From a virus, in the IMG/VR virus record IMGVR_UViG_3300044796_000119, positions 1 to 31,308 of that record: 31,308 nt of DNA; one strand, written 5' to 3'. Below are positions 1 through 31,308 of the stretch, in pieces; position 1 is the first letter of the stretch; each line of letters starts with the position of its first letter. The notes under the pieces were generated by a model that made no database searches, had not been told where the DNA came from, and was given only the letters and a program-made list of their open reading frames with translations. The position numbers and the translations under genes are program-made.

Positions 1-88
1 TTTCGCCGTCCGTCCCATTACGCAAGGTTGCGCCCTTCTCGTAAGAGGGAAACCGCTCGTCCTTGCTATAGTCGCCGCGCTGTGCCAT
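1..88 (-). CDS. Hypothetical protein, 3' end outside window
   Basis: An open frame starts at the ATG complementary to 86-88 and runs off the left edge after 29 codons (N-terminus MAQRGDYSKDERF). A purine-rich AGTGAAGTGAG lies just upstream as a ribosome binding site and also holds the stop of the preceding micro-gene, so the two are probably translated together. It follows the portal in the late operon, where scaffold or head genes are common, but nothing in these residues identifies it. Confidence 0.55.
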   Translation of the reverse strand, partial: MAQRGDYSKDERFPSYEKGATLRNGTDGE

Positions 89-91
89 TGC

Positions 92-181
92 TCACTTCAC
101 TTTCTGTCCAGGGTCAGAGTGTAGCGCACCGGACTTCCATTCGTCAAGGGTCGCCTTGAACGGGTTGGTCCCTCGAGGCAT
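92..181 (-). CDS. 29-aa micro-protein, DUF6496-like
   Basis: The ATG at 181-179 overlaps the portal stop codon (TAATG), which suggests translational coupling, and the frame ends in TGA at 94-92. The product MPRGTNPFKATLDEWKSGAL...QKVK is basic. Its F-K-x(3)-D-E-W-K-x-G-x-L-H-S core resembles the EFKxGxLHSG core of small DUF6496-type phage proteins, of which it would be a short version; that family assignment is from memory. It is short enough to be missed by gene callers. The exact fit between the neighbouring genes supports it being real. Confidence 0.5.
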   Translation of the reverse strand: MPRGTNPFKATLDEWKSGALHSDPGQKVK

Positions 182-2184
182 TACTGGCCACCGGTTGCCA
201 ACTTCGCCAACATATCCTGTGCGGCCTGCGGCGGGTTTGCTCCCTGTGCAGGGGCCGACTGTGGCACGCGACCTGCGCCCGTCTGGCCAGCGGTCTGGGT
301 TTGCGGACGGGGACCGTTTATGGGGCCACCACCGCCGCCGGGTTGAGGGGCGGGCTGACCCATTGGACCCGCGATTGCTTCGCCCTGCTGCGAGATTTGC
401 TTCATCATCTGCTCACGCGGCGTGAGGCCAAGTTTCGAAATGTCGATTTCCTGCAACGACAGGATCAGATCAATGAGCTTGCCAGGATCGACCTTTTGCA
501 TAAACGCTTGGGTGAGGTTCTGGTTCTGTGCAATGATGCCGACCGTCTGCAACAGCGCCTTGAGCTTCTGCTGTTTCAGGATCATCTCCGATATGCCGCG
601 AACGTGGAACGTCAACGAGCGCCCCGCCAGTTCCTTGCGCCGCATCCAAAGCGCCTGATAGAGTTGCTCGTTGCCCACCGCCGCGATCAGCTTTGGGTCG
701 TTCTTTTTCATGTGCTGCAACCCGGTCTTCCAAACCAAGTCCAGCACGGGCTCAATGAAACGCTGTTCGATGGTGCGTGCAATGTCGCGCTGCTGGGCGG
801 TCGAGTTTGTGTCGGCGGTGACAATCTCGCTCGCGGACGTGCGGCCTTTGGGCGCCATGTTGCCAGCGCTAATGTCGTTGAAGCCGGCGGCCGTTTGCAA
901 TTCGCTCTTGAGCGCCTGCCAAACCTGGAACACGTCCGGCGGGATCGACCCTAGTTCGATTTCGTTCATGAACATCTTTGGGTCGGAGCCGTCCTGGAGC
1001 CGGTATGTGACGTTGGGCGAAAGGCCCTCATCGGCCTGGGTTGGGTCTTCCAATAGCGAGGGGTTTATGGCGAACGCCTTGAGCGCGGACGTGTATACCG
1101 CGTCCATGATCAGGTTCGTGAGGTCGTTAAATAGCCGCGCCATGGAGCCCATGTTCTCCATGTACGAGCGGCCGTATGGGGCAAGCGGCACAGTTATGAG
1201 AGGCGTTGACACAATCCAGTCGCGCTTATGCCAAAAGGGGTTGGCTTCGGGGCCACGGATGATAAACCGTTCATTGGCCACAATGACGAGGGAGTTAGTC
1301 GCGAGAACCTGTCCGTCCGTGTCAACGATGGTGCAAAGGTATTCGTCAAGCGTAAGAGGCTTTCGCCAACTGGTTTGTTCGACACCGCTGCCAGTCAACC
1401 TCCGCTGTTCCTCTTGCATCTCGACGCGCAGGTAGCTCGCGAGGTTCTCGATCTGTTGAAGATTGTAGATTTTCTTACCACGCTTGTTCGTTTGCCGCGC
1501 CAAGCGCAGCATTTCGCTCTTATCCACCTCAATGCGCCGGATGCGATAAAGGCCCCGACCAGTATGGTCAAACCAAAGCGCGCGAGGATCGAGAGGTTCA
1601 ACGGAGACGTAGCCCGTGCCATCGGGGCGTTCCTTCCACAGCACAATGGCGGCCATGTTCATCAGCGCGCCGAGCTTCACGAAGTCCGGGAACACGGCAA
1701 GAAACGATAGCGGGTGGCCGTTGGGAGTGACTGCTACTTCATCCAGCCACACCTTAAGCATCGCCTTGATGGCTTTGGTTATGTCGCCCTCGGCATCGGC
1801 TGGGTCTTCAACCGTGAAGAACTCACCGTTACCGTTCTGGGATGCAACAAGCGCCTCGGTCATGGCCGCCGCGAACTTGTCCACAAACTGCGGCACTTCC
1901 GGCAAGATCGCGGTGGACTGCCACCGAGCTTTCTTGGAGAAGTCGAACCGGTTCCAATAAAGGTCAAGGTTCTCGCGCCATTTCACGTCGCGCGGGTTAC
2001 GGCCCGAGATGCGGGCCTGCCAAGCTTCAATCCGGTACGCTTCGAGAATGGTGATCAGCGGCGAGATGGTGCCGGCGAAGTTTGTACCGTTCTGGCCGCG
2101 TGCCTGGGTCGCGATGACCTCTGGCTGCATGTCCGTGTTCTGTAACGGCGCAACCATCAACGTGGAATTATCGGCGCTAGCCAT
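181..2184 (-). CDS. Portal protein (head-tail connector)
   Basis: This 667-aa protein would form the dodecameric ring at the capsid vertex through which DNA is packaged and ejected. It has the size and place expected of a podovirus portal, downstream of the terminase genes. Recognisable parts are an N-terminal helical region, a central stretch with the pattern LWKERPDGTGYVSVEPLDPR typical of portal wing regions, and a long helical C-terminal half ending in a Gly/Pro/Gln-rich tail from about residue 600. The start ATG at 2184 lies 2 nt after the stop of the upstream gene, as expected in a late operon. The alternative, another head-tail connector, is less likely given the length and position. 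Confidence 0.85.
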   Translation of the reverse strand: MASADNSTLMVAPLQNTDMQPEVIATQARGQNGTNFAGTISPLITILEAYRIEAWQARISGRNPRDVKWRENLDLYWNRFDFSKKARWQSTAILPEVPQFVDKFAAAMTEALVASQNGNGEFFTVEDPADAEGDITKAIKAMLKVWLDEVAVTPNGHPLSFLAVFPDFVKLGALMNMAAIVLWKERPDGTGYVSVEPLDPRALWFDHTGRGLYRIRRIEVDKSEMLRLARQTNKRGKKIYNLQQIENLASYLRVEMQEEQRRLTGSGVEQTSWRKPLTLDEYLCTIVDTDGQVLATNSLVIVANERFIIRGPEANPFWHKRDWIVSTPLITVPLAPYGRSYMENMGSMARLFNDLTNLIMDAVYTSALKAFAINPSLLEDPTQADEGLSPNVTYRLQDGSDPKMFMNEIELGSIPPDVFQVWQALKSELQTAAGFNDISAGNMAPKGRTSASEIVTADTNSTAQQRDIARTIEQRFIEPVLDLVWKTGLQHMKKNDPKLIAAVGNEQLYQALWMRRKELAGRSLTFHVRGISEMILKQQKLKALLQTVGIIAQNQNLTQAFMQKVDPGKLIDLILSLQEIDISKLGLTPREQMMKQISQQGEAIAGPMGQPAPQPGGGGGPINGPRPQTQTAGQTGAGRVPQSAPAQGANPPQAAQDMLAKLATGGQ

Positions 2185-2186
2185 GC

Positions 2187-2540
2187 TCAGCTACCGCGCT
2201 GCGGGACAATATACAGCGACACAAAGAGTGATGTGGTGCCGTCGCCAGCCGTGACGTTGAAACGCAAGAAACGCGAGGCCGAACTAAAGTCCACTAAGGT
2301 CGCAAACGTTTTGGCTGCACCGTTGATAAACCAGTTAGTCCCGTCGTCGCTTTCCTCTACCTGGACCGAGCCTGCGGCGCCAAACGTGCCCGTGACCTGC
2401 CAACATTTCGTTACGAGAGATGCGCCGCAGTCAATGGGCAAAGACTGGTCGCCGTTGGCGAGCCCTACGCCTGCAACGTTGGTATAGAGAACACCGCCAG
2501 TGTTCGGGATAACCCGATTGAGTTTCTGTACCGTGGCCAT
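2187..2540 (-). CDS. Small virion-type protein, paralog of 2540-2884
   Basis: This 117-aa protein of unknown function is beta-rich (alternating hydrophobic residues, many Gly/Thr/Ser). It shares a pattern with its neighbour: NGDxS, then SLxTKxxQVTGT, then a VxESxDGxNxFI core, a C-terminal GDGTTSL, and the same end PQRGS. The two therefore arose by tandem duplication. Placed between the terminase and portal, it may be a capsid decoration or head-fibre type protein; this is inference from position and composition. The start overlaps the stop of the upstream paralog by one base. Confidence 0.7.
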   Translation of the reverse strand: MATVQKLNRVIPNTGGVLYTNVAGVGLANGDQSLPIDCGASLVTKCWQVTGTFGAAGSVQVEESDDGTNWFINGAAKTFATLVDFSSASRFLRFNVTAGDGTTSLFVSLYIVPQRGS

Positions 2541-2884
2541 CAGCTACCCCTTTGCGGCGTGATGAAGAGAATAACGCTTAATGACGTTGTGCCGTCGCCA
2601 CTCGCGATTAGGATTTTGCCCCAGCGGGCAGAGAGAACATAATTCTTGATCCCAGCCGCGGTGATGGAGGCAGTTGTCTGGATAAAGTTTACCCCATCGT
2701 TGCTCTCAAGAACCTGGAGCGACATGCCCGCGCCCGGTGTGCCCGTGACCTGAATGGATTTTGTTGCAAGCGATGGGCCGTACTCAAAGATTGCGGAGGT
2801 GTCGCCATTGAGCATCGGGCCAGGTATCGCTACCGATACCCCGCCAAATGTGTCGCGTGTTTGGGTGACAGGCCAAGTGGTCAT
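2540..2884 (-). CDS. Small virion-type protein, paralog of 2187-2540
   Basis: This 114-aa protein has the same architecture as the next gene: SLATKSIQVTGT, QVLESNDGVNFI, GDGTTSL and a terminal PQRGS. The N-terminal 30 residues differ between the copies and the C-terminal two thirds are conserved. A clear AGGAG lies upstream of the ATG at 2884 in the 34-nt gap after the terminase. Function is unknown; a structural, possibly surface-exposed virion role is inferred from the location and beta-rich composition. Confidence 0.7.
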   Translation of the reverse strand: MTTWPVTQTRDTFGGVSVAIPGPMLNGDTSAIFEYGPSLATKSIQVTGTPGAGMSLQVLESNDGVNFIQTTASITAAGIKNYVLSARWGKILIASGDGTTSLSVILFITPQRGS

Positions 2885-2918
2885 TCGCGGCTCCTAGTCG
2901 TAGTCCGGCTACTATACG

Positions 2919-4367
2919 TCACGTTAGCCCAAACTTTCTAGTCTCTTGTGGCAAGTTCCGGCCTGGCTGTTCAAAGCCGAGCGGGCCTCGAGGGGGCGGT
3001 TGGCCCCCGCCATCGCTCCACGCGCTCGCGACCTGGGGCTTGAACTTGCTCACAGCGGGTATAAGTAGCTTACCAGTAGGATACAGTACCGCAGCACCGT
3101 AACCAAATGCGTCTCCAGGGTGCGAATGGATATCTTTCGCGGGCTCGGTCGAAACAACTCCAGTCTTTGCCACATGATAGTGCCATCCTCCGCGAAGTGC
3201 CCACCAAATATCGCGGGCGTGGGTGCGGTCCACCTGCACCAGACCGCGACCGTTGATCAATTGGCGCAAGATGGCACGCGCAGGGTTCTCCCGCTCGGGC
3301 CACCGTACTGGACCAGAACGCCAGAAGCCCCCAAGGATGCGCTGCATCATCTTCACGGCGCTCATGTTGCTGTTTGAGGGGTCGCGGGCGAGCCCGGCAG
3401 GGTCGCCGCAGTGCCGCCAGCGAAATCCTCGGAACTCGTCACGCAACACGGGCAGCACTTGAGCCTCGCAAAGCTGCTGAACGCCAATGCTATCGCCCAC
3501 AAACGAATGCAAGATGTTCCAATTGCCCAACGGCGTGCGCTGAGTGATCAAACAAGTCGGGTTGAGGCCAAAATCCCAACACAACCAGAGGTCTTGTCCG
3601 CGAATTGGGCGTAAGCCGACCGCTAAATGGACATCATCGTTCCACTCGGGCGTGACAATGCGGCCGTTTTGTTGAAATCCAAAGCGGCCTTCAAGAAATC
3701 GCCGCTGTAAGTCAGGTCTTCCTTCCCAAAGACGGCGCAGATTACTATAATAGCCAGTTGGAAGGTTCTTTTCGTTCTCTGGCGCGGTCGGTTGCCACAG
3801 TTTGAAGCCCTCTGTGCCCGGATCAACAAAGCGCCGATAGGTCCAATGGCTCTCGTCCGGGTTATTTTCGGCCAACTTGAGCCCATACCACTTCATTCCG
3901 GGCTGGCGAAGGCGCGAAAGGGCGACGTTGAACACAAATTCGTCGATCCCACCGTTGCCCCCGGCCGGCGCGGGCTCGTCCATGCCAATGAAACCTGCCG
4001 CAAGTGACTGCAACTTACCCGCATCGTTCTGATCATCGAGCCCAAGGAAGCCAACGGTGCCTTTTGCAACGCCTTCGGCCCATGTAAACTCTTTGTTTTG
4101 CTGATTGAACGCCCCCATGACGCCCGGAGGGAACCAAGTGAAGAACTCTTTGACCGTCGTGCGCTTCAAATTCTCCCATGTATCGCGAATAAGGAAGGCC
4201 GCAGCACCCGGATTGTGCCGCGCATGATAGAAAGTGGCCCAGCAAAGGGCCGCAGATTTGCCCTCGCCCATGCGCGACGAGAACAAATCGGCCGTCGCGC
4301 GGCTCTCGATAAAGGCTTTCTGGACCGGATTTGGGAAGAATTTGCTCTCGAAAACGGCCTGGGCCAT
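2919..4367 (-). CDS. terL: Terminase large subunit
   Basis: This is the motor ATPase and nuclease that pumps DNA into the prohead. The 482-aa protein has a Walker A motif GEGKS (residues 34-38) after a phosphate-loop strand, and a Walker B GFIGMDEP with D130-E131. In the C-terminal half it has an RNase H-fold nuclease signature: WDFGLNP with the first metal-binding Asp, and HPGDAFGYG near the end with a later Asp. Length and motif order fit podovirus/siphovirus large terminases. It starts where the upstream 90-aa gene ends (4-base overlap). Confidence 0.93.
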   Translation of the reverse strand: MAQAVFESKFFPNPVQKAFIESRATADLFSSRMGEGKSAALCWATFYHARHNPGAAAFLIRDTWENLKRTTVKEFFTWFPPGVMGAFNQQNKEFTWAEGVAKGTVGFLGLDDQNDAGKLQSLAAGFIGMDEPAPAGGNGGIDEFVFNVALSRLRQPGMKWYGLKLAENNPDESHWTYRRFVDPGTEGFKLWQPTAPENEKNLPTGYYSNLRRLWEGRPDLQRRFLEGRFGFQQNGRIVTPEWNDDVHLAVGLRPIRGQDLWLCWDFGLNPTCLITQRTPLGNWNILHSFVGDSIGVQQLCEAQVLPVLRDEFRGFRWRHCGDPAGLARDPSNSNMSAVKMMQRILGGFWRSGPVRWPERENPARAILRQLINGRGLVQVDRTHARDIWWALRGGWHYHVAKTGVVSTEPAKDIHSHPGDAFGYGAAVLYPTGKLLIPAVSKFKPQVASAWSDGGGQPPPRGPLGFEQPGRNLPQETRKFGLT

Positions 4368-4639
4368 TAGTTTAACCGCGTGATTTTGAGCACCATTCCG
4401 GTCGGTATTCGCGAAATTCCGTTCAATAACCAGTCACCATTCCACCCCAGAGTATTACAAGTGACCAGCCAGTTCTTGGTTTCCTCAAGTATCCAACCCA
4501 CAGTCTCGTTCGGGCACAGTTCAGTCTTTCGGGTTTCCTCGCGCACTTCGTCAATGTTCATCCAACTGGTGTCGCCTTCCGCGTCTCGCCAGGTAACGTG
4601 GACGAGCTTAAACGGGCACTTAGCGGGCTTTAACAGCAT
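4367..4639 (-). CDS. Hypothetical protein between terminase subunits
   Basis: This is a 90-aa acidic protein starting at MLLKPAKCPFKLVHVTW. The start is set by the ATG at 4639, which lies inside the last codons of the small terminase gene with an AAGGAA upstream; longer versions of the frame would overlap that gene deeply. It has several Trp and Cys residues and a TWRDAEGD...WMNIDEV segment, the pattern of a small beta-sandwich protein. Function unknown; it sits between terS and terL and may be expressed with them. Confidence 0.65.
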   Translation of the reverse strand: MLLKPAKCPFKLVHVTWRDAEGDTSWMNIDEVREETRKTELCPNETVGWILEETKNWLVTCNTLGWNGDWLLNGISRIPTGMVLKITRLN

Positions 4640-5300
4640 GGTCCAGTTCCTTTGGTTGGAGGGGATTATCGGGCATCTCTTGTACAACGGTCGCGGTGTA
4701 GGTGAATGGGCCTTCGCGCTCGACACGCGGCCCACCTTGCCCCAGGTCCAGATCGGTGTTGATCTGCACCATGACGTGCGGCACCGCCGGCATACGCTCG
4801 CCGTACTCTTGCGGGTTGAGTTTGCCTGCCATCCACTGTAGCGTGCCAAGACCGGTACGGATTGCGTTCACGGTTGAGGCGTCTTCCTTCCCGTAATCGT
4901 CGGCGGCGTTGATCAGCTTATTGGCCAAGTTCTGCACCTGGTCAAAGATCGCGCCCGCCTTTATCCGTTTGGCCTCGTCCCAGAGCTTTCGCAGTTCTGG
5001 GCGTTGTAGCACCCAAGAATGAAACGTGGTAGCGGTTATGGGAACATCAAGCTCTGCACACGCCTTGCTCAGTGTTGCTCCAGCGGAGACGGCCTCTAAG
5101 ACCCGCGCAGCCCTGACGGGATCGTATAGCGAGGGCGCGTGTCCGCCAGAGGCGAATACGCGGGCTGGAAGCTGTGTGGCAATGGCGGCCTCTGCCGCAG
5201 TCTGCGGAACCAAGTCGCGTGCGTGCTTGAGCTTGATCGGCGCCTTGGTGCGCGGCCGGCGTTTTGGGATGTTTCGGGGTTTCTTGGCGGGGGCGTCCAT
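4620..5300 (-). CDS. terS: Terminase small subunit
   Basis: Small terminases bind the packaging site and recruit the large subunit. This 226-aa protein has a basic N-terminus, then a helix-turn-helix segment (AVSAGATLSKACAELDVP...TFHSWVLQRPEL), then a helical oligomerisation region (LWDEAKRIKAGAIFDQV), the order seen in Sf6-like small terminases. An upstream TTG at 5336 is possible, but the ATG at 5300 is preferred: the residues before it lie inside the promoter dyads, and the -10 box TATATT is only 6 nt before this ATG. It is the first gene of the left minus-strand operon. Confidence 0.82.
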   Translation of the reverse strand: MDAPAKKPRNIPKRRPRTKAPIKLKHARDLVPQTAAEAAIATQLPARVFASGGHAPSLYDPVRAARVLEAVSAGATLSKACAELDVPITATTFHSWVLQRPELRKLWDEAKRIKAGAIFDQVQNLANKLINAADDYGKEDASTVNAIRTGLGTLQWMAGKLNPQEYGERMPAVPHVMVQINTDLDLGQGGPRVEREGPFTYTATVVQEMPDNPLQPKELDHAVKAR

Positions 5301-5318
5301 GCGGAGAATATACTCCGC
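5301..5318. repeat. Inverted repeat on the terS -10 box
   Basis: GCGGAG and CTCCGC form perfect 6-bp arms around a 6-nt AT core that is exactly the putative -10 hexamer. The dyad abuts the terS start codon, so a bound protein would block transcription. As RNA it would instead hide the only GGAG near the start. Confidence 0.6.
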
Positions 5319-5336
5319 ACAGGCCGGGGGAAACAA
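5307..5336 (-). promoter_or_regulatory. Putative leaderless promoter of terS
   Basis: Read on the minus strand: TTGTTT (5336-5331), an 18-nt spacer, then TATATT (5312-5307), CTCCGC and the ATG of terS. Transcription would start at or next to the A of the ATG, giving a leaderless mRNA. The same -10/CTCCSC/ATG arrangement occurs at 10142-10156. Confidence 0.5.
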
Positions 5337-5352
5337 CCGTCACCCCCCGGCC
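5322..5352. repeat. 9-bp GC inverted repeat upstream of terS
   Basis: Perfect arms GGCCGGGGG (5322-5330) and CCCCCGGCC (5344-5352) flank a 13-nt loop. The loop contains the putative -35 hexamer of terS (5331-5336). No T-run follows on either strand, so an operator or cruciform is more likely than a terminator. Confidence 0.55.
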
Positions 5353-5453
5353 ATTGGGTAAGCCATTGTTATCTTTTGAGGTTTAGTTTCCGCCTACAGA
5401 TGGGACCGCCGCGCACGGCAAGAAACTGCGGCGACGGGTGGGGACAACGAAGC

Positions 5454-5516
5454 GCGAACAAACCATGAACGCGCGCACAAAGAGCGAACAAACCGCGCAC
5501 GAACCGCGACCAAACC
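5454..5516 (+). repeat. 11-bp tandem repeats (iteron-like)
   Basis: Copies are GCGAACAAACC (5454-5464), GCGCACAAAGA (5473-5483), GCGAACAAACC (5484-5494), GCGCACGAACC (5495-5505) and GCGACCAAACC (5506-5516). The last four follow each other every 11 bp, close to one helical turn, so a bound protein would load on one face of the DNA. Such arrays are typical of origins or operators. Confidence 0.65.
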
Positions 5517-5622
5517 ATGCACATAGCAAGGACCCACCGCGCCATGGGGCAGGCCCTCGATAGTTCGCACATGTTGACTATCGCGCGGCGCTACGGTCCC
5601 GCCCGCGCGACCGTCTCGGCCT

Positions 5623-5636
5623 GCGATGATCATCGC
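5623..5636. repeat. 14-bp perfect palindrome
   Basis: GCGATGATCATCGC is fully self-complementary. It is partly enclosed by CTCGG (5615-5619) and CCGAG (5636-5640), giving an imperfect 26-bp dyad. It is a likely binding site of a dimeric repressor or activator. Confidence 0.55.
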
Positions 5637-5696
5637 CGAGCGACTATTACGTCAAGTCATGAGTGCGCGCGCGAGACCATAACTGTTGATGTGGGT

Positions 5697-5713
5697 TTAC
5701 GCAATCTGCGTAA
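5697..5713. repeat. TTACGC-N5-GCGTAA dyad
   Basis: Perfect 6-bp arms (5697-5702 and 5708-5713) are separated by AATCT, a spacing typical of helix-turn-helix operator half-sites. It lies between the palindrome and the putative early promoter. Confidence 0.45.
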
Positions 5714-5870
5714 GGCAGTTGCCACCGCGAGACTATCCCGGCCGAGACAGTTCATCCGCGCGGCCCACTTGCACGTCGCCAGGTTTAGTCTCAAAGCAGG
5801 ACTATCGCACTGCGCAACCGTCCCCGTTTGGGACAATCTGTGACATATTTCGGACGCGTGCATTTTTCGC

Positions 5871-5900
5871 TTGGGGGAGGGCAGTCTCACACTCTATACC
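5871..5900 (+). promoter_or_regulatory. Possible early promoter
   Basis: TTGGGG (5871-5876), an 18-nt spacer and TATACC (5895-5900) lie about 58 nt before the first early gene. The match to the sigma-70 consensus is weak, so this is a placement guess supported by position. Confidence 0.3.
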
Positions 5901-5957
5901 TTGGGCCCGGGCAATACGCGCCCTGGGTGGATGCACTGCAACATAAAGGCTTGAGAC

Positions 5958-7508
5958 ATGCAAGCACACAGAATATACAGGACACAAAAGGCACGTGGAT
6001 GTGCCGCCCTGGCGCGCGCTGATGGTGCCTTGCCTTTTGGTTCAATGTTCACGGTAAACGCTGTCAACAAGTGCCAAGTGTGGCCATATATGATGTATGC
6101 CGAGCGGCCTGCCTTCGGGCGCCCATGTCCATTGGTGCCGCGTCACGGCTTTGTGGACAGCCGCGTGGTACACAATCAACCTGACGTAGATCGGCTGATC
6201 GCGGAAACAATCGCGGTTGAACCTGATGCCGAGATCATGTTTGGTCCCGTTCTTGAAGGCAAATGGTCCGCAGTAGTCAACAATGCAGGGGTTTCCATTG
6301 GCGTTGGCCACGATGGCGCGACCGGCGGCAAGGGGAGCCTATTGATCCCTGCGCCAATTGATCCGAGAGAGCTAGCCAATGTGATTGATCCATCCCAGAT
6401 AAATGATGCGCCGTTCTATGAAGTGGTAGGCCACAAAAACATGGCCGAGCTTGTTCAAATGCGGGACGGGCCGGCGATGCCCGCGACGGCCGATTTCATT
6501 CCTGGACCGGTTCGCGTCGGCCGCGTTATGATCCCGCACGATGACTTGTTGAGATGGGAAACGGAAATCAAGGAAGCTTCAAGCGATACGGTTATTTGGG
6601 CGCACGGTTCAACACTCGCAAGCCATGCGGCGGTTCATGCAATCGCGCGCGGGCTGGCCGTTGTGACCAGTGAACGCAAGCCGGTTGTCGGCGAGATGCT
6701 TGAACCTACCGTAGAGAACAATAAACTGCACAAAGACGCGTTGCATTACATCGCGCGCCAGTTAGTCGCCGCGTGCCGTATTCGCTTTGGTGACGGCTTA
6801 CTTGGCAGTAGTGGGCCAACGGGACGCTCGACACATTGTTTGACAGCCGTGTGTGCGCTTCAAGCTTCGCCCATTTGGGGACCGGCCGAACATTTATGCC
6901 GTATTCGCGCGTGGTCCATCGCCATGCTCGCGCGGTATCTGACGGCCGCAATTGCGGGGGAGGCACGGCACTTTGTTGCGGCCGGGCCAGCGCGGCGTTA
7001 TGGTGGCGAGAACAAGATAGGGCACTTGAAATTTGAAGATCGGCCACGTAGCCAGGCGCACCCAGATTTAGACTTTGTGAACAAAAACGGTGAAATCACG
7101 GGACTTCACGGTCCTCGAGACACATACTATCGCGAAGCCTTTGAACTAAACGCGGTGCAGTCAGAAATCATGGCCAAGGCTTGCATGAAAGATTTTAACG
7201 GGGATTGGCTAAGCGGCATGGGCGGCGCGGCGTGGCAAGACGTGGCGACAAAAACCCATGCCTTATGGACTGCCATTTTTCGCTTCACTGCAAAACCTAC
7301 CGCGATGCGGCTTCAGCTTATGACCATGGCCGCGAATACCGCGATCAACACGGCACACAATAACGGTGCGATATTGACCAAGTGGGCGCATAGCGCATAC
7401 CTTAGCCAAGCTTCTCAATATCCTAGCTTGGGCTTGGCCAATCGACGGATTTTTGAATTGGCGCTTAATCCGCGCTCTATCACAAACGCGGTTACTTTGG
7501 AGGCATAA
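5958..7508 (+). CDS. PEP-utilising mobile-domain-like protein
   Basis: This 516-aa protein is the first gene of the early block. Residues 216-235 (HGSTLASHAAVHAIARGLAV) match the swivelling phosphohistidine domain of PEP synthase/PPDK-type enzymes, whose pattern is G-G-x-x-S-H-A-A-x-x-A-R-x-x-G-I-P-A-V. His223 is at the phospho-carrier position. Upstream, GPVLEGKWSAVVNN and GHDGATGGKGS look like part of a nucleotide-binding (ATP-grasp-like) segment, but a full ATP-grasp domain is not evident. The C-terminal 270 residues are unrecognised. The ATG at 5958 has only a weak AAAGG; an ATG at 6045 is an alternative. It is followed 7 nt later by a tyrosine phosphatase, suggesting a joint phosphotransfer role (inference). 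Confidence 0.6.
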   Translation: MQAHRIYRTQKARGCAALARADGALPFGSMFTVNAVNKCQVWPYMMYAERPAFGRPCPLVPRHGFVDSRVVHNQPDVDRLIAETIAVEPDAEIMFGPVLEGKWSAVVNNAGVSIGVGHDGATGGKGSLLIPAPIDPRELANVIDPSQINDAPFYEVVGHKNMAELVQMRDGPAMPATADFIPGPVRVGRVMIPHDDLLRWETEIKEASSDTVIWAHGSTLASHAAVHAIARGLAVVTSERKPVVGEMLEPTVENNKLHKDALHYIARQLVAACRIRFGDGLLGSSGPTGRSTHCLTAVCALQASPIWGPAEHLCRIRAWSIAMLARYLTAAIAGEARHFVAAGPARRYGGENKIGHLKFEDRPRSQAHPDLDFVNKNGEITGLHGPRDTYYREAFELNAVQSEIMAKACMKDFNGDWLSGMGGAAWQDVATKTHALWTAIFRFTAKPTAMRLQLMTMAANTAINTAHNNGAILTKWAHSAYLSQASQYPSLGLANRRIFELALNPRSITNAVTLEA

Positions 7509-7515
7509 CACAGCT

Positions 7516-8574
7516 ATGGGTCACAAGAGAAAGAACAAGGCGCGGAAATATGCGGCGGGCGACGGTGCAGGCGTTAGCGTTTGGAAAAGCGCGAAGGAAA
7601 GCGCGCGCGCGTTTGTAGATGGTTTCACTGGCAAAGACCTGAACAGTAAGGATGCCAAGGCGCTCTCTGGCGTCAAGGGCGGCAAAGGTCATTCCGCTTA
7701 TCACTGCCACACAGGACCGGTTAAGATCGGCGCCTATCGTGACATGGAACTATGGGCAGGGGCGCGTGCGGAAAAGTGGGGCGCCAAAGATGGCGCTTGG
7801 GCATTGGTTATTGACTTAACGGGATTAAGCCATGGACCTTTTGTGTCAGTCTCGCCCGAGGCGGACAGGTTAATGGGCGGCAAGTTTCGCCCGCGGGAGC
7901 GCGAGCCGTTCATTTCAATCGACTGGCCAGACGGAGGCGTACCGTGGCAGTTAGGGCAAAGCGACTGGGAAAGCCTTGTCGCGGCGCTTGGCGAAATCAA
8001 TGGCAAAGTCTTTGTGCATTGCCTCGGAGGCCATGGCCGTACGGGAACGGCTATCAGCATTCTCGCAACCAAAATGGGGATGGTCCCAGAAGGGGACGAT
8101 CCCGTCCAGTGGTTACGGAAACGCTATTGCGAAGATGCCGTGGAGACAAACGGCCAGATCAAATACATTGAGCGTATCACGGGCCGACAGGTGCTTGAAC
8201 GTGCTAGCGATCTATACAAATACGGAGAATATGCCGAGTATGGCAAGTGGGACAGTGCGGAGCAAAAGTGGGTTGACGCTACCAAGCCCGCGCAAACGGC
8301 TTTGCCTCTTGGACCTGCGCCCGTTGGAAACATCGCCGCCAATACAACCATACTTGGCCCGCGCGTTGGGCAACCGATTAACAATGAGCTTTGGACGTTC
8401 ATGCAGGAAGGCAAGTACAAAGTCTATCGCGAGGGTAAAGCCTTCATCGTCTCGACAAACGCGGCCGGCGACATAACCGACACGCGCGAGATTGACAAGG
8501 CGACGGCGGGATATGACCCAAAGCCGCTAGTGGGCGGATACGTGGCAACAGAAGGAAACCCGAGTGATGATTAA
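7516..8574 (+). CDS. Protein tyrosine phosphatase-like protein
   Basis: This 352-aa protein has both hallmarks of cysteine-dependent protein tyrosine phosphatases. The P-loop HCLGGHGRTG fits HCx5R with nucleophile Cys169 and Arg175. The WPD-loop segment DWPDGGVP has general acid Asp139, about 30 residues before the Cys, as in classical PTPs. The first 60 residues are Lys-rich. After residue 220 there is an unrecognised C-terminal region with YGEYAEYGKW and a later beta-rich part. The ATG at 7516 is chosen because GGAGG lies upstream and the previous gene ends at 7508. The likely reaction is removal of phosphate from protein Tyr (or Ser/Thr) or another phosphomonoester; the target is unknown. 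Confidence 0.85.
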   Translation: MGHKRKNKARKYAAGDGAGVSVWKSAKESARAFVDGFTGKDLNSKDAKALSGVKGGKGHSAYHCHTGPVKIGAYRDMELWAGARAEKWGAKDGAWALVIDLTGLSHGPFVSVSPEADRLMGGKFRPREREPFISIDWPDGGVPWQLGQSDWESLVAALGEINGKVFVHCLGGHGRTGTAISILATKMGMVPEGDDPVQWLRKRYCEDAVETNGQIKYIERITGRQVLERASDLYKYGEYAEYGKWDSAEQKWVDATKPAQTALPLGPAPVGNIAANTTILGPRVGQPINNELWTFMQEGKYKVYREGKAFIVSTNAAGDITDTREIDKATAGYDPKPLVGGYVATEGNPSDD

Positions 8575-8782
8575 CCAAAAGCTAGACGGCATCCTTTGCA
8601 CGCTGCGCGATGCCGTGACTAACACAACCGACGCGGCACGCGTGTTTGACGCGCTGGCGCAATTGTCGGACGAGATAGGAGCGCGGCGCCAAGACGCGGG
8701 CGCGCGAGTGCTGGCAGGCAAGTGGTACGATATCGCGGCTATGTCGCGCATCATTGCCATGAACGCGCGCCAGGAGGGTTAA
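8567..8782 (+). CDS. Small hypothetical helical protein
   Basis: This 71-aa protein is almost all helix, with the pattern LDGILCTLRDAVTNTTDAARVFDALAQL. It overlaps the end of the phosphatase gene by 8 bases. A GTG at 8564 just before the ATG is an alternative start; GAAGGA lies upstream of both. No family is recognised. Spacing to the next gene is 3 nt, so it belongs to the early operon. Confidence 0.65.
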   Translation: MINQKLDGILCTLRDAVTNTTDAARVFDALAQLSDEIGARRQDAGARVLAGKWYDIAAMSRIIAMNARQEG

Positions 8783-8785
8783 ACC

Positions 8786-9025
8786 GTGACCGTGGCCTAT
8801 GTGCAGCATGCTCCAGAGACCGAAGGCGCAATCGAGCAAAGCCCGCTTTACAAAAAGGGTTACGTTGAAGGCTATGACGATGCGCAGTGGTGGCGCTGGG
8901 GAAATCTTTTGGCCCGGCTATTGCCAACAGAACGCACGATGCCATATTGGCAGGGTTATGCAGCCGGCCAAGAGGAATATGAGTTTCAGAACGCTAACCC
9001 AACAGACCGGGAGAACAAGACATGA
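8786..9025 (+). CDS. Small hypothetical protein, aromatic-rich
   Basis: This 79-aa protein starts at a GTG preceded by a strong AGGAGGG (8772-8778). The product is Tyr/Trp-rich (YKKGYVEGYDDAQWWRWG, then YWQGYAAGQEEYEFQ) with two similar G-Y-x-x-G units, perhaps an internal repeat. Function unknown. The stop overlaps the next start (ATGA). Confidence 0.65.
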   Translation: MTVAYVQHAPETEGAIEQSPLYKKGYVEGYDDAQWWRWGNLLARLLPTERTMPYWQGYAAGQEEYEFQNANPTDRENKT

Positions 9026-9429
9026 CGCCAGCACTTGGGCAGACCAAAGCCAAAGACTTTACGCCAGCGGGCTTGCGTGTCGAAGGATCATTCGAGAATG
9101 ATCGCAACGCGGACGCGCGCGAGCTTTTCAAAGACATTTTGCGCGAAGTTTACAACGTCAAAGACGTAATCATTGCGCACCATTTGGTCTATGTCGTGGA
9201 GGAAAAGCGCGACGGTTTCAATTACCAGATTGTTGAGGAAGTCCCAAGCGCGGATGCGTTGATCTTTGATCATGGTGTCGCGCGCAAGCTTTGGGGCGGA
9301 CAATGGCGCACGCACCTAACGCGCTTGGCTTGCGAGCCATGCGAGACGCGGGACGCGTTGCTGGCGAGCATGTACTACGGCCGAGCGGCTCGCGGCGAGA
9401 ATATTTCAACGAAGGGATTGGGAAAATGA
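9022..9429 (+). CDS. Hypothetical protein
   Basis: This 135-aa protein starts at an ATGA overlap with the previous gene. It has a mixed alpha/beta pattern with a charged N-terminus, a helix ADARELFKDILREVY and beta strands VKDVIIAHHLVYVV. It contains the pair CEPCE near residue 106 but no second Cys pair, so a zinc ribbon is not supported. No family recognised. Confidence 0.65.
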   Translation: MTPALGQTKAKDFTPAGLRVEGSFENDRNADARELFKDILREVYNVKDVIIAHHLVYVVEEKRDGFNYQIVEEVPSADALIFDHGVARKLWGGQWRTHLTRLACEPCETRDALLASMYYGRAARGENISTKGLGK

Positions 9430-9653
9430 AATGGCGCCTTACCTATGGAGACTATGAGGCCGCGCGCTCTGACGGAGGATGGCTTCGCGTGTGGCGCACG
9501 GATACGGGTTGGGCATACTCGGTTATGCTGCCCACCAATGAGCCGGCATCATTTGGCACTCGCTTTCCGACGCATGACGCGGCGATAGAAGCCGCAGAGC
9601 GCGCTAACGAAAGAGCAGGGGACCACAATGGCAGAGTTCACAATTACGGTTGA
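9426..9653 (+). CDS. Small hypothetical protein
   Basis: This 75-aa protein starts MKWRLTYGDYEAAR at the ATG overlapping the previous stop. The N-terminal half reads as beta strands (WLRVWRTDTGWAYSVML) and the C-terminus as a helix (DAAIEAAERANERA). The frame is open further upstream, but that part overlaps the previous gene and lacks a binding site. Function unknown. Confidence 0.6.
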   Translation: MKWRLTYGDYEAARSDGGWLRVWRTDTGWAYSVMLPTNEPASFGTRFPTHDAAIEAAERANERAGDHNGRVHNYG

Positions 9654-10044
9654 GGCGGAAGGGAATCGGTTTACCCTAAGCCCTGAGCAGCTAGAGCGCC
9701 TCTCAGACGAGGCCAACGCGTTAGTGGTGACAGGGCGTCCTAAGCCCTTTCACCACGTTGCACGGGGCTTGCGCGATCATTGGATAGGGTGCCTTTGGTA
9801 TATGGCAGAAAGCTGCGCTCAGGTTCTTGACGGCTCACCGCTATTGTCACACGTTATCCCGCTTAGCGTGGCCGTTTGCGTGCCGTTTGTCGTGTACTAT
9901 GGGCGACACCACGTGGGGCGGTTGATGCGGCCGCGCGCACTGCTGGCGAGGCCGCAAGGGCTTGTAGCGTGGCATCATCTAATCCCGTCGCCTTTGCTAC
10001 ATCATCGCTCGACGCGCCAGAGGCGATCAATTCGCGCATCTTGA
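9628..10044 (+). CDS. Small protein with membrane segment; 3' end doubtful
   Basis: The ATG at 9628 follows AGGGGA and overlaps the previous gene. The first 75 residues look coding (AEFTITVEAEGNRFTLSPEQ, a beta hairpin plus helix), followed by a hydrophobic segment IPLSVAVCVPFVVYYG near residues 78-93. The last 45 residues are Arg/His-rich with shadow-like composition and lie opposite the minus-strand gene 9863-10144. The two genes may truly overlap tail to tail, or the 3' part of this frame is only the complement of the other gene. Confidence 0.45.
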   Translation: MAEFTITVEAEGNRFTLSPEQLERLSDEANALVVTGRPKPFHHVARGLRDHWIGCLWYMAESCAQVLDGSPLLSHVIPLSVAVCVPFVVYYGRHHVGRLMRPRALLARPQGLVAWHHLIPSPLLHHRSTRQRRSIRAS

Positions 10045-10144
10045 CCAATTGCGCTCGGATATCTCCCGCCGTAACCGCGCGAGCGGCGGGGGACGGGAGA
10101 CGGTGCCCGCAAGCGGGACATGAAATGTGATAGGACTTGGACAT
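9863..10144 (-). CDS. Putative small DNA-binding regulator
   Basis: This 93-aa minus-strand gene sits alone inside the plus-strand block. The N-terminus has a CPACGHRL metal-knuckle-like pair (only one CxxC). Residues 38-65 (IASGASSDDVAKATGLDDAT...) read as a helix-turn-helix of the type A-x(3)-G-[LIV]. The tail is Arg/Lys-rich. The ATG at 10144 is chosen because a perfect TATAAT lies 6 nt upstream, implying a leaderless transcript as known for lambda cI from PRM. It is divergent from the promoter near 10.5 kb and adjacent to many dyads, so an autoregulatory repressor is a reasonable guess. Confidence 0.55.
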   Translation of the reverse strand: MSKSYHISCPACGHRLPSPAARAVTAGDIRAQLVKMRELIASGASSDDVAKATGLDDATLQALAASPAVRAAASTAPRGVAHSTRQTARKRPR

Positions 10145-10156
10145 GGGGAGATTATA
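10145..10156 (-). promoter_or_regulatory. Consensus -10 box 6 nt before the start codon
   Basis: The minus strand reads TATAAT, CTCCCC, ATG, with the hexamer at 10156-10151. No good -35 hexamer is seen at 16-18 nt, so an activator may be needed. The layout is nearly identical to that at terS (TATATT, CTCCGC, ATG). Confidence 0.5.
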
Positions 10157-10296
10157 CACGCGCGAGGGGCCGATTAACAGGCGCGCGCGAAGGGTTTGGT
10201 TCACAGATGTTTACAGATTTGGCCGTTGCGCCATTTATCCGTTTAGGCCATTTGTCATTGACTATTCTTCCAGGAGAGGGAGGCCCCTTCTCTTCC

Positions 10297-10328
10297 TATA
10301 GTAGTATTTCTATATAGATTTATATATG
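10297..10328. other. AT-rich tract
   Basis: About 32 bp are nearly free of G and C (CTATATAGATTTATATATG and flanks) in an otherwise GC-rich genome. It lies inside the 27-bp inverted repeat and could be a duplex-unwinding element. Confidence 0.45.
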
Positions 10329-10333
10329 TCCAA

Positions 10334-10361
10334 GGGGGGTTAGAGGGGGAAGGGGAGGGGG
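10334..10361 (+). other. G-quadruplex-type G-run tract
   Basis: Four guanine runs of 6, 5, 4 and 5 bases (10334-10339, 10345-10349, 10352-10355, 10357-10361) are separated by loops of 5, 2 and 1 nt. This meets the usual sequence rule for an intramolecular quadruplex on the plus strand. It lies directly after the AT-rich tract. Confidence 0.5.
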
Positions 10362-10460
10362 TGCCCGTTTGTCGGCGAGATAGTCAATGATAAATATGAT
10401 AAACGGCTCAACGTAAATTGCGAAAGTGCCTGCAATGCTTAGGTTTTGTGAAACGGTTAC

Positions 10461-10519
10461 AACGCGTCAATCCTCAACATGGGGTGACCCCTTGGAAAAC
10501 TCTCGACGCGTTCTATATA
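10461..10519 (+). promoter_or_regulatory. Promoter inside a nested dyad
   Basis: A sigma-70-like promoter, TTGGAA (10492-10497), 16-nt spacer and TATATA (10514-10519), precedes the gene at 10546. Around it AACGCGTC (10461-10468) and GACGCGTT (10505-10512) form perfect inverted arms, and GGGGTGACCCC (10481-10491) lies at their exact centre. The outer arm touches the -10 box and the inner palindrome abuts the -35 box, so this looks like an operator. Confidence 0.5.
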
Positions 10520-10545
10520 ACACCATGCAATCAACGGAGGACGCT

Positions 10546-10860
10546 ATGACGGTCTATCGCATCATTGTCCCGCTTGAAAAGGACGGTTCGCCAGAAGTGG
10601 CGCACCACGTAGCCAATGAGCTTGTGAAGCGGTTTGGAGGTGTGACCGAGTTCATGGGGATGGGCTTGTGGAAGCCGGGCGATCTTGACGTTATGGATGA
10701 TCGAATTGTCGTTTTCGAGGCCGCGCGCTTTGACAGCGACCCTATCAAGGCAAGCGGAGATTGGGCTTTCATGCAAGGGATTGCGCGTCACGTAAAGGCG
10801 CAGCTTTCCGAGGAAGCCGTTTACATTTCGCATCGGCCCGAGGGAGCGGAATTAGTTTGA
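10546..10860 (+). CDS. Hypothetical protein, first gene after promoter
   Basis: This 104-aa protein starts at MTVYRIIVPLEKDGS, with GGAGG at 10536-10540 spaced 5 nt from the ATG. Upstream in-frame codons overlap the promoter and are not used. The alpha/beta pattern (YRIIVPLEKD, helix HHVANELVKRFGG, then strands and a final helix) fits a small ferredoxin-like or ACT-like fold. Function unknown. The stop TGA overlaps the next start. Confidence 0.7.
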   Translation: MTVYRIIVPLEKDGSPEVAHHVANELVKRFGGVTEFMGMGLWKPGDLDVMDDRIVVFEAARFDSDPIKASGDWAFMQGIARHVKAQLSEEAVYISHRPEGAELV

Positions 10861-10949
10861 TGCTCCCGCACTTTTGGCACATATTCGCGCTTGTCATGGC
10901 CGTGGGCGCAACAGGTGTTGCTCTTGGTTGGGCGCTGGATGGAGAATAG
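10860..10949 (+). CDS. 29-aa single-span membrane peptide
   Basis: The ATG at 10860 overlaps the previous stop (TGATG), so translation is probably coupled. The product MLPHFWHIFALVMAVGATG...DGE is one hydrophobic helix (residues 5-25) with an acidic end. It is below the usual length limit of gene callers. Role unknown; small phage membrane peptides often act on host envelope proteins, but nothing here shows that. Confidence 0.5.
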   Translation: MLPHFWHIFALVMAVGATGVALGWALDGE

Positions 10950-10950
10950 C

Positions 10951-11181
10951 ATGGCACAGTACCGGACGAGGGTTTTCTATACGGACGAGGACAACTTGCC
11001 GAACGCGGTAACGCGCCTTATCCAGGCGGATAACATAGAGGCCGCCTTGGACCGCGTTCTGTACGAAGTTCACCCGTTCATTCGAGAGCATTGGGTAAAG
11101 ACGCAGGCGGTTGTCTACCCGAACCACTTCAACGGTGGCAGCATTGTCACCACGCGGGAGCGGAACCGTGAACGTTATTAA
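10951..11181 (+). CDS. Small hypothetical protein
   Basis: This 76-aa protein starts at MAQYRTRVFYTDEDN directly after the micro-gene, with GGAG nine bases upstream. It has a strand-helix-strand pattern, with a helix TRLIQADNIEAALDRVLYEV and a basic C-terminal end. Function unknown. The end overlaps the start of the next, exported protein. Confidence 0.65.
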   Translation: MAQYRTRVFYTDEDNLPNAVTRLIQADNIEAALDRVLYEVHPFIREHWVKTQAVVYPNHFNGGSIVTTRERNRERY

Positions 11182-11485
11182 GGCCAGCGCGGTTATCCTT
11201 GCATTGCTGGCGCCCGTTGTTAACGTGAACGCGCAACCCTTGAAATGCGACACTCTCGACGCTATATTAGCACAGGTTCACGATAAGCAAGGGCAAGACG
11301 CGGTGTTTATTGGCGACCTTCCACATGAGAGGCGGCTGTTAATCACTGGCAACGCGGATGATCAAGGTGCGTACACGTTGATCGAAATAGACGACGACGA
11401 CCCCACTGCGATAACCGCCTGTATAGTGGGGACAGGCTACAACGCGCGAACCGAGCCCATGCCGCACAATGGCCGGCCCGGTTGA
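11168..11485 (+). CDS. Exported hypothetical protein
   Basis: This 105-aa product starts at GTG 11168 (GGGAG upstream). It begins with a signal peptide (MNVIKASAVILALLAPVV, likely cut after Ala22 in NVNA-QP). The mature part of about 83 residues has two Cys, one near its start (LKCDTL) and one near the end (TACIVG), which could form a disulfide in the periplasm. It has an acidic IEIDDDDPT stretch. It lies directly before a second exported protein of similar design. No family recognised. Confidence 0.65.
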   Translation: MNVIKASAVILALLAPVVNVNAQPLKCDTLDAILAQVHDKQGQDAVFIGDLPHERRLLITGNADDQGAYTLIEIDDDDPTAITACIVGTGYNARTEPMPHNGRPG

Positions 11486-11496
11486 AAGGAAAGGCA

Positions 11497-11886
11497 ATGA
11501 AGAAGTTTCTTGCGACGGTCGCGGCGGTGGCACTGTTAGGCGTTTCCCCGCTTGCCAAGGCCGGCCCCGCTTGCCCCACAGGCTCCGATAGCAAGAGCGC
11601 CATTGAAACCTATGCGAAGACGTTTGCGGGCGAAATGGGCTTTAAGTTGTCAATCGACCCGCTGACCTGGGAACAGGCCGGACGAGTGCTGGCGCAGATG
11701 GAGAAGGATATTGGCCCGCCGCCGGCACATAGTCAGGTTGTCTCGGGCGAAGTGTTCATTTACCGTCACGCGAACGGGGAGGAAGTGGGCGCCGACATTG
11801 CTTTTTTTGACAAGGCCGATTGCAGCAATCTCAGTGGACAAGTGGGCGCTAAGAATTTGCCCACCTATGAGAAGCTGTGGCAGTAA
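11497..11886 (+). CDS. Exported hypothetical protein
   Basis: This 129-aa product with AAAGGAAAGG before the ATG at 11497 has a classical signal peptide MKKFLATVAAVALLGVSPLA, with AKA-G as a clear signal peptidase I site (after residue 22). The mature 107 residues contain two Cys (GPACPTG near the start, KADCSNL near the end). The helix/strand pattern has a VFIYRHANGEEV strand pair. Together with the gene before it, it forms a pair of periplasmic proteins; phage roles of such proteins include superinfection exclusion and lysis control, but this is inference. Confidence 0.7.
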   Translation: MKKFLATVAAVALLGVSPLAKAGPACPTGSDSKSAIETYAKTFAGEMGFKLSIDPLTWEQAGRVLAQMEKDIGPPPAHSQVVSGEVFIYRHANGEEVGADIAFFDKADCSNLSGQVGAKNLPTYEKLWQ

Positions 11887-11893
11887 CACTCTC

Positions 11894-11944
11894 GCGTCCT
11901 TGTTGGGTAGAGCGGTTGAAATCCGCCAAACCGTTCCAGGACGC
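11894..11944 (+). other. tRNA-like fold or tRNA remnant
   Basis: GCGTCCT (11894-11900) pairs perfectly with AGGACGC (11938-11944) like a 7-bp acceptor stem. Inside are TTGGGTAGAGC, the usual 3' half of a tRNA D-arm, and GCGG-TTGAAAT-CCGC with a 7-nt loop showing U33 and a GAA (Phe) triplet. The 5' half of the D-stem and a T-arm are missing and the whole is only 51 nt, so it is not a working standard tRNA. Confidence 0.25.
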
Positions 11945-11965
11945 AGCGTAGGCTAGGCTACGAAA

Positions 11966-11997
11966 ACGGGAGCGTGCGGCACCACCGCGCCTCCCGT
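11966..11997. terminator. GC hairpin in the 11.9-12.0 kb gap
   Basis: ACGGGAG (11966-11972) pairs with CTCCCGT (11991-11997), with further inner pairs. No T-run follows on the plus strand. On the minus strand TTTT follows, but no minus gene ends here. It may be a weak or factor-dependent terminator after the exported-protein pair. A smaller CGTAG/CTACG hairpin lies just upstream. Confidence 0.3.
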
Positions 11998-12019
11998 CCT
12001 ATGCACCATGGAGAACACA

Positions 12020-12262
12020 ATGGAACCAGTCGAAATTCGCCCGCGCCAGTTCTCAGGCTCGCAATATTCGCCAGTGGGGCCAACATGGGCTTATGCGGGG
12101 CCATACCACAAACGCAAGCGTGGCTCGATGACCAGCGCAGGCGGCAAAAATAGTGGTGGTGCCAAGCGCGTAGGCCGCACACGGTTTCTGGCCGTAGTAC
12201 GCGCAGCGCTCGCGCAGTCCATGGCCGGGCGCCGCTTCAACCTTTGGGATGGCATATCGTGA
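12020..12262 (+). CDS. Small basic hypothetical protein
   Basis: This 80-aa protein starts at MEPVEIRPRQFSGSQYSP, because GGAGAACACA lies right before the ATG at 12020; an ATG at 12008 is an alternative. The protein is rich in Arg, Lys, Gly and Ser, with a middle KRKRGS...GGKNSGGAKRVGRTR that could bind nucleic acid. It ends in an aromatic RRFNLWDG. Function unknown. The stop overlaps the next GTG start. Confidence 0.55.
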   Translation: MEPVEIRPRQFSGSQYSPVGPTWAYAGPYHKRKRGSMTSAGGKNSGGAKRVGRTRFLAVVRAALAQSMAGRRFNLWDGIS

Positions 12263-12564
12263 CCAAGCACAAACCGACAAAGACCCAAGAGGACTATTTG
12301 GACGCGGCGATGAAGTTGCCAGTCGGAGAAGGCGTTACACTCTATTTCGAGAGCGAAGACGACGCGCATTCGTATCGGTTTCGGCTCTACGCCACCATTA
12401 ACCGCGCCCGTGAAATCATGCGCACGACCCTTCCAAGCGGCGATACGCAGTGGGGAAAATCTCCGTGGGAGCCTCTTGTAATTTCACGCAAGGGCAACCA
12501 GTTGATTATCAAACGCACATTGCGGGCAGGCGGCCCGCGTATGATGAAAGTGGGCAAAGTATGA
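12259..12564 (+). CDS. Hypothetical protein
   Basis: This 101-aa protein has a GTG start at 12259 overlapping the previous stop (GTGA). Basic N-terminus, then helix QEDYLDAAMKLP, then strand pairs (VTLYFESEDDAHSYRFRLYA) and a C-terminal PLVISRKGNQLIIKRT strand pair. The pattern is of a small alpha/beta protein; no family recognised. Overlaps the next gene by 4 bases. Confidence 0.6.
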   Translation: MTKHKPTKTQEDYLDAAMKLPVGEGVTLYFESEDDAHSYRFRLYATINRAREIMRTTLPSGDTQWGKSPWEPLVISRKGNQLIIKRTLRAGGPRMMKVGKV

Positions 12565-12974
12565 ACGGCATTCCAACGATGGACAACCTCGACGCGTTCA
12601 AACAGTGGTTTCAGACTGCCGTCCCAGGTTCGCGGTTTATGTACCATGTCGGGAACCTCGCCGCTGATCGAATGCACATAATCTATGAGAACGTGAACGG
12701 CAAACGCATCGCGCGCGAAATCAAGATCAAGCACGTTGACGAGAACGCGTCGGCTGTGCTGGACCTAGCCGAAGACGGAAAACTGTTTCTGTTTCAGGTG
12801 CGGGTGCTGCCCGAGATCGCGGACCCGAACACTGGCCAGTCACGCTCGCGCGGCGTTTTTGCGTACTATGCGATGAAGGCCCTTACAAAGCGTGCTCGCG
12901 GGGTTATGGCGCAACAGGTTCGCAGGCTTGGAGTTGAAAGGCTGGGATATGACAACCAATACATCAACATCTGA
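12561..12974 (+). CDS. Hypothetical protein
   Basis: This 137-aa protein starts at MNGIPTMDNLDAFKQWFQ by ATGA overlap. A helix is followed by GSRFMYHVGNLAADR, beta strands in the middle (AREIKIKHVDENASAVLDLA, KLFLFQVRVLPE) and a basic helix KALTKRARGVMAQQVRR. The G-S-x-F-x-Y-H-x-G-x-L segment recurs in small phage proteins of unknown function, from memory. The last 26 bases overlap the next gene. Confidence 0.6.
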   Translation: MNGIPTMDNLDAFKQWFQTAVPGSRFMYHVGNLAADRMHIIYENVNGKRIAREIKIKHVDENASAVLDLAEDGKLFLFQVRVLPEIADPNTGQSRSRGVFAYYAMKALTKRARGVMAQQVRRLGVERLGYDNQYINI

Positions 12975-13209
12975 AAAGCCCAAGGCGGTTCGCAAGCCAA
13001 AGCCGCTTGACCCACCGTTGCAAGCGATTATGGACGAGATCGCGGCTTTGCCGTCGCTCGACGGGCTAATGTTTGCCAACCCGCACAAACAGGCAAAGCG
13101 TGGACCTGAGCGCGAGGCCCTTGTGCGCCACATGCGCCTTGACCGGGCGCGCTGGCAGTACAAGAGCGATAAGCGCGAGGCCCGTAAAGAGGAAAAGGAA
13201 AACGCATGA
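12949..13209 (+). CDS. Small basic helical protein
   Basis: This 86-aa protein starts at MTTNTSTSEKPKAVRKPKP. The N-terminal 25 residues are Lys/Pro-rich and likely disordered. The C-terminal part is a strongly charged helix (ALVRHMRLDRARWQYKSDKR). Function unknown; a nucleic-acid-binding role is possible on charge alone. Confidence 0.55.
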   Translation: MTTNTSTSEKPKAVRKPKPLDPPLQAIMDEIAALPSLDGLMFANPHKQAKRGPEREALVRHMRLDRARWQYKSDKREARKEEKENA

Positions 13210-13433
13210 CCGCCCCCGCGCAGAAGCCGGTCGCGAGGGAGCCGATGCGCCGCTGTGATCAGTGCGATAATCGTATCATCAAAGGGTGGGGCTTTTGCCC
13301 ATACTGTGGATGGCCACTTACTGATGTTGGCTTAGATAATGCCCAGCGCGAAATCAGTGCGAAGAATGCCCTCACGGTGAAGCTGGCCGAGGCGCTCGCG
13401 GCAGCGACGGCGGTGAAGGATGGGCATGACTAA
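13206..13433 (+). CDS. Zinc-ribbon protein
   Basis: This 75-aa protein starts by ATGA overlap. It has two zinc knuckles, CDQCDNRI and CPYCGWPL, 13 residues apart, which form a four-Cys zinc ribbon in residues 17-36. A helix of about 30 residues (AQREISAKNALTVKLAEALA) follows. Small zinc-ribbon proteins in phage early regions often bind DNA, RNA or host RNA polymerase; the partner here is unknown. Confidence 0.65.
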   Translation: MTAPAQKPVAREPMRRCDQCDNRIIKGWGFCPYCGWPLTDVGLDNAQREISAKNALTVKLAEALAAATAVKDGHD

Positions 13434-13614
13434 TCGTGAAATCGTCCTGAGCCCGCAAAAGATGGCGGCCCTTACGTTGCGGTTGCGCACCAATGAACTT
13501 ATCGGTATGCCCGAATGGGATAACGCGGTGGAGGCCATGAAGCATTGTGGATTGCCTGAGCCCAAGATTGGCGACGTGTTCCGGTTTCGGATTGACTACA
13601 ACGCAAAGGATTAA
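13426..13614 (+). CDS. Small hypothetical protein
   Basis: This 62-aa protein starts at MTNREIVLSPQKMAALTLRL, with AAGGATGG as binding site; an ATG at 13420 is equally possible. A helix is followed by LRTNELIGMPEWDNAVEAMK and a C-terminal IGDVFRFRIDYNAKD. Function unknown. It overlaps the zinc-ribbon gene by 8 bases. Confidence 0.5.
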   Translation: MTNREIVLSPQKMAALTLRLRTNELIGMPEWDNAVEAMKHCGLPEPKIGDVFRFRIDYNAKD

Positions 13615-13617
13615 GAC

Positions 13618-13797
13618 ATGGACTATAAAGAAATGTGGATTGATGCGTGGGACAATGTTTACAATGCCGCGATTGAGGCAGGCGCGAGTGTAGAGGAAGC
13701 TACAAAACGCGCAGACAGAGAAGCGGGGAGTATTGCATATGAACGAGTTGCAGGCGCGGCCGATAACCTTCGCAAACGAGAGCGCGAGAACGGATGA
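13618..13797 (+). CDS. 59-aa hypothetical helical protein
   Basis: The ATG at 13618 follows the previous stop by 3 nt. The product MDYKEMWIDAWDNVYNAAI... is a charged helix with E-A-x-K-R and R-E-A-x-S repeats, ending LRKRERENG. Codon use and operon spacing look coding. It overlaps the start of the next gene by 59 bases if that gene begins at 13739. Confidence 0.5.
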   Translation: MDYKEMWIDAWDNVYNAAIEAGASVEEATKRADREAGSIAYERVAGAADNLRKRERENG

Positions 13798-14356
13798 AGG
13801 GGACGAGCAAATTGACGAAGACCCCTTGTGTGATGATCTAAGCGACCTATATACGGAGGACACAAACCCCCAAATGGAGCGACACATGGACGATACACCT
13901 TTTGACGTGGTAACGGACGGCGCTGCACAGGCTGGCACCGATGGCGACACGTACGAATTTGGGACGGCATTGGAAAACGGTACAGCCGACCTCATTGAAG
14001 CTGGCGACTTTAGCCGCCGTATCCCGGTGAACATGTCGGACGAGGAATACGACGCGAGCCTAATGGCGGGCTATCCTGAAATGGCCAAGAACATCCTTAC
14101 GCGCGTTTTGGCCAAAGAACCGAAGTATATTTTGGTGGCCTATGTTTCCCCGGATGACACTCTGGGTATCGAAAGTTCAAATATGGCGCCCGAGATTCTC
14201 ACGATCCTTGCGGACGAAGTGCAAACGATTTCCATGGCGAACCTGATTGGGATGCCGGTGGACGTGATCCGTGCACTTAAGGCTAACGCACGAAACCGAA
14301 TTGGCCAGGGCGCTTCCAGTGCCCTCGACGTTGACGGCGCGAGCCCGGTAGGCTGA
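13739..14356 (+). CDS. Acidic hypothetical protein
   Basis: This protein has 205 aa from the ATG at 13739 (GGGGAG upstream). The first 50 residues are very acidic and overlap the previous gene. ATGs at 13874 (after GGAGGACAC) and 13886 (after GGAGCGACAC) would give shorter forms starting in MERHMDDTPFD. The C-terminal half has an alpha/beta pattern with ILVAYVSPDDTLGIESSNMA and a helix EILTILADEVQTI. Highly negative charge suggests a DNA mimic or chaperone-like role, but this is speculation. Two bases separate it from the nuclease gene. Confidence 0.55.
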   Translation: MNELQARPITFANESARTDEGDEQIDEDPLCDDLSDLYTEDTNPQMERHMDDTPFDVVTDGAAQAGTDGDTYEFGTALENGTADLIEAGDFSRRIPVNMSDEEYDASLMAGYPEMAKNILTRVLAKEPKYILVAYVSPDDTLGIESSNMAPEILTILADEVQTISMANLIGMPVDVIRALKANARNRIGQGASSALDVDGASPVG

Positions 14357-14357
14357 C

Positions 14358-15383
14358 ATGACAAAGGCGAAGGGCGCCCCAGAAGCGCAAACTTGGAGTG
14401 ACAAGACGCCAGGCTTGCAACTTGCCTGGGACGCCACTAGCCTGCAATCGTTCATGTCCTGTGCCGCCCGGTACGACATGGAGATACGGCGTGGTTATCG
14501 GCTCAAAGGTAACACTGTCCACATTGATTGGGGACACTTCCTGCACGGAAGCCTTGAAGCCTTTGACCACGCCCTTCTTGCCGGCATGGACAAAGAGGAC
14601 GCCATGTACGAGGCCCTTGATTGGGCGCTTAAGGCGACCGGCCAAGAGCTTTGGAAGCACAAGACAAAGGGCACGTTGCGTAACGAGCTAGACAAGAGCC
14701 ATGACCCCGAAGAGTGGGAACGGCTTTGGGTGCCTTGGGGTAGCGAGGACGAGAAGAAAACCCGCCAGACCTTGATCCGCGCCATTGTTTGGTTTGCGGA
14801 TGAACAAGCGGGCAACGTTCAACCTTATGCGTTCCCGGATGGAACACCTGCGATTGAGTTGTCCTTTCGTATTCCGTTGCCGACGCGTTCCGCAAAGGGC
14901 GAGCCGTTTTTGCTCTGCGGACACCTTGACGGGATGGCCTTGTTGGGAGACGAGCTTTTCATTCGCGAGCGCAAGACGACCAAGACGACCATCGGCGCAT
15001 ACTATTGGGAACGGTACTCGCCAAACGTCCAAGTGGACACCTACGATCTTGCGGGCTGGTTGCTGTTTCCCGACCTGAAAATCAGCGGCGTCATGATGGA
15101 GGCCATTCAAACGGCTGTGGAGTTCACGCGCGTAGCACGCCAGCCGCTCTATCACACAAAGGCTAGGCGCGAGGAATGGCTCAAGCGCGTTCTGGAAATC
15201 ATCGCTGAGGCTGAGAAGTGTGCCGAAAACTCATACTGGCCCATGAATACGGCCGCTTGCAATCTCAACGGTGGATGCCCATATCAACGGGTATGTCGCG
15301 CCGACCCAAGCCAACGCGAACGCATCTTGATTCAAACCGGCGAATATGAGGTACGCAAATGGGACCCCTTGAAGGTCCGCTAG
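14358..15383 (+). CDS. Cas4-like PD-(D/E)XK exonuclease with Fe-S cysteines
   Basis: This 341-aa protein matches the RecB/Cas4-type nuclease family. The active site is GHLDG (Asp191) followed by the ERK motif FIRERKTT (Glu204, Lys206), and a later Q-V-D-T-Y helix motif serves as motif IV. One early Cys (SCAARYD, Cys35) plus three late ones (Cys301, Cys307, Cys313 in CNLNGGCPYQRVC) give the four-cysteine iron-sulfur pattern of Cas4 and AddB. It likely makes 3' single-stranded ends for the Sak4-like recombinase encoded downstream. Confidence 0.82.
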   Translation: MTKAKGAPEAQTWSDKTPGLQLAWDATSLQSFMSCAARYDMEIRRGYRLKGNTVHIDWGHFLHGSLEAFDHALLAGMDKEDAMYEALDWALKATGQELWKHKTKGTLRNELDKSHDPEEWERLWVPWGSEDEKKTRQTLIRAIVWFADEQAGNVQPYAFPDGTPAIELSFRIPLPTRSAKGEPFLLCGHLDGMALLGDELFIRERKTTKTTIGAYYWERYSPNVQVDTYDLAGWLLFPDLKISGVMMEAIQTAVEFTRVARQPLYHTKARREEWLKRVLEIIAEAEKCAENSYWPMNTAACNLNGGCPYQRVCRADPSQRERILIQTGEYEVRKWDPLKVR

Positions 15384-15607
15384 ACCAGGACAAGAACCCT
15401 GACCTTGAGGATGAAGTGGCAGAGGCCGAAATTCAAGCCGAGCCTGCGGAGTGGGACGATCCGTGTTCGTGTCGTTGGGGCACCGATTGGACTTGTGGCG
15501 ATTGGATTATCAAACGCAAAGACCCCTATTGCGCACGACACGGTGGGCGCGACCCTGACGCAGAGCGGGACGCGCGCATTGACGCGGGCTTGACAAGAGA
15601 CCGGTGA
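15359..15607 (+). CDS. Small acidic Cys-containing protein
   Basis: This 82-aa protein starts inside the end of the nuclease gene. The N-terminal 35 residues are acidic (NPDLEDEVAEAEIQAEPAEW). Cysteines follow at about 36, 38, 46 and 58 (DPCSCRWG, DWTCGDW, PYCARHGG), possibly a small metal site together with the His after the last. A charged tail ends the protein. Function unknown. The 3' end contains the -35 box of the next promoter. Confidence 0.6.
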   Translation: MGPLEGPLDQDKNPDLEDEVAEAEIQAEPAEWDDPCSCRWGTDWTCGDWIIKRKDPYCARHGGRDPDAERDARIDAGLTRDR

Positions 15608-15619
15608 GTTCCATATCTT
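15590..15619 (+). promoter_or_regulatory. Promoter with consensus -35
   Basis: A perfect TTGACA (15590-15595), 18-nt spacer and TATCTT (15614-15619) lie 41 nt before the exported peptide gene. The -35 sits in the last codons of the previous gene. With the hairpin at 15797-15851 it would define a short transcript for the peptide, with read-through into the Sak4 gene. Confidence 0.45.
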
Positions 15620-15659
15620 GTCCCTGTTGCAACACCCACCCTTTCGAGAGGACACAATC

Positions 15660-15779
15660 ATGAAGACCTTTGTTGCGTTTCTCCTGGCCCTGACCCTTGG
15701 CATTGGCGGGGTTGCGTTTGCGGGCACTGCCAAGACCAGCCACGGCTGTTCGTCTTGTCAGTATAGCGAAGGCAAGTAA
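15660..15779 (+). CDS. 39-aa exported cysteine peptide
   Basis: The ATG at 15660 follows GAGAGGA. The peptide MKTFVAFLLALTLGIGGVAF... has a signal sequence likely cut after Ala21 (AFA-GT), leaving an 18-residue mature peptide with CSSC (Cys30 and Cys33). It has its own promoter upstream and a hairpin terminator downstream. No family is recognised; a secreted or periplasmic redox-active or metal-binding peptide is possible. Confidence 0.6.
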   Translation: MKTFVAFLLALTLGIGGVAFAGTAKTSHGCSSCQYSEGK

Positions 15780-15796
15780 GTTCGCGCGCCGGCGAC

Positions 15797-15851
15797 GGGG
15801 GTGGGAACAGGGGAGCATTAGGCACTCCAAGGCCCACCCCCGATTTCTTTG
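15797..15851 (+). terminator. Hairpin terminator before the Sak4 gene
   Basis: GGGGGTGGG (15797-15805) pairs with CCCACCCCC (15833-15841) as a 9-bp stem, with a smaller GGAG/CTCC stem inside the loop. GATTTCTTTG follows. The T-run is interrupted, so termination may be partial. Confidence 0.5.
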
Positions 15852-15863
15852 AACGGAGGATAC

Positions 15864-16763
15864 ATGGCATTGCGCATTCTTGCGCAGGGCGAGCCCGGCA
15901 CCGGTAAGACTGGCGCTCTTGCTTCCCTGCTTAACACTGGCCGGTTCCGCGTGGGACTGGTGGACTTCGAGAGCAACACGCTGCCCCTTAAGGCGTTCGT
16001 TAAGCCCGAGTTTCACAAGAACGTCCTGATTGTCCCCTGCCGCGATAAGCTGGTGATGATGGACGGCAACGAGCCCATTAAGCAAAAGGGCACGCCCAAA
16101 GCGTTTCGGACAGCCTGGAAGGCGGTGGACGAGTTTGCGGGCATTGGCCTAGACGGCAAGCCGCGCTCCTGGGGCTCCGCTGCGGAGTGGGGCGAGGAAA
16201 GCATCTTTGCCGTGGACGGCATCTCGGGCATGGGCGAGGCTGGAATGCTTCGCATTCTGGACATGATGGGGCGCTCGTCCACAACGCGCCGCAAGCAAGA
16301 GTGGGGCGTGGTGCAGACGGAAATCCGCCAGTACTTCGACAATCTGGTGTCGGCCCTGTCGTGCCACCTATACACAATCTCCCACTTGAAAATCGTTAGC
16401 CCGCGCTTAATTGAGCCAGAGGACAACAAGGGCAATAACGCGGGCATCACGGAGGAAGTCGCTCAGGCGGTCAATGAACAGTTCGTGGAGTTGATCCCGA
16501 ACGTCATGAGGCCGACCATTCCAGGCCAAAACCTGTCGCGCAACTTCCCTGGCATGTTTCCCATGTCTCTGCTGTTTGACACGGACACCAAGAACGACGC
16601 AACCAAGCTGGTGATCCGTACCACGCCGCAACCGACCGTGGTTGTTAAGGTGCCGGTTGCTGGGCTTGCTCCGACGTTACCGGTTGACACGGGCTTGCTC
16701 ACCATCTTCAACGCGTTGCATGAAAACGGAGGACAATTGAATGGCGTCAAAGTCAAAAAGTAA
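15864..16763 (+). CDS. Sak4-like RecA-fold ATPase
   Basis: This 299-aa protein starts after ACGGAGGATAC. The Walker A is GEPGTGKT (residues 9-16) right at the N-terminus. It has a Walker B-type strand SIFAVDGISGMG near residue 120 and a following RRKQEWGVVQTEIRQYFDNL helix region. This arrangement fits the AAA_24/Sak4 group of phage single-strand annealing or recombination ATPases. The next gene encodes an SSB-like protein and the preceding module a Cas4-like nuclease, the usual recombination set. Confidence 0.75.
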   Translation: MALRILAQGEPGTGKTGALASLLNTGRFRVGLVDFESNTLPLKAFVKPEFHKNVLIVPCRDKLVMMDGNEPIKQKGTPKAFRTAWKAVDEFAGIGLDGKPRSWGSAAEWGEESIFAVDGISGMGEAGMLRILDMMGRSSTTRRKQEWGVVQTEIRQYFDNLVSALSCHLYTISHLKIVSPRLIEPEDNKGNNAGITEEVAQAVNEQFVELIPNVMRPTIPGQNLSRNFPGMFPMSLLFDTDTKNDATKLVIRTTPQPTVVVKVPVAGLAPTLPVDTGLLTIFNALHENGGQLNGVKVKK

Positions 16764-17265
16764 GGCCGCTAAGACGGCCGCGTCCGAGGACTACAACGAG
16801 GACGCTGCGACGGGCTCGTTTGAGGCAGGTCTGTCGTATACGAAGGAAACCATGCCGCCCGAGGTTCTGACCCCGAACGGCACCTGGACCTTCAAGGGCA
16901 AGAACGTGAAGGCAAAGGAAGCGGACGAGGGTTCCGACATTCTTGGCCGTGTCACCTTCCTGCTCACTCCGATCCGCGCCCATGAGGACGTGGACGAGGA
17001 CGAAGCCAACAGCGGCGACTGGAAGGGCATCGCGGTTTTCCATGACGTGCGCATTGAGAAAAAGTCCGATTGGGCAAAGGTTGAGAAGCTCCTGTCCCTG
17101 TTCGGTATCGACACCGACGAGGGCAGCATGGGCGACTGGATTGCGCAGTTCAACAAGACCAAGCCCGAGATTGTCGCGACCGCTTCCAAGCGGTCCTACA
17201 ATGACAAACAGACGGACGAGTTGAAGACCGTCACGCAGTTGAAGTCTTTCTCGGCGGTCGAGTAA
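16741..17265 (+). CDS. SSB-like / DUF669-type protein
   Basis: This 174-aa protein overlaps the Sak4-like gene by 23 bases. A Lys/Ala-rich N-terminus is followed by beta strands with GTWTFKGKNVKAKEADEG, GRVTFLLTPI and AVFHDVRIEKKSDW, ending in KRSYNDKQTDE and KSFSAVE. Proteins of this type beside Sak4-like ATPases are usually single-strand DNA binding or recombination partners (DUF669-like); the assignment rests on pattern and context, not on a decisive motif. Confidence 0.5.
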   Translation: MASKSKSKAAKTAASEDYNEDAATGSFEAGLSYTKETMPPEVLTPNGTWTFKGKNVKAKEADEGSDILGRVTFLLTPIRAHEDVDEDEANSGDWKGIAVFHDVRIEKKSDWAKVEKLLSLFGIDTDEGSMGDWIAQFNKTKPEIVATASKRSYNDKQTDELKTVTQLKSFSAVE

Positions 17266-17298
17266 CCCAGGCTGGTTCTCCTGCGGCCTGCACACTGG

Positions 17299-17324
17299 CG
17301 GGGGCTTCGGCCCCCGTCTCTTTT
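17299..17324 (+). terminator. Strong rho-independent terminator
   Basis: CGGGGGC-TTCG-GCCCCCG forms a perfect 7-bp GC stem (17299-17316) with a very stable UUCG tetraloop, followed by TCTCTTTT. It ends the nuclease-Sak4-SSB transcript; the polymerase gene starts 13 nt after it, so the downstream genes need read-through or antitermination. Confidence 0.85.
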
Positions 17325-17336
17325 CCCGGAGGTTTG

Positions 17337-18410
17337 ATGCACGCAACCTGTCGGCCTCAGTTCCCGAAGAAACTCCCTTGCAAGCTTGCCTTCATCGGCG
17401 AGGCGCCCGGCGACACGGAAATGCGCGATGGTTGGCCGTTGATTGGCCCGAGCGGGCGCGTGTACGATTATGCGCTTCGGGCGGCCGACATTGATCGGCG
17501 CGAAGTTCTGACCACCAACGTCTTCAACATTCAGGCACCAGACAATGACGTTACCGCATGGACCGTTTCTCTCACAGAGGCACGGGCTAAGGGCTGGCCT
17601 ACTAAGTACGACTTTCATGGTCGGTATTTCGACCCCGGCTTTCTTCGAGAACATCTTGATCGCTTGGCTGATGAACTGGATAAGGCTCGGCCGACCGTGG
17701 TTGTCCCGATGGGGGCTACGCCGCTCTGGGCACTCACCCACTCGGCAAGTATCACGGAGGCAAGAGGCGCAGTTGACCAAGCGACGGCGCTCATTCCAGG
17801 GCAAAAGATACTCCCTACGTTCCACCCGGCCTATATCATTCGGCAGTGGAAGTTCTTCACGACCATAGTCGCGGATATGGTCAAGGCCGCCGCCGAGGCC
17901 GAACGCGGCCCTAAGATCATTCGGCAGAGGATGGAAATATGGACGGAGCCGACCTTGAAAGACTTAGATGCGTTTGCGGCGAAGTACTTGGACAAGTGCG
18001 AAGAACTGTCAGTCGATATCGAGACGGTTCGCCGCCCTTCCAGGCAAATTACGTGCATTGGTTTTGCACCCGATGCGGCCCGGTGCCTAGTGATACCATT
18101 CGTGGACTGGAGAAAGCCATCGAGAAGTTATTGGCCGACGATGGACGCGGAGATGCGTGCGTGGGCGTTCGTGGAGAAGTGGTGCCTGAGCCCCCAGCCA
18201 AAGGTCTTGCAGAACGGGCCATATGACGCATATTGGCTTTGGGAGTTGATGGGCATTCCGCTGCGCAATTACTCTGAGGATACGCGCTTGATGCACCACG
18301 CGCTTTATGCGGAGTTGCCCAAGGACTTAGGCTTCATGGGCGCAACTTACCTGAGCCTGCCGCCGTGGAAGACGTGGCGTGCGGGCAAGGCACACAAGAA
18401 GGACGAATAG
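17337..18410 (+). CDS. UDG-exonuclease half of a split family A DNA polymerase
   Basis: This 357-aa protein has GGAGG four bases before the ATG. Residues 15-200 match family 4 uracil-DNA glycosylase: motif GEAPGDTEMRDGWPLIG at 21-37 and FHPAYIIR with His163. The usual iron-sulfur cysteines are only partly present (Cys5 and Cys15). Residues 220-357 are the first part of a DnaQ-like proofreading domain: ExoI VDIET with Asp227 and Glu229, and ExoII NGPYD with Asn293 and Asp297. The protein stops (KKDE) before ExoIII. The missing ExoIII and the polymerase domain are in the gene at 19344. UDG-exo-pol fusions are known in some phages from memory. Confidence 0.85.
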   Translation: MHATCRPQFPKKLPCKLAFIGEAPGDTEMRDGWPLIGPSGRVYDYALRAADIDRREVLTTNVFNIQAPDNDVTAWTVSLTEARAKGWPTKYDFHGRYFDPGFLREHLDRLADELDKARPTVVVPMGATPLWALTHSASITEARGAVDQATALIPGQKILPTFHPAYIIRQWKFFTTIVADMVKAAAEAERGPKIIRQRMEIWTEPTLKDLDAFAAKYLDKCEELSVDIETVRRPSRQITCIGFAPDAARCLVIPFVDWRKPSRSYWPTMDAEMRAWAFVEKWCLSPQPKVLQNGPYDAYWLWELMGIPLRNYSEDTRLMHHALYAELPKDLGFMGATYLSLPPWKTWRAGKAHKKDE

Positions 18411-18411
18411 G

Positions 18412-18594
18412 ATGAAATTGAACCTTGGCTTTCTACCGCTTCTCACTCTGCTGTTCGTGGCGTTGAAGCTGACCGGGTACATCGCGTGGTCTTGGTGGCT
18501 GGTGTTTTTGCCGTTCTATGCACCGTTAACCCTTATCCTTATTGTTATGGGGCTCGGCGGGTACGCCGTGTTTTCGGCATGGAACCAGGAGTAA
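18412..18594 (+). CDS. Small membrane protein, Fragile-X-F type
   Basis: This 60-aa protein starts one base after the previous stop (TAGGATG). It has two membrane spans, about residues 5-25 and 32-52, and the core LLTLLFVALKLTG...WSWW seen in phage proteins often labelled transmembrane Fragile-X-F proteins (name recalled; function unknown). It is the first of the genes inserted between the two halves of the DNA polymerase. Confidence 0.65.
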   Translation: MKLNLGFLPLLTLLFVALKLTGYIAWSWWLVFLPFYAPLTLILIVMGLGGYAVFSAWNQE

Positions 18595-18761
18595 CCCCCC
18601 GCTACATCGTGCGAGAACAGCTTGGCTCGCCAAACACCTTTGCAAAGTGGGTGGTTTGGGATACGACGCTGGGCCAGAACGCTGACTCGCGACTGTCTCG
18701 GCCAGAGGCCGAGGACATTTGCAAGGCCCTCAACGAGATATGGGAGGGCGACCATGAGTGA
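18579..18761 (+). CDS. Small hypothetical protein
   Basis: This 60-aa protein starts at MEPGVTPRYIVREQLGSPNT, overlapping the previous gene by 16 bases; the binding site is weak. The pattern strand (RYIVREQ), strand (AKWVVWDTTLG), then helix (RPEAEDICKALNEIW) is typical of small phage proteins of the same length. Function unknown. Confidence 0.55.
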   Translation: MEPGVTPRYIVREQLGSPNTFAKWVVWDTTLGQNADSRLSRPEAEDICKALNEIWEGDHE

Positions 18762-19008
18762 TATGCCCCCGATTGACGCGCCGCGTGAAGACCCGCGCGT
18801 GACTTCGATGCTTGATCTTGGTGCCCCTCCAGAACATTTCTTTCCAGCCAACCAGGCTGTGATGATAGGGCTCATGCTCATGCTCAATACGTTCTATGGC
18901 ATGGTGCGACGGTTTCGGTCGTGGAATAGTGAGCGGGCAATCTTCAAGCTGCGAATGACTGCAATGGAGAGCCGCCTTGATGCGCTGGACGTGGACGAGC
19001 CGGTATGA
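18754..19008 (+). CDS. Small protein with one membrane span
   Basis: This 84-aa protein has one likely membrane segment near residues 34-49 (AVMIGLMLMLNTFYGM), preceded by an acidic Pro-rich part and followed by a charged helix (RSWNSERAIFKLRMTAMESR). Overlaps the previous gene by 8 bases and the next by 4. Function unknown. Confidence 0.55.
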   Translation: MSDMPPIDAPREDPRVTSMLDLGAPPEHFFPANQAVMIGLMLMLNTFYGMVRRFRSWNSERAIFKLRMTAMESRLDALDVDEPV

Positions 19009-19277
19009 AAGGCGACGTGTATCATGCGGCGGCGGACATTTTCTTGCGCATCTTCCGGCGCAAGAACACAATCGGACCAGATACGTGGTTTTTCCAACTG
19101 TCACGCGGCTTTGTTAAACAGGAGCGCGGGCCGTTCACGGACTATAACCGCTGCGTGGAAACGGCTTCGCGCATTCTTACAGAGGAATGGAAAGATGACT
19201 TCGGAAACGCCCCTCAACGACACAGTGACCCATCTTCGGGAAACGATCCTACCCAAAGCTCGCCGGCTTGCGCTTAG
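19005..19277 (+). CDS. Small hypothetical protein
   Basis: This 90-aa protein starts by ATGA overlap. The first 65 residues look coding (HAAADIFLRIFRRKNTIG, then WFFQLSRGFVKQERGPFTD). The last 25 residues overlap the next gene in another frame and are polar. Function unknown. Confidence 0.5.
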   Translation: MKGDVYHAAADIFLRIFRRKNTIGPDTWFFQLSRGFVKQERGPFTDYNRCVETASRILTEEWKDDFGNAPQRHSDPSSGNDPTQSSPACA

Positions 19278-19344
19278 GGCGCTTGTGGTCACGGTCGGGC
19301 TTGCGCTCGCGGTGCTTGGCTTCATTGGCTACGTTATCTCCTGA
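19195..19344 (+). CDS. 49-aa single-span membrane protein
   Basis: The ATG at 19195 follows AGAGGAATGGAAAG and overlaps the previous gene by 83 bases. A polar N-terminus (TSETPLNDTVTHLRET) leads into one membrane helix at about residues 27-48 (ALRALVVTVGLALAVLGFIG). Its stop overlaps the polymerase start (TGATG), so it probably couples translation to the polymerase. Confidence 0.6.
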   Translation: MTSETPLNDTVTHLRETILPKARRLALRALVVTVGLALAVLGFIGYVIS

Positions 19345-20945
19345 TGGCGCGCATTTTAACGTTGGACACTGACCCGCGCGAATTGAGCGGGTTCCTGCGG
19401 CATAGTCTCTACAACGGAGTTGATTGCTGCTCAACAAAGGAACTTGCCGACCTGTTGCGTAAGCGCATGTCGCCAATGACGCGTCGGCTCTATAAGTTCG
19501 AGATGGGTTGCCAAGCGCCCGCCTTTCAAATGATGCTACGTGGCGTGCGCGTGGACCTGGCCGCTATTCAGGAAGCTCTTACGTCATTGGAGGCTGATTA
19601 TGCGACAGAGGCTCGCGCGGGTGACACTCTATTGCATGGGGTGTGGGATGGAGTAGCGCTTGAAACAGGACGGTGTTCCGGTTCCGATAAAAGACACAAG
19701 TGGCCGCGTGGAGTGCCCGACACCGACCGAGTGTGCGAACGCTGTGGATCACCACGCGTTGTCCGCGAGCCTTTCAACCCTAACAGCAGCGATCAAGCCT
19801 GGCATCTGTTCTATGAAGTCTTCAAGCTCCCGCCCATGCAGAACAAGAAAGGCGAGGTAAGCACCGATGAAGAAGTCCTCCAAAGGATTGAACGCAAGTG
19901 GGCTGGAAAGCTCCCTGCGTTTTGTGCGACGAGAATTTTGGCGGCACGGGCTATTAGGAAGCAAATCGGTGTCCTTAAATCAGGTGTCTCCGCAAATGGA
20001 CGCATTCATTCAACGTTTGTTGTTGGCGGCGCGTGGACCGGTAGATGGTCCTCGACCGCTTCACCGTTTGACGAAGGTACGAACCTTCAAAACATAGCTG
20101 AGAAGCTGCGCTATATCTTCATCGCGGACCCAGGAATGGAGCTTTTCTATGCAGACCTTGAGCAAGCTGAAAGTTGCTGTGTCGCTCATTTGGCTGGCGA
20201 TGAAAGTTATATCGCCGCACACGCTTCGGGCGACGTGCATACCTATGTCTCACGACTGCTCTGGCCAGAGTTACCGTGGACTGGCGATCTTGCGCGAGAT
20301 AAAGCCATCGCGGGCAACACCCACCCCGAGTGGGACCGGGATCATGATTACCGATACAATGCTAAGCGCATTCAGCACGGAAGCAATTACCTACTCTCGC
20401 CAACAGGTGTCGCGCGCATCGCTCACATTCCAAAAGCCGCTGCTGATGAAGCCCAACAACGATACTTTGATGCCTTCCCTGGAATAAGGCGGTGGCACCA
20501 TGCGACAATCGCGGCCCAAAAAGTTGCCATGGTTCTCACGTCCCCTAGCGGACGAATCTGCCAATTCTTTGGCCGGCCGTGGGACGAGCATACGCAAAAG
20601 CAAGGGGTCGCGTTTGTGCCACAGTCTATGGTCGGAGATATCCTCAACGTGGCACTCTGGCGCGTCTGGAACGAGATGGACCCCGGCGCCCTTGAAATCC
20701 TCGCCCAAGTCCACGACGCTATCCTGGGCCAGTTCCGTGCGAAGGCAACGGTCACGGTCCACGGCCAAAGATATACTGCGGCAGAGCGGCTTCTCGAACT
20801 GATGCGTGTGCGCGTGCCGATTGTTGGCGTAGACGGCAAAGAGCGCGTCATGGTGATTGGGACAGAAATGAAGTGCGGCCAGAACTGGTCCAAGTTCAAC
20901 GACGACCCGAAGAAAGGCCGCATAAACCTGGGCGGTTTGCGATGA
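19344..20945 (+). CDS. Family A DNA polymerase, ExoIII plus polymerase half
   Basis: This 533-aa protein has at its N-terminus SLYNGVDCCS, the ExoIII YxxxD motif (Tyr23, Asp27), so it continues the proofreading domain begun in the gene at 17337. A Cys/His cluster near residues 110-136 (GRCSGSDKRHKW, then VCERCG) looks like an inserted zinc ribbon. Polymerase motif A is DLEQAES (Asp271, Gln274, Glu276). Motif B is RYNAKRIQHGSNY (Arg337, Lys341). Motif C is QVHDA (Asp458). His345 stands where Phe or Tyr is usual and Ala459 where Glu is usual. There is no own ribosome binding site; the start overlaps the previous stop. Confidence 0.9.
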   Translation: MARILTLDTDPRELSGFLRHSLYNGVDCCSTKELADLLRKRMSPMTRRLYKFEMGCQAPAFQMMLRGVRVDLAAIQEALTSLEADYATEARAGDTLLHGVWDGVALETGRCSGSDKRHKWPRGVPDTDRVCERCGSPRVVREPFNPNSSDQAWHLFYEVFKLPPMQNKKGEVSTDEEVLQRIERKWAGKLPAFCATRILAARAIRKQIGVLKSGVSANGRIHSTFVVGGAWTGRWSSTASPFDEGTNLQNIAEKLRYIFIADPGMELFYADLEQAESCCVAHLAGDESYIAAHASGDVHTYVSRLLWPELPWTGDLARDKAIAGNTHPEWDRDHDYRYNAKRIQHGSNYLLSPTGVARIAHIPKAAADEAQQRYFDAFPGIRRWHHATIAAQKVAMVLTSPSGRICQFFGRPWDEHTQKQGVAFVPQSMVGDILNVALWRVWNEMDPGALEILAQVHDAILGQFRAKATVTVHGQRYTAAERLLELMRVRVPIVGVDGKERVMVIGTEMKCGQNWSKFNDDPKKGRINLGGLR

Positions 20946-21076
20946 ACGCCTGCGTGCTGCCTAACGTGATTGTGTTCGATGCCCCGACCTGGGGTCTATG
21001 TCTCGTCACGACGTTCTTTGCGCTTGCTGGACTGGTTTGGTGGATAGTGGAGCAAGGCGATGACGAAGGACGATAA
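20942..21076 (+). CDS. 44-aa single-span membrane protein
   Basis: The ATG at 20942 overlaps the polymerase stop (ATGA). The product has one membrane helix (LCLVTTFFALAGLVWWIV, residues 18-35) and an acidic tail. Its end overlaps the next gene. It is one of several tiny membrane proteins interleaved with replication genes. Confidence 0.55.
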   Translation: MNACVLPNVIVFDAPTWGLCLVTTFFALAGLVWWIVEQGDDEGR

Positions 21077-22085
21077 GAGCCCTTTATTTCCAAAGGTGAA
21101 ACCATGGTCGAAGTCCGTTGCCGGTGCTACCTTGCTGACGGAACTTACCGAGACGTTCAAGCGTTTCCTTGTTCTCCCGGACGGTGGCGACTTGGTGTTG
21201 CCCCTTTGGGTACTGTTTACACACACCTTCAACTTGTGGTCAACGAGCCCCAGGCTTGCGTTTATCTCGAAGGGTCCAGGCGCCGGGAAGACTACGGCTC
21301 TTGGTGTATTGAAACAACTTGTTCCGAAGCCCATTGCAACGGTAAACATGACAACGGCGGTGATGTATCGGGTGATCGAAAAGTACCAGCCGACCTTGTT
21401 GATAGACGAGGCGGACACGTTCACGGAAGACAACAAGGAAATGACGGGCATCTTGAACTCGGGGCATACCAGGGACACGGCTTTCGTATGGCGCTCCCAC
21501 CCAGAAACTTTCGAGCCGGAAATGTTTTCGACTTGGGGACCAATGGCGATAGCAAAAATCGGTACGCTCCCACCCGCGCTGTGGACGCGCAGCATCATCA
21601 TTCCCATGAGAAAGAAACTCCGCACCGAGTTTGTCCAGCGGTTGCTGCCCGGCGACTTCCATCGCCAAGACCAGCTTCATGCCAAGTGCGCCCGGTGGGC
21701 TATGGACCATATGGAGAGCTTGAGCGACCGCGACGTGGACTTTCCGCACGAACTGGACGATCGGACCTGCGACAATTGGCGGCCCCTTCTGGCTATTGCT
21801 TCCGAGATTGGCCCGGCGAGCTTGAAGCGAGCGCGATCATCTGCTGTGAGCCTATCACGCCATGGATCACAGGGTACACCGGAAGCGCGTTGCGCCGAGT
21901 TTGTTCGGCAGCGGTTCGTTGCCTCGCGAAAGCCCGTGCCCGAGTTTGTTCTGCACCAAGCCGTAAGCAAATGGACAACGCCGGGCGAAGTGGCCCGCGT
22001 GGTATCCGAGTGCGTTGGGAGCGGCCTGATTAAGCGCGTGAAGCTGTCCGATGACAGGCGCGCGTATGCGCCGGGAGGCAAGTGA
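21060..22085 (+). CDS. DUF3631-like P-loop ATPase, possible helicase
   Basis: This 341-aa protein has Walker A GPGAGKT at residues 72-78, Walker B LLIDEAD with Asp116-Glu117, and then TGILNSGHTRDTAFVWR and a sensor-like IIIPMRKK. The order fits DUF3631-type proteins that often accompany phage or plasmid primases. A C-terminal winged-helix-like part (VPEFVLHQAVSKWTTPGEVA) could bind DNA. It is probably the helicase or helicase-loader function of this phage, since no DnaB-like helicase is seen. A long open frame inside it on the same strand (21104-22033) is a shadow. Confidence 0.6.
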   Translation: MTKDDKSPLFPKVKPWSKSVAGATLLTELTETFKRFLVLPDGGDLVLPLWVLFTHTFNLWSTSPRLAFISKGPGAGKTTALGVLKQLVPKPIATVNMTTAVMYRVIEKYQPTLLIDEADTFTEDNKEMTGILNSGHTRDTAFVWRSHPETFEPEMFSTWGPMAIAKIGTLPPALWTRSIIIPMRKKLRTEFVQRLLPGDFHRQDQLHAKCARWAMDHMESLSDRDVDFPHELDDRTCDNWRPLLAIASEIGPASLKRARSSAVSLSRHGSQGTPEARCAEFVRQRFVASRKPVPEFVLHQAVSKWTTPGEVARVVSECVGSGLIKRVKLSDDRRAYAPGGK

Positions 22086-22387
22086 TGCCATCAAGCCAGG
22101 ATGCGTTTGATGCCTGTGAACGGCTTGAGCCAATCGCCTATGCGTGCGGGTACACCATTGCGGTCTACGGGTCCGCGTTCTGGAAGGGTCAGGGCAATGA
22201 CATTGACGTGCTCGCAGTGCCATGGCGTAAAGATGCAGGCGGGCTCAAAAATGCGTTGGCCAAGTACGGTTACTTGATAATTCCAGGCCGTTATGGACAT
22301 GGCCTGCACAACGCGTTACCGGTCACGACGCGTGACCCGTTCTCGGGCCACTTGATTGATCTGCAAATCGTGGGGGGTGAGCGTTGA
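22085..22387 (+). CDS. Nucleotidyltransferase-fold protein
   Basis: This 100-aa protein has all three acidic positions of the polymerase-beta/minimal nucleotidyltransferase fold: GSAFWKGQGNDID (Gly29-Ser30, Asp39, Asp41) and a third Asp92 in LIDLQIV. It is the catalytic domain alone. Substrate unknown: it could add AMP or other nucleotides to RNA, protein or a small molecule. It overlaps the helicase-like gene by one base (GTG at 22082 is an alternative start). No partner HEPN gene, as in toxin-antitoxin pairs, is recognised next to it. Confidence 0.7.
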   Translation: MPSSQDAFDACERLEPIAYACGYTIAVYGSAFWKGQGNDIDVLAVPWRKDAGGLKNALAKYGYLIIPGRYGHGLHNALPVTTRDPFSGHLIDLQIVGGER

Positions 22388-22632
22388 CGTGGGCCGAGTT
22401 CAAGCGTTTACAACGGCTCGCTGCTGCCGACACGAACCCTTGGCAAGCACGCGGGAGCAACATATATGATGATCAAGACGTTCTGATCGCGGAGTTCAAA
22501 AAGCCCGACGCGGCGGCCCTCGTTGTCGAGCTTCACAACGGTTTCATTCCTGTGTGCAATCTGGTAATCTGGGCCGTCGCAAAGTGGAAGGACGCAAAGA
22601 ATGTCAAGCAAGTTCGCGCTGACGAAGACTGA
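22384..22632 (+). CDS. Hypothetical protein with TTG start
   Basis: This 82-aa protein starts at a TTG overlapping the previous stop (TTGA), with GGGGTGAG just before it. No ATG or GTG is available early in the frame. N-terminal helix (WAEFKRLQRLAAAD), then strands and a helix around AAALVVELHNGFIP. Its end overlaps the next start by 32 bases. Function unknown. Confidence 0.55.
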   Translation: MTWAEFKRLQRLAAADTNPWQARGSNIYDDQDVLIAEFKKPDAAALVVELHNGFIPVCNLVIWAVAKWKDAKNVKQVRADED

Positions 22633-23380
22633 AAAAGACGCGGTGCGCACGGCAAACGCGCATGATCCCAAGGTGCTGTTTTGGGATATTGAAGCCACCG
22701 GTTTGAACGCTACGTTTGGGACCATTCTCTGCATTGGCTTCATGTGGGAGACGGACAAAAAGCCCACGGTTTATACGATCCTGGACGCAGGCTCAGGTTT
22801 GCGGTCGATGTTGAATGACAAGCACGTTGTGCAGCGGTTTGCGGAGGTTTACAATACGGCCGACGTGTCCGTGACCTGGTACGGCGACCGGTACGATTTG
22901 CCAATGGTACGGACTAAGTGCCTCAAGCACGGGTTGCCGCCGTTGGCACCAGTCAGGAACTTGGACTTGTGGAAGTCGGTACGTTACCGGTTCAAGCTCC
23001 ACAACAACCGGCTTGCATCGTGGCAGCAGTTCTTGAAAACCGAACACGAAAAGACCAACATAGACTTTGACGCGTGGCTTGCTGCGGCGCATGGCGGGAA
23101 GAAAGCCATGAAGGAAGTGGTGGACCACTGTGCAAAGGACGTGTTAGCGCTGCGCGACCAGTACCATAAGCTCAAGCCGTGGCTGTCTGAGCAACCTGAT
23201 CAGTGGACATTCACGGGCAAAGAAGCGTGTCCGTCTTGCGGCTCGTTCAACTATACGCGGCAGGGCACAAAAACGACCGTCACCCGCATTTATCAGCAAT
23301 ACCAGTGCAAGGCATGTGGGCATTGGTTTCGAGGCGCACACACGCTTGGCAGTGCGCCTTTCCGTTCATCGCCAAGCTAA
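22601..23380 (+). CDS. 3'-5' exonuclease of the RNase H fold with zinc ribbon
   Basis: This 259-aa protein has an N-terminal DEDD-type exonuclease core: FWDIEATGL (Asp29, Glu31), then TWYGDRYDLPMV, then HCAKDVLALRDQYHKL as the final D-motif helix. A C-terminal zinc ribbon (CPSCGSF, then CKACGHWF, residues about 210-245) is added and probably binds DNA or RNA. It is separate from the proofreading domain of the polymerase, so the phage encodes two such exonuclease domains. It may degrade host nucleic acid or process replication ends. Confidence 0.8.
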   Translation: MSSKFALTKTEKDAVRTANAHDPKVLFWDIEATGLNATFGTILCIGFMWETDKKPTVYTILDAGSGLRSMLNDKHVVQRFAEVYNTADVSVTWYGDRYDLPMVRTKCLKHGLPPLAPVRNLDLWKSVRYRFKLHNNRLASWQQFLKTEHEKTNIDFDAWLAAAHGGKKAMKEVVDHCAKDVLALRDQYHKLKPWLSEQPDQWTFTGKEACPSCGSFNYTRQGTKTTVTRIYQQYQCKACGHWFRGAHTLGSAPFRSSPS

Positions 23381-23398
23381 CGGAGGACATTTGGACAA

Positions 23399-23719
23399 AT
23401 GACCGAAATCCCTGTGGTTGCCGCGCCAGAGAAAATGATCCCTGGCGTACGCGTATCGGTCCAGTTGTATGTGATTGGCGAACAAACGCTTGAGCCCAAC
23501 ATCTTCAACGTCACATACGTTATCAAGGAAGATGGCAAAGGGCTCACCGTTGAGGCGATCAACAAGTGCGCGTCGATCATGAAGGAAATCGCGGCCACGA
23601 AGATGAACCAACCGGTTGTTCTTATGACGGACGCGCAGATCGCCGATTATGATCGCATCCTTGAAGCGCAGCAAGAGGCGCTTGAGCGAAGGGCGGAGAA
23701 AGGATATAGTGATGCTTAA
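23399..23719 (+). CDS. Hypothetical protein
   Basis: This 106-aa protein follows ACGGAGGAC at 23380-23388. Strand-rich N-terminal half (VRVSVQLYVIGEQTLEPN, FNVTYVIKEDG), then helices (VEAINKCASIMKEIAATK) and a charged helical tail (DYDRILEAQQEALERR). Function unknown. It overlaps the next gene slightly. Confidence 0.6.
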   Translation: MTEIPVVAAPEKMIPGVRVSVQLYVIGEQTLEPNIFNVTYVIKEDGKGLTVEAINKCASIMKEIAATKMNQPVVLMTDAQIADYDRILEAQQEALERRAEKGYSDA

Positions 23720-24149
23720 GGCGGGCTGTAAGATGCCATACTGGTATATGTGTTCGGGGTATACCAGTTTCCCAAACGGTAAAGAGGCCGCGTTCGGTGC
23801 AGCCTGTGAAGCGACAGCCGCGAAGTATGACAAAGACCCTATGTGGCTAGGGGTGATCGCACGGTTCCCGCGCGCCCTGCGTGCTGTTTCCAAAGTGTCC
23901 GCGTTTGGTTCTCAAAAGCATCAAGCCTCAATGTCGGATATGAGCTACCGTCATGTGCCCGATGCCGATACGGTGTATTTGGAAGCAGTGGGGCGACATC
24001 TTACGGACCGCGCGATTAAGGGACGATATAACCAAGAGGACGGAGGACTTAGGCATCTTGCGCAGCTTGCTTGGAACTCGCTCGCGGCCTTGGAAGTGGA
24101 GCTTGAACAGGACGAGCAGGTTTCTAAGAAACCAGAAAGACTGGCTTGA
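23712..24149 (+). CDS. dATP/dGTP diphosphohydrolase-like (DUF5664 type)
   Basis: This 145-aa protein starts at ATG 23712 (GTG at 23709 possible) after GGAGAAAGGAT. The layout RFPRALRAVSKVSAFGSQKH followed by a helix YLEAVGRHLTDRAIKG and then GGLRHLAQLAWNSLAALEVE resembles the phage family in which P-x-x-A-L-x-x-V-x-x-V-x-x-F-G-x-x-K-Y is followed by a H-L-x-x-x-x-W-N helix (dATP/dGTP diphosphohydrolase N-terminal, DUF5664). Such enzymes trim dNTP pools. The match is distant and from memory. It is the last gene before the terminator. Confidence 0.5.
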   Translation: MLKAGCKMPYWYMCSGYTSFPNGKEAAFGAACEATAAKYDKDPMWLGVIARFPRALRAVSKVSAFGSQKHQASMSDMSYRHVPDADTVYLEAVGRHLTDRAIKGRYNQEDGGLRHLAQLAWNSLAALEVELEQDEQVSKKPERLA

Positions 24150-24181
24150 CAGCGTTCGGCGTTTGTTCTAAGATTGGGTTT

Positions 24182-24204
24182 CATGTCGGCCGTCCACCGG
24201 CATG
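24182..24204. other. 8-bp hairpin before the main terminator
   Basis: CATGTCGG (24182-24189) pairs with CCGGCATG (24197-24204) with one G-U pair around a 7-nt loop. No T-run follows. It stands between the last early gene and the terminator and may protect or process the transcript end. Confidence 0.35.
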
Positions 24205-24224
24205 TGTCCTCCGTTCGAGCAGAG

Positions 24225-24256
24225 CCCCCGACCGAAAGGCCGGGGGTTTCTGTTTG
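24225..24256 (+). terminator. Rho-independent terminator of the early block
   Basis: CCCCCG (24225-24230) pairs with CGGGGG (24241-24246), with an inner CC/GG stem and GAAA loop, followed by TTTCTGTTTG. It ends plus-strand transcription just before the convergent late operon. Confidence 0.85.
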
Positions 24257-24712
24257 TCAAACGTAGGCGGTTGCCGAAAGGATCGTGATAAGACCGTTGG
24301 GATCGATCTTGTTGGCGGGCGTAAATAGCCGCCATTTGAGGTAGCCGCAGGCTTCTAGGCCCGCAGCCGCAAGCTCCGAACAGAACCAGCTATCATCTTC
24401 GCGCCAGTTGCGATCAGCGGCAAACCCCAAGATGGCGGTCTTGTCGTATGGCTTGCCAATCTGGGCGTGGATGAAGTCGTAGAACTTAGCCGAAACGTCG
24501 GGGTCGCTGGGAAGGTGAACGTAGGTGCAGCCGACTTCCTCTCCCTGAAGGTAGTCCGCGTCTCGGGTCCGCACACCGTCGTCTAGGCGAGCGCCCGTAA
24601 GGTGCTCGTCCGGTTCGACGCTATCAACGTGGGAAAAAGGCCCGTGTCCGTACCATTCAATCAGTTCGGACGCGAGCCCTTTGCCTTTGGAGAAACGTAG
24701 CGAAATGGTCAT
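24257..24712 (-). CDS. Permuted NlpC/P60-like cysteine protein
   Basis: This 151-aa protein has an early His (GPFSHVDSV, His28) and a later Cys (SWFCSELAAAG, Cys111), with GKPYD between. This order (His before Cys) is that of circularly permuted papain-like proteins of the YiiX/YaeF group. It may act on peptide, amide or lipid bonds and could help lysis or cell entry; it is the last gene of the right minus-strand operon and follows the lysis genes. Confidence 0.7.
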   Translation of the reverse strand: MTISLRFSKGKGLASELIEWYGHGPFSHVDSVEPDEHLTGARLDDGVRTRDADYLQGEEVGCTYVHLPSDPDVSAKFYDFIHAQIGKPYDKTAILGFAADRNWREDDSWFCSELAAAGLEACGYLKWRLFTPANKIDPNGLITILSATAYV

Positions 24713-25128
24713 AGACCAACCAACGGAGCAAGCGGTCCAAGCACAGTCGCAAGCGCCGCGCCACCTGCGGCCTCAATGCCGCCCTTGGCAATGCTCTGCT
24801 GGATGTCCAGAAGCATAGGGTAGACCGCCGCCTTGAACGCAGGGCTTCCGCCAGTGGTGATAAGCTGGTTTAGGTCAGCAATCTGCTGCATGATTTGCGC
24901 TGGTCCAACGATAGGACCGCCAAGCTGCGGAATTTTCAAGCCCGCCACATAATCTGCTAGGTAGTTCCAGGCGGTCGCGTAGACCGTATTGCCGTTAGCC
25001 GTAGCATCGGCCGCAGCCGCTTTCAAGTCGGCCACGGCATCGGCCTGGCCCTTGGCAATGAGTCCCTGGAGCCCCGCAAGAAACTTTCCGACGAAATCCG
25101 TGGGAGCCGTTGTAGTAGTTGCCATCAT
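24709..25128 (-). CDS. Hypothetical Ala-rich protein in lysis region
   Basis: This 139-aa protein (start ATG 25128, or 25125) has an all-helix, Ala/Gln-rich pattern with FLAGLQGLIAKGQADAVADL and a hydrophobic, Gly-rich C-terminus (ALATVLGPLAPLVGL). It overlaps the neighbouring genes by 4 bases on each side. Function unknown; a virion or lysis accessory protein is possible by location. Confidence 0.6.
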   Translation of the reverse strand: MMATTTTAPTDFVGKFLAGLQGLIAKGQADAVADLKAAAADATANGNTVYATAWNYLADYVAGLKIPQLGGPIVGPAQIMQQIADLNQLITTGGSPAFKAAVYPMLLDIQQSIAKGGIEAAGGAALATVLGPLAPLVGL

Positions 25129-25364
25129 TTGCCTCCGTTGTTGAGAAGGGCGAGGGCCTTGGCTTCACCCACCTTGACCCACCAGGACCATGCGCAGCCA
25201 CCAAGCGTCATCCCCATGCCCATGATAGCGACTTCGGTATTGGCGTCTCCATAGCCATAGGTCATAAGCGCGCCGCCTGCAACGGTAAGCGCGTGCCGTA
25301 ACATGCCAGCCGCAATTTTCTTCACCAAGTCACTGGCGAGGAAGTGTTTCAGGAAACCCATCAT
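25125..25364 (-). CDS. Holin candidate, Pam3-gp28-like
   Basis: This 79-aa protein starts at ATG 25364 with GGAGG nearby; the longer open frame upstream lies inside the endolysin gene. It has two hydrophobic segments (LRHALTVAGGALMTYG and VAIMGMGMTLGGCAWSWW) after a basic N-terminal helix. The R-H-A-L-T-x-x-G-G-A-L pattern and A-W-S end fit phage holins of the Pam3-gp28 type (from memory). Directly downstream of the endolysin. Confidence 0.7.
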   Translation of the reverse strand: MMGFLKHFLASDLVKKIAAGMLRHALTVAGGALMTYGYGDANTEVAIMGMGMTLGGCAWSWWVKVGEAKALALLNNGGK

Positions 25365-25777
25365 GCTTGTCCTCCGGTTGCCGCTACGAGCGCTGCGATC
25401 ACGCGCCGTGACCATCCGAGCCCATAGCGAGAAAACAATGGACTGGCGGCGTACCGCACAATCCTTTGAGCCGCGTATTCTGCCACAGACCATGCCGCCG
25501 TTGCAAGGATGGCGTTGGCCGTGCTGACACCCTCGTTCACGGCGCAGTCAAAGTGCATGAGGTCGAGGCCCTCGGGCAAGTTCTGACAACCCGCCGCGAG
25601 CCAGTAGTCGGTGAAATAGACGGACTTGGCTTGGTCTATGGTAAGGTTCTTGATATCGAGCGTGGGGTGGAACCGCTTGCTGATGCCCATGTTGGTTTCG
25701 CCGCCTGGGTCGTTCGGGTCCGAAATATAACCACCTTCTTCGGACAACACGAACGCGATAGCTCTGGCCCAACTCAT
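25361..25777 (-). CDS. Endolysin, GH108 muramidase
   Basis: This 138-aa protein carries the GH108 signature: EEGGYISDPNDPGGETNMG with the catalytic Glu14 of EGGY. Later parts (VYFTDYWLAAGCQNLP and HFDCAVNEGVSTANAIL) match the rest of the family domain. It cuts the N-acetylmuramic acid to N-acetylglucosamine bond in peptidoglycan. There is no signal peptide, so it needs a holin. It lacks the full C-terminal peptidoglycan-binding part of longer relatives. Overlaps both neighbours by 4 bases. Confidence 0.9.
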   Translation of the reverse strand: MSWARAIAFVLSEEGGYISDPNDPGGETNMGISKRFHPTLDIKNLTIDQAKSVYFTDYWLAAGCQNLPEGLDLMHFDCAVNEGVSTANAILATAAWSVAEYAAQRIVRYAASPLFSRYGLGWSRRVIAALVAATGGQA

Positions 25778-25971
25778 TTACCACCTCGTTTCCATTCGCG
25801 CAACGCAAGGGCGATACGGATTGCTAGAAGTGTGATGCCTCCTACGACCGCAATGATCTGTCCGGCTTCCATAACATATTGGAGCCATAGCGGAAGGGTG
25901 ATAGCGCCGGCCGAAAAGCCAATATCAAGCGCGTCAGAGACGTGAGCCGTGATCTGTGATTGATCGTTCAT
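25774..25971 (-). CDS. Small membrane protein, second holin candidate
   Basis: This 65-aa protein has one clear membrane span (residues 34-55, AGQIIAVVGGITLLAIRIAL) preceded by a weaker hydrophobic segment (FSAGAITLPLWLQYV) and followed by a basic tail (REWKRGGK). The layout resembles T7-type class II holins. It lies immediately upstream of the endolysin. It could be the main holin, with the gene after the endolysin as an antiholin, or the reverse. Confidence 0.6.
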   Translation of the reverse strand: MNDQSQITAHVSDALDIGFSAGAITLPLWLQYVMEAGQIIAVVGGITLLAIRIALALREWKRGGK

Positions 25972-28676
25972 TGCGGGGGCGCCTCGGCGCGCTGACGTTG
26001 AGGGCTAGTTGCGCCGTATGCCAAGAACCACGGCTGAAAATAGATGGCAGGGTCGAACGATTTTGCGCCCGCAACCTTAAGGTGAGTGACAATGTTGTGT
26101 GCAAGCGCCGGATCATAGAACGCGTTTTCCAAGAGCAACGAAGACTTCTCCATTCCGAGCCGGTTAACAAGGCGCGCTGCCGCTTCACCTGCGAGCCAGA
26201 TACGGGGAACTCTCCTGGAAAAGTAGCTGTACCCACGCATCAATGCGGACGGCACTTTGAAGCCCGTCTTGTCCTCAACCGCGCCGAGCGCGGAAATGTT
26301 CATAGCCGAGCCTTTGGGCGGGACCACACGCGCGAGCATATTCTGCGCATTGAAGATCGTGCGAAGATCGCGAATGTGCTGCGGGGACAGGGACATCTTT
26401 GCCAGCGCCGAGTTTAGGTAATCGTCCAAACTCTGGTTAAGGGGCGCGTTCTGAAACACTGCTCGGCGCAAAGCGTTCATGCCGTCGGGATCGTTTTGCA
26501 GGTTGTCCACTAACTGACGCGCAAGTTTGGGGTTCTGTATAGCGCGCTGGATGAACTGTTCGTCGGTGATCGTGCCAGCGCCACCTGGGGCGTTGCCAAC
26601 GAGCTTGCTCATTGTCTGGTGAAGAACCTGGTCTTCATGCTCCTGCAACCGCGCGTTGAGTTCAAGCTGGCGCTCCATCAGGTCTTGCGGGGTTGCGCGT
26701 AGTTCGGGGAAAACCTCCAACATGCCACGGTTCTTTTCGAGCCAGTCTCGCGCCGCATCTGGGTTAATAAACCCGTCTTTCCCAACCACCGCCTGCCTAT
26801 AGTTGTCCAGCACCGAGGACTTATATGCCTGCATCGCGGCCGGATCGGTCTGGAAGGTGTTCTTGAACTGCATAGCGGACGAGTAGGTTCCGTCGTTAAA
26901 CAAGCCCGCCATCTTCTCGGGCGAGGTAATCAAGAAGCTATGCCCGTCCTTCTGCTTCATCTTGAACGCGCCGCCCTTCTCAAAGCGTTCGACGTAGCCC
27001 GTCTTCCACGCAGCACGGGCGGACTGGTATTCCTGCCCAAGCGGAAGGCGGTCAAGCATGTTATCCATGCGCTCCATGGCAATAGCGAGTTGCTTTCCCG
27101 TCTCGGGGTCGGGGTTTGCGCCCTGCATCGCCTTCGCCCACGCATCCCCCAAGCGCGTGCGCAGCGTCATGAAATCGCTTAGGCTCCACGCGACGGGTTT
27201 CTTTGCCTCACCACTATCGAGTGCGCGCGTTTCTCCAGTTGCCGCGTCAGTAACCGTATCGCCAGGTTCGCTTGAACCCTCCAACTGTTTCGTGAGCGTT
27301 TGCAAGTCGCGGTTCATCTCTGCAATAACGGGCGGATCGCTGCGCTGCGCAGCGCCGGGCCGTTCCACGCCAGGAATTGGAGACGACGGATGCAATTCGT
27401 CCATGGTGCCCTGTAGATATTCGTGCGCGTACTCGCTCAGGTCCGTTTGGTTCAGGCGAAGGTCGTTGAACGGTGCGCCGAGTTGAGCCTTTGCATCTGC
27501 CTGAAGGGCATCATATCGCTGTTTCAGCGTGCCGCCAACCTTCTCCGCAGCAACCTTTGGCAAGCCGCTCGCAATGTATGCGGCAGTGTTGCGCAAATCC
27601 TGCGAGAAACTGGCGAGCTTTTTGCTCACGGTATCGAAGACCGCCGTGATGGGGCCGCCTGTTGGCGCAGCATTTTCATGGAACTGTCGCACAGCCTGCT
27701 CATTTAACTGGCGCCGTTCCGTGAGGCGGTTTAACTGTACACCAGAGGCCCGACGTTGAAGTGCCTCTTGTTGATTGACGAGGCCCTGATTGCCGGTTCG
27801 TTCAGCAATGGAAGGGTTGAAGCCAGGGATTTGGTCAACCGTCTCGTTCGCGTTGCGCAGGTTCTCGACGGTGTTTGTGGTCATGGCGGGTTTTAGGATA
27901 CGGGCCACGACCCCAGTGGCAAACGCATCGCTATCGTTCACGGCCCCATAGAGCTTATTGATTAAGCCTCCGCCTTTCATTATGGGCTTTATCGCAAACA
28001 TGGCGGCACTGCCCGGTGTCACAGGCAACATTCCCCCTAGCGCCATGCTGCCAATCATCTCGCCCGCCGCCGTTGCATCTGGATGCTCGCCCTGGTCCCC
28101 CGCCATGGTTCGGGCAGTGTCGCGCGCAATCCGACCACCCGCAACACCTCCAACGCCACTGCTAAATCCCGCTTCGCCATAGCCTGCCAGACCGCTCGCC
28201 GAGCGTGGGGCCATGGTGCCAATCCCGCGCCGTATCATTTGTCCTGTGGTTTGGGCCGGTATACCCGCAGCGTCAGCAGCCTCCATTTCAGGAACAGCCG
28301 CCTCGGCGCCTCCAGCTATCGCCATTGTCTCTGGAATTGCTGCCCCTCCAGCGCGCAAAGCCTGATGAATGATCCCTGACCCAGGCGGCGATACCATCCC
28401 TGTATCTTCGGCCGCCTGCGGCAAGTTGATGTTGACGTTTGGATAACCCAATCGGTGAGCAATTTCATTGATCGGGTTTACAAGGATTGCCTGCGCACCT
28501 TGCGCAAGGCTCTCATTGACCCCTGATGAAATCTCATTGTACCAAGGCGTATTGTCGCCCGGATTTCCCTGCGACTGATCTTGGTCCGGTACCCAACCGG
28601 AGCCCGAACTTGGGGCGGGACCGCTATCAGGCACCCAACCAGACTGTGTGGGTGAACGGAGCGGACCAGCAACCAT
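25968..28676 (-). CDS. Large internal virion/ejection-type protein
   Basis: This 902-aa protein has an N-terminal repeat of GWVPD (residues about 13-31, two copies) and a Gly/Ala-rich hydrophobic region at about 100-260 that may enter membranes. Long helical parts follow (NQQEALQRRASGVQLNRLTE and others). Size, composition and place in the late operon suit an internal or ejection protein of a podovirus. No enzyme motif (for example a lytic transglycosylase Glu motif) is seen with confidence. Confidence 0.5.
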   Translation of the reverse strand: MVAGPLRSPTQSGWVPDSGPAPSSGSGWVPDQDQSQGNPGDNTPWYNEISSGVNESLAQGAQAILVNPINEIAHRLGYPNVNINLPQAAEDTGMVSPPGSGIIHQALRAGGAAIPETMAIAGGAEAAVPEMEAADAAGIPAQTTGQMIRRGIGTMAPRSASGLAGYGEAGFSSGVGGVAGGRIARDTARTMAGDQGEHPDATAAGEMIGSMALGGMLPVTPGSAAMFAIKPIMKGGGLINKLYGAVNDSDAFATGVVARILKPAMTTNTVENLRNANETVDQIPGFNPSIAERTGNQGLVNQQEALQRRASGVQLNRLTERRQLNEQAVRQFHENAAPTGGPITAVFDTVSKKLASFSQDLRNTAAYIASGLPKVAAEKVGGTLKQRYDALQADAKAQLGAPFNDLRLNQTDLSEYAHEYLQGTMDELHPSSPIPGVERPGAAQRSDPPVIAEMNRDLQTLTKQLEGSSEPGDTVTDAATGETRALDSGEAKKPVAWSLSDFMTLRTRLGDAWAKAMQGANPDPETGKQLAIAMERMDNMLDRLPLGQEYQSARAAWKTGYVERFEKGGAFKMKQKDGHSFLITSPEKMAGLFNDGTYSSAMQFKNTFQTDPAAMQAYKSSVLDNYRQAVVGKDGFINPDAARDWLEKNRGMLEVFPELRATPQDLMERQLELNARLQEHEDQVLHQTMSKLVGNAPGGAGTITDEQFIQRAIQNPKLARQLVDNLQNDPDGMNALRRAVFQNAPLNQSLDDYLNSALAKMSLSPQHIRDLRTIFNAQNMLARVVPPKGSAMNISALGAVEDKTGFKVPSALMRGYSYFSRRVPRIWLAGEAAARLVNRLGMEKSSLLLENAFYDPALAHNIVTHLKVAGAKSFDPAIYFQPWFLAYGATSPQRQRAEAPPQ

Positions 28677-30403
28677 TACTGGCCTCCAGTGTTCAACTGC
28701 CGGCCATCGTCGCCAACAATAGTCTTTCCGTTATCGGCCGACCACGCGCTCTTGCCATAGAACGTGCCGTGGTGGATCGCTTGCGCTGGCACGCCAAGTG
28801 TCTGGAGAACGGCGGCGGGGGGCGTTATAGAAGGCTGCTGCGGCTGGCGTTGGGGCTGCTGTTGCGGCTGCTGTTGAGCAGGACCTTGTGGTGACTGCTG
28901 ACTTCCACCCGCGCCCTGATTAGGCGGCGTCCAACCGTTATCAAGCTGGGCCACGCTCGGAACGCCCTGCATCGTGCGCAACACCATCTGCTCCGCGTTC
29001 ATGGCGGACGTTATATCTGAACGCGACTTCGTGTTGGCCTTGTTATTGGGCATGGACTGCAACTGCTGTTGCTTGGCGTTCAACTGGCCCTGGATGTAGT
29101 CCTTCAAGCCCGCCGCGCGACGAATGGCAACGTTAGCGCCAACGTCGAACCCTGTCACGTCGTTGACCTGGTTCATGATGTAGTCCCACTCTTTAGAGAA
29201 CATGCGGCTTCCGGTTACGGGATGGATAGCCTGCTCAACCGAGAGCTTCCAAGCGTCCACACCTTCCTTGGCCGACATAGCATGACCCGCGATGGCAGGC
29301 TCTCCAGCGCCCTGGAACGCACCGACGACGTTACCGGCCGCGCGCGCAAACCACGGGCCAATGCCTGTCGAACCGCCCGTGAGCGCGTCAATCAGGCCCA
29401 TAGGTTGACCCTGTTGCGTCGGGGAACCGTTGCCACCCTGCGTACCGTTTGCGTTGGCGCCCCCCGCGTTCAAGCTGTTGGCCTGGTCCACCGCCTTGGC
29501 TTCGTCCGCGTTTAGCGGGGTCATTTTGCCCGTGCGCATGTTGACTAGAACAGGATTTCCGCTCGCGTCACTGCGCACGCTCAGGAGATGGAACGCGCTA
29601 TCAAATGCGAAGTTTGGATCAATACCGTGCTGTAACATTTCCAGCATGTTCTTTTCTTCGCCCGTCGCGCCCGTATCTCCGCGACGGTAATCGGCGATCA
29701 CGCGCGAGTTACCGGTGGTACGATCAATGCCGACCAACAACCCAGCGCGTGTCAATTGAAATTCCTCTGCCGGCCCAACGCGTCCTAGCGGGGTCATGAC
29801 GAGCTTTCCAGCCTGTCCATTAACGCCGGGCTGCGTATCCACCTGCGAAGCGAAGCCCTTATCGGTGGTCATGCCTGGGAACGCCTCTGTGTACTGAGGC
29901 GCAGCCTGCCCTTCGCTAAACCGTTCTATGGTATGTCCGCCGCCAGCGTTGGCGATATCGGACGTGGTGAACTTCTGCGTCATGTTACGCGCAGCGGCCA
30001 TAAGGTTCTCAGACGCTTGCGGATCGCCAAAGATTTCCATATGGTTATGGATAGCCTCCATCATGGCAGCGGTACCTGGCATTCCGCCCGCGACGTTCTT
30101 CTCAAACTCCTGCAAAATCCGGCTCTCGATAGGCCGCTCCTGGCTACTGCGGATCATGCCAAGAATGCCTTTGGTCTGCGGAATATAGGACCACAACGGA
30201 TTAGTTGTGGCGTCGTCGCCCCCGTTTAAGGGCGGCTGAGCCGCGCTAGGCGCGCCCTGCGTGGGCGGCGTGATGGGAGTAGGAGTGGGCGCTGTAGGAG
30301 ACGCAGGCAAAGCTGGCGCGTTCGCCATAGGAGAAGCCTGTGACGGGGCGTTAAACGTCGGCACGTCCTGATCGTGAGCGTTGACAGCGAACGGATTTGC
30401 CAT
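28676..30403 (-). CDS. Large virion protein, Pro/Gln-rich
   Basis: This 575-aa protein has a Pro/Ala-rich N-terminus (residues 15-60), a helical middle and a Gln-rich stretch near residue 500. It ends with a short folded part (HHGTFYGKSAWSADNGKT). It overlaps the next gene by one base. Probably a structural or ejection protein by location; no recognised domain. Confidence 0.5.
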   Translation of the reverse strand: MANPFAVNAHDQDVPTFNAPSQASPMANAPALPASPTAPTPTPITPPTQGAPSAAQPPLNGGDDATTNPLWSYIPQTKGILGMIRSSQERPIESRILQEFEKNVAGGMPGTAAMMEAIHNHMEIFGDPQASENLMAAARNMTQKFTTSDIANAGGGHTIERFSEGQAAPQYTEAFPGMTTDKGFASQVDTQPGVNGQAGKLVMTPLGRVGPAEEFQLTRAGLLVGIDRTTGNSRVIADYRRGDTGATGEEKNMLEMLQHGIDPNFAFDSAFHLLSVRSDASGNPVLVNMRTGKMTPLNADEAKAVDQANSLNAGGANANGTQGGNGSPTQQGQPMGLIDALTGGSTGIGPWFARAAGNVVGAFQGAGEPAIAGHAMSAKEGVDAWKLSVEQAIHPVTGSRMFSKEWDYIMNQVNDVTGFDVGANVAIRRAAGLKDYIQGQLNAKQQQLQSMPNNKANTKSRSDITSAMNAEQMVLRTMQGVPSVAQLDNGWTPPNQGAGGSQQSPQGPAQQQPQQQPQRQPQQPSITPPAAVLQTLGVPAQAIHHGTFYGKSAWSADNGKTIVGDDGRQLNTGGQ

Positions 30404-30404
30404 G

Positions 30405-31308
30405 TTATACCGCCTGTGCTATGTCGCCCAAGAGACCCGGCGAAGACGAACCGCTGCTCGTAGCCGTGCTGGCGATGGTTGGGCTAGACAAGCCACCCGC
30501 GATACGGAGAACCTCGAGGACATTGTTGACGTTGGTGTTGTACTGTTGCAGGCCCCGCTGTAGACCCAAATCCTGCACAAGCTGCGGAAGCTGGGCGGCC
30601 TGCGCGGCGGTGGTCAGCGCGGTCAACTGTTCCTGCGTAACCTGACCAGCCTGCGTAATCGCAGCGATCTGGTTCTGACGTTCGGCCGTATAATTCGCGC
30701 TCTCCATGTTCGCGGCAGTGCCCGCCTGCGTCTGTTCATAATCGAGTGCAGACTGATTGGCTTCGTTCGCAAACGCGGTCGAGCCTTGCCCCTGGACTTC
30801 CTGGTTGCCGCCAGTGTATCGGGATAGCAACTGCGGAACCACAGTGTTCTGGAACTGCTGTTGTGTGTTGAACTGCGCGGCCTGTATCGCGGCGTTCAAG
30901 AACGGGTTGCTGTTTGGGCTCAGGTAGTCGCCGTTGATCGTCTTGAGCAACTGCGCGTTGGATGCGGCCGACAGTGGGTTAGTACCGTTGGCAATCGACT
31001 GCCCCAGCGCAACCTGCTGGTTCATTACGTCTGTCTGCTGTTGCGTCATCGGCGCAACGTAGTTGCTGCCAGGGCCGGGGTTGAGGCTTGACAGTAGAGC
31101 GGAGGGGTTGAATGGGTTCGTGCCTGCGACGGATGACCCGGCGGAGGTGCCCGCAACGCTGGGGGTTGTACTTCCAACGCCAGCGTTTTGACCGGTGCCG
31201 TTAAGATTGTTTACGTCAGAGCCTTTGCCGCCGCTGGCCTGAGTGACAATCGGCGCGCTCGCGGCCTGGCTCGTCATGGCCATGGGCGCTGTGCCTTGGC
31301 TGGTCCCA
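30405..31308 (-). CDS. Virion-type protein, 5' end outside window
   Basis: The frame stays open to the right edge. An ATG at 31283 gives 292 aa, but it has no binding site, and the codons before it (GTSQGTAP) match the composition of the following residues, so the gene probably starts outside. The N-terminal part is Ser/Gly/Thr-rich; the rest is Gln/Ala-rich helix (ITQAGQVTQEQLTALTTAAQ). Likely a tail or ejection protein by position and composition. Confidence 0.55.
   Translation of the reverse strand, partial: GTSQGTAPMAMTSQAASAPIVTQASGGKGSDVNNLNGTGQNAGVGSTTPSVAGTSAGSSVAGTNPFNPSALLSSLNPGPGSNYVAPMTQQQTDVMNQQVALGQSIANGTNPLSAASNAQLLKTINGDYLSPNSNPFLNAAIQAAQFNTQQQFQNTVVPQLLSRYTGGNQEVQGQGSTAFANEANQSALDYEQTQAGTAANMESANYTAERQNQIAAITQAGQVTQEQLTALTTAAQAAQLPQLVQDLGLQRGLQQYNTNVNNVLEVLRIAGGLSSPTIASTATSSGSSSPGLLGDIAQAV

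Follow-up and report, generated by a model that had tools for sequence, protein, structure and literature searches.

The window, a 31,308-nt stretch of viral DNA (IMG/VR record IMGVR_UViG_3300044796_000119), carries a family-A DNA polymerase that is divided between two open reading frames (Table 1). Half 1 encodes a UDG-like domain and the exonuclease domain through ExoII, and half 2 opens 22 residues ahead of ExoIII before continuing into the polymerase domain. The initial annotation had assigned ExoI and ExoII to the first ORF and ExoIII with polymerase motifs A, B and C to the second. The sequence confirms this assignment, as it does the intervening 933-bp gap with five small ORFs, the last of which is coupled to half 2 by a TGATG overlap (19342-19346). 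In addition to the Pfam UDG match of half 1, half 2 matches Pfam DNA_pol_A (1e-34), and the two halves match phrog_17 with values of 1e-21 and 6e-50, covering profile positions 552-778 and 808-1232 consecutively and with no shared stretch. The UDG-like, exonuclease and Pol A domains are ordered as in this UDG-exo-pol family and the catalytic residues are present, but in place of the single polypeptide of phrog_17 there are two ORFs in 74/74 loci and in at least 55 further contigs.

Table 1. Features of the divided polymerase locus (positions in the window).
Feature	Position	Strand	Description
Half 1	17337..18410	+	ATG 17337, stop 18408-18410, 357 aa; UDG-like domain + 3′-5′ exonuclease through ExoII
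UDG-like domain, half 1 aa 15-176	17379..17864	+	Pfam UDG 5e-15; Foldseek UdgX/family-4 UDG E ~1e-12
ExoI D227-I228-E229 (half 1)	18015..18023	+	D, E each 70/70 in split family
ExoII N293...D297 (half 1)	18213..18227	+	N 70/70; D 69/70 (one E) in split family
Insert, variable accessory-gene slot (from sequence)	18411..19343	+	933 bp; no Rfam match; unrelated genes in related loci
Small ORF 1	18412..18594	+	60 aa, membrane protein; hydropathy 2.31; phrog_1374, unknown function, 2e-17
Small ORF 2	18579..18761	+	60 aa, soluble; no family (searched as longer frame from 18486)
Small ORF 3	18754..19008	+	84 aa, possible single TM; hydropathy 1.29; no family
Small ORF 4	19005..19277	+	90 aa, soluble; no family
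Small ORF 5	19195..19344	+	49 aa, single TM; hydropathy 2.55; TGATG overlap with half 2
Half 2	19344..20945	+	ATG 19344, 533 aa; ExoIII segment + family-A polymerase domain
ExoIII Y23-N-G-V-D27 (half 2)	19410..19424	+	Y 83/83, D 83/83 in split family
Polymerase motif A Asp271 (half 2)	20154..20156	+	D 83/83
Polymerase motif B Lys341 (half 2)	20364..20366	+	K 83/83
Polymerase motif C Asp458 (half 2)	20715..20717	+	D 83/83

Within the split family, UDG motif A of half 1 is mostly GEAWG and not GEAPG. The family-4 UDG Fe-S cluster may be absent from this domain, because a CxxC near the half-1 N terminus is rare (2 loci). His occupies the position equivalent to Klenow Phe762 (window 20376-20378) in 83/83 split relatives and in 59/61 unsplit ones. 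Downstream of the polymerase, the window encodes a second DnaQ/RNase-H-like exonuclease (22601-23380; RNase_H_2 1.5e-14, weak DNA_pol_B_exo2), and positions 23649-24149 encode a protein with a dATP/dGTP diphosphohydrolase N-terminal domain (4e-15).

Alignment with the unsplit proteins of Mel-JY34, vir526, Tiera and MW202489 places the break in the linker between a WK dipeptide and the ExoIII Tyr. This linker is mostly 16-23 residues long in the unsplit proteins, whereas the split proteins have 11-16 residues after WK in half 1 and a further 20-26 before the Tyr in half 2. Judged from these lengths, nothing is lost at the break; new ends have been added, and the halves together are longer than the unsplit linker. 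The earlier reading of a continuous UDG-exo-pol chain, broken in one linker with little lost, is borne out by this alignment, in which the parts are collinear with the unsplit homologue and each keeps its own share of the active site, as is characteristic of genes in pieces. The new tail of half 1 is conserved, with the consensus TIKR[DE][DE], and tails of this type end none of the 40 last insert genes inspected across 39 loci. The tail might be a protein docking signal, or its purine-rich sequence could be a ribosome-binding site for the next gene.

The best phage match of both halves (tblastn) is the cultured Caulobacter phage Kuura, whose gp29 (annotated as hypothetical) and gp26 (as DNA polymerase) correspond to half 1 and half 2 and share the break; two small genes unlike the insert genes of the window separate them. 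The Kuura paper does not mention the split (PMC9959647). When IMG/VR was scanned with half 2, 80 loci were returned; 74 loci, the window and Kuura included, have both halves, which are separate ORFs in every one. At least 64 split loci were found in a second scan, 9 of them on contigs already known, leaving at least 55 that are new. The break seen in the window is therefore found in at least ~129 distinct contigs in all, Kuura included, some of them re-samplings of one virus; at 75% identity, the first set contains 55 distinct split sequences. No fused form was found in the split clade among the 74 loci and the at least 55 further contigs, and the search patterns sit in the polymerase domain and therefore do not favor split forms. 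A viral scan with half 1 returned one locus only, and a search of genome contigs gave one remote match, which is unsplit. The presence of the same break in many independent contigs and in a cultured phage rejects a sequencing error that splits one gene. In a tree of the polymerase part, the split sequences lie on one side of a branch with SH-aLRT 93 (55 split versus 33 unsplit) and the unsplit relatives form their sister group, a topology that fits one origin of the split. The window and locus L007 are sisters in this tree (support 99), while the placement of Tiera (L005), on a long branch, is unsure. The protein encoded at 5958-7505 of the window was searched for in L007 and was not found.

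The catalytic residues of both halves are invariant or nearly so in the split family (Table 1), including polymerase R337 (83/83). Where close pairs have diverged sufficiently for measurement, most dN/dS values of either half fall within 0.04-0.17, near-identical pairs being uninformative. On these data both exonuclease parts are under constraint, and purifying selection alone is silent on whether exonuclease activity is used. The halves could instead be separate enzymes that do not rebuild the active site, namely a free UDG carrying the remnant of an exonuclease (half 1) and a polymerase deficient in exonuclease (half 2). Each half does have a complete other domain (UDG or polymerase) able to explain selection, and the UDG part is its own gene in L021. 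However, the ExoI, ExoII and ExoIII residues are almost invariant across very diverged sequences, the distances of the two halves are correlated (r = 0.90), and L021 keeps a 136-aa ExoI-ExoII piece as its own gene without the UDG. We therefore regard separate enzymes as improbable.

The half-1 profile matches family-4 UDG/UdgX and the Klenow exonuclease in the PDB, and a joint profile of both halves aligns collinearly with Klenow all the way from ExoI to the C terminus (E 1e-66). AF2 modelled half 1 of the window alone with a pLDDT of 87, with residues 319-327 and the tail below 50; these low-confidence residues adjoin the site of the missing ExoIII helix. In locus L033, a single TAA lies between in-frame halves, and AF2 modelled the read-through chain with a pLDDT of 94.1 and a pTM of 0.90, with a confident ExoIII helix (353-378). 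Residues 297-305 of L033, which correspond to residues 319-327 of the window's half 1 (alignment offset 22), belong to blocks with averages of 90-97 in the joined model, which is a tethered single chain modelled with 67 sequences versus 28 for half 1 alone, some of them unsplit. The half-1 tail is poorly modelled in the joined structure, with short strands at 332-333 and 339-342. The top PDB neighbours of the L033 joined model are E. coli Pol I/Klenow and phage G20c PolI. A naturally abutting pair, when read through, is predicted to rebuild a Klenow-like fold.

The length of the junction varies widely while the break does not. In the first set, 16/74 loci have a gap of -4 to +2 bp and the others one of 163-1700 bp, and in the second at least 24 loci have one of -4 to +2 bp, a few of which are on first-set contigs; across both sets the values are -4, -1, 0, +1, +2 and 29-1700 bp. 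This variation bears on whether one continuous product is made through a group I/II intron, a split intein, or programmed frameshifting, hopping or read-through. Introns are known in phage polymerase genes and one was proposed for the MEP401/402 polymerase (PMC10580990), and in L033-L035 and L078 the halves share a frame with a single stop between them. However, neither the window nor its insert contains an Rfam intron match, at least ~40 loci (re-sampled viruses among them) have a gap of only -4 to +2 bp and others one of up to 1.7 kb, and almost every locus provides half 2 with a start codon of its own, 20-26 residues ahead of ExoIII. The new ends, at 11-16 residues after WK and 20-26 before the ExoIII Tyr, are too short for the halves of a split intein. 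A self-splicing intron was rejected, given no group I/II ribozyme in the window and halves that abut or overlap, and so was programmed frameshifting or read-through, given no defined frame relation between the halves across these gaps. One continuous product is thus scarcely credible. The initial annotation had offered assembly in trans or joining of the transcript; the first is the reading we favor, and the gaps and lack of an Rfam intron disfavor the second.

The content of the junction is equally labile. At least 8 changes between abutting and filled states are needed on the tree, and L171, in which the halves overlap by 4 bp, shares ~95% DNA identity on both flanks with the filled L174. 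The L174 insert consists of a single gene, encoding 78 residues, whose end repeats the KRDE-ATGA sequence found at the end of half 1, as if this junction had been copied. L018, L022 and L027 have near-identical halves with gaps of 524, 769 and 922 bp, and the near relatives L076 and L078 differ in their inserts. Insert genes elsewhere belong to unrelated families, including DUF7768, nucleoside deoxyribosyltransferase-like, dNMP kinase, TSCPD, HTH, DUF1937 and others, and no relatives of the window insert ORFs were found in other inserts. At least three membrane proteins had been proposed for the window insert; two have clear transmembrane segments (small ORFs 1 and 5), and small ORF 3 is borderline. 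Because the gene families are unrelated, and presence and length vary between near-identical viruses, the insert, on these comparisons, is a site where ordinary accessory genes come and go, whereas the split itself does not change.

The lability of the insert also informs the origin of the split, which could stem from the arrival of this cargo block or, as in T4-like phages, from a homing endonuclease. Early-branching lineages (the window, L007, Kuura, L087, L043 and L008) all have inserts, and Aeh1 nrdA and gene 43 of phages 25 and 44RR are precedents (PMC2988022). However, no Pfam endonuclease was found in the window or among the insert genes of the subset of inserts scanned, inserts differ between near relatives (L018/L022/L027, L076/L078 and L171/L174), and the window's insert ORFs lack relatives in other inserts, making such an origin very improbable. 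The initial proposal of a gene split by cargo insertion was right in that the break lies inside the exonuclease domain; this insert as the cause is not upheld, since the split is constant and the insert is labile, ranging from 0 to 1.7 kb. An ancient insertion may still have been the first cause of the split, because the deepest branches all carry inserts.

Taken together, we consider it highly likely that the two ORFs encode a replicase of two obligate subunits that together complete the exonuclease site in trans, the docking and the exonuclease activity of the complex being what we infer. Half 1 would fold as a UDG-like domain and most of a DnaQ-type exonuclease, contributing ExoI and ExoII, and half 2 would be the polymerase, with an N-terminal segment supplying the ExoIII Tyr and Asp. 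Docking of half 1 on half 2 would allow the ExoIII helix of the polymerase subunit to complete the exonuclease site, presumably with no covalent joining of the halves, and proofreading would occur only as a two-protein complex. One ancient split in the ExoII-ExoIII linker would have been kept since, and small accessory genes would later have come and gone at the junction, the window's five small ORFs being one such set. It is interesting to speculate whether the split is kept by selection because proofreading and UDG then form a detachable, separately dosed subunit, which we consider unlikely. In such a scheme, half 2 on its own would act as an exonuclease-minus enzyme, fast or error-prone, and proofreading would be turned on once half 1 docked. 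In favor of this idea, at least ~129 contigs contain no fused revertant, though one stop parts the in-frame halves in L033-L035 and L078.

The UDG-exo-pol enzyme is also broken at other positions. L021 has a three-gene form, with the UDG at 3902-4681, the ExoI-ExoII piece at 5020-5430 and ExoIII-pol at 5995-7506, and the UDG domain of L063 (3825-4952) is interrupted by ~440-520 bp. In the sister group, L158, L159, L160, L163 and L136 are broken at approximately residue 550/563, just before motif A, with variable gaps, although the L136 break may be a frameshift, and L143 and L164 are broken between the UDG and exonuclease domains. L138-L141 and L144 (~5902-6761 of each locus) carry an in-frame insertion of at least ~860 bp at polymerase motif B in one ORF, intein-like in appearance. 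Because other breaks occur in L021 and the unsplit sister group, breaking of this enzyme is recurrent; of the breaks seen here, the one in the exonuclease is alone in being fixed throughout a clade.

A lineage that has long lived with a divided proofreading site offers a natural setting in which to study whether proofreading can act as a switchable subunit, and may be useful for making a two-part polymerase. In addition, annotation misses half of such enzymes, as with Kuura gp29, and the junction of a replication gene acts as a landing site for accessory genes.

Split replication enzymes are already known, and comparison with them defines what is particular to this one. The unsplit UDG-exo-pol family-A enzymes of phages (phrog_17; Microcystis phage Mel-JY34, vir526 and the phiLo polymerase 9qhs) share its domain order, catalytic motifs and collinear alignment, but are one chain with ExoII and ExoIII unbroken. 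In E. coli Pol III, the proofreading exonuclease is a separate subunit, epsilon, beside alpha. The exonuclease here is likewise on a separate subunit, but epsilon has a complete active site, whereas the active site itself is divided here. Gene 43 of Aeromonas phages 25 and 44RR (43A/43B) is split and nrdA of Aeh1 is in pieces, and phage 25 43A and 43B co-purify and are polymerase-active (PMC2988022). As in the present case, a replication enzyme is made as two polypeptides with DNA between their genes, although co-action is inferred here. These systems differ in that gene 43 encodes a family-B rather than a family-A polymerase, a homing endonuclease or untranslated spacer takes the place of ordinary accessory genes, and the splits were described for single phages and not across a clade. 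In most genomes of the MEP401/402-type OM43 phages, a family-A polymerase is likewise encoded by two ORFs that flank a small one, but the break is inside the polymerase domain (PF00476), the exonuclease domain is within one ORF, and the authors considered an intron (PMC10580990). Our literature searches, which reached few subscription journals, did not turn up any enzyme described as broken between ExoII and ExoIII. It is this position of the break, and its fixation across a clade, that set this enzyme apart from the cases above.
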